Source: Candidatus Faeciplasma pullistercoris
GTDB taxonomy: Bacteria; Bacillota; Clostridia; Oscillospirales; Ruminococcaceae
Reading direction: 5' to 3'
Length of the DNA: 64,000 nt
NCBI GenBank assembly: GCA_018715525.1
Contig: DVLL01000019.1
Coordinates: 1-64,000, forward strand
The notes under the pieces were generated by a model. It was not told the origin of the DNA and made no database searches. It saw only the letters and a list, made by a program, of their open reading frames with translations. Below are positions 1 to 64,000 of the stretch, in pieces (positions within the stretch are counted from its first letter, which is position 1; each line of letters opens with the position of its first letter). The position numbers and the translations under genes were made by a program.

Positions 1-135
1 ACATATAAAGAAAAAGTAGTTTTCATAAAAAAGAAAGCGGAAATAGATAGAATACTAACCGATTAGTTCTGTAAGAGTTCGAATTCATACGCGAAAACAG
101 CAAAAATATCTTTTTTGTAGCCCATAGACAGCGTG

Positions 136-176
136 ACGCTGAATCCAATTCTTTTTGGGTTCAGCGTTATTTTCTG
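136..176 (+). terminator. Intrinsic terminator-like hairpin
   Basis: An 11-bp stem (136-146 with 157-167, one G-T pair) encloses a 10-base loop and is followed by TATTTTCT. It probably ends a gene lying left of the window. No gene is visible in 1-308. Confidence 0.7.
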
Positions 177-235
177 TGTTTGATTACCCGGCAAAATAGT
201 TCGTCATCTTTTTCAGTCCCTCTTGACAAAGAAGC

Positions 236-278
236 ACCGCAATTTTGATTCTGACGTATCAAGGTTGCGGTTCTTTTG
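236..278 (+). terminator. Two-stage hairpin with T-tract in front of the Nudix remnant
   Basis: ACCGCAA at 236-242 pairs with TTGCGGT at 265-271, and inside it TTGAT at 245-249 pairs with ATCAA at 258-262; TCTTTTG follows. A TTGACA lies just upstream at 222-227. It may be a second terminator of an upstream unit or a leader hairpin of the Nudix gene; the sequence does not decide. Confidence 0.45.
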
Positions 279-308
279 TGTATGACATTTTATTTGGGAG
301 GAAACGCC

Positions 309-536
309 GTGGACATTTCATATACCACCGGAAATAGAAAGTTTAATTACAGAGTCTGCACTGTCATTATAAACAACGGAATGATTCTGTCTATGCAAGA
401 CGAGCGTTCTCCTTATTCCTATCTTCCCGGAGGACGCGTCAAGCTCGGTGAAACAGCGGAGAACGCCGTTATCAGAGAAATAAGGGAAGAATTGAGTACT
501 CGCCTCTCGCAAGTTCTACGAATACTGCCGTCTTGA
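309..536 (+). pseudogene. Nudix hydrolase, 3'-truncated
   Basis: The 75 residues read from GTG at 309 (GGGAGG seven bases upstream) form the N-terminal half of a Nudix domain. The Nudix box is complete from G42 through R56-E57-I58-R59-E60-E61 (pattern GX5EX7REUXEE), so metal and diphosphate binding residues are present. The sequence then loses similarity exactly where the conserved Gly after the box should stand, and stops 14 residues later. Usual Nudix proteins are about 130-170 residues, so the C-terminal half of the fold is missing. The next frame opens directly into an unrelated membrane protein remnant, which suggests a deletion joined two genes. The product is unlikely to fold into an active hydrolase. 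Confidence 0.7.
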
Positions 537-1476
537 GGACGACCGCGGCGAGGGCATAGACACAGTTTATTACCACCACGCCCCTATAACCCGCACACGT
601 CTTCAGATCATACAGCAGTACCGTCTTACCGGCAGTTTTGTCTTTCTTTCATTTCTTGTCTGCCTTACCGTCGTTTTTCTTGTCATATGGCTGCTGACGC
701 CCGGCGGAGGAGTTTTCCATGAGCTTTCAATAGCGTTCTCGACCTCTCTTATCGCATCGGCGCTCTGCCTTCTCTCGGACTCCATTCTCAAATACAGAGA
801 ATCCAAAAACGACGAGTATATCAGCACCCTCAAAAGCTTCGGAATTGAAAACCTGCAGTTCCACAAGGATGAGCTGCTTGAGAGCATCATCCCAAAGTGC
901 TCGAACGAAATATGGATCTCCGGCTACCGCCTCATCATGACTGCAAAGGCGTCTTTTCTTGAGGCTCTCTCCTCAGCCTGCCGCGGGTGCCCGGAATTGA
1001 AGGTAAGGGTACTCACGGTCGCGCCGTGGAGCGAGACCTTCAGGCTGGTATACGGAAACGAGGACGTAACCAACAACTATCTAAAGGTGTTTTACACGCT
1101 GAGCAAGTGCGCTGAGCAATACGGCACCTGCCTTGAAATAAAAATGACCGAGAAGCCGATATTCAACGACACCTATAAGGTAGACGACAGGTTTGTGACC
1201 GGTCCATACCTTCACTGCGTCAGCAAAAACAACCAGAAAATAACCGCTAAGGACTTCTTCTCGCTCGACATAAACGACCCGAGAAAGGAGCTTTACGGAA
1301 TTATAAGCAAGGATTACTGCGCTGTGTGGGATACGGCGGGCTACATTCTAAATTGCCGGAGCTTCTATGAAGCGTGCTGCGCTGAGGGAGACAAAATACG
1401 AGAGTACACCTCCGAGCAAAAGCTCGCTTTTATCAGACGGTTCTGTATGGCTGTCACAGACACAGAAGACAGGTAG
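496..1476 (+). pseudogene. 5'-truncated two-TM membrane protein with cytosolic domain
   Basis: A frame open from 496 to the TAG ending at 1476 encodes about 326 residues but has no ATG, GTG or TTG before the ATG at 937; the frame is closed by TGA at 493. The encoded protein has two hydrophobic segments (about codons at 634-695 and 715-775) followed by a roughly 230-residue soluble domain rich in Cys and aromatic residues, with the motif EIWISGYRL near 907-933. The soluble part resembles, weakly, PLD-like or defence-effector sensor domains placed behind two TM helices; I do not assign a function. If translation starts at 937, a 179-residue soluble fragment would be made. The missing start and the abutting Nudix fragment point to a broken gene. 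Confidence 0.6.
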
Positions 1477-1485
1477 TATGTAAAA

Positions 1486-1533
1486 ATCGCGGACATACCG
1501 ACACATAAATCGGAATGCCCGCGATACTTTTTT
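1486..1533. terminator. Bidirectional terminator between convergent genes
   Basis: ATCGCGG at 1486-1492 pairs with CCGCGAT near 1519-1525, extended by CAT/ATG pairs; TTTTTT follows on the plus strand and a short T-run on the minus strand. It separates the membrane remnant from the convergent gene ending at 1550. Confidence 0.75.
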
Positions 1534-1549
1534 GCGTCAAAATCTTACA

Positions 1550-1984
1550 TCAAAGATAACCCCGTATATCTTCCGCCAGCCCGTTCTCAAGGCATATCAG
1601 GCGCTTGGCTATTGATTTTGACCTTTCATCAGCCGCCTTGTATTTGTTGAGGTATTTGCTCAGCGACTTGACTCCCATGTTGCAGCCGTCCGTTATAAGG
1701 TCGGCTATGGTGTTGTCCGAATCGTTGACTGCGAGCTTGACATTCGTTTTCACCCACGACATTCCCTTTGCCATCGGATTAGGCTCCTTGCCGTCGTCAT
1801 GGAACTCGTGAAGCATGCACTCTATTTCGCCCTCCAGCTTTACGTGTTTGTCCCTGCACTCGCTCAAACATTTCGAGAATGAATGATCGCTCACATATTC
1901 CAAAACATCGTCAATAGATGACACTCCCATCTGTATTCCCGCGTCGCATTCCCTTAAAAGCCTTATTGTATCATGTTCTATCAC
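1550..1984 (-). CDS. Small helix-bundle protein (DUF2383-like), unknown function
   Basis: This 144-residue protein starts at GTG (1984), chosen because AAGGAGG lies eight bases upstream; a longer upstream reading lacks a ribosome site and conserved sequence. It begins MIEHDTIRLL and is almost entirely predicted helix, with acidic and polar heptad-like spacing, EPNPMAKGMSW in the middle and DLITDGCNMG in the C-terminal half. It resembles the DUF2383/ferritin-like helical bundles often found as single genes in Clostridia. No signal peptide or catalytic motif is visible. It is separated by a terminator from each neighbour and is probably monocistronic. Confidence 0.75.
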   Translation of the reverse strand: MIEHDTIRLLRECDAGIQMGVSSIDDVLEYVSDHSFSKCLSECRDKHVKLEGEIECMLHEFHDDGKEPNPMAKGMSWVKTNVKLAVNDSDNTIADLITDGCNMGVKSLSKYLNKYKAADERSKSIAKRLICLENGLAEDIRGYL

Positions 1985-2046
1985 ATTATTTTCCTCCTTA
2001 TCCGGCGTTATGCGAATAGTATCGACAAAAAGGCTGTTTTTATTCA

Positions 2047-2086
2047 AAACCCCCGCAGCGAAAAAAATCCGCCGCAGGGGTTTAAC
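2047..2086 (-). terminator. Terminator of the esterase gene
   Basis: On the minus strand a GC-rich stem (AACCCCTGCGG ... CTGCGGGGGTT) is followed by TTTGA. It lies 20 bases after the esterase stop codon. Confidence 0.75.
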
Positions 2087-2105
2087 AAAACTATTTAATT
2101 GAATT

Positions 2106-3089
2106 TTACCCAAAGAACTTCGGCAGACCGTTGTACACTATTCTGTAGATAGTATTGATGTCGTGCCAGCCGCCCTCGCGTATGCAGTAGTAGAGATTGC
2201 CGTCCTTGAAGTTGTCGCAGTAAACAAAAACATCGTCAAGCTTCTTCATCTCGTCTATCATTGGATTCATGTTGGGGTAGGCTATATCATTTGTTCCGGT
2301 GCCGCTGTAGATATAGAAATCGTCCTTGGTCATACCATAATCAAGAACTATCTGACGCATATACTCGGCAGTCTCGACAGGCTTGTTGAGACCTCCAGTC
2401 TGCTCCACGCACCAGCTGTCGCCGCTTATCGGCATGAAGTAGCCCACCTCTTCAAGGGCGTACTCAAACACCCACCATGTGCACGCAGAGCCCATAGAGA
2501 AGCCGCCGAACGCGCGGTGCATCCTTGAATCCTTTATTCCGGAGCTCTTTACATTTTCAGTATAGGTGTTATATGTACCCTCAACGGCCGGTATAAGATC
2601 GTTGACAAGCTCGTTCGCGAAATACTTGCAGCAGGCTGTAGCGTCGCCGTTGTAAGGATTGTTGTAGGACGGCGTAACTACGATGCAGGGCTCCATGTCT
2701 CCGTTGGCGATCATGTTGTCTATCAGCTTCTTCATGTCGGTCTCCTCGAGCACCCCTCCGAAGAAGTCCTTCTCGCTTCCTCCGCCGCCGTGCATCAGGT
2801 AGAATACATTATATCTCTTCTCGGTATCGTCCTGATCGTAACCGTATGGCAGGTAGACATATGCGGTCTTTTCAAACTCCTCCTCGTCTCCGGAATAGTT
2901 TTTGGTGTCATACTTTATGCTGACAACCATGCCTCCGTTTTCGGCGGCGTCAAAATAACCCTCGGGTATCTCCTGAAAAGCATTGTCAGGAAAAACGGTC
3001 TTTCTCGGCTCAGGCTCCTTTGAAGCGCAGCCTGTCAGACCTGTCGCCAACAGCAGTCCGGCGAGCAATATTTTTGCAATCCTATTCAA
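2106..3089 (-). CDS. CE1-type carbohydrate esterase lipoprotein
   Basis: This 327-residue exported serine esterase most likely removes feruloyl or acetyl groups from hemicellulose side chains. Residues 1-20 form a lipoprotein signal with lipobox LTGC and lipidated C21. The alpha/beta-hydrolase core has an oxyanion-region HGGGG (100-104), nucleophile S198 in GFSMG, and a C-terminal H309 in GGWHD; D268 is the likely acid. The layout matches feruloyl-esterase-like domains of xylanase-associated CE1 proteins. It has its own promoter (3154-3182) and terminator. Its place next to the hexuronate genes fits degradation of glucuronoxylan, but the exact ester substrate cannot be read from the sequence. 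Confidence 0.85.
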   Translation of the reverse strand: MNRIAKILLAGLLLATGLTGCASKEPEPRKTVFPDNAFQEIPEGYFDAAENGGMVVSIKYDTKNYSGDEEEFEKTAYVYLPYGYDQDDTEKRYNVFYLMHGGGGSEKDFFGGVLEETDMKKLIDNMIANGDMEPCIVVTPSYNNPYNGDATACCKYFANELVNDLIPAVEGTYNTYTENVKSSGIKDSRMHRAFGGFSMGSACTWWVFEYALEEVGYFMPISGDSWCVEQTGGLNKPVETAEYMRQIVLDYGMTKDDFYIYSGTGTNDIAYPNMNPMIDEMKKLDDVFVYCDNFKDGNLYYCIREGGWHDINTIYRIVYNGLPKFFG

Positions 3090-3153
3090 AATTTTCCCTC
3101 CAATAAATTATTTTGTATTAAGTTCGCAATTTTCGCAAGTATAATATAACATT

Positions 3154-3182
3154 ATGATACAACATTTGTGCACTTTTGTCAA
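3154..3182 (-). promoter_or_regulatory. Sigma-A promoter of the esterase gene
   Basis: TTGACA (3182-3177) and TATCAT (3159-3154) are separated by 17 bases and sit about 65 bases upstream of the start codon. Confidence 0.75.
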
Positions 3183-3183
3183 G

Positions 3184-3217
3184 TAAAACCGGGCCGCCAT
3201 TCAGTATGGCAGCCCGG
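3184..3217 (-). terminator. Terminator after kdgK
   Basis: ACCGGGC-GCCAT pairs with ATGGC-GCCCGGT around a 5-base loop, followed on the minus strand by TTTTAC. It ends the kdgA-kdgK unit directly before the esterase promoter. Confidence 0.8.
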
Positions 3218-3252
3218 TATCGAACTTGATATAAAATTATTGAGCTAATATT

Positions 3253-4290
3253 TTATCTCTGGACTCTTCCGGAAGCGTTTCCTCCTGCGAGCGACTCAAC
3301 CTCAGCGACCGAGCAATGGTTGAAGTCATGCTCGACGGTATGCTTGAGGCAGGACGCCGCCACCGCAAACTCTATCGCCTTCTGAGGCTCATAGCCGCTT
3401 ACCAGAGAGTAGATCAGTCCGCCGCCGAAGCTGTCTCCTCCGCCCACTCTGTCTACAATATGCATATGATACTGCTTTGAGAAGTAAGCGTTTCCGCCGG
3501 TGTACAGCATTCCAGACCAGTCGTTGTCGTTTGCTGAAATTGATGAGCGAAGCGTTATCGCAACATATTTGCAGCCGAACCTGTCGCTTAGCTGCTTGGC
3601 TACGCTGATGTAGCCCTCCTTATTGAGCTTGCCGGACTCGATATCTGTGTTCTCAGCCTCGATTCCGAAAACGTCCTTGGCGTCCTCCTCATTGGAAATG
3701 CAGACGTCTACATAAGGAACCAGCTTCGACATGCACTCCCCGGCCTGCTCCCTTGTCCATAGCTTCTTGCGGTAGTTGAGGTCGCAGCTTACGGTTATCC
3801 CCCTCTCGTGAGCGGCCTTGCACGCCTCAAGGCAAATCTCGGGGAGCTGCCCGCCGAGCGCAGGTGTGATTCCGGTGAAGTGGAACCAAGCCGCGCCGTC
3901 AAAAATCTTATCCCAGTCAAAATCCGACTTGTCCGCTGTGGCGATAGAGCTTCCGGCGCGGTCGTAGATTACCTTCGAGGGACGCTGGGAAGCGCCCTTT
4001 TCAGCGTAGTATATTCCCACTCTCTGTCCGCCTCTTACTATGTCTGAGGTATCGACGCCGTATTTTCTGAGCGCGTTTATAGCGCACTGGCCTATCTCGT
4101 GAGCGGGAAGCTTTGTGACAAACGAAGCGTCAATTCCGTAATTGGCAAGAGAAACCGCGACGTTTGCCTCTCCCCCGCCGTAGGTCGCCTCAAGCCTGTC
4201 CGCCTGAACGAACCTTAGATAGCCCTCGGGATTGAGCCTGAGCATTATCTCGCCGAAGGCAACTACTTTCTTAGTGTTAATGTTAGACAT
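3253..4290 (-). CDS. kdgK: 2-Dehydro-3-deoxygluconokinase (PfkB family)
   Basis: The 345-residue cytosolic kinase phosphorylates 2-keto-3-deoxygluconate to KDPG in hexuronate breakdown. PfkB features are visible: GEIMLRL at the N terminus, the substrate-binding GGGEANVAVSLA near residue 39, and the C-terminal ATP/catalytic signature DRVGGGDSFGGGL with the catalytic Asp. Length is normal for KDG kinases. It is preceded by GGGAG and lies 49 bases downstream of the KDPG aldolase gene, so kinase and aldolase are co-transcribed and carry out successive steps. Other PfkB sugar kinases are possible on sequence alone; the context makes KDG the best substrate. Confidence 0.9.
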   Translation of the reverse strand: MSNINTKKVVAFGEIMLRLNPEGYLRFVQADRLEATYGGGEANVAVSLANYGIDASFVTKLPAHEIGQCAINALRKYGVDTSDIVRGGQRVGIYYAEKGASQRPSKVIYDRAGSSIATADKSDFDWDKIFDGAAWFHFTGITPALGGQLPEICLEACKAAHERGITVSCDLNYRKKLWTREQAGECMSKLVPYVDVCISNEEDAKDVFGIEAENTDIESGKLNKEGYISVAKQLSDRFGCKYVAITLRSSISANDNDWSGMLYTGGNAYFSKQYHMHIVDRVGGGDSFGGGLIYSLVSGYEPQKAIEFAVAASCLKHTVEHDFNHCSVAEVESLAGGNASGRVQR

Positions 4291-4339
4291 TTTAGATTAT
4301 CTCCCAACTGTATTATTGATCTTCAATCTGCGCGTTATA

Positions 4340-5299
4340 TCACTTTTTCTGAACGAGGTGCACTCCGAAGCCGCATATCTCGTCCTTGAAGTATACCATA
4401 CCGGAAGGAATCGTGCTCTCGTCCAAAAGCTCTACTCCCCTTGCCTTGAAGAATGCCGCGGCTCTTTCTATCGAGTTGGTAGCTATAGCGATATGCCCCA
4501 GCCTGCCGTATTTTGGGGTCTTGCAGATCTCGATGTTTCTGTCGGCGGTGAATACCGAAGAGTTTCCGACAGCAAAATCAAAGCCGAACAACGTCTTGAT
4601 AAGCTCGGAAGCCTTTAACGCCTCGTCCTCGCTCTGGCAGTTGATTCCCATATGCGCGAACTCAAGACCGAGCATGCTCCGAACAGCCTCATGCGTGAGC
4701 CTTCTAATCTCGTCCCAGTTTCCGGCGTCGATGAGATCCTTCTTGACCATCCATGTGCCTCCGCAGGCGAGTATCTTATTGAACCTTATGTAGCTTGTGA
4801 GGTTCTGTGCGTTTATTCCGCCGGTTGGGATAAACCTGAGCTTAGAATAAGGCGCGGATACAGCCTTGAGCTTGGCAAGCCCGCCGTTCTGCTCGGCAGG
4901 GAAGAATTTTACGACATCTATACCCATCGCCATTGCCTGCTCCATCTCACCGGGGGTTGCGGTTCCCGGCATTATGACCGCTCCCTTTGACTGAGCGTAT
5001 TTGACTATCTGAGGATTGAAGCCGGGCGTCACGATAAACTCCACGCCGGCGTCAAGAGCGTCATCGACCTGCTGCTCTGTCAGAACGGTTCCCGCTCCGA
5101 CAAGCATATCAGGAAGCGCCTCCCTGATACGGATTATAGCCTCCTTTGCGCAGGCGGTACGGAAGGTTATCTCGGCGGCGGGAAGACCTCCCTCGCAAAG
5201 CGCCTTCGCAAGCGGCACAGCCTTGTCCGCATCCTCTATCGCGATTACCGGAAGTATGCCCAAATCATATATTCTCTTGACTACATCTGAATAGGACAT
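4340..5299 (-). CDS. kdgA: KDPG aldolase fused to a VOC (glyoxalase-fold) domain
   Basis: The 319-residue protein cleaves KDPG to pyruvate and glyceraldehyde 3-phosphate. The start is ATG 5299 (MSYSDVV), six bases from AAAAGGAGAG; an upstream in-frame ATG overlaps that site. Residues about 1-205 are a complete Eda/KdgA barrel with AEITFRT (catalytic Glu), VGAGTV, TPGFN and the Schiff-base Lys in VVKFFPAE. Residues about 215-319 form a second domain with GHIAIATNSIERAAAFF and GMVYFKDEICGFGVHLVQ, typical of the vicinal oxygen chelate fold. Free-standing KDPG aldolases are about 210 residues, so the added domain is unusual; its substrate is unknown. It is first in the unit with kdgK and divergent from uxuA. 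Confidence 0.88.
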   Translation of the reverse strand: MSYSDVVKRIYDLGILPVIAIEDADKAVPLAKALCEGGLPAAEITFRTACAKEAIIRIREALPDMLVGAGTVLTEQQVDDALDAGVEFIVTPGFNPQIVKYAQSKGAVIMPGTATPGEMEQAMAMGIDVVKFFPAEQNGGLAKLKAVSAPYSKLRFIPTGGINAQNLTSYIRFNKILACGGTWMVKKDLIDAGNWDEIRRLTHEAVRSMLGLEFAHMGINCQSEDEALKASELIKTLFGFDFAVGNSSVFTADRNIEICKTPKYGRLGHIAIATNSIERAAAFFKARGVELLDESTIPSGMVYFKDEICGFGVHLVQKK

Positions 5300-5343
5300 G
5301 TGAACTCTCCTTTTCATATTTGTAACAGTTTATTTCCATAACA

Positions 5344-5371
5344 ATTATACCTTAAATGTCCTCAAAGTCAA
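5344..5371 (-). promoter_or_regulatory. Promoter of kdgA-kdgK
   Basis: TTGACT (5371-5366), 16-base spacer, TATAAT (5349-5344), about 45 bases upstream of the kdgA start. Confidence 0.75.
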
Positions 5372-5402
5372 TAATACCGTCCGGCGTATTTAAAAAAATA
5401 TC

Positions 5403-5431
5403 TTGAATATCGCATAAATAGATGATATGAT
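5403..5431 (+). promoter_or_regulatory. Promoter of uxuA-uxuB
   Basis: TTGAAT at 5403-5408, 17-base spacer, TATGAT at 5426-5431. Confidence 0.65.
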
Positions 5432-5440
5432 AAAAACCGG

Positions 5441-5461
5441 GTATAACATGTAACTGTATAC
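5441..5461. promoter_or_regulatory. Candidate operator at the hexuronate divergent promoter
   Basis: GTATA at 5441-5445 and TATAC at 5457-5461 form an inverted repeat around ACATGTAACTG, just downstream of the uxuA -10 box, where a bound repressor would block initiation. A related GTAAC-GT string occurs in the kdgA leader near 5322-5330. No dedicated hexuronate regulator gene is adjacent; the assignment is inference. Confidence 0.35.
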
Positions 5462-5486
5462 AAAAACACGAGAGGGCTGATTTGTA

Positions 5487-6581
5487 ATGAAAATGACTTT
5501 TAGGTGGTTCGGCTCAAAGAGCGACAGCGTTAGCTTGGAGCAGATCCGCCAAATTCCCGGCATGACCGGAGTTATGGGCTTTTTAGACTACAAGCCTGCC
5601 GGAGACGTCTGGACCGAAGAGGAAATTAAGGAGTATATAGATGAGGTTCACGCGGCTGGTCTCGAGTGCGAGGTAATAGAAAGCGTAAATGTCCATGAGG
5701 ACATAAAGCTCGGTCTGCCTACGCGCGACAAGTACATAGAAAACTACCGCATAACGATAAGAAACCTTGCCAAATACGGCGTAAAGTGCATAGTGTATAA
5801 CTTCATGCCGGTTCTCGACTGGCTGAGAACTGATCTTGCCAGACCTAACCCCGACGGCTCGACAAGCATGTATTACGACGAGGCGGAGCTTGGCACTCTT
5901 TCCCCAATCGACATAGTCAAGCGCACCGCCGACAACTGCAACGGCTTTTCTCTTCCCGGCTGGGAGCCTGAAAGGCTTGAGGATCTTGAAAAGGTATTGA
6001 AGCTTTATGAGAATGTCGATGAGGAAAAGCTTCTTGAAAACTACCGCTACTTCCTCGAGGGAATAATCCCCACCTGCGAGGAGTGCGGAGTAGTCATGGC
6101 TTGTCACCCGGACGATCCGGGATGGAAGATATTCGGTCTGCCGAGGGTGGCTCACTCTCAGGAGGGCTACGACAAGATAATCAAGCTTTATGACAGCCCG
6201 TGCAACACCGTCTGCCTATGCACAGGCTCCTTGGGCTCAAATGTAAGCAACGATGTTCCCTCGATAATCCGCCACTTCGGAAAGATGGGAAGAATAGGCT
6301 GCCTGCATGTCAGAAATCTCCAGCACTTAGGAAGCGACCGCTGCTTCTGCGAGTCAAGTCACCTCTCATCGGACGGCGACCTTGACATGTACGAGATAAT
6401 GAAGGCTATCTACGAGACCTGCCCGAACACCTATATCCGCCCCGATCACGGCAGAATGATATGGGGAGAGGTAGGCAGACCCGGCTATGGTCTGTACGAC
6501 CGTGCGCTCGGAGTATGCTACCTGAACGGTCTGTGGGAGGCTATAGACAAGTCTGCAAAGTCGGATACGGAGGTTAAATAG
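5487..6581 (+). CDS. uxuA: D-mannonate dehydratase
   Basis: The 364-residue enzyme converts D-mannonate to 2-keto-3-deoxygluconate. The N terminus MKMTFRWFG, the central YNFMPVLDW, and the metal-binding region with CHPDDPG and later HVRN and RPDHGRM are those of Mn/Fe-dependent UxuA. Length is as expected. It leads a rightward pair with uxuB (three-base gap) and feeds its product to KdgK, encoded across the divergent promoter. Start ATG 5487 is preceded by GAGGG. Confidence 0.95.
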
Positions 6582-6584
6582 CAA

Positions 6585-8186
6585 ATGAAGCTGAGTCTCA
6601 AAGCTCTGCCCGAGATTAGGGCAAGGGTAGGGATATCTCTTCCCGAATTCGACATAGAAGTGGTAAGAAGAAATACCGAAAAATCCCCGGAATGGCTTCA
6701 CTTCGGAGCGGGCAACATCTTCCGTGGATTCATATCAAGCATCGCTCAAAAGCTTCTCGACCGAGGCGATATGTCCACCGGGATAATTGCCGCCGACACC
6801 TTCGACTACGAGATAATAGACGACATCTTCAAGGCTCACGACAACCTGACGCTGAATGTAAGCCTGGGAGCTGACGGGAATGTCGCCAAGGAGGTTCTGG
6901 CTTCTGTCTGCGAGGCGCTCAAGGCGGACTCCTCAGACAAGCTGCAAATGTCGAGGTTTAGCGCTATCGCTTCGTCGCCCTCACTGAGGATGATAAGCTT
7001 TACTATCACCGAAAAGGGCTACGCGGTCAGGACAACCTCAGGAGAATTAAGCGACATAGTCAAGTCTGACATAAGCTCCGGAACGGAGTCGCCCAAGCAC
7101 GCCATGAGCTTTGTCACCGCCCTGCTTGTAAAAAGATATAAGGCCGGCGCTTTGCCGGTAGCGCTTGTGAGCATGGACAACTGCTCTCAGAACGGCAAAA
7201 AGCTCAAGGATGCGGTCATGACGATAGCGGCCGGCTGGAAGGAAAACGGCTTTGTAGACGACGGCTTCATCAGCTATATCAGCGATGAAACAAAGGTAAG
7301 CTTCCCGTGGTCGATGATAGACAAAATAACTCCGAGACCGTCGGACAAGGTAAGAGCTATCCTTGAGGAGGACGGCTTTGAGGAAATGAGCCCCATCATT
7401 ACCTCAAAAAAGACCTACATAGCTCCCTTTGTAAACGCGGAGGAGCCTGAGTATCTGGTAATTGAGGACAGCTTCCCCAACGGCAGACCGCCGCTTGAAA
7501 ACGCCGGCGTATATATGACCGACCGGGAAACGGTCAACAAGACGGAGAGAATGAAGGTCACTACCTGCCTCAACCCGCTGCATACCGCGCTTGCGGTCTA
7601 CGGCTGCATGCTCGGTTATACTCTTATATGCGACGAGATGAAGGACGAGGATCTTTGCAAGCTTGTCTACCGTCTCGGCTACATTGAGGGATTGCCTGTG
7701 GTCACTCATCCGGGAATAATTTCTCCGAGGGACTTCATCGATGAGGTAGTATATAAGCGCCTGCCTAACCCGTTTATGCCGGACGCTCCCCAGAGGATAG
7801 CTACTGATACCAGCCAGAAGGTAGGAATACGCTTCGGAGAGACAATAAAGAGCTACGCCGCTATGGGAGATCTGTCAAATCTTATTGCGATTCCGCTTGC
7901 GATAGCGGGATGGCTTAGGTATCTTCTTGGAGTGGACGACGAGGGCAACAAAATCGAGATCTCTTCCGACCCGCTGTTGCCTGAGCTCAGAAAGCAGCTT
8001 GAGTCGATTGAGTTCGGCAAGCCGTACAGCTATACAGGTCAGCTTGGACCGATCCTCTCAAATTCCGAGATATTCGGAAGCGACCTTGTCAGGCTCGGAC
8101 TTGCTCCTTTGATCGAAACCATGTTTACCAAGGAGCTTAACGGCAAGGGCGCCGTAAGAGCAACACTTCGCGAATATCTGAAATAA
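6585..8186 (+). CDS. uxuB: Fructuronate/tagaturonate reductase (mannitol dehydrogenase family)
   Basis: The 533-residue NAD(H)-dependent enzyme belongs to the long-chain mannitol dehydrogenase family and most likely reduces D-fructuronate to D-mannonate, the UxuA substrate. The Rossmann start WLHFGAGNIFRGF lies near residue 34, and the signature KITPRPSDK-type segment (with the conserved catalytic Lys) near residue 245, followed by YVIEDSFPNGRPPLENAGV-like substrate-binding sequence and ATCLN-type NPLHT. GGAGG lies inside the end of uxuA, showing translational proximity. Adjacent position to uxuA argues for fructuronate rather than mannitol or altronate as substrate. Confidence 0.9.
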   Translation: MKLSLKALPEIRARVGISLPEFDIEVVRRNTEKSPEWLHFGAGNIFRGFISSIAQKLLDRGDMSTGIIAADTFDYEIIDDIFKAHDNLTLNVSLGADGNVAKEVLASVCEALKADSSDKLQMSRFSAIASSPSLRMISFTITEKGYAVRTTSGELSDIVKSDISSGTESPKHAMSFVTALLVKRYKAGALPVALVSMDNCSQNGKKLKDAVMTIAAGWKENGFVDDGFISYISDETKVSFPWSMIDKITPRPSDKVRAILEEDGFEEMSPIITSKKTYIAPFVNAEEPEYLVIEDSFPNGRPPLENAGVYMTDRETVNKTERMKVTTCLNPLHTALAVYGCMLGYTLICDEMKDEDLCKLVYRLGYIEGLPVVTHPGIISPRDFIDEVVYKRLPNPFMPDAPQRIATDTSQKVGIRFGETIKSYAAMGDLSNLIAIPLAIAGWLRYLLGVDDEGNKIEISSDPLLPELRKQLESIEFGKPYSYTGQLGPILSNSEIFGSDLVRLGLAPLIETMFTKELNGKGAVRATLREYLK

Positions 8187-8199
8187 TTAAGGAGAAAAT

Positions 8200-9441
8200 A
8201 TGCTTAAAAGGCTGTTATTACTTGCTATATCGATGGCGCTGGCGTTCTCGCTTGCCGGCTGTGCGGCAGAGGCGGCAAACAGTGCGGTCACTGAAATAAC
8301 GGATTCCACATCCTCTCCTGCTTCAGCCAAAGAGGATGTAACCACTACCGCAGCGACCACCGCTTTGACGGAAGCCACAACGGTGCAGACAGAGCCTCCA
8401 GAGCCTGACATACGAACGGTTCACATCGTCTGCGCGGGCGACAACCTTATCCACTCCTCCATATACAATCAGGCAAAAAGAAGAGCCGCTGCCAACGATG
8501 AGGACGGCTACGACTTCGACTATGTATATGAGAAGATCGAGAAGTACCTTGAGGGCGCTGACATAGCCATACTCAATCAGGAGACCATAGTAACAGATGA
8601 GCTCGAGCCGTCTGACTACCCAAGGTTCTGCTCTCCCGCCGACCTCGGCGAAAAGATGATTGAGCTTGGATTCAACGTCATATCCCTTTCTAACAACCAT
8701 ATACTCGACAGAGGCGAGGAGGGACTTTTGGCAACGCTAAGGTTCTGGGACTCCCATGACGGTATTGTCAGGTACGGCGCATACCGTGACGAAGAGGATA
8801 TGAACAATCTGCGCACTCTTGAGGTAAACGGCATAACATTCGCTTTTCTCGGCTATATGGAGCATACAAACGGATTGTCACTTCCGAGCGATTCCGAATG
8901 CGAGATAACATACCTCAGCGAGCTTGAGCTGATAGAAAAGCAGGTTCGGTATGCGGACGAGATAGCGGACGTCGTAGTGATCTCTCCGCACTACGGCAAG
9001 GAAACCATAAACGAGCAGACCGAAAGCCAGCTTGAGGTAACCCGCAAGCTTGTCGAGTGGGGAGCAGACCTTATAATAGGCACGCAGCCACACACCGCGC
9101 AGGCATGTACCTACATTGACAAGCCGGACGGCACTAAGGCGTTTGTATACTATTGCCTGGGCAATCTTGTCTCCGCTCAGAGCAGAGACCTGACTATGGT
9201 GGGAATATTAGGAGACCTTGACATAGTCAAAAACATGGATACCGGCGAGGTGATCATCCAAAATCCGAAGGCAATACCTATCATCACACAGTACGGCTAT
9301 AACTATTCAAACATCCACATCGAGCCGTACGCGACATACACGCCTGAGCTGCTTGAGGAGCACGGCTGCGACGGCTTTGATCAGGACACAATAGATTATG
9401 TACTCAGCTTTATTCCCGAGGAGTATCTCTCCATAGAATAG
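8200..9441 (+). CDS. CapA-family lipoprotein, metallophosphatase fold
   Basis: The 413-residue protein has a lipoprotein signal (lipobox LAGC, Cys about residue 21), then a Thr/Glu-rich linker to about residue 65, then a PGA_cap domain: VCAGDNLIH, LNQETIV, SLSNNHILDRGEEG, VVISPHYGKE and IIGTQPHTAQ supply the metal-binding Asp, Glu, Asn and His positions of calcineurin-like phosphatases. CapA homologues take part in poly-gamma-glutamate synthesis, but no capB/capC genes are nearby, so a role in surface polymer processing is only possible. It follows uxuB by 13 bases with AAGGAG before the ATG and probably shares its transcript, with no obvious pathway link. Confidence 0.85.
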   Translation: MLKRLLLLAISMALAFSLAGCAAEAANSAVTEITDSTSSPASAKEDVTTTAATTALTEATTVQTEPPEPDIRTVHIVCAGDNLIHSSIYNQAKRRAAANDEDGYDFDYVYEKIEKYLEGADIAILNQETIVTDELEPSDYPRFCSPADLGEKMIELGFNVISLSNNHILDRGEEGLLATLRFWDSHDGIVRYGAYRDEEDMNNLRTLEVNGITFAFLGYMEHTNGLSLPSDSECEITYLSELELIEKQVRYADEIADVVVISPHYGKETINEQTESQLEVTRKLVEWGADLIIGTQPHTAQACTYIDKPDGTKAFVYYCLGNLVSAQSRDLTMVGILGDLDIVKNMDTGEVIIQNPKAIPIITQYGYNYSNIHIEPYATYTPELLEEHGCDGFDQDTIDYVLSFIPEEYLSIE

Positions 9442-9461
9442 TCCCTAAGGAGGTCTTTCAT

Positions 9462-9767
9462 GTGGCAAATACCTTTGAGCTGATCTACGAAGTGGTTAAA
9501 AGTATACCATACGGCAAGGTCGCAAGCTACGGAGCTGTGGCGAGCCTTGCCGGAAATCCTCGCTGGTCGAGGGTGGTCGGATACGCGCTGCATATAAACC
9601 CTGACCCCTCTAATATACCATGCTACAGGGTAGTCATGAAGGACGGCAAGCTTTCTAATGCGTTTGCGTTCGGCGGAGAGGATGCCCAAAGGAAGCTCCT
9701 TGAAGCGGAAGGGGTTGGATTTTTGCCGGACGGAAAAGTGGATATGAAAAAATACAGCTGGATATAG
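9462..9767 (+). CDS. Alkyltransferase-like protein (MGMT C-terminal domain only)
   Basis: This 101-residue protein starts at GTG 9462, eight bases from AAGGAGG; the ATG overlapping it at 9460 runs out of frame. It is only the winged-helix C-terminal domain of O6-alkylguanine-DNA alkyltransferase: IPYGKVASYGAVA, then RVVGYAL and NIPCYRVV. The active Cys of the PCHRV motif is present but the following His is Tyr. Classical alkyltransferase-like proteins replace the Cys by Trp, so this one is intermediate; it may bind alkylated guanine and flag it for repair, with doubtful transfer activity. It is the last gene before a strong terminator. Confidence 0.85.
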   Translation: MANTFELIYEVVKSIPYGKVASYGAVASLAGNPRWSRVVGYALHINPDPSNIPCYRVVMKDGKLSNAFAFGGEDAQRKLLEAEGVGFLPDGKVDMKKYSWI

Positions 9768-9772
9768 CACAA

Positions 9773-9812
9773 CAAGCGCCATCGCGATAAGTTTCGCGGC
9801 GGCGCTTTTTTA
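9773..9812 (+). terminator. Terminator of the uxuA-to-MGMT unit
   Basis: AAGCGCC and CGCGA pair with TTCGCG and GGCGCTT, followed by TTTTTT. Confidence 0.85.
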
Positions 9813-9878
9813 CATCGAATATAGTGAGTCAGGCAAAGCGATTTTTATATCTCGCTTATTCAAACGCCCAACCGCAAA

Positions 9879-9909
9879 TAAAAAGGAGCAGGGCTGATAT
9901 CCTGCTCCT
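9879..9909 (-). terminator. Terminator after the RlmL-like gene
   Basis: GGAGCAGG (9885-9892) pairs with CCTGCTCC (9901-9908); TTTTTATT follows on the minus strand. Confidence 0.8.
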
Positions 9910-9958
9910 AAATCAATACTGTCCTTATCTTATGTCCATGCAAGAAGTCATAAGCTTG

Positions 9959-11077
9959 TCAGTTATAGTACATATACAGCTGACACTTAAGCATTCCGTT
10001 ATAAAGCTTTCTTTTCTTGTCCGCCTTTTTCCCGAAGAACTTCTCAAACTCCTCGTGAGCGCAGATAATGTAGCAGGGGTTATCCTTTGACGGGTGAAGC
10101 GCCTGCCCCATCTTCTTATACAGCTCTTCAGCCTGCTTAAGCTCAAGCATTCTCTCACCGTACGGAGGATTGCACACCGTTATGACTCCGGGCTGAGGCT
10201 TGTACTCACAGATATCCGTCCGGCTGACCGTTATTCTCGGAGCAACGCCGGCAAATTTAACATTCCGTGCCGTAAGATCTGCCGCAAAGCTGTCAATATC
10301 CGAAGCTATTCCCCTAAACCGGTTTTCCTTGGCTATGGCTTCTCTTGCGGCCTCTCTTTCCTCAGACCACTGAGCTTTAGGGATACTTTCCCACTGCTCG
10401 GCGACAAAGCCTCTTTTGAGCCCCGGAGCTATTCTCAGGGCCTTGTATGCAGCTTCTATTATCAGCGTTCCGCTTCCGCACATGGGGTCGGCGACAACGC
10501 TGTCCCCTCTCACATGAGCAAGGTCGATTATGCCGGCGGCGAGCGTTTCCTTTATAGGAGCGTCGTTTGAGCTGCGGCGGTATCCGCGCTTATGAAGCCC
10601 CTCGCCGCTGGTGTCAAGATAAATCGTCGCCACGTCCTTGAGAATGTTGAACTGAATCCTGCACACAGCTCCGGTCTCTTCAAATATCGATATGCCGTAT
10701 ACAGACTTAAGCCGCTCCACCGCAGCCTTTTTTACTATCGACTGACAGTCGGGTATGCTGTAAAGCTTGGATTTTAGAGAATGACCCTTCACCGGGAACG
10801 CGTCGAGCCTACTGATATATCTCTCAAGCGGCAAGCCTTTTACGCCCTGAAACAGCTCCTCAAAGCTGTCCGCATGGAACGAACCGAGCTCGATAAGCAC
10901 CCTCTCGGCAGTGGCAAGACAGATGTTAGCCTTTGCGGCCATCCTTATATCGCCGTCAAAGGATATCCTTCCATCAGTGACCGTAAGGTTCTCTCCGCCT
11001 ATTCGCTTAATTTCAAACGACAGTACGCTCTCCAGCCCGAAATGGCATGGGCAGCAATACCTGATAGTCTCACTCAT
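9959..11077 (-). CDS. THUMP-domain rRNA methyltransferase (RlmL/YpsC-like)
   Basis: The 372-residue SAM-dependent enzyme likely makes m2G in 23S rRNA. Residues about 1-155 contain a ferredoxin-like start and the THUMP RNA-binding domain; the methyltransferase domain shows DPMCGSGT (SAM-binding motif I) near residue 190 and the catalytic NPPYGERM near residue 307. It matches the shorter Gram-positive RlmL type without the RlmK domain. It lies 35 bases after the PBP gene on the same strand and probably shares its transcript. Target position on rRNA is not determinable here. Confidence 0.88.
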   Translation of the reverse strand: MSETIRYCCPCHFGLESVLSFEIKRIGGENLTVTDGRISFDGDIRMAAKANICLATAERVLIELGSFHADSFEELFQGVKGLPLERYISRLDAFPVKGHSLKSKLYSIPDCQSIVKKAAVERLKSVYGISIFEETGAVCRIQFNILKDVATIYLDTSGEGLHKRGYRRSSNDAPIKETLAAGIIDLAHVRGDSVVADPMCGSGTLIIEAAYKALRIAPGLKRGFVAEQWESIPKAQWSEEREAAREAIAKENRFRGIASDIDSFAADLTARNVKFAGVAPRITVSRTDICEYKPQPGVITVCNPPYGERMLELKQAEELYKKMGQALHPSKDNPCYIICAHEEFEKFFGKKADKKRKLYNGMLKCQLYMYYN

Positions 11078-11112
11078 AAAAATCCCCGCTGTCTCTGTAC
11101 GAGTTAGTTTTG

Positions 11113-13461
11113 TTATCTCCAGCTCTTGATAAGCTCATGAACATACGTGTACCTGTTTCCGGTAATGGCCTCATACTCGTTTACATCCACTCCCTCGGTA
11201 ACTATCACCGCGGTATCCCTTGAGCCGAGTGATTCGAGCAGCTCATCCATAGGAGTCGGCGTGTGATCGCCTGAGCATGTGGCGGGAATGTTGGTCTTTT
11301 TATAGTAGCCTATCGCAGTGTCCTCGCAGTTGCTTCCTGCAATCAAGCCCGTGACGGTACAGTATTCTCTTTCGACAACCATGCTTGACGGGGTAAACTC
11401 CGCTATTTCCCCTGCCTCGGCAATATCACCGAAAATGTTCTTCCACATCTGCGGCGAGCCGTAGCAAGACGATGTGTCTATCTCCTCGGGTATGTCGTGA
11501 CCTATCCAAAGTCCTGTTACATACTGCGGCGTGCAGCCGATGAACCACAGATCAGCCCAGTCCTGAGTAGTACCGGTCTTTGCGATAAGCTCTACTCCGT
11601 CAAGCCTCGCAAGGCGACCTGTACCTCTTGATGAGGAAACGACAGTCTCAAGCATTCTGTTCATCACATACGCCGTCGATTCCTCTATTACCTGATCGCC
11701 GAGCAGCGAGTGCTGATATACGACCTCTCCGTTGTTGTCAAGTATTCTTGAAATAAAGGTGGACTCGTAGTATTTTCCGCCGTTGCCGAACATCTGGTAC
11801 GCCGTGACGAGGTCCTGAAGCGTAAGACCTTCGGTCAGCGCTCCTACGGACATAGGCGACCTTGCGATATCGGTAAATCCGTTATGATAAAGAACCAATG
11901 AACTAAGGTGCAGCCTGTAGTACATGAACTCAAAGCATTCGCTCGGGGAAAGCATTTCCACGACCTGAGCAGCGGTTGTGTTCAGCGACCTCTGAAGCGC
12001 GGAGAACGTAAAGTTATACTCCTTTGACCAAGACGAGGTATACGCTCCGCTGGTAGAGTAGTTTCTTGGCCAGACAAGATAGCCGTTCTCAGAGCCGGAG
12101 TCCTCGATAAGTAAAGGCACGTCCAAAAACTGTGTTGACCATGTTATCATGTCTCTTTCTACCGCGAGAGAATACGCTGAAAGCGGCTTTATCGCAGAAC
12201 CGGGCTGCCTGTATGACATAGTCGCCCTGTTGAGACCAAGCGGACTCTCTTTTTCGCCTATTCCTCCCACTACGCCGAGAACCCTGCCGTTATAGTCCAT
12301 GCATATGAACGCGCTCTGAGGAATGTCCTCGCTTCCGTCTTCTGAGAAGGTGTACAAATCGAGATATTTTCTCTCGAGCTCCTTTTGGATATCGAGGTCT
12401 ACGCAGGTATAAATGCTGTAGCCGCCTCGTCTGAGCTTGCTGTACGCCTCATCCCATGTCAAGCCATAGTAGTCCATGAAGATCTCCGTAGCCTGATATA
12501 TCACGGCGTCAACATAGTATGAAGAAACAGAGTCAAAATTGTCGTAAGCAGAAAGCACCGAAGAGTCTGTCACCGTCTCGTCGTCAATAGTGGTGTAGAT
12601 CATGCTGCCGACAAGCTCCAGCTCGGCGTTAAGCGCCTCATCATACTCCTCGCTGGAGATAGCGCCGTTCTCCAGCATTTTGTCAAGTATATACTTTTTT
12701 CTCGCATAATTAGCTTCCGGATGTTTGATCGGATCGTTTGCAGTAGGGCTCTTGGTTATTGCGGCTATAGTGGTAGCCTCAGCCAATGAAAGCTCACTTA
12801 CATCCTTGTTGAAGTAGTAGTTAGCAGCCGCCTGAACCCCGTAAATATTATTATTCAGCGGAACAAGATTTAAATATGCCTCGAGTATGTCGTCCTTTGA
12901 GTACTCCTTCTCAAGCTGAACAGCACGATATATCTCTCTTATCTTTCTCTCATAGCCCGCGATTCCGTCAACATCATCGTCACCGGTTATATTTTTTATA
13001 GTCTGCTGGGTTATAGTAGAAGCGCCACGCCTCGACTGCCCGGTTACTATCTCCATAGCCGCGACGGCAATGCCGTAAAAATCGACACCGTCATGGCTGT
13101 TAAAGCGCTCATCCTCAGAATATACAAATGCATCGCGGACATGCTGAGGAATCTCCTCGAGGTTGACCCATATTCTCTTCTCGCCCTCATTGGATATCAT
13201 GTCGTAGACAAGCCAGTCATTGCCGTCCTGAGCGTAGATATATGTGGTATAGCTCGAGGAAACATCGTCGAGCTTGACCTCTGAGGTATCGTCCATCAGA
13301 TTGACGACAAATACTGTCAAAGCAGAGCCTACTATAGTCACCGATATTACCAGCACCATAAGCAAGCAAAGTATTGCAACGCCTATGCCGCCTAAAATCT
13401 TCTTGATTACCCTATTTACCCTTGATACCTTTTTGCCTATTTTCCTTAGTGATAACTTCAA
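11113..13461 (-). CDS. Class A penicillin-binding protein (PBP1A family)
   Basis: The 782-residue bifunctional cell-wall enzyme starts at TTG 13461, five bases from AAAGGAGAG. A cytosolic basic segment is followed by one TM helix (about 26-54). The GT51 transglycosylase has catalytic E116 in EDERFNSHDG and RRGASTITQQ near 144. The transpeptidase carries S422-x-x-K425, S492-L-N494 and the KTGTTQDW triad later. A short Cys-containing extension follows, ending in a region like the C-terminal tails of Clostridia PBP1A. It polymerises and crosslinks peptidoglycan at the outer membrane face. It has its own promoter at 13512-13540. Confidence 0.93.
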   Translation of the reverse strand: MKLSLRKIGKKVSRVNRVIKKILGGIGVAILCLLMVLVISVTIVGSALTVFVVNLMDDTSEVKLDDVSSSYTTYIYAQDGNDWLVYDMISNEGEKRIWVNLEEIPQHVRDAFVYSEDERFNSHDGVDFYGIAVAAMEIVTGQSRRGASTITQQTIKNITGDDDVDGIAGYERKIREIYRAVQLEKEYSKDDILEAYLNLVPLNNNIYGVQAAANYYFNKDVSELSLAEATTIAAITKSPTANDPIKHPEANYARKKYILDKMLENGAISSEEYDEALNAELELVGSMIYTTIDDETVTDSSVLSAYDNFDSVSSYYVDAVIYQATEIFMDYYGLTWDEAYSKLRRGGYSIYTCVDLDIQKELERKYLDLYTFSEDGSEDIPQSAFICMDYNGRVLGVVGGIGEKESPLGLNRATMSYRQPGSAIKPLSAYSLAVERDMITWSTQFLDVPLLIEDSGSENGYLVWPRNYSTSGAYTSSWSKEYNFTFSALQRSLNTTAAQVVEMLSPSECFEFMYYRLHLSSLVLYHNGFTDIARSPMSVGALTEGLTLQDLVTAYQMFGNGGKYYESTFISRILDNNGEVVYQHSLLGDQVIEESTAYVMNRMLETVVSSSRGTGRLARLDGVELIAKTGTTQDWADLWFIGCTPQYVTGLWIGHDIPEEIDTSSCYGSPQMWKNIFGDIAEAGEIAEFTPSSMVVEREYCTVTGLIAGSNCEDTAIGYYKKTNIPATCSGDHTPTPMDELLESLGSRDTAVIVTEGVDVNEYEAITGNRYTYVHELIKSWR

Positions 13462-13511
13462 TTTAGCTCTCCTTTCACCGTGTTTGCGCTATAAAACCAA
13501 ATACCAGCATG

Positions 13512-13540
13512 AGTATACCACATATTTTCCCGGATGTTAA
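13512..13540 (-). promoter_or_regulatory. Promoter of the PBP gene
   Basis: TTAACA (13540-13535), 17-base spacer, TATACT (13517-13512). Confidence 0.65.
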
Positions 13541-13582
13541 TAGAAAAATCCAAACTGTAACACTTTCTTAATTATTTTTCGT

Positions 13583-13618
13583 GACAAAGGCGGACGCCGG
13601 GAATACCCGACATCCGCC
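13583..13618 (-). terminator. Terminator after ispH-rpsA
   Basis: GGCGGA..CGGG pairs with CCCG..TCCGCC; a modest TTTGTC tract follows on the minus strand, so termination may be partial. Confidence 0.55.
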
Positions 13619-13671
13619 AAATTCTTTTTGTGTCAATATACTTGATGCGCCGGTCTGATTTAGGAGAAAAA

Positions 13672-15627
13672 TCACTCCTCGTCAGAAGACTCCGCCTTCT
13701 TAGCTTCGTCGCTCAAAAGCTCTCTGATAGAAAGGCTTACGCGCTTAGTCTCAGGGTTGATCTCGGTGATCTTGGCCTGAACGGTCTGTCCTACGGTGAG
13801 GAAATCAGCGACATTGTTTACTCTCTGGTTGGCAATCTGAGAAATGTGTATAAGTCCGTCGATGCCGGGGATGATCTGAGCGAATGCGCCGAAATTAGTA
13901 ATAGAGACGATCTTAACATCGACAACCTGTCCTACAGTATAGCCGTTCTTGAAGATCTCCCACGGATTGTCAGACTGCTTCTTATAGATGAGAGAAACCT
14001 TACCGGTCTCCTTATCGATGTCCTTGATAGTTACCTCGATCTTGTCCCCTACAGAAACTACATCTGAAGGATGCTTGATTCTCGCCCAAGTAAGATCTGA
14101 CTTTCTGATAAGTCCGTCCACTCCGCCGACATCTACGAAAACTCCGTAATCGGTGATAGACTTAACCTCACCGGTAACGACCTGTCCTACCTCAGCGGTC
14201 TCAAAGAACTGAGCCCTCTTGACGGCTCTCTCCTCAGAGGCTACCTTTCTTATAGAACCAACAGCTCTCTTTCTCTGCTCGTTGAGCTCGATGATCTTAA
14301 ACCTTACGTTGGTCTTGAGAATAGAGTCAAGGCTCTCTCCCTGTTTTACTCCGGTCTGAGACGCAGGAACGAACACCCTTACGCCGTTAGAGACAACAAT
14401 TACGCCGCCCTTGATAACATTCGTAACGGTTCCCTCAAGAACCTCGCCGGCCTCAAACGCCTTCTTGATCTCCTCGTACCCCTTCTGAGCGTCTATCTGT
14501 TTCTTGGACAAAGTAGCGATACCGTCTACATCGTTAAGCTTGGTCACGATTACTTCGATCTCATCGCCGACCTTGACAATGTCGGACGGCTTTGCGTTAG
14601 GGTCGTTTGAAAGCTCAGATACTGGAATATATCCGGTATGCTTTGTTCCGATGTCAACGATAACTTCAGTGCTGTTTACAGCTGTTACAACGCCGCTTAC
14701 TCTCTTTCCGGTATATATTTTTTTGAAGGTCTGTTCAATCGCTTTCTCAAAATTGAACTCCTCGTCATTTGAAATAATGTCAGTCATAGTTTTTTGTACC
14801 TCCTCAATGATATATGCCGGGGTCGATGCGCCGGCGGAGATCCCCACGGATCCCGAATGAGAAAAATCAATATCCATAAGCTCAGATGCATCCTCGATCA
14901 GATAGCATCTAACATTTTTTGAGCAAATATCATACAGCTTTGCGGTATTTGAGCTGTTCCTGCCGCCGATGATTATCATGGTATCACAGCTTTGGGACAG
15001 CTTCTGAGCCTCGGTCTGCCTCAGCGTAGTCGCGTTGCAAACCGTATTGTACACCTTAACGCCCTCATGAAGCATTGCCTTATGAACGCATTCTTCCCAC
15101 AATTCTATATTATAAGTTGTTTGCGAAAGAATTGCAACACCTTTTTTATAATTTTCACAATTTTTTCTAAGAAGCTCCTCGAGTTCTTCACTATCTCCGA
15201 AAACGCTGCAATTTTTTTCCGCGTACGCGAGTATTCCCTGAACCTCGGGGTGAGATTTGTCCCCCGCAACCAGCACATACTCCCCTCTGGCGGCGCACTC
15301 GGCAGCCAGCTCGTGTATTCTCTTGACATTCGGGCAGGTGGCGTCGATAATCGTGGCTCCGAGGCGGTCAAGCTCCTCGTACACCTGCGGTCCTACACCA
15401 TGCGAGCGGATTATCACGGCGTCGCTGTCCGTCACACCGTCAAGCGAATCAATCACCTCTACGCCCCTTGCCTCAAGATCCGAGACTACGTTTCGGTTAT
15501 GTATCAGCGAGCCGTAGGTGTAAATACGCCTGTACTTTCCCACGGCGTCGTACGCCATGCCGACCGCGCGCTTTACTCCATAGCAAAAGCCGGCGGTCTT
15601 GGCGACAGTTACGCTTTTTTTCCGCAT
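13672..15627 (-). CDS. ispH-rpsA: IspH-ribosomal protein S1 fusion
   Basis: The 651-residue fusion combines HMBPP reductase, last step of the MEP isoprenoid pathway, with an S1-type RNA-binding region. Residues about 1-285 are IspH, with the three [4Fe-4S] Cys in GFCYGV, ATCPNV and VCNATT. From about 300 four S1 repeats follow (GVVTAVNSTEVIVDIG, GTVTNVIKGGVIVV, GEVKSITDYGVFVDVG and VKIVSITNFGAFAQI). The tail is acidic. This fusion is a known feature of many Clostridia. The gene overlaps the stop of cmk-plsC by one base, so it is translated from the same mRNA. It may be the cell's only S1-like protein. Confidence 0.95.
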   Translation of the reverse strand: MRKKSVTVAKTAGFCYGVKRAVGMAYDAVGKYRRIYTYGSLIHNRNVVSDLEARGVEVIDSLDGVTDSDAVIIRSHGVGPQVYEELDRLGATIIDATCPNVKRIHELAAECAARGEYVLVAGDKSHPEVQGILAYAEKNCSVFGDSEELEELLRKNCENYKKGVAILSQTTYNIELWEECVHKAMLHEGVKVYNTVCNATTLRQTEAQKLSQSCDTMIIIGGRNSSNTAKLYDICSKNVRCYLIEDASELMDIDFSHSGSVGISAGASTPAYIIEEVQKTMTDIISNDEEFNFEKAIEQTFKKIYTGKRVSGVVTAVNSTEVIVDIGTKHTGYIPVSELSNDPNAKPSDIVKVGDEIEVIVTKLNDVDGIATLSKKQIDAQKGYEEIKKAFEAGEVLEGTVTNVIKGGVIVVSNGVRVFVPASQTGVKQGESLDSILKTNVRFKIIELNEQRKRAVGSIRKVASEERAVKRAQFFETAEVGQVVTGEVKSITDYGVFVDVGGVDGLIRKSDLTWARIKHPSDVVSVGDKIEVTIKDIDKETGKVSLIYKKQSDNPWEIFKNGYTVGQVVDVKIVSITNFGAFAQIIPGIDGLIHISQIANQRVNNVADFLTVGQTVQAKITEINPETKRVSLSIRELLSDEAKKAESSDEE

Positions 15628-16934
15628 CAGAGAAGCTCTCCTATCCTGCTCATTATCAGATCCCTTGAGCGCCGCAGCTCGGCTGCTGAAAACGACGAAC
15701 CAAGCCGTATTTCCTTATACAAAATCGGCTTGCCGTATCTTACCGTCACTCTGGTTCGCTTTCCCTGCTGCTTGTCTATCTTTATTCCCACAGGCAAAAC
15801 ATCACATTTGGCAAAATGGCTTATGAACGCCACTCCGCTCTTTCCCTTTCCGAGCTTGCCGTCCTTTGAGCGGGTGCCCTCCGGGAAAATGGTGAGGCTA
15901 TATCCCCTGTTTAAATACTTCATTGCGGTTCTGAGCGCGTCCCTGTCAGACTGCCCGCGCTTTATCGGAAAGGCGTTGAGCATTCTTAAAAGCACAGATA
16001 AAAGCTTGTTCTTGAATATGCTCTCCTTCGCCATATAGGAGGATATATTCCTTATTCCTGCGCTGACATACACCGGATCAGCCCACGAAATGTGATTTGA
16101 GGCGACTATATACGGGCCCTTGCGCGGAACATTCTCGCAGCCCTCGTACTTTAATGAGACCATTGTCCTCATTGCGAGCCTTACTCCTAACCTCACAATC
16201 CCGTAAAAAAACAGCCTCACTTCGGAAAGAGTCTTTTTGCGGTGAGAGTCGGCGCTGGTCTTTTCGATGATTATCTCGCACACCCGGTTTACGACCTCTT
16301 CTATGCCCATATCCGAGGTATCAAGCTCTATCGCGTCGTCAGCCTTTTTGAGCGGAGCTATATCCCTGTGCGTGTCGTTATAATCCCTCTGGTTTATCTC
16401 CCGAAGTACAGTCTCATAGCTGACGTCCTCTCCCTTTCCGACGAGCTCATCGTACCTTCTTTTAGCTCGCACCTCCGCTGACGCTGTCATAAAAATCTTG
16501 ACATTTGCGTTTGGAAGAATGACGGTGCCGATATCCCTTCCGTCCATAACAATATTGTTGGAGGCGGCTATGCTTCTTTGGAGCTCAAGCAAAAACTCCC
16601 TCACCTTTGGAATGGCGGACACATTTGACGCCGCCATGGAAATTTCGTTAGTGCGTATAAGCCCCGAAACGTCCTCGCCGTTCAGAAGGACTATCTGCTT
16701 GCCGTCCGAATATTCAAGCTTAAGCCCGATCTCGGACAAAAGCGGTTCTACCTCGGCGGGAGACTTTGTGTCGGCGCCCCGTCTTGTGACATACAGACCT
16801 ATCGCGCGGTAAAGCGCTCCGGTGTCAACATATATGTAGCCAAGCCTTCTCGCTACAGCCCTCGCAATGGTGGATTTTCCTGCGCCGCTCGGTCCGTCGA
16901 GAGCACAATTTGTTACAATATTACGATATCCCAT
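15627..16934 (-). CDS. cmk-plsC: Cytidylate kinase fused to PlsC-type acyltransferase
   Basis: The 435-residue fusion has an N-terminal CMP kinase (about 1-225) with P-loop DGPSGAGKST, DTGALYRAIG and DGRDIGTVI, and a C-terminal 1-acylglycerol-3-phosphate acyltransferase (about 240-435) with the HX4D motif NHISWAD and FPEGTRSKDGK. The first domain phosphorylates CMP/dCMP; the second makes phosphatidic acid at the membrane. CMP is released when CDP-diacylglycerol is used, so the two functions meet in phospholipid synthesis, though no channelling can be claimed. It lies between the flavoprotein and ispH-rpsA in the leftward operon. Confidence 0.93.
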   Translation of the reverse strand: MGYRNIVTNCALDGPSGAGKSTIARAVARRLGYIYVDTGALYRAIGLYVTRRGADTKSPAEVEPLLSEIGLKLEYSDGKQIVLLNGEDVSGLIRTNEISMAASNVSAIPKVREFLLELQRSIAASNNIVMDGRDIGTVILPNANVKIFMTASAEVRAKRRYDELVGKGEDVSYETVLREINQRDYNDTHRDIAPLKKADDAIELDTSDMGIEEVVNRVCEIIIEKTSADSHRKKTLSEVRLFFYGIVRLGVRLAMRTMVSLKYEGCENVPRKGPYIVASNHISWADPVYVSAGIRNISSYMAKESIFKNKLLSVLLRMLNAFPIKRGQSDRDALRTAMKYLNRGYSLTIFPEGTRSKDGKLGKGKSGVAFISHFAKCDVLPVGIKIDKQQGKRTRVTVRYGKPILYKEIRLGSSFSAAELRRSRDLIMSRIGELL

Positions 16935-16947
16935 TCTGATATCTCCT

Positions 16948-18216
16948 TCACAAAACGCTGTTATATATAGCTTGCGCAGCCGCGTTCGAGGTCGAGAAAG
17001 CTATTTGAAGATTATATCCGCCCGTCACCGCGTCCACATCTATAATTTCACCTGCAAAGTAAAGCCCTTTTACAAGCTTCGATTCCATCGTCACCGGATT
17101 TATCTCCTTGACGCTTATCCCGCCGCTTGTAATTATAGCCTCGTCTATCGGTCTAAGCGATTCCGGCGTAAGCTCAAACCGCTTCAACAGGCGACATAGA
17201 CCTTCTCTCTCCGCTCGTGTAATTTGGTTGCACTGCTTATTTGGCGGGATTTTTGATAATTTTACAACGGTGTCAATAAGCTGAGAAGGCAGAAGCCTTG
17301 TCAGCGAGTTCTCGAATTTCTCCGACGGCGTATCGCCAAAGTCCCGATCTATTCTCCTCTCAAGCTGCTCATGGCTCAGCCCGGGCTTAAGGTCTATGGC
17401 TATAGTATACTTTTTCTTTTCGAGCTTTTCAGTCTGCATGAAGCAGGAGGCTGAAAGCGTAAGTGGTCCCGATATACCGTATGTTAAAAAATTCATCTCG
17501 CCGAGCTCTGAAAAAACAGGCTGCTTTCTGCCCTCCTCGTATAGTGAAAGAGTGACGTTTTTGAGCGCCAAGCCGGATAGATCCGCAACATATTCCTCTG
17601 ACAGCACCACCGGAACTAAAGACGGCTTAAGCTCGGTAACTGTATGCCCTAACCTTTCAGCCATTCTGTAACCGTCTCCTGTTGAGCCTGTTTTGGGATA
17701 GGACATACCGCCGGTGGCGAGAATTACATTTTTTGCGAAGTAACTGCATTTTTCGCACTCCGTCCCAATGACTTTCCCGCCATCGGTCATTATCGATACC
17801 GCCCTGTCCCTGATTATCTTTACATTTTTGTGCTCAAGCAGCTTTTGCATGGCGTCGGCGACGTCGTCCGCTTTGTCGCTTACCGGGAATACCCTTCCCC
17901 CACGCTCTGTTTTAAGCGGTACGCCTCTGTTTTCAAACCACATCATTACATCCTGCGGAGTAAATCGGTTTAGTGAGCTGTACATAAACTTCGAGTTGCG
18001 GTTTATCTTCTTTATTACACCATCAGGCAACGAGTTGTTTGTCAGATTACACCTGCCCTTGCCGGTTATTCTGAGCTTCCTGCCGAGCTTATGATTCGGC
18101 TCTATCAGCATTACCCTGAGCTTTTTTTCAGCCAGAAGGCAGGCTGAAAACATCCCGGCCGCTCCCCCGCCTATGACTACCACATCGGCGTCCTGAACTG
18201 TGTCATACTCCCGCAT
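16948..18216 (-). CDS. HI0933-like FAD-dependent oxidoreductase
   Basis: The 422-residue flavoprotein starts at ATG 18216, six bases from CGGAG, in preference to a longer reading. VVVIGGGAAGMFSA binds FAD at the N terminus; GRKLRITGKGRCNLTN near residue 45 and GGMSYPKTGSTGDGY near 160 are signatures of the HI0933/YtfH family, and the C terminus has GLYFAGEIIDVDAVTGGYNLQ. Members are of uncertain substrate. The start overlaps the RpiR-type regulator's end by 14 bases, indicating translational coupling. It shares the long leftward transcript. Confidence 0.88.
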   Translation of the reverse strand: MREYDTVQDADVVVIGGGAAGMFSACLLAEKKLRVMLIEPNHKLGRKLRITGKGRCNLTNNSLPDGVIKKINRNSKFMYSSLNRFTPQDVMMWFENRGVPLKTERGGRVFPVSDKADDVADAMQKLLEHKNVKIIRDRAVSIMTDGGKVIGTECEKCSYFAKNVILATGGMSYPKTGSTGDGYRMAERLGHTVTELKPSLVPVVLSEEYVADLSGLALKNVTLSLYEEGRKQPVFSELGEMNFLTYGISGPLTLSASCFMQTEKLEKKKYTIAIDLKPGLSHEQLERRIDRDFGDTPSEKFENSLTRLLPSQLIDTVVKLSKIPPNKQCNQITRAEREGLCRLLKRFELTPESLRPIDEAIITSGGISVKEINPVTMESKLVKGLYFAGEIIDVDAVTGGYNLQIAFSTSNAAAQAIYNSVL

Positions 18217-19081
18217 ACGCTTCTCCGTTCTTTTCGTATACGTCGTATTCCTCCCAGATCTGCTCAAGCGCCTTGAAGCTCTTTGACACGGCGTCGTAGT
18301 TTTTGATTGAAACCGCCACTATCAGAGCGTTTATCAGGCTCAAAGGAGCCACAAGCGAGTCTACAAAAGATACCATATCGCTTCTCGCAAGAAGCACCTT
18401 TCCGGCGTGTGAGGCGACCGGAGAATCCATGCTGTCCGTTATCGCCACCGAATCCGCGCCCTTTGAGCATGCGTAGGCAAGCGCGTTTACCGTCTGCTTT
18501 GAGTAGCGCGGGAAGGATATACCTATAATGAGATCACCCTCGCCTATCCTCATGAGCTGCTCGTATAGCTCGCTGCGGCTGCCAGTCTGCACGAGTATCA
18601 CATTCGGAAGCATGAGCTTAAAATAGTAGCTCATGAACGAAGCAAGGGCAGCCGAGCTCCTTATTCCCATGATATAAATGCTCTTAGCTGAGATTATGCT
18701 GTCTACCGCGGCGTTAAACGAGTCCTCGGCGGTTTCCTCTATGGTCTGGCGGATGTGCTCGATATCATTCTGCAAAACCTTCCTGAACACCTCCGCACCC
18801 TTGAGCCTGTCATGGGATACCTCTATTCTCTGCACGGCAGTCAGCTTGTTGCGCGTCGCCTCCTGAAGCACTCTTTGAAGCGAAGGATAACCGTCAAAGC
18901 CAAGCTCGGCAGCGAATCTTACCACGGTAGACTCGCTGACCCCAACGCTTTCTCCAAGCTTAGCAGCGGTCAGAAAGGACGCCCTGTCATAATGCTCGAG
19001 TATAAAATCCGCTATTTTGCGGTGGCTTTTTGACATGCCGTCCCTTTTCTCATCCAAAAACTCAAAAATATCATTCACCAT
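18203..19081 (-). CDS. MurR/RpiR-family transcriptional regulator
   Basis: The 292-residue regulator has an N-terminal HTH_6 domain (about 1-80, with KLGESVGVSESTVVRFAAELGF) and a C-terminal SIS domain (about 120-260, with YIMGIRSSAALASFM and VGISFPRYSKQTV) that normally binds a phosphosugar. Such proteins control amino-sugar or other sugar catabolism. No sugar operon is adjacent; its downstream neighbours are a flavoprotein and housekeeping fusions, so its regulon is likely elsewhere. Confidence 0.88.
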   Translation of the reverse strand: MVNDIFEFLDEKRDGMSKSHRKIADFILEHYDRASFLTAAKLGESVGVSESTVVRFAAELGFDGYPSLQRVLQEATRNKLTAVQRIEVSHDRLKGAEVFRKVLQNDIEHIRQTIEETAEDSFNAAVDSIISAKSIYIMGIRSSAALASFMSYYFKLMLPNVILVQTGSRSELYEQLMRIGEGDLIIGISFPRYSKQTVNALAYACSKGADSVAITDSMDSPVASHAGKVLLARSDMVSFVDSLVAPLSLINALIVAVSIKNYDAVSKSFKALEQIWEEYDVYEKNGEAYAGV

Positions 19082-19132
19082 TTTTAATCACTTCACACAT
19101 CCAACTTTTTTGCAGCCTCGCCGCAGCCTTTT

Positions 19133-19348
19133 TCAGTTTCCGAAAAGCCTGCGGAGCTTTTTCGAAACGGTCTGCCGCCTTTTGAGAGTTTCAGCCTCGT
19201 CGATTGTGTACACTCCGTCCGAAAAATCTATTACGCTGCCCTCTTTGGCTCCGTCCGGAAGAAGCCTTACATCCACATTCACATGCGAAAGGTCCTCCTT
19301 CTCACAGACGGCGAAGCCTCCCTCAAGCCTGTCGATAATAAGCTTCAA
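19133..19348 (-). CDS. DUF3006 protein
   Basis: The 71-residue protein matches DUF3006: IIDRLEGGFAVCE at the start, a strand-rich core ending in GSVIDFSDGVYTID, and a basic tail. Its function is unknown. DUF3006 genes regularly accompany ComEC-like metallo-beta-lactamase genes, as here, with a three-base gap. Confidence 0.8.
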   Translation of the reverse strand: MKLIIDRLEGGFAVCEKEDLSHVNVDVRLLPDGAKEGSVIDFSDGVYTIDEAETLKRRQTVSKKLRRLFGN

Positions 19349-19351
19349 GGC

Positions 19352-20293
19352 TCATCCCTGCCCTTCCGCCGACACCGAAAGTCCGTCAGCGCTGCAGGTA
19401 AACACCACGCTCCCGTCGTTGTCGGTTCGGTAAATTTTGTCGGTATATGAGCGGAGCCTTGTGACAGTATCCGGATTTGGGTGGTTATAGCTCGAGTCGC
19501 CGCACTCTATCACGCAGTACTCGGGGCTTACGGCGTCAAGGAAATCATAGCAGGACGAGGTGCTGCTGCCGTGGTGCGGGACCTTAAGGACATCCGCGTC
19601 CAGCTCATATCCGGCCTCTATAAGGTCTTGTTCGACCGACTTTTCTATGTCTCCCGTGAACAAAAAGCTTTTTCCTGCAAACTCAAACAAAACCACCGTT
19701 GAGTAGTTGTTGTAGTTGTCGCCTGAGTAATCAGGCTGAATTATGGTTATTTCACCGCTTCCAAACTCGAAGCTTGCGTCGCTCGACGCCGTAAGGGTAC
19801 AGCCCTTTTCATCAACGGCGTCCAAAAAGCGCTCATATGTCTTGGTTGTCGGGGTATACTCCTCCGGAATTTCCGGCGTTATCACCACGCCGACCTCTAT
19901 GTCAGAGCCAAGCACTCCGGAAAGTCCTCCTATATGATCTGAGTGAGGGTGGGTGGCTACAATATAATCAAGCTCGGTAACGCCCAAGGACTCCAGATAG
20001 CTGACGACCGCCGCGCCGTATTCCGCCTCTCCCGCGTCTATGAGCATTGTGCTCCCATCGTCCGAGATTATAAGCTCGCTGTCTCCCTGACCGACGTTTA
20101 TATAGTGAACCTGCGCGCTGCCGTCAGGCATAACAGTCTCACCGGGCTGTTTGCCGCCTGAAAAATCAAAGTCGTAAAAATACACCAAAACGCAGGCGAG
20201 AATACATACCAATACGGTTACCAGCGCGCCCGACTTTTTGGATTTTCTACCGCTTTTTCTGAACCTTATTGCGGAGCGATTTTGTCCTGCCAT
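19352..20293 (-). CDS. ComEC/Rec2-like MBL-fold hydrolase, membrane-anchored
   Basis: The 313-residue protein has a basic N terminus, one TM helix (about 24-42) and then a metallo-beta-lactamase domain with VGQGDSELI, TMLIDAGE, THPHSDHIGG (zinc ligands), FLFTGDIE and KVPHHGSSTS. This is the hydrolase domain found at the C terminus of ComEC, here free-standing and facing outside. Related extracellular proteins may degrade DNA or act on nucleotides. The start overlaps the end of ygiQ by 47 bases. Confidence 0.87.
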   Translation of the reverse strand: MAGQNRSAIRFRKSGRKSKKSGALVTVLVCILACVLVYFYDFDFSGGKQPGETVMPDGSAQVHYINVGQGDSELIISDDGSTMLIDAGEAEYGAAVVSYLESLGVTELDYIVATHPHSDHIGGLSGVLGSDIEVGVVITPEIPEEYTPTTKTYERFLDAVDEKGCTLTASSDASFEFGSGEITIIQPDYSGDNYNNYSTVVLFEFAGKSFLFTGDIEKSVEQDLIEAGYELDADVLKVPHHGSSTSSCYDFLDAVSPEYCVIECGDSSYNHPNPDTVTRLRSYTDKIYRTDNDGSVVFTCSADGLSVSAEGQG

Positions 20294-22172
20294 TTCTTTG
20301 TGTCACCTTTCCGCCTGAACGGCTGAGTCCGCCGGACTTTGAAGCGGCGCTCTTTAACTGCTGCTGTTTTTTCTGATATTCGAGATCCGGTTTTACAAGG
20401 CAATCCTTTCCGTGACCGATAAGATCCGTCCTGCCCGCCTTTTCGAGCGCCTCTATAACCCTGCGCTGATTTTTCGGCATGAAGTACTGCAACAGAGCTC
20501 TTTGCATCGCTTTATCGTGCGGATCTCTGGCAACATACACCGGCTCGAGCGTGTATGGGTCAAGCCCGGTGTAGAACATGCAGGTGGAAATTGTTCCGGG
20601 CGTAGGGTAAAAGTCCTGAACCTGCTCGGGGTGGATGTTGTTTTCCTTTAGGAACACCGCAAGCTCTACAGCCTCCTTGAGCGTGCTTCCCGGGTGGGAG
20701 GACATCAGGTACGGGACAAGATACTGCTCCTTGCCGATCTTTTTATTTATCTCATAGAACTTTTTCTGGAATTTCTTATACGCCTCTATGTGAGGCTTGC
20801 CCATTTTGTCAAGAACCTGAGCCGAACAATGCTCTGGAGCTACCTTGAGCTGCCCGCTTACATGATACTTTATCAGCTCGGTCATAAACTCGTCGTCCTT
20901 ATCCTCGATAAGGTAGTCGTACCGTATTCCGGAGCGAATGAAAACCTTTTTGACTCCCTCTACCGCCCTGAGCTTTCTCAGTATGTCGAGGTACTCGCTG
21001 TGGTCTACCTTGAGGTTGGGACATGGCTTGGGAGCAAGGCACTTTCTGCCCTTGCACAGCCCATGCTCGAGCTGCTTATCGCAGGACGGGTTCCTGAAGT
21101 TTGCCGTAGGGCCTCCGACGTCGTGGATATATCCCTTGAAGCCGGGAAGCTTGGTCAAAAGCTTCGCCTCACGAAGAATCGACCCCTCGCTGCGAACCGA
21201 TATCTTTCTTCCCTGATGCAGGGCTATCGAGCAGAAGTTGCAGAAGCCGAAGCAGCCGCGGTTGTGTGTAATGGAAAACTGTACCTCCTGAATGGAAGGC
21301 ACTCCGCCCTCCGCCTCGTACATCGGATGATATGTTCTCATATAAGGCAGCGAGTACACCTCGTCAAGCTCTTCTGTTGTCAGGGCGTACGGCGGCGGGT
21401 TCTGTACAAGCATCATGTTCCCGTGACGCTGCAATACTATCCTGCCGTATACCTCGTCCTGCTGGTCGTACTGGATCCTGCAAGCCCTTGCGTACATCTC
21501 CTTGTTTGAGCTTACCATCTCATAGGATGGACACTCCACTCCTCCCAATGGCGTCTCGACCGTCGGACAGAGATAGCAGGTTCCCCTGACATCTGTTATC
21601 GAGTGGATATCCTCGCCTGAATTTAGCCTTTTCGCCAGCTCGACTATGCAATTCTCGCCCATGCCGAACATGAGCAAATCAGCGCCTGAGTCAACCAAAA
21701 TCGAGGGTCTTACCTTGTCGTCCCAGTAATCATAGTGCGCAAAACGGCGCAAGGACGCCTCAAGCCCTCCTATCAGCACGGGAACGTCAGGGTAAATCCT
21801 CTTGAGAGCCTGAGAATAGACTATTACCGCTCTGTCGGGGCGCTTTCCGGCTTTATTTCCCGGGGAATATGCGTCAAAGCTTCTTCGCTTCTTAGCTACG
21901 CTGTAGTGCGCGACCATTGAATCTATGTTTCCAGCAGACACCAAAAAGCCGAGCCTCGGCTTGCCGAGCCTCATAAAATCCGCATCGCTATGCCAGTTTG
22001 GCTGAGCGATTATTCCGATGGTGAAGCCGTTGTGCTCTAAGACCCTTGATATTATCGCCGCGCCGAAGCTTGGGTGATCGACATAAGCGTCACCCAGAAT
22101 ATACACAAAATCAAACTGCTCTATGCCGAGCCTGAGCATCTCCGCCCCTGAAACAGGTATAAATCCGCTCAT
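20247..22172 (-). CDS. YgiQ-family radical SAM protein
   Basis: The 641-residue protein matches YgiQ/UPF0313. The N-terminal 280 residues are cobalamin-binding-like; the radical SAM cluster motif CFGFCNFC (CX3CX2C) lies near residue 313 in RGCFGFCNFCSIALHQGR. The middle has a Cys-rich segment (CDKQLEHGLCKGRKC). The tail is basic. Function is unknown, with a tRNA or protein modification role suggested for the family. Its ATG overlaps the ftsK TAA by one base (TAATG). Confidence 0.92.
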   Translation of the reverse strand: MSGFIPVSGAEMLRLGIEQFDFVYILGDAYVDHPSFGAAIISRVLEHNGFTIGIIAQPNWHSDADFMRLGKPRLGFLVSAGNIDSMVAHYSVAKKRRSFDAYSPGNKAGKRPDRAVIVYSQALKRIYPDVPVLIGGLEASLRRFAHYDYWDDKVRPSILVDSGADLLMFGMGENCIVELAKRLNSGEDIHSITDVRGTCYLCPTVETPLGGVECPSYEMVSSNKEMYARACRIQYDQQDEVYGRIVLQRHGNMMLVQNPPPYALTTEELDEVYSLPYMRTYHPMYEAEGGVPSIQEVQFSITHNRGCFGFCNFCSIALHQGRKISVRSEGSILREAKLLTKLPGFKGYIHDVGGPTANFRNPSCDKQLEHGLCKGRKCLAPKPCPNLKVDHSEYLDILRKLRAVEGVKKVFIRSGIRYDYLIEDKDDEFMTELIKYHVSGQLKVAPEHCSAQVLDKMGKPHIEAYKKFQKKFYEINKKIGKEQYLVPYLMSSHPGSTLKEAVELAVFLKENNIHPEQVQDFYPTPGTISTCMFYTGLDPYTLEPVYVARDPHDKAMQRALLQYFMPKNQRRVIEALEKAGRTDLIGHGKDCLVKPDLEYQKKQQQLKSAASKSGGLSRSGGKVTQRNGRTKSLRNKVQKKR

Positions 22173-24757
22173 TATTCCTCCAATCCGTCTTTGCCGGAGC
22201 TTCCCATATACGCCCGCCTCTCAAGAAGCTGTGCCTTGGTCATTTTAACCTCTCTGGGCTTTGCGCCGTCGGCGGGACCTACTATTCCCATCTCCTCAAG
22301 CTCGTCCATGATCCTTGCCGCTCTTGCGTAACCGAGCTTGAGTCTTCTCTGCAAATATGACGTCGAGGCCTGTCCTGCCTCCACCACCGCCTCAATGGCG
22401 CGCTCCGTCATGTTGTCAGAGGATGATTCCTGGCTCTGCTCAGCCTGCTTTTCTCCCTTAGGGACAGGAATGTGCTTTTCTATTTCGGTAGCTACCTCTT
22501 CGTCATACTGCGACGAGGTCTGCGCCTTGAGATAGTCCACAACGCGCTTTATCTCCTCTGTAGCGACATAGCTTCCCTGAACTCTTATCGGCTTGCCAAG
22601 ACCTACCGGCTTATACAAAAGGTCGCCGTTTCCAAGTAGCTTGTCGGCTCCGCCTTCATCGAGTATTACCCTCGAATCAACCTGATTTGATACCTTAAGA
22701 GCGACACGGCTTGGTATATTGGCCTTGATAAGACCTGTTACTATGTCAACTCTGGGGCTCTGTGTCGCTATGACAAGGTGCATTCCGGCAGCTCTTGCCA
22801 GCTGAGCGAGCCTGCATATAGAGTCCTCTACCTCTTTCGGAGCCGCCATCATCAGATCGGCAAGCTCGTCCACTATTATGAGGATCTGCGGCAGGGGCGT
22901 CAAAACATCGCTCTTTGCGGCAGCCTTGTTGTAGTCCTTAAGATCCCTTACGCCGTTGTCCGCAAACAGCTTGTACCTCTTGAGCATCTCGGTCACAGCC
23001 CAGCCGAGGGCTCCCGCCGCCTTCTTGGCTTCCGTGACGACAGGTATCAGAAGATGAGGTATACCGTTATACACAGGGAACTCTACCTGCTTCGGGTCGA
23101 TGAGTATGAGCTTCACCTCGTCGGGAGAGGCGTTATACAAAACGCTCATAATAATAGAGTTTGTGAACACCGACTTACCTGAGCCGGTAGTACCCGCTAT
23201 CAGGATATGCGGCATCTTTGAGATGTCGCCTATGATTATCTTGCCCTCCACGTCTTTTCCTACCGGGAAGCAGAGCTTTCCGCCGGCGCTTCTGAACTCG
23301 TTCGAGTCTATAACCTCGCGTATGCAGACCGTCTCCCTCAGCTTGTTCGCAAGCTCTATTCCGACAGCCGCCTTTCCGGGAATAGGCGCTTCTATTCTCA
23401 CTCCGTTCGCGGCAAGGTTCAGCGCGATATCGTCCACCAAGCTTGTAATCTTACTTACCTTTACACCGGCGGCAGGCTGAAGCTCGTATCTTGTGACCGA
23501 GGGACCGCGGTGGATGCCTACTATTCTTGTAGCGACTCCGAAGCTGCGCAGAGTCTCTACCAGAGTCTCTGAATTTCTATCCGTCTCATTTCTTGTGTCG
23601 TCGTCGGAGACCATCTGCTGAGGCGGGTTCAAAAGCTCTATAGGCGGAGGGACAAAATCGGACGGAGATGCCTCATCCATCTCTATCAGCGTTGTCTGGC
23701 CGTCCTTCCCTACATATATCGGGTTTACCGTTTCGCTGCCGCTTATTAAATTATCGTCTGCCGAGACGTCAGCGTTTGAAGCAGGAGCAAAGTACGGCTC
23801 TGCGACGCCATCCGGCTTATCTTGTGCAGCCTTTACAGCCTCTTCCGCACCTTTATCTTCCTGCGCCTCATAAGACAGCGCTTGCTCGGACGACTGCTCG
23901 TCCGCTATGAAATCGGCAGGAGTCATCCTGCCCTTGCGCTTTTTCTTTTCCGGTTTGCCCAAGACTTCTGATGCGGCATTGTCTGCCGGATGCTCAGGCA
24001 TATCTGGCTGATCGGTTATGTACTTGGCAACGTCCACCCACTTTTTGGGCTTTGCCTCCTCCTTGGCAGCAATGGCGGCAGCTTTCTTGGCTTCCTCTTC
24101 TTTTGCTATCTGTCTGGCAGCTTTTTCCTCGTCGTTGCTTTCAACAGACTCCTTAAGCTTTCCCGCAAGCCTTGCAATCCCCTTCCACAGGTCGACAAAA
24201 GTAATATTTGTGAGCAGCATGACAAAGAGTACTATCAGCAAAATTATGACTATAAGCGCTCCGACATCTCCTAAAAGCGCGCTGAGGGCGCCTCCCAGGA
24301 AAATACTGAGCGCTCCTCCGCCCTGACGAAGCTCCGCGCCGTTTTTGTACAGCGTTGTTATAGCGCTGCCGAGGCCTTCGCCGGCAAACGCCTCCGAGCC
24401 GGTGCTGAAGCCGTGAATAATCTCAAAAAGCGGGCTGACCAGCAGAATCAGCGCCGCGCCCTGTATTACCTTCACTACTACCGCGCTCTTCGACTTATCC
24501 ATAGCAAGCATCACGGCTACATATATCACGACAGGGGCAAGTAAAATCGCAGATACACCGAACAGTCCCCACAGTATATCCTGCATACCGCTCCAAAGCG
24601 CCTCTCCCCTGAGCCATGTCAGGAATATCAAAAACACTCCGACGATGAATATAACGGTAGACCATGCGCGGTTATGCTGTATTCTTTTTGCCTCGGTTAA
24701 AGCATTTTTCTTTTTTGTCTGCGTTCCGGTTCTTTTAGTTGAAGACTTTTGCGGCAT
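22172..24757 (-). CDS. ftsK: DNA translocase FtsK/SpoIIIE
   Basis: The 861-residue membrane ATPase pumps chromosomal DNA through the septum. It has four TM helices within about residues 30-180, a charged Ala/Glu/Lys linker (about 195-375), the RecA-like motor with Walker A AGTTGSGKS and Walker B ILIIVDELADLM, and a C-terminal winged-helix gamma domain (from about 790) with TSYLQRRLKLGYARAARIMD for polar sequence recognition. It could serve as SpoIIIE in a spore former; sporulation cannot be judged from this window. Neighbours TepA and YlzJ are typical of ftsK loci in Bacillota. Confidence 0.95.
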   Translation of the reverse strand: MPQKSSTKRTGTQTKKKNALTEAKRIQHNRAWSTVIFIVGVFLIFLTWLRGEALWSGMQDILWGLFGVSAILLAPVVIYVAVMLAMDKSKSAVVVKVIQGAALILLVSPLFEIIHGFSTGSEAFAGEGLGSAITTLYKNGAELRQGGGALSIFLGGALSALLGDVGALIVIILLIVLFVMLLTNITFVDLWKGIARLAGKLKESVESNDEEKAARQIAKEEEAKKAAAIAAKEEAKPKKWVDVAKYITDQPDMPEHPADNAASEVLGKPEKKKRKGRMTPADFIADEQSSEQALSYEAQEDKGAEEAVKAAQDKPDGVAEPYFAPASNADVSADDNLISGSETVNPIYVGKDGQTTLIEMDEASPSDFVPPPIELLNPPQQMVSDDDTRNETDRNSETLVETLRSFGVATRIVGIHRGPSVTRYELQPAAGVKVSKITSLVDDIALNLAANGVRIEAPIPGKAAVGIELANKLRETVCIREVIDSNEFRSAGGKLCFPVGKDVEGKIIIGDISKMPHILIAGTTGSGKSVFTNSIIMSVLYNASPDEVKLILIDPKQVEFPVYNGIPHLLIPVVTEAKKAAGALGWAVTEMLKRYKLFADNGVRDLKDYNKAAAKSDVLTPLPQILIIVDELADLMMAAPKEVEDSICRLAQLARAAGMHLVIATQSPRVDIVTGLIKANIPSRVALKVSNQVDSRVILDEGGADKLLGNGDLLYKPVGLGKPIRVQGSYVATEEIKRVVDYLKAQTSSQYDEEVATEIEKHIPVPKGEKQAEQSQESSSDNMTERAIEAVVEAGQASTSYLQRRLKLGYARAARIMDELEEMGIVGPADGAKPREVKMTKAQLLERRAYMGSSGKDGLEE

Positions 24758-24777
24758 TTATACCCTTCCTTCGCTTG

Positions 24778-25641
24778 TTATCCTATGACGATCGGATGAC
24801 CGATGATAGCCTCTATTATCGCTATTACAATCACAACCGCTCCGAGCGCGCCTGTATATATCCAGAATATCTTGAACTTGTCGCTCTTGATAAGCATCTG
24901 AACAAGCTTGATTGAAAGCACTCCTACTATCGCGGCGACAACAAAACCGATTATGCAGGGCAGCACACCGGCGGATGACTCTTGCCCTATGCCGTCCTTT
25001 ATCTCAAGAGCAGCTCCGCCGAGTATCGCGGGTATTCCGAGAATAAAGGAATAGCTTACCGCAGCCTCACGGGTAAGACCGCGGAAAAGTCCCGCGCTGA
25101 TGGTAGAGCCTGAGCGGGATACCCCGGGAAGCAGCGCAACGCCCTGGAAGAAGCCGATGACTACCGAGTCGCGGTAACTCGCGTCAATTCCACGCTTTTT
25201 GCCTGCCGGAGTCCTATCCGCCATGAACAAAATAGCGGCGGTGTACAAAAAGCAGATTCCCTCGATAAATATGCTCTCATCCTCGGCAAAGCCCTCGAAC
25301 ATTTCCTTAAAAATCATAAACGGAACGAGAATGAGGGTTGAAACTATGTACATGAAAACCAGCCTGCGCTGTGGTGAAGCGTTCTTTACGGAAAATTTTC
25401 GGGTGAATATATCTTTTATCATGCTGATAAATTCCATTATAAGCTCGTAAATCTGCTGCCTGAATACTACAAACACCGCTACAAGCGTTCCTAAATGGAG
25501 AATCGCCGAGAACATCAGCGCACCCTCTCCGCTGTTGCCGGTAAAGTGCTGATAAAGTGAAAGGTGACCTGAGGACGATATCGGCAAAAACTCTGTAACG
25601 CCCTGAATTATCGCCTGAAAGATTGCAGAAATGATTGACAT
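24778..25641 (-). CDS. uppP: Undecaprenyl-diphosphatase
   Basis: The 287-residue integral membrane enzyme recycles the lipid carrier for peptidoglycan and other polymers. Family motifs QGVTEFLPISSSGHL (near residue 13) and LLPGVSRSGSTISAG (near residue 170) contain the catalytic Glu, His and Arg. Multiple hydrophobic helices and length fit BacA/UppP. It lies 20 bases upstream of ftsK in the same operon. The RNA between it and ylzJ (25642-25716) shows no hairpin I can support. Confidence 0.95.
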   Translation of the reverse strand: MSIISAIFQAIIQGVTEFLPISSSGHLSLYQHFTGNSGEGALMFSAILHLGTLVAVFVVFRQQIYELIMEFISMIKDIFTRKFSVKNASPQRRLVFMYIVSTLILVPFMIFKEMFEGFAEDESIFIEGICFLYTAAILFMADRTPAGKKRGIDASYRDSVVIGFFQGVALLPGVSRSGSTISAGLFRGLTREAAVSYSFILGIPAILGGAALEIKDGIGQESSAGVLPCIIGFVVAAIVGVLSIKLVQMLIKSDKFKIFWIYTGALGAVVIVIAIIEAIIGHPIVIG

Positions 25642-25716
25642 GTTATCTTCCCTTCCTGTTCATTTGCATAGTATTGACTTCTCTGAACGAAAAATGTCGG
25701 CTGGCACCCTGTTTGG

Positions 25717-25935
25717 CTAAAGCCTGCTGCCCGGAAAGTACCTTTTGTCAAGGTACATCTCAGGATCGGTAGAGAACAGGCTTTTTACAACTTTATTTTT
25801 CCCGCAGACAAAATATTCTACCATGCCGCGGCATTTGCCGTTTGTGCCCGAGGCTATGCTTCTGAATCTGTTCGCCTGAGGTATCTCTCCCTCTCGGGTG
25901 AAAATATCATACTCGCTTATTATTGTGTAGAGCAT
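25717..25935 (-). CDS. YlzJ-like protein
   Basis: The 72-residue protein starts [12 protein letters not shown], characteristic of the YlzJ-like family, and has the [13 protein letters not shown] region. The function is unknown. As in Bacillus, it sits directly after the TepA gene (16-base overlap) and before cell-envelope genes, so this conserved micro-synteny supports the call. Confidence 0.82.
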
Positions 25936-26615
25936 TTCCCGTCCTCCTCTATCATTCGGTAAAGGCAGGCTATCGCATCGCTCAAGCCACCTACCGAGTC
26001 TATTATGCCCTCCTCGACAGCGTCCTCCCCGGTCAGAACGCTTCCTACGTCCATCACAAGCTCGCCGGTACGGAGCATAAGCTCCTTGAAACGCTCAGCG
26101 GATATTTGAGAGTTGTCTGAAACAAACCGCACTATCCTCTCCTGCATCTTCTCAAAATAGGAAAGCGTCTGCGGCACTCCGAGGACAAGCCCGGTGAGCC
26201 TGACAGGATGAATGGTCATCGTCGCGGATTTTACTATAAAGGAATGCTTTGCGCTTACGGCGAGCGGAACGCCTATAGAATGCCCTCCGCCGACTACTAT
26301 CGACACGGTGGGGGTCTTCATAGACGATATGAGCTCGGCTATGGCAAGCCCGGCTTCAACATCCCCGCCGACCGTGTTTATGATGATGATAAGACCCTCG
26401 ATGGTCTTGTCCTGCTCTATCGCCACCAGAGCCGGCATGATATGCTCGTACTTTGTGGTCTTATTCTGCGGCGGCAGGATATAATGACCCTCGATTTGCC
26501 CTATTACGCTCAGGCAGTGGATCAAATGCTTCGAATTTGATACGGCGATATCCCGATACTGCTCGGAAAGCTCCGCCTGCTCTGCGGTGACCTCGTTATT
26601 TTGCTCAGCCGTCAT
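25920..26615 (-). CDS. tepA: ClpP-like serine protease (TepA family)
   Basis: The 231-residue protein is a ClpP/crotonase-fold protease. Residues about 55-215 hold [21 protein letters not shown]-type sequence, the nucleophile Ser in [12 protein letters not shown], and a His in [11 protein letters not shown], followed by the [18 protein letters not shown] tail. It lacks a signal peptide. TepA (YmfB) was linked to protein export and spore proteolysis in Bacillus. It is the first gene behind a consensus promoter and a 170-base structured leader. ATG 26615 has AGGGGG somewhat far upstream, so its initiation may depend on the leader. Confidence 0.85.
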
Positions 26616-26783
26616 GCGACTTTCAGCCCCCTATGACTTATTTGACAATATTTCATGGGGTACTATGTCCCGCTTGCGGCTCTTTTATTCACAGCCGGCA
26701 TGTCCGGCACATTTTGAATACCGCACTTTTTGCGCCAACGAGATATTGTGGCGCAAGCCAAAGCGCATACGCTTACATACACA
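26616..26783 (-). other. Structured untranslated leader of the tepA-ftsK operon
   Basis: This stretch between promoter and tepA contains several hairpins on the transcript: AAGCG/CGCTT (26761-26774), a perfect TTGCGCCA/TGGCGCAA stem (about 26729-26756) and GCCGG/CCGGC (about 26693-26707). A 14-codon reading frame ([14 protein letters not shown]) ends in a TGA that overlaps the tepA ATG, but it lacks a clear ribosome site. No terminator tract follows the stems. Nothing matches a riboswitch class I recognise. Confidence 0.4.
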
Positions 26784-26789
26784 TTTTAT

Positions 26790-26818
26790 ATTATAGCCTA
26801 ACAAGTTTTCACAGTCAA
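26790..26818 (-). promoter_or_regulatory. Promoter of the tepA-ylzJ-uppP-ftsK operon
   Basis: TTGACT (26818-26813), 17-base spacer, TATAAT (26795-26790). No equally good promoter was seen down to the PBP gene, so this may drive the whole leftward block. Confidence 0.8.
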
Positions 26819-26898
26819 GAAAGGAAGAGAATTATTTTAGACTGAATTTACCGTTTTAATGCAAAAAAGTGTGTCCGATTATCTTGACAACTTTGGTC

Positions 26899-26907
26899 TG
26901 CTATAAT
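26899..26907 (+). promoter_or_regulatory. Extended -10 promoter of the aconitase operon
   Basis: TG at 26899-26900 followed by one base and TATAAT at 26902-26907. TTGACA at 26884 is only 12 bases upstream, too close to act as a normal -35 box. Confidence 0.55.
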
Positions 26908-26981
26908 AAAATATATTTCATATAGCCATTACGGCATTGCCGTGTTTTTCGCGACAAATATTCACGCAAGGAGAGATGCAC

Positions 26982-28916
26982 ATGGGCTACACGGTAGCTG
27001 AAAAGATACTTAAGGAACACCTTGTAGAAGGAGAGTTCAAGAAGGGCTCCGAGATAGGCATAAGAATTGACCAGACTCTTACTCAGGACGCCACCGGAAC
27101 AATGGCATATATAGAGTTTGAGGCAATGGGTATACCGAGGGTAAGAACCGAAAAGAGCGTGGCGTATATCGACCACAACACCCTGCAATCCGGCTTCGAA
27201 AACGCCGACGACCATCGTTTCATAGGCTCGGTAGCCAAAAAAAGAGGCATTTCCTTCTCACGTCCCGGAAACGGAATCTGCCACCAGGTTCACCTCGAGA
27301 GGTTCGGTATTCCCGGAAAGACGCTCATAGGCTCTGATTCACACACTCCCACCGGCGGCGGACTCGGAATGATAGCTATCGGCGCCGGCGGACTGGATGT
27401 CGCAGTTGCCATGGGCGGCGGAACATACTACATAACCTACCCCAAGATAGTCAAGGTTGAGCTTAAGGGCAAGCTTTCCCCGTGGGTATCCGCCAAGGAC
27501 GTTATCCTTGAGGTTCTTCGCAGAATGAGCGTCAAAGGCGGCGTAGGCAAGATCATCGAATACTGCGGCGATGGAGTAAAGACACTCAGCGTCCCCGAGA
27601 GAGCTACCATAACCAACATGGGCGCAGAGCTTGGCGCAACCACCAGCGTTTTCCCCTCTGACGAAAGGACACTCGAATTTTTGAGAGCTCAGAAGCGCGA
27701 GGAGGTATATAAGGAGATAAGCGCAGATCCGGACGCTGAATACGACGAGGAGCTGGTTATTGAGCTTGATAAGCTCGAGCCGCTTGTCGCCTGCCCGCAC
27801 TCTCCCGATAATGTCAAGACGGTAAAAGAGCTTGAGGGTATGAAAATCGACCAGGTATGTATCGGCTCCTGCACCAATTCCTCCCTGCTTGACATGATGA
27901 AGGTGGCGTACATACTCAGGGGCAAGACTGTCCACCCTGATGTCTCCCTCTCGATAGCTCCCGGCTCGAAGCAGGTGCTCAATATGCTCTCCCGCGGCGG
28001 AGAGCTTTCCGATATGATAGACGCCGGAGCAAGGCTGCTTGAGTCTGCCTGCGGTCCCTGCATAGGCATGGGTCAGTCTCCCAACTCAAAGGGAGTATCG
28101 CTCAGAACCTTCAACCGCAACTTCTTGGGCAGATCCGGCACCAAGGATGCCCAGATATACCTTCTTTCCCCCGAGACCGCCGCGATTTCAGCGATAACAG
28201 GCGTTCTTACCGACCCGAGAAGCCTCGGAGAGATGCCCCAGTTCGAGCTTCCGGCTACATTCATCATAAACGACAATATGATTGCTCTGCCTGCCAGCAA
28301 GGAGGAGGCAGACAAGGTAGAGGTACTCAAGGGTCCGAATATCAAGTCCTACCCCGAGACATCTCCTCTTCCCGAGTCGCTTCACATAACCTGCTCGCTC
28401 AAGGTCGGAGACAACATCACTACAGATCACATTATGCCAGCCGGCTCAAAGATTCTTCCTCTCAGGTCGAATATACCCGAGATCTCCAAGTACTGCTTCA
28501 GCGTGGTAGATGAGAAATTCCCCGAGAGGGCGCTCAGCCTCGGCACGAGCGCGATAATAGGCGGCTCTAACTACGGACAGGGCTCCTCAAGAGAGCATGC
28601 GGCTTTAGCGCCGCTCTACCTCGGAATAAAGACGGTAATAGTAAAGTCGTTCGCAAGAATACACAAGGCTAATCTCGTCAACGCCGGCATACTCCCGCTT
28701 ACATTCGCCAATGAGGCTGATTATGACAAAATTTCCGCAGGAGACGAGCTGTGCCTTGATAACCTCAGAGAGGCTGTCAAGAGCGGCAATACCGTTACCC
28801 TCAAGGACAAGACCAGCGGCATAGAGGCAATTCTCAATATCGAGCTTTCCGAAAGAGAGCGCGAGGTAATCCTCGAGGGCGGCCTGCTTGACTACACCAG
28901 AGAGCGCATAAAGTAA
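26982..28916 (+). CDS. Aconitate hydratase
   Basis: The 644-residue enzyme interconverts citrate and isocitrate. The start is ATG 26982 (MGYTVAEKIL), behind AAGGAGAG; a more upstream ATG lacks a site. The [4Fe-4S] Cys are seen in VCIGSCTNSS and in SACGPCIGMG; SDSHTPTGGG and, in the swivelling C-terminal domain, GGSNYGQGSSREHAA supply substrate contacts. At about 644 residues it belongs to the shorter bacterial/archaeal aconitase type rather than AcnA (~900). It leads a three-gene unit with isocitrate dehydrogenase. Confidence 0.95.
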   Translation: MGYTVAEKILKEHLVEGEFKKGSEIGIRIDQTLTQDATGTMAYIEFEAMGIPRVRTEKSVAYIDHNTLQSGFENADDHRFIGSVAKKRGISFSRPGNGICHQVHLERFGIPGKTLIGSDSHTPTGGGLGMIAIGAGGLDVAVAMGGGTYYITYPKIVKVELKGKLSPWVSAKDVILEVLRRMSVKGGVGKIIEYCGDGVKTLSVPERATITNMGAELGATTSVFPSDERTLEFLRAQKREEVYKEISADPDAEYDEELVIELDKLEPLVACPHSPDNVKTVKELEGMKIDQVCIGSCTNSSLLDMMKVAYILRGKTVHPDVSLSIAPGSKQVLNMLSRGGELSDMIDAGARLLESACGPCIGMGQSPNSKGVSLRTFNRNFLGRSGTKDAQIYLLSPETAAISAITGVLTDPRSLGEMPQFELPATFIINDNMIALPASKEEADKVEVLKGPNIKSYPETSPLPESLHITCSLKVGDNITTDHIMPAGSKILPLRSNIPEISKYCFSVVDEKFPERALSLGTSAIIGGSNYGQGSSREHAALAPLYLGIKTVIVKSFARIHKANLVNAGILPLTFANEADYDKISAGDELCLDNLREAVKSGNTVTLKDKTSGIEAILNIELSEREREVILEGGLLDYTRERIK

Positions 28917-28934
28917 AACAGGAAGTGAGCCCGT

Positions 28935-29873
28935 TTGTACCCTTACGACAGCATGTCATATAATGAGCAAATCTCACTGCCGGAGTTTCTTAGGGAAAAG
29001 CTTTTTTCCCAGTACGGCGAAGAGCTTACCGAAAAAATAAGGCAGGGGTATCTTGCAAGGCGGCGGGTGAGCCTGCGGCTCAACCCGCTGAAGGGAGACC
29101 GTAACGCCACGCTTGACGAGCTCAACGCCGCAGGGCTCTCGCCCGAGCCGGTCAGCTGGTACCGCGACGCATTCACACTTTCCAAAGCGAGGGAAAGCGA
29201 CGTTCGCTCGCTTAAATCCTACGAAGACGGAAGGATCTATATGCAGAGCCTCAGCTCGATGCTTCCGCCGCTTATCCTCTCCCCAAAGCCGGACACCGAT
29301 ATCCTTGACATGGCGGCGGCACCCGGAGGCAAGACCACTCAGATAGCGGCGCTCTGCGGCAACAAATGCAGGATAACCGCCTGCGAGCGAAACGCGGCAA
29401 GAGCGGAGCGTCTCAGATACAACATCGCTAAGCAGGGAGTAGGCTGCGCGTATGTGATGCTGATAGACTCAAGGCAGCTTAACAGCGGCTTCTCGTTCGA
29501 CTCGATACTCCTTGACGCACCATGCAGCGGAAGCGGCACTCTCACAGCCTCGGAGCTTTGCAAGGGTCACTTTACCAATACGCTTATAAAAAAGAGCTCT
29601 GAAACGCAGCGAGCGCTTTTAACCAAGGCTCTTGAGCTTCTTAAGCCCGGGCATGAGATGGTATACTCCACCTGCTCTATACTCGCTGAGGAAAACGAGG
29701 ATGTTGTCGGCCGTGTAATTTCAAAATCCCGAGCCGAGGTAGTTAAGCTCGATGATGCGTGGCTGGGCGAGCTGCCTCTTTTGCCGGTCAAGCTGCCCGG
29801 GACGGTCTGCGTTTGCCCGGACGCCGATTACGAGGGCTTCTTTATAGCAAAGCTGAGAAAGCTGCCAAATTGA
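28935..29873 (+). CDS. RsmB/RsmF-type 16S rRNA m5C methyltransferase
   Basis: The 312-residue SAM-dependent enzyme starts at TTG 28935 (AGGAAGTGAG upstream). The RsmF-like N-terminal part ([14 protein letters not shown]) precedes SAM motif [14 protein letters not shown] and the two catalytic cysteine motifs DAPCSGSG and YSTCSI of 5-methylcytosine RNA methyltransferases. The usual C-terminal PUA/ferredoxin extension of long RsmF proteins is missing, which is common in Bacillota. It is placed between aconitase and isocitrate dehydrogenase genes, with gaps of 18 and 49 bases, an association with no obvious metabolic reason. Confidence 0.9.
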
Positions 29874-29922
29874 CACGGCATACTTTTATCAATTCTTTAC
29901 AACCAAAAAGGAAGTGCGAAAT

Positions 29923-31146
29923 ATGGACAAAATCAAAATGACTACCCCCATCGTAGAGATGGACGGCGACGAGATGACAAGGGTCGTCTGGAAAATGATA
30001 AAGGACGAGCTTATACTGCCCTATGTTGACCTCAAGACCGAATACTACGACCTCGGACTTGAGTACCGCAACCAAACCGACGACCAGGTTACCATAGACA
30101 GTGCGAACGCGACCAAGAAATACGGAGTCGCGGTAAAATGCGCGACTATCACCCCAAACGCCGCAAGAGTTGAAGAGTACAAGCTCAAGCAGATGTGGAA
30201 GTCCCCCAACGGCACGATAAGAGCGATACTTGACGGCACGGTATTCCGAGCTCCGATCATCATAAAGGGCATCACTCCCTTTATACCGAGCTGGACAAAG
30301 CCTATAACGATTGCCCGTCATGCCTACGGCGACATATATAAGAATACAGAGCTCAGAGCTCCTAAGGGCAGCAAGGCTGAGATAGTCGTTACTGATGAAA
30401 ACGGCAACGAGACAAGGGCTCTGATACACGATTTCAAGGCGAGCGGCGGAATTGTTCAGGGTGTTCACAACACAGACGCCTCTATCTCAGGCTTTGCCAG
30501 ATCCTGCTTCACCTACGCTCTTGACACCAAGCAGGATCTGTGGTTTGCGTCAAAGGACACTATCTCTAAGGTGTACGACCACAGGTTCAAGGATATCTTT
30601 GCCGAGATCTACCAAAACGAGTTCAAGGAGAAGTTTGAAGCAGCCGGAATTGAATACTTCTATACCCTTATCGACGACGTTGTCGCCAGAGTCATTCGCT
30701 CCAACGGCGGCATGATCTGGGCGTGCAAGAACTATGACGGAGACGTTATGTCAGACATGGTAGCCACAGCCTACGGCAGCCTCGGTCTGATGACGTCTGT
30801 GCTGGTATCCCCGGACGGAATATACGAGTATGAGGCTGCGCACGGAACGGTCCAGCGCCACTACTACAAATGGCTGAAGGGCGAAAAGACCTCCACTAAT
30901 CCGATAGCCACTATCTTTGCGTGGACTGGAGCGCTTCGCAAGCGCGGTGAGCTGGACAATATTCCCGGACTATGCAAGTACGCAGACGCACTTGAGAAGG
31001 CGACGATATCCACCGTCGAGAGCGGAATAATGACCAACGACATGGCGGCTATCTCCACTAATCCAAACAAGAAGGGCGTATACACCGAGGAGTTCTTCTC
31101 GGCAATCAGCGAAAACCTTGCAAAGTGCATGGGCATGGCTGAATAA
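29923..31146 (+). CDS. icd: NADP-dependent isocitrate dehydrogenase
   Basis: The 407-residue enzyme oxidises isocitrate to 2-oxoglutarate, giving NADPH and a glutamate precursor. The start is ATG 29923, five bases from AAGGAAGTG; a GTG three codons earlier sits inside that site. Family motifs [17 protein letters not shown]-like [11 protein letters not shown], the Asp-rich metal site [17 protein letters not shown] and NADP-binding HGTVQRHY are those of the eukaryote-type homodimeric IDH, found in various Clostridia. With aconitase it forms the oxidative branch to 2-oxoglutarate; citrate synthase is not in the window. Confidence 0.95.
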
Positions 31147-31164
31147 CTTCATCTGAAATAATAC

Positions 31165-31236
31165 AAGCGGCATGGCATATGCGGCTATCCCTTATCTTCT
31201 TACAGGGAATTCGCATATATGTCATGCCGCTTTTTT
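31165..31236 (+). terminator. Terminator of the aconitase operon
   Basis: AAGCGGCATG-GCATATGCG pairs with CGCATATATG-CATGCCGC, followed by TTTTTT: a long imperfect stem. Confidence 0.85.
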
Positions 31237-31255
31237 ACTTGCATACCACATAACG

Positions 31256-31291
31256 CAAAAAACCGCCCGGCATATAAAGCCGGACGGCGTC
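31256..31291 (-). terminator. Terminator after the YitT gene
   Basis: CGCCGTCCGGC pairs with GCCGGGCGG on the minus strand around a short AT loop, followed by TTTTTTG. Confidence 0.8.
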
Positions 31292-31323
31292 CACATTCGT
31301 TATCAAAATCAAAGCTGACAGCG

Positions 31324-32223
31324 CTACTCGGTAATGGTAGTGCTCTTCTTTCTCTTGTCGGCAAACTGACCGACAGTATTTGAAACATTGGAAATGCTGG
31401 CAAATGTCCCGGGATACTTTTTGAGTATCTGCTTGAGCTTTGTTATCTGATCCTTGTTTATCACGCAGATAAGCATGCTCTTCTGCTCGTGAGTGTAGCA
31501 GCCCTCGGCGTTTACAAGCGTAGCGGAGTGACCAAGCTTTTCGATTATCTCATTAGCTACCTCGTTGGGATAGTTAGTTATTATCTCGAATCTAATCGCT
31601 TCCCTTGAGCCCTTTAGCATCCTGTCGCTGACGTTGCTGTAGAAGTATGAATAAAGTATGCAAAGCATCACCGGCTCAAGCTCGTATCCGTAAACAAAGT
31701 AAGACACTATCGCAACCGCCGAGTTGAGCACAAAGGTCACCCACATGAAGTTATACGCTGGCTTGAACTTGTGGATAAGCACAGCCACCAGCTCAGTTCC
31801 TCCTGAGCAGCTGTTGTACATTATCACCTGTCCTAAGAGCGCTCCGTTGAGTATTCCCGAGACTACCGGACCTAAAATAGTGCTTGTGCCGTTGTCCGTC
31901 TGGTATATAAACGGGTCAAGGTTCAAAAACGGATCGTCCATAAGTATAAGCGCGCCTGAGAACACAATTATGAACACCGCAGACTTGACGGCAAACTCCT
32001 TGTCCACCAGCAGATAAACCGCAATGATAAACGGTATATTAAATATCAGCGAGAGATATCCGGCGTTTATGTCAAATATATGCTGTATCATCGTGGCAAT
32101 GCCGTTAAAGCCAGCCGGCGCAAAGCTGTTCGGAAAAATAAATATAACATAGCATAAAGCGCTGAGCACCGCTATCAAAGTTATCGCAAGATATTCAAAG
32201 GTTTTCCGAAAAATCTTGTTCAT
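31324..32223 (-). CDS. YitT-family membrane protein (DUF161/DUF2179)
   Basis: The 299-residue protein has five to six TM helices (about residues 8-175), with NSFAPAGFNGIATMIQ and SCSGGTELVA typical of YitT, and a cytosolic C-terminal DUF2179 domain (about 210-290, EIITNYPNEVANEIIEKLGH). Start ATG 32223 was chosen behind GAGAGGGG. Function is unknown; the C-terminal domain is a ligand-binding-like fold. It has its own promoter and terminator. Confidence 0.88.
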   Translation of the reverse strand: MNKIFRKTFEYLAITLIAVLSALCYVIFIFPNSFAPAGFNGIATMIQHIFDINAGYLSLIFNIPFIIAVYLLVDKEFAVKSAVFIIVFSGALILMDDPFLNLDPFIYQTDNGTSTILGPVVSGILNGALLGQVIMYNSCSGGTELVAVLIHKFKPAYNFMWVTFVLNSAVAIVSYFVYGYELEPVMLCILYSYFYSNVSDRMLKGSREAIRFEIITNYPNEVANEIIEKLGHSATLVNAEGCYTHEQKSMLICVINKDQITKLKQILKKYPGTFASISNVSNTVGQFADKRKKSTTITE

Positions 32224-32273
32224 CCGTTCGACCCCTCTCAAAACTAAGCCTTAAGCTGAATTTGCCATAAATA

Positions 32274-32302
32274 AATATACCGCCGCTGCCGCCTGATTTC
32301 AA
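32274..32302 (-). promoter_or_regulatory. Promoter of the YitT gene
   Basis: TTGAAA (32302-32297), 17-base GC-rich spacer, TATATT (32279-32274). Confidence 0.65.
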
Positions 32303-32390
32303 TGCTAATAATAGATAATTCTAATGGTTGATAACCCCCAAAAGGTGTACAAAAATAGCTAATATGTTCTTTCACCGCGCACACATGTAC

Positions 32391-33584
32391 TTAGAGCCCG
32401 CTTGCAGGCTTCTTACGCTCTTCTGTCAGCCTATCGACCATTGTAACATACTTTACAATCTGATTTTTATCAACTGGCATGATGTACAGCAGCTTTTTCT
32501 GATAGTAGATGTCAAACTCGCGGTTGGGAGTATACGGCATTCCCGCAATTGACGAGGTCTTAATGCTGAACTGAAGCGGTGAGCCGTACAGCTCTCCATT
32601 TAGGCATATTTTTTCCCTGTCGAGAGTAATATGACCTTTGCCGGCATTAAAGTCCATTATTCCGTCCTCTCCTACGGTTCCGATTTTAACATCGTCTGAC
32701 AAGACCGCATTCAAGTCAAGCTGATCCCTCTGCCAGTAGAACCATTCGTTCACCGATTTCAGCTTTTCGTAGTCAAGGCGATAATCGTCTGAGAGGGTTG
32801 TCTCAAAGCCGCACATCGAGCATCTGATTTTGCCTCCGCCCGCAGTTATACATGACTCTCCCATGCACTCCGGGCACTTGTACAAAATAGTCTCAAGACC
32901 CTTCGACGTGTCTGAGCAGCGGTATCTCACGCCTGCCATCGCCTTTTCGTCGTCGTGGTAAATCGCCCTGTCGATAGTATTGGATATATCCGCAACCGTC
33001 ATCCTTGAGATTTCAGCCGTGTCAAGCAGCTTATAGGATTTAATATCTATCCTTCCCCGGCGGTATTTTTCTCCCCACTTCGGGAAAACGAGAGCAGCGC
33101 CGTTGCCGACAACAGAATATACGTCTATGCCCAGCTTTTTTACAAGCTCAGCAGTTCCGTCGGCTACCGGCTGCGAATGGGCTACTGCGTTAAGCCTGCC
33201 CTCGGGGAACATGACTATGATATTATTTTCCTTTTTTGCTCTCATAATCCCCACAATCGTTGATACATCCGAGCAGAACATCTTTTTTGTAATGATATGT
33301 CCCCAATTTTTCAGGATCTTTCCGAGAACCGGTATTGAGATAAAATGCTCACTCAAAATAAATGTCAGACGGCGCGGCAAAAGCGCGTAGCCGACAATAA
33401 TGTGGTCCTTAAGCGAAATGTGGGGGCAAAGGAACAAAGCCGGACCCTTTAATCCTTTAAGCCCGGATCTGTCAACGGTTATTTTTACCCCGCGCAAGCG
33501 GATATACATAGCAGACAGCCAGAAGAAAAGATGGTAAATAACAGGCATAGGTCTGCCAAGCTTTTTATTATTCTTGATTTTCAT
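32391..33584 (-). CDS. PlsC-like acyltransferase with C-terminal zinc ribbon
   Basis: The 397-residue protein has a lysophospholipid acyltransferase domain in residues about 10-215: HX4D as PHISLKD near residue 54, and FPEGRLNAVAHS near 125. Thereafter a zinc-ribbon-like motif CPECMGESC...KIRCSMCG occurs near 240-265, followed by a beta-rich module with WFYWQRDQLDL and PNREFDIYYQKKLLYIM. Ordinary PlsC proteins are 200-250 residues, so about 150 residues are extra. The acceptor lipid is unknown. The gene stands alone behind its own promoter. A GC-rich hairpin downstream is not evident. Confidence 0.82.
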   Translation of the reverse strand: MKIKNNKKLGRPMPVIYHLFFWLSAMYIRLRGVKITVDRSGLKGLKGPALFLCPHISLKDHIIVGYALLPRRLTFILSEHFISIPVLGKILKNWGHIITKKMFCSDVSTIVGIMRAKKENNIIVMFPEGRLNAVAHSQPVADGTAELVKKLGIDVYSVVGNGAALVFPKWGEKYRRGRIDIKSYKLLDTAEISRMTVADISNTIDRAIYHDDEKAMAGVRYRCSDTSKGLETILYKCPECMGESCITAGGGKIRCSMCGFETTLSDDYRLDYEKLKSVNEWFYWQRDQLDLNAVLSDDVKIGTVGEDGIMDFNAGKGHITLDREKICLNGELYGSPLQFSIKTSSIAGMPYTPNREFDIYYQKKLLYIMPVDKNQIVKYVTMVDRLTEERKKPASGL

Positions 33585-33629
33585 CTTCTTTATTGCCGTT
33601 GCCTCCGCCGTGTTAATGCTTACGCAAGA

Positions 33630-33658
33630 ATTGTATCATAAAACCGCTCTGATTACAA
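33630..33658 (-). promoter_or_regulatory. Promoter of the zinc-ribbon acyltransferase gene
   Basis: TTGTAA (33658-33653), 17-base spacer, TACAAT (33635-33630). Confidence 0.6.
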
Positions 33659-33688
33659 TGAGAATTTCCGTCAGGTTAACAATAACAG

Positions 33689-33717
33689 AAAAAAAGTCCC
33701 CGGCTACTGCCGAAGAC
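33689..33717 (-). terminator. Terminator of the tRNA-Gln unit
   Basis: GTCTTCGGC (33717-33709) pairs with GCCGGGGAC (33704-33696) around a four-base loop, then seven T on the minus strand. Confidence 0.85.
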
Positions 33718-33745
33718 CCCTTGCGACGACCATTAGCCGTCATTT

Positions 33746-33821
33746 TGGCTGCGGTTCTAGGATTCGAACCTAGGGAATGCTGGAGTCAGAGTCCAGTGCC
33801 TTACCACTTGGCGAAACCGCA
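33746..33821 (-). tRNA. tRNA-Gln (anticodon CTG)
   Basis: The minus strand folds into a cloverleaf with acceptor TGCGGTT/AACCGCA, anticodon stem CTGGA/TCCAG with loop CTCTGAC, and T-arm CTAGG-TTCGAAT-CCTAG. The anticodon CTG reads CAG. The first pair is U1-A72 as expected for bacterial tRNA-Gln. The discriminator is G and CCA is encoded. It lies 24 bases after the second tRNA-Gln on one transcript. Confidence 0.97.
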
Positions 33822-33844
33822 ATCTTCTTTCTGCGTTGTGACTT

Positions 33845-33920
33845 TGGTTGGGATAGGTGGATTCGAACCACCGGAATGACGGAGTCAAAGTCCGCTGCCT
33901 TACCTCTTGGCTATATCCCA
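33845..33920 (-). tRNA. tRNA-Gln (anticodon TTG)
   Basis: Cloverleaf with acceptor TGGGATA/TATCCCA, anticodon stem GCGGA/TCCGT with loop CTTTGAC, and T-arm CGGTGG-TTCGAAT-CCACC. The anticodon TTG reads CAA (and CAG by wobble). The discriminator is A and CCA is encoded. It is the first gene behind the promoter at 33967-33995. Confidence 0.97.
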
Positions 33921-33966
33921 GTATCAATAAGCCTCATCTCGGAACAGCGCTCAACACAGCTTTTAT

Positions 33967-33995
33967 ATTATAGCAAGTCTGTTCCGAAAAAGCAA
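33967..33995 (-). promoter_or_regulatory. Promoter of the tRNA-Gln pair
   Basis: TTGCTT (33995-33990), 17-base spacer, TATAAT (33972-33967), with TGC directly before the -10 box. Confidence 0.8.
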
Positions 33996-34264
33996 GTACT
34001 TTTTCAAAAAAAATTTTTAAAAAATTATTTTCTGGGATTTTGTGAATGTAAGCATAAGGGTAATCCGACGCTTTTCGGTTTATCTTACCTTATACCCTAC
34101 CCTTACTCTCGCATTATTTTGAAGAATCAGGCGCATGGCAGCTTTTAGCACATTCTGCAGACACTTACAGCCTAATACAAAGCTGACTAAACGAAACGCT
34201 TTTTTAAGGAAAGCTTTAACAAGCAAAAAAGTCTGCTGATATAACAGAAAATTTCTGAAAACAG
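33996..34264. other. Gene-free stretch between divergent promoters
   Basis: AT-rich with A- and T-runs. I see no credible gene, structured RNA or repeat here; a T-run after AACGAAACGC near 34190-34206 has no good stem. Confidence 0.5.
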
Positions 34265-34293
34265 TTGAAATAAAAGCAAAGTTATTATATAAT
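34265..34293 (+). promoter_or_regulatory. Strong promoter of the isomerase-like gene
   Basis: TTGAAA at 34265-34270, 17-base spacer, TATAAT at 34288-34293. Confidence 0.8.
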
Positions 34294-34350
34294 GATTGTA
34301 CGCGAATGTATTTGCTTGTAAAAGTAAAATATTTTATTGGAGGTAATAAA

Positions 34351-35835
34351 ATGATAAACATTCCAGTTGTTAAACTCGGCATTATTGCCGTATCCCGCGA
34401 CTGCTTCCCTATTCAGCTCTCTGAGAAGCGCCGCGGAGCAATCGTTGAAGCATGCAAGGCTAAGAATCTTGATGTTTACGAGTGCAAAACAACCGTTGAG
34501 AACGAGCTTGATATGCTCAAGGCAGTTGAAGAGGTCAAGGCCGCCGGCTGCAATGCTCTTACTGTATTCCTCGGCAACTTTGGTCCCGAGACTCCCGAGA
34601 CACTCATTGCCAAGAATTTTGACGGTCCGTGCATGTTCGTAGCTGCCGCTGAGGGCGACGGCGACATGATCAACGGCAGAGGCGACGCTTACTGCGGCAT
34701 GCTCAACTGCTCCTACAATCTCGGCATGAGAAAGCTCAAGGGCTACATCCCCGAGTACCCCGTAGGAACCGCTGAGGAAATTGTCGATATGATGGCTGAG
34801 TTCGTTCCTATTGCAAGAGTAATCCTCGGTCTTAAGGACCTCAAGATAATCACCTTCGGACCCCGTCCTCAGGACTTCTTCGCCTGCAACGCTCCCATCA
34901 AGGGACTCTATGAGCTGGGCGTAGAGATCGAAGAGAACAGCGAGCTTGACCTTCTGGTCGCTTACAAGGAGCACGCTAACGACCCCAGAATCGCTGACAT
35001 CTGCGCTGATATGGCTGCCGAGATGGGCGAGGGCAAGTACTATCCTGAGCTCAGCGCTCGTATGGCTCAGTTCGAGCTTACTCTTCTTGACTGGGCGGAG
35101 AGCCACAAGGGCAGCAGAAAGTATGTCGCTTTCGCCGACAAGTGCTGGCCTGCATTCCCCAGCCAGTTCGGCTTTGAGCCCTGCTATGTAAACAGCCGTC
35201 TCGCTTCCCGCGGAATTCCCGTATCCTGCGAGGTCGATATCTACGGCGCTCTCTCCGAGTACATAGGCATATGCCTCACCGGCGATACAGTAACTCTTCT
35301 CGATATCAACAACAGCGTTCCTAAGTACATCTACGATGAGGACAACATTGCCGCTCTCGGCTATGCTCTTACCGACACCTTCATGGGCTTCCACTGCGGA
35401 AACACTCCTTCCTGCAAGATGTGCGACGACAGGGCTATCAAGTACCAGCTCATCCAGCACAGACTTCTTGAGCCTCAGGGCAGCGATCCCGACTTCACCA
35501 GAGGAACTCTTGAGGGCGACATCGCTCCTTCCGAGATCACCTTCTATCGTCTCCAGTGCGACAGCGAGGGCAAGCTCAGATGCTACATTGCAGAGGGCGA
35601 GATCCTCAATGTTCCCACTCGTTCCTTCGGCGGTATCGCTATCTTCGCTATCCCCGAGATGGGCAGATTCTACCGTCATGTTCTCGTTCAGAAGAGATAT
35701 CCTCACCATGGCGCCGTTGCCTTCAAGCACTGCGGCAAGGTAATGTTCGAGGTTATGAAGTACCTCGGCATCGAGGACATCGCTTACAATCAGCCTAAGG
35801 GTCTTCCCTATCCTACTGAGAACCCCTTTGCCTGA
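34351..35835 (+). CDS. L-fucose/L-arabinose isomerase-family protein
   Basis: The 494-residue cytosolic protein has the FucI/AraA architecture: N-terminal alpha/beta domains (LGIIAVSRDCFP at the start, GNFGPETPE near 85), central FADKCWPAFPSQFG near 260 and a C-terminal substrate domain with FHCGNTP and HHGAVAFKHCGK. ATG 34351 follows TTGGAGGT; an upstream in-frame ATG has no site. Several metal-ligand positions (Glu, Asp, His) appear kept, but the sequence is not a standard FucI or AraA and no sugar kinase, aldolase or transporter is nearby. Codon use is strongly biased to C-ending codons and the promoter is near consensus, which suggests high expression. The substrate is unknown. Confidence 0.8.
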   Translation: MINIPVVKLGIIAVSRDCFPIQLSEKRRGAIVEACKAKNLDVYECKTTVENELDMLKAVEEVKAAGCNALTVFLGNFGPETPETLIAKNFDGPCMFVAAAEGDGDMINGRGDAYCGMLNCSYNLGMRKLKGYIPEYPVGTAEEIVDMMAEFVPIARVILGLKDLKIITFGPRPQDFFACNAPIKGLYELGVEIEENSELDLLVAYKEHANDPRIADICADMAAEMGEGKYYPELSARMAQFELTLLDWAESHKGSRKYVAFADKCWPAFPSQFGFEPCYVNSRLASRGIPVSCEVDIYGALSEYIGICLTGDTVTLLDINNSVPKYIYDEDNIAALGYALTDTFMGFHCGNTPSCKMCDDRAIKYQLIQHRLLEPQGSDPDFTRGTLEGDIAPSEITFYRLQCDSEGKLRCYIAEGEILNVPTRSFGGIAIFAIPEMGRFYRHVLVQKRYPHHGAVAFKHCGKVMFEVMKYLGIEDIAYNQPKGLPYPTENPFA

Positions 35836-35862
35836 TCTAAACATAGCTTAAGCTAAATTCGG

Positions 35863-35900
35863 AGGCAGCCTGCCTTGTTGCGGGCTGTCTCTGTTTTATT
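35863..35900 (+). terminator. Terminator of the isomerase-like gene
   Basis: AGGCAGCCTGC pairs with GCGGGCTGTCT (two G-T pairs); TGTTTTATTT follows. Confidence 0.75.
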
Positions 35901-35906
35901 TATATG

Positions 35907-35946
35907 CAAAAAACCGGAGAGAACGACCAAATTTCGCCCTCTCCGT
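35907..35946 (-). terminator. Terminator of the aromatic operon
   Basis: On the minus strand CGGAGAG (35945-35939) pairs with CTCTCCG (35921-35915) and TTTTTTG follows. It lies 30 bases after degV. Confidence 0.75.
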
Positions 35947-35975
35947 AATAATTTTATGCTTTAAGGTTTATCTTA

Positions 35976-36824
35976 CTACTTCACAAAGAACGCCACGCCT
36001 ATCGCTCCCGGGCCTACATGCGTGCCTATCGTCGCGCCTATTCTCATAACCGGCATCTTGTCGGCATCCTCCGCCCAGAGGTGCTTTGAATCCTCCACAT
36101 ACTTTTTCAAAAGCGCGTCGCTGTTTCCGGAATAGGCTAAGGTGTACGGCATGTCGTAATCTATCTGTCCGCAGCTTCTTATCATTTCCGCAAGCAGATT
36201 GTTCCCGTTTTTAGAGCCTCTCGCCTTTCCGACAAGCTTGACCTCGCCGTCCTCGACGGCTATTACCGGCTTTATCGAAAGCAGAGCCCCGGCAAACGCC
36301 ACCGCAGAGGAAATCCTGCCTCCCTTTTTCAGATACTCAAGGGTATCTAAAAGCGCAAGAAGGTGAATCTTCCCCTTTTTCTCCTCCACTTTTTCAACTA
36401 TCTCCTCCGGGCTCAGCCCCTGCCTCACAAGTCTGTCCGCATACTCAACGATAAGCGACTCACCGAGAGCTGCGTTCAGGCTGTCGATTACATACACCTT
36501 TGCGGCCGCGTTCTCAGCCGCTACGCACGCTGACTGATATGTTCCGGAAAGCTTGGAGGAAAGTGTGATGACTATCGGCGTGTCGCCGCTCTCGATAATT
36601 TTGTCAAAGGTCTGCTGGTATACATACGGAGTTATCTGCGATGTTACCGGCATGACATCAGACTCTATAAGCCTGTCGTAAAAGCTGCTTGCGTTTATAT
36701 CTATGCCGTCTTTTAGCTGCTCCTCGCCGAACGAAACAGTAATAGGCAGGAATACCCACCCTTTTTCCATAGCCATGCTGTATTCTATATCAGAAGCGGA
36801 ATCAATAACCAATCTAACAGCCAT
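35976..36824 (-). CDS. DegV-family fatty-acid-binding protein
   Basis: The 282-residue protein has the DegV fold: IDSASDIEY at the N terminus, the lipid-binding TSQITPYVYQQ near 60 and ITLSSKLSGTYQSA near 85, and the C-terminal EIRIGATIGTHVGPGAIG-like end. DegV proteins bind fatty acids, some as FakB for the fatty acid kinase. It sits 25 bases after aroQ and shares the aromatic transcript, with no known pathway relation. Confidence 0.9.
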   Translation of the reverse strand: MAVRLVIDSASDIEYSMAMEKGWVFLPITVSFGEEQLKDGIDINASSFYDRLIESDVMPVTSQITPYVYQQTFDKIIESGDTPIVITLSSKLSGTYQSACVAAENAAAKVYVIDSLNAALGESLIVEYADRLVRQGLSPEEIVEKVEEKKGKIHLLALLDTLEYLKKGGRISSAVAFAGALLSIKPVIAVEDGEVKLVGKARGSKNGNNLLAEMIRSCGQIDYDMPYTLAYSGNSDALLKKYVEDSKHLWAEDADKMPVMRIGATIGTHVGPGAIGVAFFVK

Positions 36825-36849
36825 TATAATTTCTCCTCAGTATGGTTTT

Positions 36850-37314
36850 TTATTTTAAGTCAAAACTTCTTTCGCCTGCCGCATGCGACAGATATCCCTT
36901 GAGGTATCTTATCGCCTCGACGTAACCGTCAAAGCCTAAGCCCATATATGTCTTTATACAAGCCTTTCCGGCATATGATATCTGTCTGAAGTCGTCGCGC
37001 TTGCTGACGTCCGATATATGCACCTCGACAGCAGGTATAGAAACCGCTTTCAGGGCGTCAAGTATAGCCACGCTGGTGTGTGTATACGCCGCTGGATTGA
37101 TGACTATTCCGTCGAATACCGAGTACGCCTCCTGTATTTTATCTACTATAGCGCCCTCGTGGTTGGACTGAAACAGCTCGACTTCTATTCCTTCATCTTC
37201 TGCGGTACGCTTAATCAGCTCAACGAGCGCCGAATAGCTCTGCTTGCCGTAGATAACAGGCTCTCGAAGCCCGAGCATATTGATATTCGGTCCGTTTATT
37301 ATAAGAAACTTCAT
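36850..37314 (-). CDS. aroQ: Type II 3-dehydroquinate dehydratase
   Basis: The 154-residue enzyme makes 3-dehydroshikimate. It begins with the signature FLIINGPNINMLGLREP (a catalytic Tyr follows in VIYGKQSY), has QSNHEGAIVDKIQ, INPAAYTHTS and VEVHISDVSKRDDFR. Length is normal for the dodecameric type II form. The gap to the preceding aroEK gene is one base, so translation is probably coupled. Confidence 0.95.
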   Translation of the reverse strand: MKFLIINGPNINMLGLREPVIYGKQSYSALVELIKRTAEDEGIEVELFQSNHEGAIVDKIQEAYSVFDGIVINPAAYTHTSVAILDALKAVSIPAVEVHISDVSKRDDFRQISYAGKACIKTYMGLGFDGYVEAIRYLKGYLSHAAGERSFDLK

Positions 37315-37315
37315 G

Positions 37316-38551
37316 TCATTCTCCCCTGCCGTCTTCAGATATAAGCCTTATGATTTTATCCGCTGTATCCTCCGGCGTGCCGTCGTTATCCACCTCAAAA
37401 TCGCAGAAGCGGCGATACATCGGCTCTCTGCGCTTATAGAGCTCGCTCATATCCGAACTGAGCGATATAGGTCTGCCATCGGTAGGCAAAACGCAGGTAT
37501 CCCTCTTTATCCATACTATAACGCCGTTTTGGTGCAGAAGCGGGTAGTTTTCCGGGATCGTCACGCAGCCCCCTCCGGTAGAAATGATTTTACCGGACTT
37601 TTTTCCCGCCTCACCTATAGCCAAGCTTTCTAACCTGCGAAACTCGCCTTCTGACTTTTCCGAGAAAATCTGCGGGATACTCATTCCGGCGCATTTTTCT
37701 ATCTCGGCGTCGGTGTCGATAAGCTCCCTGCCGAGGCGATTGGCAAGAAGCTGAGCCACGGTGGTCTTTCCGCAGCCTGGCATTCCTATGAGACTTATGT
37801 TCCCGAGACTTTCAGAAAGCGTATTTTCTATCCTGTCGGTGACATCGTCAGGAATGGTTATCCCCAAGAAAAGCTCGCTGCTCTTTTTCGCCTGAGCGAC
37901 AAGCATGTGCAGCCCGCTCATATGCGGGATACCAAGCTCCTCAGCCTGAAGCATAAGCGATGTGCGGAGAGGATTGTATATAAGATCGAACACCCCGGCG
38001 CAATCAGGAAAATCGCGCAGGTCGATAGGGCTTATTCCGTTTTTGGGGTACATCCCCACCGGCGTGGCGTTGACGATTATTCCGGCGTCGCCGTGCAAAT
38101 AAAGGTTGGAATAGTTATTTTCCCCGGAACGGCTTATTGTGACCGGCACCGCTCCAAGGCTCTTAAGAACCGCGCATACCGTCACTCCGACTCCGCCGCT
38201 TCCCAAAACGAGCGCCTTTTTGCCCTTTACATCCACCCTGCTCTTTGCGAGCATGCTTGAGAATCCGAAATAATCGGTGTTGTAGCCGTAAAGCTTTCCG
38301 TCCCGCCTCACAAGCGTATTAGCTGAACCGAGGCTTGCTGACGTTTCTGAAAGAGCATCGCATACCGACGCCGCCAGCTTTTTATACGGAATGGTGACGT
38401 TAAGAGCGTCCCAGTCGCCTCCTTTAAGAAACTCCATAACCTCTTCATGGGACTTCTCGTACATCTTATATTCATAGCCGCCGAGCATGGCGTGGATTTG
38501 CGCAGAGTAACTGTGTCCCAGCTTTTCGCCGAGCAGTCCGCAGCGAAGCAT
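37316..38551 (-). CDS. aroE-aroK: Shikimate dehydrogenase-shikimate kinase fusion
   Basis: The 411-residue protein joins two consecutive shikimate-pathway steps. Residues about 1-250 are AroE: GHSYSAQIH, NVTIPYKK with the catalytic Lys, and the NADP loop VLGSGGVGVT. Residues about 255-411 are AroK: P-loop IGMPGCGKTT, shikimate-binding DTDAEIE, FRRLES and STGGGCV. The active residues of both halves are kept. AroE-AroK fusions occur sporadically. The ATG overlaps the pheA TGA by one base, and aroQ follows at once. Confidence 0.94.
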   Translation of the reverse strand: MLRCGLLGEKLGHSYSAQIHAMLGGYEYKMYEKSHEEVMEFLKGGDWDALNVTIPYKKLAASVCDALSETSASLGSANTLVRRDGKLYGYNTDYFGFSSMLAKSRVDVKGKKALVLGSGGVGVTVCAVLKSLGAVPVTISRSGENNYSNLYLHGDAGIIVNATPVGMYPKNGISPIDLRDFPDCAGVFDLIYNPLRTSLMLQAEELGIPHMSGLHMLVAQAKKSSELFLGITIPDDVTDRIENTLSESLGNISLIGMPGCGKTTVAQLLANRLGRELIDTDAEIEKCAGMSIPQIFSEKSEGEFRRLESLAIGEAGKKSGKIISTGGGCVTIPENYPLLHQNGVIVWIKRDTCVLPTDGRPISLSSDMSELYKRREPMYRRFCDFEVDNDGTPEDTADKIIRLISEDGRGE

Positions 38552-39693
38552 CAGATCACCTCGCTGTAGCTTCCGAGGTAGCTATACTCCTCGCAGATAT
38601 CTCCGAGCTCGCCCATCAGCTGCAAAAAGCTCTCAGAGTACACCGGAGTATCGAGGTCGAAATAGAACATGAATTCAAACTCTCTCTCAGGCATCGGACG
38701 GCTCTCAAGCTTGGAAAGGTTTATTCCAAGCGCATATAGCCTTGACAGCAGCTTGTAAAGCGAGCCGGGCTTGTCCTCGAGCACTGCCATAAGGCTGGTT
38801 CTGTCCGCGCCGGGATAGATCTCGAGATCCTTTGAAATACATATGAAGCGGGTGTAGTTGTTGTCCTTATCCTGTACGCAGCTGCGAAGGCACTTAAGAC
38901 CGTACAGCTTCATGCACTCCCTTGAGGAAAGAGTAGCTATATCGTTTCTGTCCGACTCGGCAACCATCTTGGCGGCGACAGCGGTGTTCTCGCAGGGTAT
39001 GATCTTTACTCCCTTTAGACTCTGAAGGAAGGAGGCGCACTGGCTTATCGCCTGCTGATGCGAGTAGACCTCCTTGATGTCTGATATCTCTGTTCCGGGC
39101 TTGGCAAGAAGATTATGGTCTACCTTCAGACGGATGCTTCTGACGATGCTGAACTTGTGCCTTGTCATCAGGTCGTAAACCGTGTTGACCGAGCCTGCGG
39201 TGCTGTTCTCCAAGGGAACCACTCCGTAGCGGCAGAAGCCCTTCTCCACGGCGGTAAAAACAGCCTCGAAGTTAGAGAAATACATTACATTCGGAGACTT
39301 GAAGAGCTTGTCGCAGGCAAGCTGAGAATACGCTCCCTCTACTCCCTGGCACGCAACCGCGGCTCTCTCCGGGAAGAGCTTTGGGGTGTTTTCGATAGCG
39401 GAGCTTATCTTGGATACAAGCTCGCTGCCGCTGCCGATAAGCTTATTCTGATAGCTTCTGCTGAGCTCGAAGATAAGCGAGTATAAAAGTGAGGAATACT
39501 CCTTTATTTCCTCCGGCGAGCTGTCAACCACGGTTTTTAGCTTTTCCTTTTCTCTCTTAAGGTCAAAGACCGGCAAAGAGCGCTCCTTCTTGAAGCCCGC
39601 CAAGTGGGATACTACCTCCATCCTCTCGGCAAAGAGCTTGACAAGCCCCTCGTCAATCCGGTCGATTTTGCTCCTGTAGTCGTTCTGATCCAT
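38551..39693 (-). CDS. pheA: Chorismate mutase-prephenate dehydratase (P-protein)
   Basis: The 380-residue bifunctional enzyme commits chorismate to phenylalanine. Start ATG 39693 (MDQNDYRSKIDRID) is preferred over a TTG one codon earlier. Domains: AroQ-type chorismate mutase (about 1-90), prephenate dehydratase (about 108-290, with EGAYSQLA, the N-S-T-A-G segment ENSTAGSV and the catalytic TRFICI) and an ACT domain (about 300-375) with the phenylalanine-binding ESRP motif. Feedback inhibition by Phe is therefore likely. A 129-base gap (39694-39822) to aroC holds no feature I can support. Confidence 0.95.
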   Translation of the reverse strand: MDQNDYRSKIDRIDEGLVKLFAERMEVVSHLAGFKKERSLPVFDLKREKEKLKTVVDSSPEEIKEYSSLLYSLIFELSRSYQNKLIGSGSELVSKISSAIENTPKLFPERAAVACQGVEGAYSQLACDKLFKSPNVMYFSNFEAVFTAVEKGFCRYGVVPLENSTAGSVNTVYDLMTRHKFSIVRSIRLKVDHNLLAKPGTEISDIKEVYSHQQAISQCASFLQSLKGVKIIPCENTAVAAKMVAESDRNDIATLSSRECMKLYGLKCLRSCVQDKDNNYTRFICISKDLEIYPGADRTSLMAVLEDKPGSLYKLLSRLYALGINLSKLESRPMPEREFEFMFYFDLDTPVYSESFLQLMGELGDICEEYSYLGSYSEVI

Positions 39694-39822
39694 CAAAATG
39701 CAATCCTTTCTGGTTAATATGGTATTCCTGCGCGTAAGATTCTTATATTTGTATTACAGCGGTTTGCCCGCGTCGGGTGTCTCCGCATATAAACTACCTG
39801 TATTTTCAAAGCAGATACTTAT

Positions 39823-40890
39823 TTACAGCTCTCGCTTTCTCGCCAGAACCGCGTCGTAGACCGCAATCGCGGCGGCGGCTTCCACACAGGGAACCGCCCT
39901 CGGGACTATACAAGGGTCATGGCGTCCGGTGACTATAAGCTCCTCGGAAGTAAGGGTTTCGAGATTTACGCTATGCTGAGGCTTTGATATGGACGGCGTA
40001 GGCTTGAAGCCAACTCGGAATGAAAGCGGCATCCCGTTTGTTATACCGCCCAATATTCCGCCGCAGTTATTAGTCATGGTGACTATTTTCCCGCCGTAAA
40101 CCGCGAATTCGTCGTTGTTCTCGCTTCCATATAGCTCAGACGCTCCGAATCCGGCGCCGAACTCGATTCCCTTTACCGCCGGTATGCCGAAAACTATTGA
40201 GGAAATCCTGTTTTCCATACCTCCGAACATTGGATCTCCTATCCCTGCCGGAAGTCCCGTGACCTTACACTCCACCACTCCGCCGACAGAGTCGCCGTTT
40301 GACTTTGCCTTAAGTATGAGCTCCTTCATTTTTTCGCCCTGAACATCTGATACTACCGGAAAATCCTTATCGGCGGTGGAAAGTAAAAGCTCGCCTGAGT
40401 CAGGTATTTTTCCTATCGACGCTATCCTTGAAATAACGGTGATCCCCATTTTCTCAAGCTGCTGCAATATGATCCCGCCGGCGATACACAAAGGAGCCGT
40501 AAGCCTTCCGGAAAAATGCCCTCCGCCCGCGTAATCCTGATTCCCGCCGTATTTGACCTCGGCGGTATAGTCGGCGTGACCCGGCCTCGGGACGACCCTG
40601 AGCTTTGAGTAGTCCCCAGAGCGGGTATCGGTGTTTCGTATTATCGCAGTCAGCGGAGTGCCGCAGCTTATATTACCCTTTACTCCGCAGAGAAACTCAG
40701 GGCAATCGCCCTCTTTTCTCGGTGTGGAATAGCTGTTTTTTCCCGGAGCTCGCCTCTGCATAAAGCGGACAAGCCGGTCAAAATCAATCTCACAGCCGGC
40801 GGGAAGTCCCTCCAGGGTCATGCCGATAGCGGGCGAGTGTGACTGACCGAATATGGTAAGGCGAATATTTTCTCCGTAGCTGCTGCTCAT
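39823..40890 (-). CDS. aroC: Chorismate synthase
   Basis: The 355-residue FMN-dependent enzyme forms chorismate. The start is ATG 40890 (MSSSYGENIRLT), nine bases from AAGGAG; the ATG three codons earlier directly abuts that site and cannot use it. Family motifs SYGENIRLTIFGQSHSPAIG, RRAPGKNSYSTPRKE, RPGHADYTAEVKYGG and GGHFSGRLTAP are complete. It follows aroA closely (13 bases). Confidence 0.96.
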   Translation of the reverse strand: MSSSYGENIRLTIFGQSHSPAIGMTLEGLPAGCEIDFDRLVRFMQRRAPGKNSYSTPRKEGDCPEFLCGVKGNISCGTPLTAIIRNTDTRSGDYSKLRVVPRPGHADYTAEVKYGGNQDYAGGGHFSGRLTAPLCIAGGIILQQLEKMGITVISRIASIGKIPDSGELLLSTADKDFPVVSDVQGEKMKELILKAKSNGDSVGGVVECKVTGLPAGIGDPMFGGMENRISSIVFGIPAVKGIEFGAGFGASELYGSENNDEFAVYGGKIVTMTNNCGGILGGITNGMPLSFRVGFKPTPSISKPQHSVNLETLTSEELIVTGRHDPCIVPRAVPCVEAAAAIAVYDAVLARKREL

Positions 40891-40903
40891 CAGTTTCATC
40901 TCC

Positions 40904-42154
40904 TTATATCATTTCAAGTAAGGTCAGGTCGTCCCAGAATCTCGGGTACGACTTTGCGACGCATTCGCTTCCCATAACTGTGACGCTGCCTGAGCACCTG
41001 CACGCGGCAACCGCAGCGGACATAGCTATGCGGTGGTCGTTACTGGAATCCACTTTTCCGCCCTCAAGCTCCGGCTTGCCTTTTATTACCAGCCCGTCCT
41101 GGAGCTCGGTGACGTCAGCCCCGAGAGCGGTAAGCATCCGGTCTGTAGTTTTGAGCCTGTCCGACTCCTTTATCCGAAGCCGCCCGGCGTTTATCACCTT
41201 GGTCTCGCCCTTCGCCACTGCCGCGACAGCGCATAATGGAGGAATAATATCCGGGATCTGGGCTGCGTCTATAGTCAAGCCTGTAAGGCTCCCTCGCTTT
41301 ACGGTTATGCCGTCGTCCGAGTATGAAATTATCGCTCCGAAGCATGACAAAATATCTGTAACCGCCTTGTCCCCCTGACTGGAATTTGGGTCTAAGCCCA
41401 AAACAGTCACTCCTCGCTCTGACAAAGCGCCCATGCAAAGAAAGAAGGACGCGCTCGAGTAGTCTCCCTCGACGCTGAACTCGCTCGGAAACTTCGGTGT
41501 CTGCCCGCCCGGTATCTTATATGTATTGCCTTCCTTAGTAAACCTCATGCCTGAGCACAGGACTGCGTCCTCGGTCATCCTGATGTAGTTTTGGGATTGA
41601 ACCTCGCCGGTTACACTAAGCGTACTATCCCCGTCAATTATCGAAAGAGCCATAATAAGCCCGGATATGTACTGCGATGAAATATCGCCGGGAAGCTCGT
41701 ATTCTCCCGCAGAGAGTCTACCGGAGCAGAGTATTCTGTCCGAGGTCTTTTCTATAATCATCCCATGCCGCCTCAGGCACTGGTCAAGCGGGGAAAGCGG
41801 TCTTTCCATAAGCCTGCCCTCCGGCAAAAACTCAGCCTCAACCCCGAGTGCTCCGACTATCGGAAGCATAAACCGCAGTGTCGAACCGCTCTCTCCGCAG
41901 CTAAGAAGACGACTACCCGGGCATCCCCGCTTTACAGGCGTGACAAGTATTCTTCCTTCACATACTTTAATATCCGCGCCTATCGCGTTGAGGCAGGCTA
42001 TGGTGGCTTCAATGTCCTTTGATATCCCATCTATCAGTATTGACGACGGTTTTGAGCCGAGAGCGGCAAGAATCAAAGCTCTGTGTGCCTGAGATTTTGA
42101 CGACGGCACCCTGACGCTTCCCGTTCTCTGCCCAGACTGTATAACTATGTCCAT
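40904..42154 (-). CDS. aroA: EPSP synthase (3-phosphoshikimate 1-carboxyvinyltransferase)
   Basis: The 416-residue two-domain enzyme joins PEP and shikimate 3-phosphate. Visible are VPSSKSQAHRALILA (substrate Lys/Ser/Arg), GESGSTLRFMLPIVGALG, SQYISGLIMAL, the catalytic DIIPPLCAVAA and RLRIKESDRL near the end, and SSNDHRIAMS. The glycine-rich loop reads SGSTLRFM, somewhat unlike the class I LGNAGTA, which suggests a class II-type enzyme. Confidence 0.95.
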   Translation of the reverse strand: MDIVIQSGQRTGSVRVPSSKSQAHRALILAALGSKPSSILIDGISKDIEATIACLNAIGADIKVCEGRILVTPVKRGCPGSRLLSCGESGSTLRFMLPIVGALGVEAEFLPEGRLMERPLSPLDQCLRRHGMIIEKTSDRILCSGRLSAGEYELPGDISSQYISGLIMALSIIDGDSTLSVTGEVQSQNYIRMTEDAVLCSGMRFTKEGNTYKIPGGQTPKFPSEFSVEGDYSSASFFLCMGALSERGVTVLGLDPNSSQGDKAVTDILSCFGAIISYSDDGITVKRGSLTGLTIDAAQIPDIIPPLCAVAAVAKGETKVINAGRLRIKESDRLKTTDRMLTALGADVTELQDGLVIKGKPELEGGKVDSSNDHRIAMSAAVAACRCSGSVTVMGSECVAKSYPRFWDDLTLLEMI

Positions 42155-42170
42155 GTAAAGCTCACCTCAT

Positions 42171-43229
42171 TTACGGCTTTATTCCGTCCTCTATCCAGCC
42201 AAGCACCTCTTCGCGTTCCAGCTTCATAAGCTCGCAGCTTCCGATTTTCCTTGGTACTACCAAGGTTATATGAGTAGAGCCGGACTTTTTGTCGGCGAGG
42301 GTCTCGCGGTAGAGATCAAGCGCCGGATATTTAGTTTGCGTGGGCAGACCGAATCGCTCAAGTATATCCAAAATCTCATGAAGATCTGAGTCCGGAAGAA
42401 GTCCTCGCCTATTCGCTGCACGCGATATGACCGCCATTCCGATGGCGACAGCCTGTCCGTGCAGCACCGTAAAGCCGCTGCACGCCTCTACCGCGTGTCC
42501 GACTGTGTGACCGAGATTAAGAAGCATCCTCCTGCCCGTATCAAACTCGTCGGAGGCCACAATATCACGCTTCATCTCCACACAGGCGGTTATCACTCCC
42601 TCAAGGTTTTGTCTGACGCCTGCGCCTTTAAGGCTGTCAAAAAACTCCCTGCTGCCCAAAACCGCGTACTTGATTACCTCTGCGCAGCCGCATAAAAACT
42701 CCTCCTCAGGCAAGGTATCCAGAGTTTCCGGGTCGCAGATTACTCCGTACGGCTGATAAAAGCTTCCCACCTGATTCTTCCCGTGCTCAAGATTGACCGC
42801 CGTCTTTCCGCCGACCGACGAGTCAACCATTGCAAGCAGGGTCGTTGGTATCTGGATAAGCCCCATTCCGCGCTGGAAGGTCGCAGCGGCAAATCCCGCG
42901 AGATCTCCAACCACTCCGCCTCCGAGCGCGACTATTACATCGCTTCTTGTCAGCCTGTTTTCAAGGAGAAATTCAAGCAAACGGATGTATACATCCATGC
43001 ACTTTGACTTCTCGCCGTGCGGGAATACATACTCCAAAACCCTAAATCCGCTTTTCTCAAGGGACAGACGCAGCCTTTGACCGTAGAGACGGCTGACGTT
43101 GTCGTCTGATACAATAACGGCAGTGTCACCCTTTATCAGCGAGGATATATACTCTCCCGCCGAATCTATTAGTCCGGGCTGGACATAGACGGAATAGCTT
43201 CTTGAAGCCTCCACCCTGACCTCTTTCAT
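42171..43229 (-). CDS. aroB: 3-Dehydroquinate synthase
   Basis: The 352-residue NAD- and metal-dependent enzyme cyclises DAHP. NAD-binding GGGVVGDLAGFAAATFQRG, IPTTLLAMVDSSVGGKTAVN and LNLGHTVGHAVE with the metal His are present. The start overlaps the tyrA stop by four bases (ATGA), and aroA starts 16 bases later. Confidence 0.96.
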   Translation of the reverse strand: MKEVRVEASRSYSVYVQPGLIDSAGEYISSLIKGDTAVIVSDDNVSRLYGQRLRLSLEKSGFRVLEYVFPHGEKSKCMDVYIRLLEFLLENRLTRSDVIVALGGGVVGDLAGFAAATFQRGMGLIQIPTTLLAMVDSSVGGKTAVNLEHGKNQVGSFYQPYGVICDPETLDTLPEEEFLCGCAEVIKYAVLGSREFFDSLKGAGVRQNLEGVITACVEMKRDIVASDEFDTGRRMLLNLGHTVGHAVEACSGFTVLHGQAVAIGMAVISRAANRRGLLPDSDLHEILDILERFGLPTQTKYPALDLYRETLADKKSGSTHITLVVPRKIGSCELMKLEREEVLGWIEDGIKP

Positions 43230-44059
43230 CTGCCGTCTACCTCCTCCTTGAGTCTCTTGCCGTCCGCCAATAGACTGACAAGCCTATCGGTATCACCGTT
43301 TTTTATCGCCTCACGGTACTCGTTGAGGCTGGATATGAGGATATCCAGCTCTTTTCCGAGGTATTCGCGGTTTTCTACAAACAGCTCCGCCCACATCTGA
43401 GGATTGAGCCAAGCAACCCTTGTCATATCCTTGTAGCTTCCTGCCGAAAATCCCCTGTGAGCCATAGCTGTGGGGCTTTTGATATAAGCGTTTGAAACTA
43501 CATGCGCGAGCTGCGAGGTAAATGCTATCATCTCATCGTGCTTTTGCGCCGTGGTTACTGTTATCCTTCCGAAGCCCGCGGGTTCAAGAAGCTCCTTTAT
43601 CCTGCTCAAAAATACTATATCGTCGTATTTAGGCGGAACTATAACCATCGGCGCGTTAACAAACATGTTCGCCTTCGCGTATTTCAGTCCGGAATACTGT
43701 GTGCCCGCCATAGGGTGACCGCCCACATATGTGAATCCATATTCACTCGCGAGCTTAAATCCTATCTCGCAGATCATCCCCTTTGTGCCGCAGCAGTCCA
43801 TAACCACAGGCTTTGAACCGAATATCGGAGCGTTCTTTGTAAGATACTCCGCCGCCGCCTCCGGGTACAGCGCTATAAGCACAAGGTCGCACTCCGGAAG
43901 AATATCGGAATTTAGTTCCGCGTTCATTACCTCGCTGACTATGGCGTAATCCATGACCGACTTATCGCAGTCATAGCCATATACCTCATGCCCCGCCGCC
44001 TTATACGCCTTGGCAAAAGAACCTCCAATGAGTCCCAGCCCGACTATTCCAAGCTTCAT
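43226..44059 (-). CDS. tyrA: Prephenate dehydrogenase
   Basis: The 277-residue NAD(P)-dependent enzyme commits prephenate to tyrosine. It has the Rossmann start LGIVGLGLIGGSFAKA, GGHPMAGTQYSG with a catalytic His, and FTSQLAHVVSNAY. It is shorter than the Bacillus form and has no C-terminal ACT domain, so tyrosine feedback on the protein is not obvious; the operon attenuator may supply tyrosine control instead. It lies second in the operon, 51 bases after aroF. Confidence 0.94.
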   Translation of the reverse strand: MKLGIVGLGLIGGSFAKAYKAAGHEVYGYDCDKSVMDYAIVSEVMNAELNSDILPECDLVLIALYPEAAAEYLTKNAPIFGSKPVVMDCCGTKGMICEIGFKLASEYGFTYVGGHPMAGTQYSGLKYAKANMFVNAPMVIVPPKYDDIVFLSRIKELLEPAGFGRITVTTAQKHDEMIAFTSQLAHVVSNAYIKSPTAMAHRGFSAGSYKDMTRVAWLNPQMWAELFVENREYLGKELDILISSLNEYREAIKNGDTDRLVSLLADGKRLKEEVDGR

Positions 44060-44110
44060 GTCAATCCACCCCTGACAAAAAATATGCTACATATGTAAGG
44101 TCAATAAGCC

Positions 44111-45112
44111 TTACTTGATTGCCTCTCTTACAGCCTCAACCTTTTTTGCTAAAGCAGCATACTCCTCGAGGCGCAGCGACTGTGCGCCGTCGCATAGGGC
44201 GTGGATAGGATCGTTATGAACCTCTATGATAAGTCCGTCAGCCCCTGCCGCAGCGGACGCGAGAGCCATCGGCGGAACAAGCCTTGACATTCCGGTCGCA
44301 TGGCTCGGGTCGGCTATCACCGGAAGGTGGGATAGCTCCTTGAGCATTGGTATAGCGGAGATATCCATCGTATTTCTCGTGTAGTCGCTGTATGTCCTGA
44401 TTCCTCTCTCACAAAGAATGACGTTTTCGTTTCCGCTTGCCATTATGTACTCCGCGCTCATAAGCAGCTCCTTAAGGGTATTGGCAAGTCCTCTCTTGAG
44501 AAGAATAGGCTTATTTGTCTTTCCAAGCTCCTTGAGCAAATCAAAGTTCTGCATATTTCTCGCGCCCACCTGCAAAACATCCACATCGTCAAAAAGCGGC
44601 AGGTCGGTAATGCTCATGATCTCGGTGACTATCGGAAGCCCTGTTGCCTTCCTCGCTATCTGCAAAAGCTCTATTCCCCTGCCCTTTAGACCCTGGAAAT
44701 CGTATGGAGAGGTTCTGGGCTTGAAGGCTCCTCCTCTGAGCATATTCGCTCCGGCGTCCTTGACAGCCTTTGCGACTGCCACTATCTGCTCCTCGCTTTC
44801 TACGGAGCAGGGTCCGGCTATCATGCAGAAATGTCCGCCGCCGATTTTTACTCCCTTGACATCTATTACCGTGTCGTCCGGATGGAATTTGCGGTTGCAG
44901 CACTTGAATGACTCCGACACTCTTGTCACAGATTCCACTATATCAAGGCTCTCTATCAAATCCTTGTCAACCTTTGAGGTGTCTCCTATAAGTCCGAGAA
45001 CGGTGTTATACTCGCCCTCAGAAATATGGACGCCTATTCCCATTCCCTTGAGCCAGTCGATGAGCTGGTTCCTTTTTTCTTCGCTTACATTTCTCTTCAA
45101 CGCAACTACCAT
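44111..45112 (-). CDS. aroF: 3-Deoxy-7-phosphoheptulonate synthase (type I beta)
   Basis: The 333-residue enzyme condenses PEP and erythrose 4-phosphate, the entry step. An N-terminal ferredoxin-like regulatory domain (about 1-70) precedes the barrel with [49 protein letters not shown] and IADPSHATG. This matches the AroA(G)/Thermotoga-like DAHP synthase type. ATG 45112 has AGGAGG eight bases upstream. It is the first structural gene after the attenuator. Confidence 0.96.
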
Positions 45113-45169
45113 GATGTTATCCTCCTGAATTTGAGCGTAAGTATTATTAAAACGACCTCGATAAGCAAT

Positions 45170-45201
45170 AAAAAAAGCTACACAAGAGCAACCTGTGCAG
45201 C
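45170..45201 (-). terminator. Attenuator terminator (3:4 helix) before aroF
   Basis: GCTGCACA (45201-45194) pairs with TGTGTAGC (45184-45177, one G-U), loop of nine, followed by seven T (45176-45170). It lies between the leader peptide and aroF, 57 bases before the aroF ATG, so it must be bypassed for expression. Confidence 0.85.
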
Positions 45202-45292
45202 CAATAAACTAATATCCCGCGTTTATTTTTGCAACACAAATCACCTTTACATCAAGCGAAAGCAAGCGGTAAAGTAAAAGTAATATGTGTTG
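45193..45292 (-). promoter_or_regulatory. Alternative RNA helices 1:2 and 2:3 of the aromatic attenuator
   Basis: Helix 1:2: CAACACA (45292-45286) and CTTTTAC (45280-45274), both inside the leader peptide codons, pair with TGTGTTG (45238-45232) and GTAAAGG (45250-45244), leaving a symmetric 5x5 internal loop. Helix 2:3, the antiterminator: TTGTGTTGC (45239-45231) pairs with GCTGCACAG (45201-45193), one U-U mismatch, and inside it AATAAAC (45227-45221) pairs perfectly with GTTTATT (45209-45203). Segment 3 is also the 5' arm of the terminator, so 2:3 and 3:4 exclude each other. This is the classical ribosome-mediated attenuation layout. Confidence 0.8.
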
Positions 45293-45312
45293 TAAAAGTA
45301 ATTTCTGCGCAT
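45247..45312 (-). CDS. Tyr/Phe-rich leader peptide of the aromatic operon
   Basis: A 21-codon frame starts at ATG 45312, eight bases after CGGAG, and ends at TAA 45249-45247. The peptide reads MRRNYFYNTYYFYF and then TACFRLM: five Tyr (5, 7, 10, 11, 13) and four Phe (6, 12, 14, 18), with no Trp. The aromatic codons cover segment 1 of the attenuator and the stop codon lies inside segment 2, so stalling at Tyr or Phe codons would free segment 2 to form the antiterminator, while normal termination would cover it. The peptide itself need have no function. No protein family applies. Confidence 0.85.
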   Translation of the reverse strand: MRRNYFYNTYYFYFTACFRLM

Positions 45313-45361
45313 ATCAATTTCTCCGTTATCTTTATGAACCTTGAATCGGTTCCTGCGTTAT

Positions 45362-45390
45362 ATTATAGTCACGCTTAAATCATTTGTCAA
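45362..45390 (-). promoter_or_regulatory. Promoter of the aromatic amino acid operon
   Basis: TTGACA (45390-45385), 17-base spacer, TATAAT (45367-45362): a perfect consensus. Transcription should start near 45355, giving a leader of about 240 bases. Confidence 0.9.
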
Positions 45391-45492
45391 GCATTTTTCA
45401 TAAATTAAAGCGCAAAAGTAAATCTTTTGGCGGCTGCCTTTTGGCGGCATCTGAAAATACGCTAAAATCAATCTATGGTTACTAAAAAGTCA

Positions 45493-45521
45493 TTGAAAAA
45501 ACGGCATGTTTAATGTATATT
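45493..45521 (+). promoter_or_regulatory. Promoter of the GH43-GH31 pair
   Basis: TTGAAA at 45493-45498, 17-base spacer, TATATT at 45516-45521; the gene starts 33 bases later behind AGGAGG. Confidence 0.7.
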
Positions 45522-45553
45522 GTATTCATAAGTGATTAGGAGGTATTTCCGAA

Positions 45554-47347
45554 ATGAAAACAGAGCTTATTATCTATACAAGAGAACCTATGGACACCGA
45601 TATCTACGACGCCAAGCTTGCCTACAGCATGCACCTTGCGCTTATGAGAGACGGTGTCTGCGTGCCTCTGAACCATAATTCCGGCGTGTTTTTCGCCAAG
45701 GCGACCGAAGACCCCACTGACGGCTCTATCACCCCGAAGTCCCTTAAGTCTCCGTACGCCTTTAAGCTCGCGCAGGGCGGCTACGGCGTTTTAGCCGTGA
45801 GAACGGAGGGCGACGGAAGTGTCGACCCCGAGAGCAAGGGCTGCGCGCTTTTAGCTGTGACAGAGGACTTTTTGCAGTATAAGGAAATCGGACTTGTCAG
45901 GCTGTGCGACGACTATGTCACAGAGCTCGCCTGCTCCTACTGCCAGCAGGGCAACGCGTACAAAATAAGCTACAAGACCGAATCATACAGCGGCGTATGC
46001 AAGCTTGCCGGTATTGATAGCCTTGAAACTACACCCGTGACCTCCTGCCCCGCTCAGGAGGAAATTACAGTTTCTGAATGCGCAAAGGATATCGAGGGAG
46101 CGCATGTAAGCTGCGTTATAGAGATACCTGACGGCATAGCAGATAAGCTTGAAAAGAAGCTGGTAACGCCAAGGAATATTGAAGTGAGATTTCCCGAAGA
46201 GGTCACCGCGTCTAACGAAGCTGAGCTAAGCTCTGTCAGAGCGACGGCAATATACTCGGACGGCTCGACGGACGACAAGAAGGTAATATGGAATCTTAGC
46301 GGCGTTGACTTCGGCACGCCCGGCAGATATGAGGTCACAGGACAGCTTGCTCAGGAGCACTACGAGTTCCCTGTCGCTGTAAACAGAGCCGACCCCTGCG
46401 TTGCTAAATGGGGAGACAAGTTCTATTTCATTGCCACCAACGACGCAGACGGCAACCACACCCTCTATATCCGCTGCGCCGACACCATCGAGGGTCTTGT
46501 GGACGCGCCGGAGGTTTTGCTTCTCGACTCCGAGACCTATGAGGGAATCGGCGGACTTCTCTGGGCGCCTGAGTTCCATGAGATAAACGGCAGGCTATAT
46601 ATATTCCACGGAGCGACGCCGGGAGAGTTCTTCAGAGAAGAAAGCCACCTTATGGTTCTTCGCGAGGGCGGCGACCCGATGCAAAGAAGCGACTGGTCAC
46701 GCACGAAAAGAGTCACCAAGCGCGACGGCAGCGACCTGTGCGAAGCGGGAAAGGTCATCACCCTTGATATGACCTGCTTCCCGTGGGAGGGAGATTACTA
46801 CGTCGTATGGTCTCAGAGGCAGTTTGTCCCCAAGGATCTCGGAGCATGGCTTTATATCGCCAAGCTTGACCCAAGCGACCCATGGAAGCTCCTTACCGAC
46901 CCCGTAGTTCTGTCAAAGCCGGATTACGGCTGGGCTAATAACCACGTTCTTGTTGACGAGGGGCCGTTTGCCCTCATCAGAGGCGATAAAATTTATCTGA
47001 CCTTCTCGAGCGCGCTTGTGGACTCTACCTACTGCGTCGGAATGTTCACCATCGAAAAAGGCAAGAATCTGCTTGACCCGTCAAATTGGGTAAAGTTAAA
47101 CTACCCGCTTCTCACATCAAGGAGCGTTGAGGGCGAGTTCGGTCCCGGACATAACGCATATGTTACTGACGATGACGGCAAGGTCTGGAACACCTATCAC
47201 GCAAGACCCGGAGTCAAGGGTCCAAGGTCGAGCGGCATAAGAAGAGTTCACTTCGATATCTACGGCGAACCTGTTCTTGACATGACGGAAGAGCTTGATA
47301 TCAACCCTGCGCTCAAGACAGTCAAGACAACTATCGTCGTAAAATAA
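45554..47347 (+). CDS. Glycoside hydrolase family 43-like enzyme
   Basis: The 597-residue protein lacks a signal peptide and is probably cytosolic. Residues about 1-200 are a beta-rich region of unknown type; about 215-275 is an Ig-like (Big4-type) module (SVRATAIYSDGST ... GTPGRYEVTGQL); about 280-580 is a five-bladed propeller of GH43 type, with the catalytic base Asp in NRADPCVAKWGDKFYFIAT, Glu in LVDEGPFAL and GPGHNAYV. Family members act on arabinose- or xylose-containing oligosaccharides. It is translated with the GH31 gene 25 bases downstream, which suggests joint trimming of imported side-chain oligosaccharides. The exact linkage is not determinable. Confidence 0.85.
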   Translation: MKTELIIYTREPMDTDIYDAKLAYSMHLALMRDGVCVPLNHNSGVFFAKATEDPTDGSITPKSLKSPYAFKLAQGGYGVLAVRTEGDGSVDPESKGCALLAVTEDFLQYKEIGLVRLCDDYVTELACSYCQQGNAYKISYKTESYSGVCKLAGIDSLETTPVTSCPAQEEITVSECAKDIEGAHVSCVIEIPDGIADKLEKKLVTPRNIEVRFPEEVTASNEAELSSVRATAIYSDGSTDDKKVIWNLSGVDFGTPGRYEVTGQLAQEHYEFPVAVNRADPCVAKWGDKFYFIATNDADGNHTLYIRCADTIEGLVDAPEVLLLDSETYEGIGGLLWAPEFHEINGRLYIFHGATPGEFFREESHLMVLREGGDPMQRSDWSRTKRVTKRDGSDLCEAGKVITLDMTCFPWEGDYYVVWSQRQFVPKDLGAWLYIAKLDPSDPWKLLTDPVVLSKPDYGWANNHVLVDEGPFALIRGDKIYLTFSSALVDSTYCVGMFTIEKGKNLLDPSNWVKLNYPLLTSRSVEGEFGPGHNAYVTDDDGKVWNTYHARPGVKGPRSSGIRRVHFDIYGEPVLDMTEELDINPALKTVKTTIVVK

Positions 47348-47372
47348 AGATAACCGCAGAAAGGAAACCAAC

Positions 47373-49700
47373 ATGCTTTACGCACCAAAACCGAAAAGCC
47401 GTGAAATAACCGAATGCAGCTTAAAAGACGGCGCGCTTTACCTTTACTCGGAAGCGGGAACGCACAGGATTATCCCCATGTCCCGCGACATCGCGAGGCT
47501 AAGCTTCACCTGCCGCGACAGCTTCTCAAATGAGACCAAGCCCGGAGTTGTCCTTAACGGGGCTTTTGACGGCTGGAATCTGAATGAAACGGACAAGGAA
47601 ATAAGCTTTTACTCGGATGAGCTAATGATAACGATAGACAAAAAAACCGGGTCGTATCGCTACTTTGACGGAAGCGGGAGGCTTCTCCTTGCGGAAAAGA
47701 GCTCGGAATCAAGGACGCTTGAGGAGTTCACCGCCTACAGAACCGGCGAGAAGGTAACTAAAACCGTCAAAACGGCGGATGGTGAAAAAACGGTAGTCAC
47801 AGACGGAGTTAAAATAGAAACCGGCAGGTTTTACCACACAAGGCTTCACCTCGAATTTGCCGACGACGAGGCTTTGTACGGTCTCGGTCAGCACGAGGAA
47901 GGCTTTATGAACCTGCGGGGAAAGACTGTATATGTTTATCAAGCGAACAGGAAGATAGCTGTTCCGATGCTGGTTTCCTCCAAGGGCTACGGTATCCTTA
48001 CCGACACCTACAGTCCCATGATATTTAACGACAACGAGTACGGAAGCTATATCTACACCGAAGCGGACGCCGAAATGGACTATTACTTCATTAACGGCAA
48101 AACGCCGGACGGAGTTGTCGCGGGCTATAGACGGCTCACCGGAAAGGCGTCCCTTTTGCCTAAGTGGGCTTTCGGCTACTGGCAGTCTCAGGAAAGGTAC
48201 GAAAGCTTTGACGAGATAATCAATACGGTAAAAGAGTTCAGGAGGAGAAATATAGGTCTTGACTGCATAGTTCAGGACTGGTGCTCATGGCCGGGCGGAC
48301 AATGGGGTCAGAAATCGTTTGACTCAGCGTGCTACCCCGCTCCGTCGGAAAATATATCAAAAATACACGAGCTTGGCGCAAAGTTCATGCTCTCGATATG
48401 GCCTAACCCGAGCGCGGGCACCGACGACTTCGTGGAATTTGACAAAAGCGGTCTCATGCTCGAAACAAAGGACTGCTACAACGCCTTCAGTTCCGCCGCG
48501 AGAAAAATGTACTGGGAGCAGGTCAAAAGGAGTCTTTATTGCCACGGCGTAGACGCATGGTGGTGCGACAGCTGCGAGCCGGTCACATCCGAATGGAACC
48601 TTGTGATACGTCATGAGCCGGGCAGAGCCTACGAGGACTACATACGCGACGCCTCCGAGCGCTTCGACTACGACAAGATGAACGCATATCCGTTCTGGCA
48701 CTCGGTAACCCTGTATGAGGGTCAAAGAGGCTGCACAAATGAGAAAAGAGTTGTAAACCTTACAAGGTGCGCGTACACCGGTCAGCAGCGGTATTCCTGC
48801 GTGCTCTGGTCGGGAGACACCGACGCCTCATGGGAGACCTACAGGAGACAGATAGCCGCGGGACTCAACTTCTCGGCGTCGGGACTTCCCTACTGGACGA
48901 TGGATATCGGAGCGTTCTTTGTAAAAAAATCGGTCAACTGGTACTGGAAGGGAAATTACGACAGCACCGTCGCAGATCCCGCCTACAGAGAGCTTTATGT
49001 AAGGTGGTACCAATGGGGCAGCTATCTTCCCGTATTCCGCGCGCACGGAACCGATTGCAGACGTGAGCCGTGGGCATTTGAGGATGAGTCGGACATGCGG
49101 TTCTATGACGCGCTCGTCAAGGCTAACCGCAATCGCTACACTCTCCTGCCCTACATATACTCTGCGGCGGCAGCGGCGTATCTTAAGGACAAATCGATAA
49201 TCAAACCGCTTGGCTTTGAGTATCCGGAGGACGAGATCGCCCGCAATATCAAAACCCAGTATATGTTCGGCGACAGCATGATGGTATGCCCGGTAACAAA
49301 GCCTATGTACTTTGACGAGGGCAGGCAGCTCGATGGCGACACGAAAATAAGCGTGTACCTTCCCGAGGGCGGCTGGTACTCGATGTCCACAAACGAATAC
49401 TACCGCGGCGGTCAATATGTTAGCGTTGACGCTCCTATAGATGAAATACCCGTCTTTGTCAGAGAGGGAAGCATAATTCCCTGCACGGAATTTAAGCCAA
49501 ACGCCGACGAGCAGGGAGACATCCGGTTCAAGGTTTACGCAGGTAAGGACACCGGATACACTCTGTATGAGGACGCCGGCGACGGCTACGGCTATGAGAG
49601 CGGTGAATACACCCTTACCCGGATAACATGGTCGCAGGATAAGGGCGTGCTTTCCTCCTCGGACGGCAGAATATTTGACGCCGAGATCATCTCCCACTAA
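47373..49700 (+). CDS. Glycoside hydrolase family 31 (alpha-xylosidase/alpha-glucosidase type)
   Basis: The 775-residue cytosolic enzyme has the GH31 layout: N-terminal beta-sandwich (to about 245), barrel with YWQSQERY, IVQDWCSWPGGQWG, nucleophile D399 in WWCDSCEP and acid/base D482 in WSGDTDASW, then beta-domains with KPMYFDEGRQ. The substrate-side sequence DIGAFF and RAHGTDCRREPW are typical. Clostridial relatives remove alpha-xylose or alpha-glucose from oligosaccharides. Together with GH43 it could process xyloglucan or arabinoxylan fragments; this is inference. Start ATG 47373 follows AAAGGAAA. Confidence 0.92.
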   Translation: MLYAPKPKSREITECSLKDGALYLYSEAGTHRIIPMSRDIARLSFTCRDSFSNETKPGVVLNGAFDGWNLNETDKEISFYSDELMITIDKKTGSYRYFDGSGRLLLAEKSSESRTLEEFTAYRTGEKVTKTVKTADGEKTVVTDGVKIETGRFYHTRLHLEFADDEALYGLGQHEEGFMNLRGKTVYVYQANRKIAVPMLVSSKGYGILTDTYSPMIFNDNEYGSYIYTEADAEMDYYFINGKTPDGVVAGYRRLTGKASLLPKWAFGYWQSQERYESFDEIINTVKEFRRRNIGLDCIVQDWCSWPGGQWGQKSFDSACYPAPSENISKIHELGAKFMLSIWPNPSAGTDDFVEFDKSGLMLETKDCYNAFSSAARKMYWEQVKRSLYCHGVDAWWCDSCEPVTSEWNLVIRHEPGRAYEDYIRDASERFDYDKMNAYPFWHSVTLYEGQRGCTNEKRVVNLTRCAYTGQQRYSCVLWSGDTDASWETYRRQIAAGLNFSASGLPYWTMDIGAFFVKKSVNWYWKGNYDSTVADPAYRELYVRWYQWGSYLPVFRAHGTDCRREPWAFEDESDMRFYDALVKANRNRYTLLPYIYSAAAAAYLKDKSIIKPLGFEYPEDEIARNIKTQYMFGDSMMVCPVTKPMYFDEGRQLDGDTKISVYLPEGGWYSMSTNEYYRGGQYVSVDAPIDEIPVFVREGSIIPCTEFKPNADEQGDIRFKVYAGKDTGYTLYEDAGDGYGYESGEYTLTRITWSQDKGVLSSSDGRIFDAEIISH

Positions 49701-49767
49701 TAATCGCTTTAGGCTGATTGAGCTTTTATTGCAGAATTATCATCTTAATTTTATACAAAATCAACAA

Positions 49768-49803
49768 GCCGTTCGTCCGAATTCTCGGGCGGGCGGCTTT
49801 TAT
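49768..49803 (+). terminator. Terminator of the GH43-GH31 unit
   Basis: A 13-bp stem (49768-49780 with 49785-49797, three G-T pairs) with a four-base loop, followed by TTTTAT. The rest of 49804-49953 is AT-rich; TTGACA at 49906-49911 and TATACT near 49859 are promoter-like but badly spaced. Confidence 0.85.
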
Positions 49804-49953
49804 CACAAAAAAAATATATTTTTTTCGGCTAAAAAACACACAAATCAAAAAAAATGTGCTATACTGATTAGGAATGTAATTTCGATTTTTCAATACAGAT
49901 GATTATTGACAGTATTTTATACCATATTGTATATCAGGAGATAGATGCGTTAA

Positions 49954-52900
49954 ATGAAAACATACCGTGCAGGAATTGATATCGGAAGCACAACTGTCAA
50001 GCTTGTTATTCTTGACGAGAATGACAACATAATTTTCGGAGAATACCGCCGTCACTGCGCGCAGATCCAGTCCGCCGTACAAGAGCTCCTCACCGAAGCC
50101 AAGGAGCGTATCGGAGAATTTTCCCTTAAGCTAAAGGTTACAGGCTCGGGCTCGATAAATATAGGCAAAGCGCTCGGCATACCATTTGTGCAGGAGGTGG
50201 CGGCAGTTGCTACCACCCTTGAAAAGCTCGCGCCGCAGACAGATGTGGCGATAGAGCTCGGCGGAGAGGACGCCAAAATCATATACTTCCGCGGCGGTCT
50301 CGAGGAGAGAATGAACGGAGTCTGCGCAGGCGGCACCGGCTCGTTTATCGACCAGATGGCTTCTCTTTTGCAGACAGACGCCCTCGGACTTAACCACGAG
50401 GCGGAAAACTATAAAAGAATATACCCTATCGCCGCAAGGTGCGGCGTGTTCGCCAAGACCGACATACAGCCGCTTATCAACGACGGAGCGCAAAGAGCGG
50501 ATATCGCAGCCTCGATATTCCAGGCGGTGGTCAATCAGACGATATCAGGTCTGGCGTGCGGAAAGCCTATAAGAGGCTGCGTGGCGTTTTTGGGAGGGCC
50601 TCTCCACTTTCTCCCCGAGCTCAAAAAAGCGTTCATACGCACCCTTAAGCTTGCGCCTAATGAAATAGTAGACCCGGACAATTCCCACCTCTTCCCCGCT
50701 ATGGGAGCGGCTCTCGAGGCATCGGACGCTCCGGAGCTTTCGCCAGATTTGCTTATCAAAAAGCTCCAGTCGGGAATAAACATGGAGTTTGAGCTTAAAA
50801 GGCTTGAGCCTCTTTTCTCGTCTCAGGAAGAATACGACGAATTCTGCCGGAGGCACTCGGAAGCCGTTGTGGCTAAGGCAAGACTTGAGGACTATAAGGG
50901 AAACTGCTTCTTGGGAATCGACGCCGGCTCGACAACGACAAAGCTCGCGCTTATCGGCGAGCAGGGTCAGCTTCTGTTCTCATACTACGCGGGCAATCTC
51001 GGCTCGCCGGTGCAGACAGCAATAAAGGCCATTGCCGCTCTCGGCGAAAGGCTTCCCGAGGGCGCCTCTATAGTCCGCTCCTGCTCGACCGGCTATGGTG
51101 AGGCGCTGCTCAAGTCCGCGTTCTCGCTTGACGCCGGAGAGGTCGAGACCATAGCTCACTGCACGGCGGCGTCCTTCTTTGACCCGGACGTCGACTGCGT
51201 GCTTGATATCGGCGGTCAGGATATGAAGTGCATCAAGCTCAAAAACGGCTCGGTGGACACGATAATGCTGAACGAGGCGTGCTCATCAGGCTGCGGCTCG
51301 TTTATAGAGAATTTTGCCCAGTCGCTCGGCTACACCGCCGAGGAATTTGCTCACAAGGCACTTTTTGCCGAGCACCCAATAGACCTTGGAACAAGGTGCA
51401 CGGTATTCATGAACTCAAACGTAAAGCAGGCTCAGAAGGAGGGCGCGACAGTCGAGGATATTTCCGCCGGACTTGCCTACTCGGTAATCAAAAACGCGCT
51501 CTTCAAGGTAATTAAGCTCGCGGGAGCCTCAGACCTCGGAAATAACATTGTAGTTCAGGGCGGCACATTCTTGAACAAGGCTGTCCTCAGAGCGTTTGAA
51601 AAGATATCGGGAGCAAACGTAATCTGCCCGGATATCTCCGGCATAATGGGTGCGTTCGGAGCGGCGCTCATAGCTAAAGACAGCTACACCGGTCAGAAAA
51701 CCTCGATGCTTTCAATACCCGAAATACTTGCCCTTACATACACAACCTCTACCACTCACTGCAACGGCTGCTCGAATAAGTGTATGCTGACTATAAACAC
51801 CTTCTCAGGTGGACGAAGATACATAACCGGCAACAGGTGTGAAAAGGGGCTCGGAGCTGCGGCGACGTCGGAAAAGGCGCCTAACCTGTCTGCTTACAAG
51901 CTTGAAAGGATATTTGATTATCCCCCGCTTGAAAACCCGGCGCGCGGCGAGATCGGCATACCCAGAGTCCTCAATATGTATGAGAACTATCCCTTCTGGG
52001 CTACATTCTTCCGCGAGCTCGGCTTTAGGGTGATACTTTCTCCCAAGTCGAGCCACAAGATATATGAGCTTGGAATGGAAAGCATACCCTCGGAATCGGA
52101 ATGCTACCCCGCAAAGCTTTCCCACGGGCACGTCCAGTGGCTTATTGACCAGGGAGTAAAAACCATCTTCCATCCCTGCGTATTCTACGAGCATCAGGAA
52201 TTTTCCGGAGCGCAGAACCACTTTAACTGCCCTATAGTTATTTCATACCCGGAAAACCTCAAAAACAATGTCGAGCAGATTGCCGACGGCGAGGTAAGAT
52301 ACATAAGACCGTTCATATCCTTCACCACCGAAAAAATCGCGGCTAACAGGCTTGTAGAGCTCTGCCGCAAGGAATGGGACATCCCCGAGCATGAGGTCAG
52401 GGACGCGGTTCACAAGGCATGGCAGGAGCAGCACAGAGCTAAAGCGGACATCCGTGAAAAGGGCAGGCAGACCCTTGAATGGATGGAGAAAAACAACAGG
52501 TTCGGAATAGTCCTTGCAGGACGCCCGTATCACATAGACCCCGAAATAAACCACGGTATCCCGGAAATGATTTCCGAATACGGTCTTGCCGTATTTACGG
52601 AGGACAGCCTGCCGATAGATTTCACCCCCGACAAGCCGCTCAGAGTGACCGACCAGTGGGTCTACCATTCAAGGCTTTACGCCGCAGCGGAGTTTGTAAG
52701 GAACAGAAACGACCTCGAGCTTATCCAGCTCAACTCCTTCGGCTGCGGTCTTGACGCCGTGACAACAGATCAGGTGTCCGAGATACTTGAGGGAAGCAAT
52801 AAGCTGTATACCGTTCTTAAAATTGACGAGGTCAGCAACCTCGGAGCGGCAAGGATCAGGATAAGAAGTCTTCTTTCTGCGATGAAGCAGAGAAACAGAC

Positions 52901-54231
52901 GCGGAATAAAAGCAGCTCCTAAAAGCGCTGCGTACCGCCGCGCGGAGTTTACGCGCAAAATGAAAAAAGAGGGCTATACAATCCTCTGCCCTCAGATGAG
53001 CCCGATACACTTCGACATTCTCGAGCCTGTGTTCAAAAGCAGCGGCTACAACATCGTCATTCTTGATAACGACAACAGGACCGCGATAGATACCGGACTC
53101 AGGTTTGTAAACAACGACGCCTGCTTCCCCTCGATAACCGTCGTCGGACAGATAATGGAGGCTGTGCTCTCCGGAAAATACGACACCGACCATCTTGCCA
53201 TCATTATGTCGCAGACCGGAGGCTGCTGCCGTGCCAGCAACTATGTGGGATTTATCCGCCGCGCGCTTGAGAAGGTGCACCTTGGTCACATACCGGTAAT
53301 TTCCCTCAACGCAAACGGAATGGAGAAAAACAAGGGCTTTAAGATATCTCCTTCCCTGCTTATAAACGCCGGAAAGGCGGTAGTGTACGGCGACCTACTG
53401 ATGCGCTGCCTGTACCGCGTCCGCCCCTACGAAGCTGTATCCGGCTCGGCAAACGCGCTTCACGACAAGTGGCGCAAAATTGCGATTGATTCCCTTGTAA
53501 ATCCGAAATCAATGTATAGCTACAAGGCGGTATGCGAGGGAATAGTCAGAGATTTTGACAGCCTCAAGCTCAACGAGGGCGTCGTCAAGCCGAGAGTCGG
53601 CATAGTCGGCGAGATACTCGTAAAGTATATGCCGCTCGCCAACAACGGACTTGTCAATCTTCTTGAAAACGAGGGCGCTGAGGCGGTAGTGCCGGATCTT
53701 ATGGACTTTTTGAATTACTGCGCCTACAACTCGGTATACAAGCATAGGTTCTTGGGCACAAGCCTCGCGTCGTCAAAGATAGCGGAGGCGGTTGTAAAAG
53801 CGGTGAGATTCCTGCGTGATCCTGCCATTAAGGCGCTTAGAAACAGCAAAAGATTCGAGCCTCCCATGGATATAGAAAAGATTGCGAAGCTCGCCAAGCC
53901 TATCATATCCCTTGGGAACCAGTACGGCGAGGGCTGGCTGCTTACCGGTGAAATGGCAGAGCTTATACGCTCAGGCGTGCCTAATATCGTTTGCATACAG
54001 CCGTTTGCATGTCTGCCTAACCATGTCGTCGGAAAGGGCGCTATCAAGGCTCTTAAAAAGCTCTACCCTGAAGCGAATATCGTGGCCGTTGACTATGACC
54101 CGGGGGCGTCCGAGGTAAACCAGTTCAACCGCATAAAGCTTATGCTATCGACCGCGGTGAAGCGTCTTAACTCCGCTGAGCATCCTGACGGCGCGCCAAG
54201 CAGAGCCGCTGACAGTCTTGTTACCGTCTGA
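49954..54231 (+). CDS. 2-Hydroxyacyl-CoA dehydratase activase fused to dehydratase-like domain
   Basis: The 1,425-residue protein joins four modules. Two ASKHA ATPase activase domains come first: about 1-265 (AGIDIGSTTVKLV, GGEDAKII, CAGGTGSFID) and about 325-580 (FLGIDAGSTTTKLAL, DIGGQDMKCI, ACSSGCGSFIE, with the Cys that hold a shared [4Fe-4S] cluster). Then a DUF2229 region with CNGCSNKCML near 605 and ESECYPAKLSHGHV, and an HgdB-like C-terminal part (about 980-1390) with CPQMSPIHFDI, NNDACFPS and QTGGCCRASNY. Homologues activate or resemble oxygen-sensitive dehydratases; this large fusion is common in gut Clostridia but of unproven substrate. It stands alone, with no acyl-CoA genes nearby. 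Start ATG 49954 follows AGGAGA. Confidence 0.88.
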   Translation: MKTYRAGIDIGSTTVKLVILDENDNIIFGEYRRHCAQIQSAVQELLTEAKERIGEFSLKLKVTGSGSINIGKALGIPFVQEVAAVATTLEKLAPQTDVAIELGGEDAKIIYFRGGLEERMNGVCAGGTGSFIDQMASLLQTDALGLNHEAENYKRIYPIAARCGVFAKTDIQPLINDGAQRADIAASIFQAVVNQTISGLACGKPIRGCVAFLGGPLHFLPELKKAFIRTLKLAPNEIVDPDNSHLFPAMGAALEASDAPELSPDLLIKKLQSGINMEFELKRLEPLFSSQEEYDEFCRRHSEAVVAKARLEDYKGNCFLGIDAGSTTTKLALIGEQGQLLFSYYAGNLGSPVQTAIKAIAALGERLPEGASIVRSCSTGYGEALLKSAFSLDAGEVETIAHCTAASFFDPDVDCVLDIGGQDMKCIKLKNGSVDTIMLNEACSSGCGSFIENFAQSLGYTAEEFAHKALFAEHPIDLGTRCTVFMNSNVKQAQKEGATVEDISAGLAYSVIKNALFKVIKLAGASDLGNNIVVQGGTFLNKAVLRAFEKISGANVICPDISGIMGAFGAALIAKDSYTGQKTSMLSIPEILALTYTTSTTHCNGCSNKCMLTINTFSGGRRYITGNRCEKGLGAAATSEKAPNLSAYKLERIFDYPPLENPARGEIGIPRVLNMYENYPFWATFFRELGFRVILSPKSSHKIYELGMESIPSESECYPAKLSHGHVQWLIDQGVKTIFHPCVFYEHQEFSGAQNHFNCPIVISYPENLKNNVEQIADGEVRYIRPFISFTTEKIAANRLVELCRKEWDIPEHEVRDAVHKAWQEQHRAKADIREKGRQTLEWMEKNNRFGIVLAGRPYHIDPEINHGIPEMISEYGLAVFTEDSLPIDFTPDKPLRVTDQWVYHSRLYAAAEFVRNRNDLELIQLNSFGCGLDAVTTDQVSEILEGSNKLYTVLKIDEVSNLGAARIRIRSLLSAMKQRNRRGIKAAPKSAAYRRAEFTRKMKKEGYTILCPQMSPIHFDILEPVFKSSGYNIVILDNDNRTAIDTGLRFVNNDACFPSITVVGQIMEAVLSGKYDTDHLAIIMSQTGGCCRASNYVGFIRRALEKVHLGHIPVISLNANGMEKNKGFKISPSLLINAGKAVVYGDLLMRCLYRVRPYEAVSGSANALHDKWRKIAIDSLVNPKSMYSYKAVCEGIVRDFDSLKLNEGVVKPRVGIVGEILVKYMPLANNGLVNLLENEGAEAVVPDLMDFLNYCAYNSVYKHRFLGTSLASSKIAEAVVKAVRFLRDPAIKALRNSKRFEPPMDIEKIAKLAKPIISLGNQYGEGWLLTGEMAELIRSGVPNIVCIQPFACLPNHVVGKGAIKALKKLYPEANIVAVDYDPGASEVNQFNRIKLMLSTAVKRLNSAEHPDGAPSRAADSLVTV

Positions 54232-54252
54232 GAAAAGTACAACATTACGCCA

Positions 54253-54288
54253 AAAAACCGCTTCGGAAAATCTCCCGGAGCGGTTTTT
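54253..54288. terminator. Bidirectional terminator between convergent genes
   Basis: AAAACCGCT-CGG pairs with CCG-AGCGGTTTT; T-runs follow on both strands. It serves the activase fusion and the TetR gene. Confidence 0.85.
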
Positions 54289-54326
54289 ATGCTGCACCTG
54301 AATTGATTTATGCAAAAAGGGTAATT

Positions 54327-54872
54327 TTACATATATGGCTTGAGACTGCTTACAACCATAGAATTTACGAACGCTATAACGTCATCCTTTTCATACCTCT
54401 GGTATCCCTCGACGACAGCCTGCGTCAAGCCGGTGGACAGGCAGGTAAAAAGCATTTCCAGCTCGCAGTCCTTAGCTTTCTTCAGGTATTTTTTCCAGTT
54501 TTCTATGCTGATGTCGTGAGCCAAGGAAATCATCTTCTTTATGAGCGAATAATTAGTGTTGCCGAATACCAGTACCTTGCAAAGCTCTATATTGTTGTCT
54601 ATCATGTCGTAAATGGCAAGCACCATTTTCCTTACGTCCAGTCCCTCGATATAAGACAGCGACGTCTCATATTCCTTCATAAACTCATTTTCGATTTTCT
54701 CGAGCAGATCAAAACAATCGGTGTAGTGCGAATAAAAGGTTGCCCTGTTTATTTGAGCAATATCGCATACCTCCTTAACTGTAATACGGTTTATCGGCTT
54801 TTTTTCAAGCAGCCCGAGAAGGGTGTTTTTAAGCACCTGCTTAGTGTACCTGACTCTTGCGTCTGTTTTCAT
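54327..54872 (-). CDS. TetR/AcrR-family regulator
   Basis: The 181-residue regulator starts at ATG 54872 (MKTDARVRYTKQ), behind GAGGTGAG. The N-terminal HTH (about 8-55) reads INRITVKEVCDIAQINRATFYSHY, a typical TetR helix-turn-helix. The C-terminal part (about 70-180) is all helical, like TetR_C ligand domains. It is divergent from the SDR gene across overlapping promoters and a 24-bp palindrome, so it most likely represses itself and that gene. The ligand is unknown. Confidence 0.9.
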   Translation of the reverse strand: MKTDARVRYTKQVLKNTLLGLLEKKPINRITVKEVCDIAQINRATFYSHYTDCFDLLEKIENEFMKEYETSLSYIEGLDVRKMVLAIYDMIDNNIELCKVLVFGNTNYSLIKKMISLAHDISIENWKKYLKKAKDCELEMLFTCLSTGLTQAVVEGYQRYEKDDVIAFVNSMVVSSLKPYM

Positions 54873-54958
54873 TTTCTCACCTCGATGAAAGTTTTGTGAA
54901 ATAATCAACGCATCTGCTGCCCGTGACGGATATCTTTCATCTCACAAAAAGCTGACGG

Positions 54959-54987
54959 TTGGATTTCCTATACAAGTGTATTATAAT
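54959..54987 (+). promoter_or_regulatory. Promoter of the SDR gene
   Basis: TTGGAT at 54959-54964, 17-base spacer, TATAAT at 54982-54987, overlapping the divergent tetR -10 box. Confidence 0.75.
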
Positions 54988-54995
54988 ATAATTGT
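54972..54995. promoter_or_regulatory. Probable TetR operator
   Basis: An imperfect 24-bp palindrome (20 of 24 positions symmetric; ends ACAA and TTGT) covers both -10 boxes of the divergent promoters. Binding of a TetR dimer here would silence both genes. Confidence 0.55.
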
Positions 54996-55008
54996 GAAAG
55001 AAAATCAA
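54980..55008 (-). promoter_or_regulatory. Promoter of the TetR-type gene
   Basis: TTGATT (55008-55003), 17-base spacer, TATAAT (54985-54980). Its -10 box shares bases with that of the SDR gene on the other strand. Confidence 0.7.
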
Positions 55009-55058
55009 CATATGTGTAATTATTTAATCTGATAAACTTAAAAAAGGAGGCAGATTAT

Positions 55059-56066
55059 ATGTATTCGGAGTATTATCTCACGGGCGCTACCGGCTTTTTA
55101 GGAAGCCATGTGCTTGATAAGCTTCTCAAGAGCGGTGCCAAGGTCAACGCGCTGGTTTTGCCCAACGACAAGAACCTTTCGCTGCTTCCAAAGGGAGTAA
55201 CCATCACCTACGGCGATGTGACAAACTTAAAATCACTTGAGGACTGGACAGCAAACATTACCCATCCCTGCTGCCTGATACACTGCGCGGGAATAATCTA
55301 TATCGAAAGCGCTCCTAACAAAAAGCTGACTGATGTCAATGTCGGAGGAACAGCAAACATAATCAAGCTTTGCAGGGAGCGGGGCATTGACAAGCTGGTA
55401 TATGCCAGCTCTGTTCACGCGATACCAGAGCTTCCGAACGGAAAAATTATGAGCGAGATATCCGAGTTCTCTCCCGAAAAGGTTTCAGGCTGGTATGCAA
55501 AGAGCAAGGCTAAAGCGACAGCCCTGGTGCTCGACGCGGCGAAAAAGGGTCTTAACGCCTCAGTTATCCACCCGTCAGGCATAATCGGGCCGGGCGACAT
55601 TGCCATGGGCAGCACGACAAGTATGCTTATCTCCTACTGCGAGGGAAAGCTTCCCGTTTCGGTTAAGGGCGGCTATGATTTTGTTGATGTAAGAGATGTT
55701 GCAGACGGGGTGATAGCCTGCTGCGAAAAGGGAGAGAGAGGACAGTGCTACATTCTCTCCGGCGAATATATCTCGGTTGACAACCTGCTTAATACCGCGA
55801 GCAAAATAACGGGAAGAAAGAGACCGCTGTTTACGGTTCCTCTCAAGCTTGCGTCAATGGTTGCAAAATTGGTGGAGAAAATCAGCCTGAAAATGGGCAA
55901 GAAGCCGTATTTCACCCCGTACGCTGTGATGGTATTGGGCACAAACGCGAAATTTTCACACAAAAAAGCGACAGAAAAATTAGGCTACTCGCCCCGCCGC
56001 ATTTCCGAAACGCTCCGTGACACAATCGAATGGATAAAAAGAACATACCTTCCGAAAACGGCATAA
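55059..56066 (+). CDS. Extended SDR, NAD-dependent epimerase/dehydratase family
   Basis: The 335-residue cytosolic oxidoreductase has the Rossmann motif TGATGFLGSHV at the start, the catalytic Ser in YASSVHAIP, and YxxxK as YAKSKAKA near residue 146. The C-terminal half (SGEYISVDNLL, then KRPLFTVPLKLA) resembles dihydroflavonol-4-reductase- or sterol dehydrogenase-like extended SDRs. AAAAGGAGG precedes the ATG. The gene is alone under TetR control; a role in detoxifying or reducing a small carbonyl compound sensed by TetR is possible but unproven. Confidence 0.88.
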   Translation: MYSEYYLTGATGFLGSHVLDKLLKSGAKVNALVLPNDKNLSLLPKGVTITYGDVTNLKSLEDWTANITHPCCLIHCAGIIYIESAPNKKLTDVNVGGTANIIKLCRERGIDKLVYASSVHAIPELPNGKIMSEISEFSPEKVSGWYAKSKAKATALVLDAAKKGLNASVIHPSGIIGPGDIAMGSTTSMLISYCEGKLPVSVKGGYDFVDVRDVADGVIACCEKGERGQCYILSGEYISVDNLLNTASKITGRKRPLFTVPLKLASMVAKLVEKISLKMGKKPYFTPYAVMVLGTNAKFSHKKATEKLGYSPRRISETLRDTIEWIKRTYLPKTA

Positions 56067-56106
56067 AATATTCCCCGCGAATTAAACGCGGGGAATATTT
56101 TATTTT
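56065..56106 (+). terminator. Terminator of the SDR gene
   Basis: A perfect 15-bp stem (56065-56079 with 56087-56101, core CCCCGCG/CGCGGGG) with a seven-base loop and trailing TATTTT. Confidence 0.88.
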
Positions 56107-56160
56107 GAGAACATATCAATGAATTTTAAATCACAGTCACCGTCGGTCAAAAAGTTATTA

Positions 56161-56189
56161 TTGCGAAAATCTCCATGCTATGATATACT
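56161..56189 (+). promoter_or_regulatory. Promoter of the GH5 gene
   Basis: TTGCGA at 56161-56166, 17-base spacer, TATACT at 56184-56189. Confidence 0.65.
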
Positions 56190-56221
56190 TAATGCAAAAA
56201 TACGAATATAGGAGAGCTACT

Positions 56222-57436
56222 ATGAAATTATCCGAAATATGTTCGCTTTTATTGTCTCTGACATTGTCAACAGCTATGATCTGCTCCTGTTCTGGCAGTC
56301 CGAGCACGGCAAACGAGACTGGGGATTCGCAGGATGATGACACCTCCGATAACGAGCAGGTTGCCGACATGTCAGCCATGGAAATAGCCAAGGACATGGG
56401 GATAGGGATCAACCTCGGCAACACATTTGACGCCTATTACGGCGACGAGACGAGGATTTACAGCGGTGCGCAGATAATAGGAGACAACAGCCCTACAAAC
56501 TACGAGACCTGCTGGGGCTCACCAGAAACCACAAAGGATATTATAGACGGCTTCAAGGAAGCGGGCTTCAACACGGTCAGAGTCCCCGTCTACTGGGGAA
56601 ATATGATGGAGGAGGACGGAAGCTATACCATAAATCCGGACTACATTTCAAGAGTCTCTGAGGTAGTTGACTGGATTCTTGAGGACGAAATGTACTGCGT
56701 CATCAACATTCACCACTACGACGGAGTGCTGATAACAAACCATCCGCAGGACGAGGTAGTGAGCGCCATTGAAACACTGTGGACTCAGATAGCGGAGTAT
56801 TTTAAGGACTACCCTGATAAGCTCATATTTGAAGGCTTTAACGAGCAGCTTGGCTCAACTCAAAAGGACAGTGACACAGTGTACACCGAGGACATGCTCT
56901 ACGAATATGTCAACGAGATGAACCAAACCTTTGTTGACGCCGTCAGAAATACCGGCGGCAACAACTCAGACAGAATGCTCATCATTTCCGGCTACAACAC
57001 AAACATCGACAAAACTACATATTTCAAGTTTAAGCTGCCGGAAGACTCTGCCGACGACAAGCTGATGGTATCAGTCCACTATGTCGACAACATGATGTAC
57101 TGGACGAACCAGCTCGGAACCGAGGCGTGGTATAACTACAGCGTAAGCCAGTGCGAGCTACTTAAAAACGCCTTCTCGGACAAGGGCATTCCGGTATTTA
57201 TCGGCGAGTGCACCTCAGTCAAGTCGTATAACGACCCGGGCAGGATACCCGACGGAGCCGAGTATTCCGACCCGCTTGAGATATTTAAAACCGAGCTTGA
57301 AATAATAACCGATTACGGATTTGTCCCTGTGATATGGGACACCGCAAACGACTGGTATAACCGCTCGGAGCTTAGGTTCAACAACGCCGAGGACGGCGAG
57401 GCGGTGCTTGAGATAGCGGAAAAGATTTCAAAGTGA
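56222..57436 (+). CDS. GH5 endoglucanase-like lipoprotein
   Basis: The 404-residue secreted enzyme likely cleaves beta-1,4-glucan or mannan. Start ATG 56222 follows TAGGAGAG; an upstream in-frame ATG lies at the -10 box. A signal peptide ends in ICSC with lipidated Cys near residue 23, followed by an acidic, Ser/Thr-rich linker to about residue 55. The GH5 barrel shows GINLGNTFDA, FNTVRVPVYWG, INIHHYDG, acid/base E208 in FEGFNEQ, HYV near 275 and nucleophile E329 in FIGECTS. It lacks a dockerin and carbohydrate-binding module, so it would act at the cell surface. Confidence 0.93.
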   Translation: MKLSEICSLLLSLTLSTAMICSCSGSPSTANETGDSQDDDTSDNEQVADMSAMEIAKDMGIGINLGNTFDAYYGDETRIYSGAQIIGDNSPTNYETCWGSPETTKDIIDGFKEAGFNTVRVPVYWGNMMEEDGSYTINPDYISRVSEVVDWILEDEMYCVINIHHYDGVLITNHPQDEVVSAIETLWTQIAEYFKDYPDKLIFEGFNEQLGSTQKDSDTVYTEDMLYEYVNEMNQTFVDAVRNTGGNNSDRMLIISGYNTNIDKTTYFKFKLPEDSADDKLMVSVHYVDNMMYWTNQLGTEAWYNYSVSQCELLKNAFSDKGIPVFIGECTSVKSYNDPGRIPDGAEYSDPLEIFKTELEIITDYGFVPVIWDTANDWYNRSELRFNNAEDGEAVLEIAEKISK

Positions 57437-57459
57437 CACTACTGTAGGCATAAAGGCAT

Positions 57460-57504
57460 AAAAATCAGGAGCACGGTCAAGCTGCCATGCTCCTGTTCTT
57501 TTTT
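57460..57504. terminator. Bidirectional terminator between GH5 and GGGtGRT genes
   Basis: CAGGAGCA (57466-57473) pairs with TGCTCCTG (57488-57495); T-runs on both sides. Confidence 0.85.
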
Positions 57505-57531
57505 ATCAAAACACGCGAGAGCTAATCAAAA

Positions 57532-58533
57532 TCAGTTCTTTGCGGCTTCTTCAACAGCAACCGCGCAGGCAACAGTAGCGCCTACCATCGGGTTGTTGCC
57601 CATGCCGATAAGTCCCATCATCTCAACGTGAGCGGGAACGGAGGAAGAACCTGCGAACTGAGCGTCAGAGTGCATTCTTCCCATGGTGTCGGTCATGCCG
57701 TAGCTGGAAGGACCTGCTGCCATGTTGTCGGGGTGGAGAGTTCTTCCCGTTCCTCCGCCGGAGGCAACAGAGAAGTACTTGACGCCGTTCTCAACGCACC
57801 ACTTCTTGTAGGTTCCTGCAACAGGGTGCTGGAATCTGGTGGGGTTAGTGGAGTTGCCGGTGATAGACACGCCGACATGCTCGAGCTTCATTATCGCAAC
57901 GCCCTCGGGAACATTGTCAGCGCCGTAGCACTTTACGTCAGCTCTCGGACCGTTGGAGTAAGCCTTGGTATAAACCACCTTGACATCCTCGGTGAAGGGA
58001 TCGAACTCGGTCTCAACATATGTGAAGCCGTTTATTCTTGAAATGATGAACGCAGCGTCCTTGCCGAGTCCGTTGAGGATAACTCTCAGGGGCTTAACTC
58101 TTACCTTGTTGGCGTTGAGAGCGATCTTGATAGCTCCCTCGGCAGCAGCAAAGGACTCGTGTCCTGCGAGGAAGCAGAAGCACTCGGTCTCCTCGGAAAG
58201 GAGCATCTTGCCGAGGTTTCCGTGTCCGAGACCGACCTTGCGGTTCTCGGCAACAGAGCCGGGAATGCAGAATGCCTGAAGTCCGATACCGATAGCGGCA
58301 GCGGCGTCGGCAGCCTTGGTGCAGCCCTTCTTGATAGCGATAGCGCAGCCTACGGTGTAAGCCCATACAGCGTTCTCAAAGCAGATAGGCTGGGTCTCTC
58401 TTACGATTTTGTCGCAGTCGATTCCCTTAGCAAGGGTTATCTCCTTGCACTCTTCAACAGAGGAAATGCCGTATTCGGCGAGAACGGAATTGATTTTGTC
58501 AATTCTTCTTTCATAATTTTCAAACAAAGCCAT
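57532..58533 (-). CDS. GGGtGRT protein
   Basis: The 333-residue protein belongs to the GGGtGRT family, named after the motif seen here as SGGGTGRTLHPDN. The start is ATG 58533 (MALFENYERRIDK), behind GGGAGGT. Other conserved segments are CFCFLAGHESFAAAEGAIK, SSYGMTDTMGRMHSD and GMGNNPMVGATVACAVA. The function is not known; the family is restricted mainly to anaerobic Clostridia and relatives and nearly always follows a NifU-like gene, as here with a 16-base gap, which links it to iron-sulfur or sulfur chemistry. No metal-binding cysteine set is obvious in it. Confidence 0.9.
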   Translation of the reverse strand: MALFENYERRIDKINSVLAEYGISSVEECKEITLAKGIDCDKIVRETQPICFENAVWAYTVGCAIAIKKGCTKAADAAAAIGIGLQAFCIPGSVAENRKVGLGHGNLGKMLLSEETECFCFLAGHESFAAAEGAIKIALNANKVRVKPLRVILNGLGKDAAFIISRINGFTYVETEFDPFTEDVKVVYTKAYSNGPRADVKCYGADNVPEGVAIMKLEHVGVSITGNSTNPTRFQHPVAGTYKKWCVENGVKYFSVASGGGTGRTLHPDNMAAGPSSYGMTDTMGRMHSDAQFAGSSSVPAHVEMMGLIGMGNNPMVGATVACAVAVEEAAKN

Positions 58534-58549
58534 GCTCTTAACCTCCCTA

Positions 58550-59242
58550 TTACTGCTTGCGAGGGTCAATGTACTTGACAGCGTCGTCGAACCTGCCGTA
58601 GTGACCCATTGACTTGTTGTATGCGGTTGTAGGATCGTCGCCCTTCTTGATGAAGTCGGTCATCTTGCCCAAAGATACGAACTCGTAGCCGATAACCTGA
58701 TCGTCCTCGTCAAGAGCCATTCTGGTGACATAGCCCTCAGCCATTTCAAGGTATCTTACGCCCTTGGCCTTGGTTCCGTACATAGTACCGACCTGGCTTC
58801 TTGTTCCCTTGCCGAGATCCTCAAGACCCGCGCCAATGGAAAGACCGTCCTCAGAGAAGGCGGACTGGCTTCTGCCGTAAGCGATCTGAAGGAACAGCTC
58901 ACGCATAGCGGTATTGATAGCGTCGCAAACGAGGTCGGTGTTAAGAGCCTCCAAAACGGTCTTGCCGGGAAGTATCTCAGCAGCCATAGCAGCGGAGTGG
59001 GTCATACCGGAGCAGCCGATGGTCTCAACCAAAGCCTCCTCAATGATGCCCTCCTTAATGTTCAGGGAAAGCTTGCAAGCTCCCTGCTGAGGCGCGCACC
59101 AGCCGATACCGTGGGTAAAGCCGCTGATGTCCTTGATTTCCTTGGACTGAACCCACTTGCCCTCCTCGGGGATCGGAGCAGGACCGTGCTTGGGGCCTTT
59201 AGCCACACAGCACATCTGTTCAACTTCGCGTGAATAATTCAT
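58550..59242 (-). CDS. NifU/IscU-like iron-sulfur scaffold protein
   Basis: The 230-residue protein starts at ATG 59242 (MNYSREVEQM), behind AAAGGAG. Its N-terminal half holds CCVAKGPKHGPAP and GWCAPQQGACKLS; the second half has ETIGCSGMTHSAAMAAEILPG and LVCDAINTAMRELF, comparable to scaffold cysteines in IscU/NifU-N proteins. It is longer than IscU (~125 residues). It precedes the GGGtGRT gene in a two-gene operon under its own promoter, suggesting that it builds or delivers a cluster for its partner. No cysteine desulfurase is adjacent. Confidence 0.88.
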   Translation of the reverse strand: MNYSREVEQMCCVAKGPKHGPAPIPEEGKWVQSKEIKDISGFTHGIGWCAPQQGACKLSLNIKEGIIEEALVETIGCSGMTHSAAMAAEILPGKTVLEALNTDLVCDAINTAMRELFLQIAYGRSQSAFSEDGLSIGAGLEDLGKGTRSQVGTMYGTKAKGVRYLEMAEGYVTRMALDEDDQVIGYEFVSLGKMTDFIKKGDDPTTAYNKSMGHYGRFDDAVKYIDPRKQ

Positions 59243-59282
59243 AAGATAAAATCTCCTTTCGATTATCTTGGAACACAGTGCT

Positions 59283-59311
59283 ATTATACAACAGCTTGTC
59301 CGTTTTGACAA
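59283..59311 (-). promoter_or_regulatory. Promoter of the NifU-like/GGGtGRT operon
   Basis: TTGTCA (59311-59306), 17-base spacer, TATAAT (59288-59283). Confidence 0.75.
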
Positions 59312-59314
59312 GCT
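59293..59314. promoter_or_regulatory. Inverted repeat over the -35 box of the NifU-like operon
   Basis: AGCTTGTC at 59293-59300 and GACAAGCT at 59307-59314 are perfect inverse complements around CGTTTT. The repeat covers the -35 box and most of the spacer, the position of a repressor operator. No regulator gene is adjacent. Confidence 0.55.
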
Positions 59315-59353
59315 ATTTTTAATAATCTTTTTCGGCTCTTTTCTTGCTCAAGA

Positions 59354-59385
59354 CAAAAAGGGCGGGAGCGTCTTCGTCCCCGCCC
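59354..59385 (-). terminator. Terminator of the unknown lipoprotein gene
   Basis: GGGCGGG and CCGCCC arms around a short loop; on the minus strand the stem is followed by TTTTTG. Confidence 0.8.
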
Positions 59386-59422
59386 GAACCGCCTCTAACT
59401 GACAGGCAGCTTGATATTGCGG

Positions 59423-60277
59423 TTATTCCTCCGCGCCGGATTTATCTTCCACGGCAGGAGCCTGCGCTTGCGGAAGCTCGTAATCTTCCGAAACATACGC
59501 CTCTATCTTGCCCTTCATCGCCGCCTTTGCCTCAAGGCTCATCGGCGCAGCGTTGTAATATGGCACTCTTGACTCAACATCGGCAGCGGTTATCCCGTTT
59601 GAAATGTAATCCGATATCGGATGAGAGTATATCCAATACAGTGAGTATAGGTTGTCGCCCTTTCTTATAGCGGTTTCGCTTGCAAAGTGCGCGGCTACGG
59701 CCTCGGTATCATCAGAAAGAATCAAATCTATCTCCTCGTCGGTAAAATCGTCCTCCCGTCCGTTTCTTAGACCCACCAATATTTCACGGACTGTTTCATC
59801 AGGCACATCAAAATACCTTATAAACGAATAAAGATTTGCCGCCTCATCGATGGCGGTGTAAACTCCGCCGGAGCTGCTTCTTTCGTAAAGCCAAGGCTCA
59901 AGAACTTCGCTTCCTCCGATAAGATGCACAAACTTCATGTCTATATAATTCAGCTTGCCATTTACTGTGGAATATATTATATGATTTTGATCGCCGTCAT
60001 TTGTATTGCTAGGCATAACGTCAAAATCTGCCGGTTCGATGTCCTCCCACTGAACCTTATCAGGCTTTGGCTCCTCTTCAGGCATAGGATAATCGATAAC
60101 TGTCTCTATTTCTTCCTCGGAAATGTCCTTGATGATTTCTTCGGTCACCGACGCGCCGTCAGTCTGAGGCTTATCATCGCCGCCAGGAACCGTATGCGCG
60201 TTCGCGCAGCCGTACAAAAGCGCAGCCGCCATAGCCGCCAAAAGCGACAGCTTGAATATCTTTGCCGATTCAGTCAT
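59423..60277 (-). CDS. Lipoprotein of unknown function
   Basis: The 284-residue protein starts at ATG 60277 behind GGAGGCGG. Its signal ends in LYGC with lipidated C24; an acidic linker (to about residue 85, many Glu/Asp/Pro) precedes a mostly helical and strand domain with NHIIYSTVNGKLNYIDMKFV and SHPISDYISNGIT. I do not recognise the domain. Several Glu/Asp clusters could bind metals, but no catalytic motif is evident. It is divergent from the small NPPTG surface protein and has its own promoter and terminator. Confidence 0.8.
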   Translation of the reverse strand: MTESAKIFKLSLLAAMAAALLYGCANAHTVPGGDDKPQTDGASVTEEIIKDISEEEIETVIDYPMPEEEPKPDKVQWEDIEPADFDVMPSNTNDGDQNHIIYSTVNGKLNYIDMKFVHLIGGSEVLEPWLYERSSSGGVYTAIDEAANLYSFIRYFDVPDETVREILVGLRNGREDDFTDEEIDLILSDDTEAVAAHFASETAIRKGDNLYSLYWIYSHPISDYISNGITAADVESRVPYYNAAPMSLEAKAAMKGKIEAYVSEDYELPQAQAPAVEDKSGAEE

Positions 60278-60345
60278 TTTACCGCCTCCATTTGAAGCAA
60301 AAGCCATGTTTCAAAATCCAATAAAAATGCTGCCTCTGTATTTTT

Positions 60346-60374
60346 ATGATAGCATATTCTATACTCATTTTCAA
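60346..60374 (-). promoter_or_regulatory. Promoter of the unknown lipoprotein gene
   Basis: TTGAAA (60374-60369), 17-base spacer, TATCAT (60351-60346). Confidence 0.7.
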
Positions 60375-60527
60375 TACTTTTCCTTATACGAGTGAAAAAA
60401 AATATACTGCTGCAATATTTCAGCAATTTAAATTGTTTTTATAGTAGAAGCAGGCGAGATGTAGGTCCGCCGCTATTGCGCTATAGGCTTTACGCATTGT
60501 CTGAAAGCAATAACAAGGAGGAAAAGC

Positions 60528-61121
60528 ATGAAAAATATCAATAAAATAAGACGCCTTATTTCACTTCTGACGGCGATAGCTCTCATCGCCGTTATGGCTG
60601 TAACCGGAACGGCAGCCGGAGAGGATGAGCTTACAACGCTTTCCGGAGTATATGTAGTGAGTGTACAGTATGTCGAGTCTACGCAGAGATACTCATTCTC
60701 CTGTGCTGCCGAGCTGCGGGGCTACCCGGGCGGCTTCTCGCCGTTTACCTTCAGCGTCACCGCCGACATGATAACAAATTCAGACGGTACGCCCGCCTCA
60801 CACGAGGATATAATGGCGTTCAAAACTCTTTCCATAGTCTCTCCTTTGATAATGCAGGAAACCTATCCCATGGGGCTTGTCGGCGTTGAGAGCGTGTCAG
60901 GAAGCGCGGACACCGCATTATCCGACGAGGAGATAGCGGAGTGCGAGCAGCTTTACGAGGGATTTCTCATAGATGAGCCAACCCTCGATGATTCAGGCGA
61001 AGACGCCGGATCTAAAGAGCCGCAGTCCGAAAATCCCCCGACAGGCGTTATGCTCGGGATCGGCTCCTGTGCTTTATCTGCCGTAGCGGTTGCTATGCTG
61101 ACTCGCAGAAAGAGACGCTGA
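60528..61121 (+). CDS. Small exported protein with NPPTG sorting-like tail
   Basis: The 197-residue protein has an N-terminal basic segment and signal peptide (about 1-32, ending near GTAAGED), a beta-rich middle of unknown fold (YSFSCAAELRGYPGG ... SPFTFSVTADM) and an acidic linker. It ends with NPPTG, a hydrophobic helix and RRKRR: the order of a sortase cell-wall sorting signal, with NPxTG in place of LPxTG. A sortase gene is not in the window. AAGGAGGAAAAGC precedes the ATG. The protein may be wall-anchored; the ligand is unknown. Confidence 0.8.
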   Translation: MKNINKIRRLISLLTAIALIAVMAVTGTAAGEDELTTLSGVYVVSVQYVESTQRYSFSCAAELRGYPGGFSPFTFSVTADMITNSDGTPASHEDIMAFKTLSIVSPLIMQETYPMGLVGVESVSGSADTALSDEEIAECEQLYEGFLIDEPTLDDSGEDAGSKEPQSENPPTGVMLGIGSCALSAVAVAMLTRRKRR

Positions 61122-61183
61122 CGGAATATGCCTATCTTAACCAGTCGTAAGCGTATAGCTTAATATAATCACATTCTTCTGTT

Positions 61184-61228
61184 CCCGCCGCAGACTCGCA
61201 TCAGACCCGTCTGACGGCGGGTATTTCT
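61184..61228 (+). terminator. Terminator of the NPPTG protein gene
   Basis: CCCGCCG-CAGAC pairs with GTCTG-CGGCGGG, followed by TATTTCT. Confidence 0.75.
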
Positions 61229-61297
61229 GTAATTCGCCAGCATAATTTCTATACGATAAAATTAAATCACACTTTAGCCAAATATTCATATTTTCTC

Positions 61298-61326
61298 TTG
61301 ATATTTCATATTAAATCTGATATGTT
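61298..61326 (+). promoter_or_regulatory. Promoter of the beta-galactosidase gene
   Basis: TTGATA at 61298-61303, 17-base spacer, TATGTT at 61321-61326. Confidence 0.5.
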
Positions 61327-61360
61327 TTGATTGTATAAAATCTTCGAAAGGATGATTTGA

Positions 61361-64000
<2,640 letters not shown>

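Follow-up and report, generated by a model that had tools for sequence, protein, structure and literature searches.

The window analysed here is the whole 64,000-nucleotide stretch at positions 1 to 64,000 of contig DVLL01000019.1 from Candidatus Faeciplasma pullistercoris (GCA_018715525.1). It carries on its minus strand a series of aromatic biosynthesis genes headed by aroF, which encodes DAHP synthase and is the first structural gene (44111–45112; NCBIfam NF006421 and TIGR01361 above cut-off). Behind it lie tyrA (prephenate dehydrogenase, 43226–44059; best NCBIfam matches, all below curated cut-offs), aroB (3-dehydroquinate synthase, 42171–43229; TIGR01357 above cut-off), aroA (EPSP synthase, 40904–42154; TIGR01356 above cut-off), aroC (chorismate synthase, 39823–40899; TIGR00033 above cut-off), pheA (chorismate mutase and prephenate dehydratase, 38551–39696; NF008865 scores 213.4 bits, short of its cut-off of 219, and the chorismate mutase models also fall below theirs), an aroE-aroK fusion (shikimate dehydrogenase and shikimate kinase, 37316–38551; NCBIfam matches to both halves below cut-offs), and aroQ (type II 3-dehydroquinate dehydratase, 36850–37314; TIGR01088 above cut-off). 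Spacing and strand suggest that aroF-tyrA-aroB-aroA-aroC-pheA-aroEK-aroQ form one operon read as a single transcript. As annotated, the gene set is the route from central metabolites to Phe and Tyr with no Trp-branch gene within it; the NCBIfam gene calls here agree with the initial annotation, which had described a Tyr/Phe operon free of Trp-branch genes. The genome beyond the window (25 contigs, 95.98% complete) likewise gave no match to Anth_synt_I_N, the trpE domain, or to IGPS (trpC), both of which were matched in 14 of 14 control genomes. The organism apparently cannot make Trp and is a probable Trp auxotroph, though the assembly leaves room for a few per cent of missing sequence.

Two further observations concern the setting of the operon. 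The window aroF stands at 78–80% to genes from other families of the class (G256 of family f56; G196 and G361 of f19) and at just 60–65% to those of its own family (G265, G142, and G370), and this closer kinship to other families hints at transfer of the operon or at a paralogue. Elsewhere in the window, two adjacent tRNA-Gln genes (anticodons CTG and TTG) occupy 33746–33920 on the minus strand.

Upstream of aroF, the minus strand carries a compact leader. Its promoter, TTGACA-17-TATAAT (45362–45390; −35 box, 17-nt spacer, −10 box), matches the consensus at 12 of 12 positions, and direct reading of the sequence places a Shine-Dalgarno GGAG at 45321–45324, 8 nt 5′ of the leader ATG. The leader frame (45247–45312, stop included; ATG at 45312, stop at 45249–45247) has 21 codons and translates as MRRNYFYNTYYFYFTACFRLM, in which 5 of the 21 residues are Tyr, 4 are Phe, and none is Trp; the apparent absence of trpE and trpC fits this Trp-codon-free composition. 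An intrinsic terminator hairpin (45176–45202), recognized by fold and covariation, runs into a U run of seven T (45170–45176), the first of which closes the stem. The initial annotation had claimed a consensus promoter, a ribosome site, a 21-codon peptide with nine aromatic residues and no Trp, and a terminator hairpin with seven T just before aroF, and each element was located on re-examination; 'just before' proved loose, with 57 nt separating the U run from the aroF ATG (45112). The aroF ribosome site itself (45126–45121) lies within none of the helices described below. Because the minus strand from 45113 to 46053 is without any ORF of at least 80 aa and the neighbouring ORF, which begins at 45554 on the plus strand, is divergent, no gene reads into the leader terminator from upstream, and the terminator therefore serves transcription starting nearby. 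That neighbour (45554–47347, 597 aa) had no NCBIfam match at E up to 0.001.

The leader RNA (45352–45160) folds at −55.9 kcal/mol (z −4.4), a stability reached by 0 of 200 dinucleotide shuffles, and can form three competing helices—1:2, 2:3, and 3:4. Region 1 (45274–45292), the 5′ arm of helix 1:2 identified by folding and synonymous recoding, consists mostly of Tyr/Phe codons, and region 2 (45232–45250), identified by folding, forms the 3′ arm. Inside region 2 lies the 5′ arm of the antiterminator, GGTGATTTGTG (45235–45245), which folds and relatives both support and which in close relatives is mostly GGRTAATTTGTG. Its alternative partner is region 3, CACAGGTTGCT (45187–45197), which folds and covariation place in the 5′ side and the loop of the hairpin that terminates transcription. 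Constrained folds of the window add a predicted accessory antiterminator helix, in which AATAAAC (45221–45227) pairs with GTTTATT (45203–45209). The best fold of the free RNA also pairs 45320–45311, including the A and U of the start codon, with 45215–45206, a pairing with no role in the model proposed below.

How these helices might be distributed was explored with constrained equilibrium folds, in which the RNA before and under a ribosome was held open to 12 nt past a chosen codon. With no ribosome, region 2 is base-paired to the leader codons and the terminator is present. With the mask at Tyr10 to Phe18 and nascent RNA ending at 45187, the antiterminator forms at −19.1 to −23.0 kcal/mol: GGUGAUUUGUG (45245–45235) pairs with CACAGGUUGCU (45197–45187), enclosing a GC step and a helix of seven pairs. 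Moving the mask to the stop codon abolishes the antiterminator helix (−8.5 kcal/mol). In full-length RNA, no mask position tried, whether it stood for a stalled ribosome or not, displaced the terminator as the best fold; as the antiterminator is best only in nascent RNA that has not yet reached region 4, the switch would have to be kinetic, a matter of timing. With the mask at Tyr5 or Phe6, helix 1:2 can largely form again in full-length RNA, so codons 10–14 (Tyr10 to Phe14) are the likely control codons, and the modelled folds indicate that the early leader codons may matter little for control.

All 4227 Rfam models were run against the window leader; none matched at gathering level, and up to E of 1 just a microRNA model appeared, far below its cut-off. 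A T-box (RF00230) or riboswitch at the window leader was sought specifically and found neither at gathering level nor at E up to 1, and the Rfam amino-acid leader families (the Phe, Trp, His, Leu, and Thr leaders) gave no covariance-model match there. A search of the genome itself with model R1 at E up to 1 returned the aroF leader as the sole match, with no second copy. Nor did the 8-kb stretch around hisD contain an ORF with 5 His codons in 8 that might serve as a His leader before the his genes.

Conservation was assessed in 79 upstream regions, comprising the window and 78 relatives drawn from the best 80 of 589 confirmed loci (DAHP synthase identity 63–89%), two of which, L032 and L060, were left out because they have no upstream DNA. 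Record titles of these best 80 are mainly uncultured Clostridia, Oscillospiraceae, and Lachnospiraceae, with odd labels on L019, L057, and L073; the class of the relatives was taken as Clostridia from these titles. At least 6 Tyr/Phe in 10 codons occurred upstream of aroF in 66 of the 79 regions; the same criterion was passed by 22 of 1580 Markov copies, by 1 of the 79 reverse complements, and, in the same loci, by 4 of the 378 regions that precede other ORFs of at least 200 aa. With Trp allowed and the threshold set at 4 or more of 10 codons, a leader was found in 74 of the 79 regions from these best-listed loci (that of L031 is doubtful), whereas L011, L042, L058, L063, and L064 had none upstream of aroF; 8 of the 74 leaders contain Trp codons (L004, L005, L006, L008, L017, L026, L036, and L052). 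Other parts of the leader recur with it. Among the same 74 loci, a terminator of −9 kcal/mol or better was present in 71 (control 23/222; missing in L004, L006, and L051), and a promoter with at least 10 of 12 consensus matches within 130 nt 5′ of the leader ATG was present in 50 (control 24/1480), though in 5 of those 50 the site ends 6 nt from the ATG, too close to be right. Against versions of region 2 with shuffled bases, the duplex between the real region 2 and the 5′ arm of the terminator was stronger (mean z −2.36 across 71 loci), with 5 or fewer of 100 shuffles as good in 50 of the 71 loci and 3 of 100 in the window. By these counts, the predicted aroF leaders exceed chance, with the proviso that the relatives' sequences share kinship and the controls overstate their independence.

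Covariation supports both competing helices, as judged from an alignment (A1) of the 25 of 74 loci with the clearest common pattern, a choice that makes the percentages lean towards the structure. In this alignment 96.5% of the cells of the 14 antiterminator pairs were paired; 16 cells were doubly changed (a count reached by 0 of 500 shuffles), and 4 pairs had changes in both partners (11 of 500). Further pair types were no more numerous than in shuffles (245 of 500), and versions slid out of register paired in 33–51% of cells (maximum 50.5%). The 10 pairs of the terminator were paired in 95.2% of cells, with 22 doubly changed cells (0 of 500 shuffles) and 5 pairs with double changes (5 of 500), and its slid versions paired in 24–48%. 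For both helices, none of 500 shuffles equalled the alignment in its share of paired cells, its count of doubly changed cells, or its covariation score. Leader codon choice also favours helix 1:2. The region-2 motif could be located in 54 of 71 loci, L031 with its doubtful leader among them, and across these 54 the hairpin became weaker when leader codons were exchanged for synonymous ones (mean z −1.18); the window stood at 4 of 100, and the real codons reached 5 of 100 or better in just 17 of the 54. The initial annotation had proposed looking among relatives for a conserved leader frame and covarying helices, and both are there—the frame is Tyr/Phe-rich in 66 of 79 regions, and terminator and antiterminator covary.

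We consider it very probable that this leader is a ribosome-mediated transcription attenuator of the aroF operon that senses how much charged tRNA-Tyr and tRNA-Phe is available; that the ribosome stalls, that transcription terminates, and that both respond to Tyr and Phe is deduced from the leader's architecture. The features typical of such a device are found here: a run of Tyr/Phe codons in a short predicted ORF, a terminator between leader and aroF, an antiterminator that excludes the terminator and is the best fold solely in nascent RNA, and a helix 1:2 that overlaps the control codons. Transcription would start near 45355, assuming a start 7 nt past the −10 box, and a ribosome would follow on the 21-codon leader. 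When Tyr and Phe are ample, the ribosome would reach the stop codon and cover region 2, allowing 3:4 to pair; RNA polymerase would then halt at the U run and release a leader RNA about 186 nt long. Under shortage of Tyr or Phe, the ribosome would stall at codons 10–14, inside the 5′ arm of helix 1:2; region 2, left free, would pair with region 3 while region 4 is still to be synthesized, and transcription would enter aroF. If the leader were not translated, helix 1:2 and the terminator would be expected to form. The proposal of a complete Tyr/Phe attenuator is in this sense borne out at the level of sequence, with the anatomy present and conserved and the helices covarying.

Other mechanisms could be imagined for a leader of this kind. 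In an arrest peptide, of which TnaC is an example, free Tyr or Phe or an aromatic metabolite would act on the ribosome and nascent chain, and the peptide sequence, not codon hunger, would set the stall. Such a reading draws some encouragement from a Trp-containing subgroup of other families, whose leaders share a WG(F/Y)YFSAGYF-like pattern and are more alike than a codon count needs (L164, L166, L167, L168, L179, L183, L187, L198, and L199, across families); a strict form of the pattern caught 6 peptides from 5 families, with amino acid identity of 76/140 and codon identity at identical residues of 44/69. In close relatives, however, the residues other than Tyr and Phe vary, and recurring Ala-Ser codons may be explained by pairing with region 2, so that we regard peptide-specific arrest as improbable. 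Still less credit goes to the idea that the leader is a constitutive damper, or acts on aroF at the level of translation, and responds little to Tyr or Phe. Full-length folds do always favour the terminator, as a damper would have it, but covariation maintains two helices that cannot coexist, which would be difficult to account for if nothing switched, and the position of the aroF ribosome site outside the described helices speaks against translational control.

The last alternative, which we hold the least likely, is that a bound factor—a T-box tRNA, a TRAP-like protein, or a riboswitch ligand—works the switch and the ORF is incidental. Leaders that sense tRNA do exist in this genome, where 10 T-box matches were found, 2 of them above cut-off, but none of the 10 lies at aroF, and the window leader is without an Rfam match at gathering level. 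When 20 of the best 80 relatives were scanned, the sole Rfam matches were two FMN riboswitches far from the leader, and Tyr/Phe richness in 66 of 79 regions is not what an incidental ORF would show. The two riboswitches lie about 1 kb 5′ of aroF (L009, 1840–1954; L020, 1763–1879).

Attenuation by a Tyr/Phe-reading leader peptide, if this is what the window encodes, would not be confined to its near relatives. In a class sample of genomes, 285 of 391 of which encode DAHP synthase, we drew 80 places from 44 families among the best-scoring matches, a non-random selection. At least 6 of 10 codons upstream were Tyr, Phe, or Trp at 49 of these 80 best-scoring DAHP synthase genes, in 33 of the 44 families (Markov copies 33/800, reverse complements 2/80); since the places were picked among the best-scoring, the fraction across the whole class may be lower. 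With 40 further class genes and the window added, a leader was present at 76 of 121, and a terminator lay behind 73 of the 75 class-sample leaders other than the window's (control 13/225). In other classes of the phylum, 14 of 40 places passed (Markov copies 10/400, reverse complements 1/40), some of them unconvincing by eye. The exact region-2 motif of the window was found in 14 of 49 class leaders (control 27/980) and in 1 of 14 outside the class; leaders are thus wide and the motif is less so, which makes the window RNA one branch of the leader type. Among the 31 class places without a leader, 20 were scanned with Rfam and 1 had a T-box: in L158 (235–502), a DAHP synthase gene without a leader peptide has a T-box upstream instead. 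The suggestion that a mixed Tyr and Phe leader is uncommon accordingly fails for class-sample DAHP synthase genes, before which such leaders are frequent; that it was undescribed holds for Clostridia aroF in the titles and abstracts of the open literature consulted.

The amino acid mix of these leaders may loosely track the presence of a Trp pathway. Among the 76 leaders, 16 contain Trp codons in genomes with IGPS, 7 contain them without IGPS, 21 lack them with IGPS, and 32 have neither (Fisher p 0.024 by genome and 0.036 over 34 families, kinship uncorrected). IGPS positives were 159 of 163 matching genomes, the weak matches of G144, G145, G277, and G346 (E 3e-5 or worse) being dropped, and G346 belongs to the 76-leader set. 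Family f46, with 9 genomes that have IGPS and no Trp codon, contradicts the association; the window fits it. As a tentative idea, to which we give well under even odds, leader-peptide attenuation could be ancestral to the class and some neighbouring classes and the usual way in which DAHP synthase is controlled there, with the codon mix tuned to each genome's pathways—Tyr and Phe alone where the Trp pathway was lost, Trp codons added where it was kept—and the window would be one such case.

Should attenuation be confirmed, the aromatic entry step in many gut- and rumen-type anaerobes would run by a mechanism best known from Proteobacteria, working beside T-boxes in the same genome. The relatives offer a ready natural set of leaders, with varied Tyr/Phe/Trp mixes, for studying how one leader integrates several amino acids, and, provided that the tuning idea is right, leaders may also aid the prediction of aromatic auxotrophy and cross-feeding.

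The mechanism itself is textbook; what is new is its breadth and the amino acid mix. The trp, his, phe, and leu leaders of Proteobacteria are the classical ribosome-mediated attenuators, and the window leader resembles them in its promoter, its short ORF rich in the regulated amino acids, its helices 1:2, 2:3, and 3:4, its U-run terminator, and its biosynthetic operon. It differs from them in reading Tyr and Phe together, in its Clostridia-type host, and in having no Rfam match. The premise that peptide attenuation is foreign to Bacillota is outdated, as published cases include His and Leu leaders as well as a Phe uORF upstream of aroF in Acholeplasma. The ilv-leu operon of S. aureus has an experimentally supported transcription attenuator with a Leu-rich leader peptide (PMC5794164); unlike the window leader, it carries Leu and three Ile codons, belongs to the class Bacilli, and serves another operon. 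Leaders with His codons and alternative hairpins have been predicted in Bacillota, five Eubacteriales species among them, and differ from the window leader in these codons, in their targets (the his operon, a hisS paralogue, and hisZ), and in having been reported from few groups (PMC9413887, PMC2965389). A 2005 view held that no Firmicutes aminoacyl-tRNA synthetase gene is under classical attenuation (PMC1262725). In titles and abstracts of the open literature, which takes in few subscription papers, we found no Tyr/Phe aroF leader from Clostridia.

The nearest precedent is the Acholeplasma aroF uORF (PMC8632094). This motif, uORFC-13-1, places a uORF and an apparent terminator before aroF, with attenuation proposed; its 24 representatives come, by that account, from Acholeplasma and unknown organisms alone, and the text names Phe ('at least one phenylalanine residue') (PMC8632094). 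The window leader meets this description, having a uORF with Phe codons and a terminator before aroF, and resembles the motif as described in its possible promoter, ribosome site, and start codon (PMC8632094). Compared by description, it differs in carrying Tyr codons as well and in residing in a host other than Acholeplasma.
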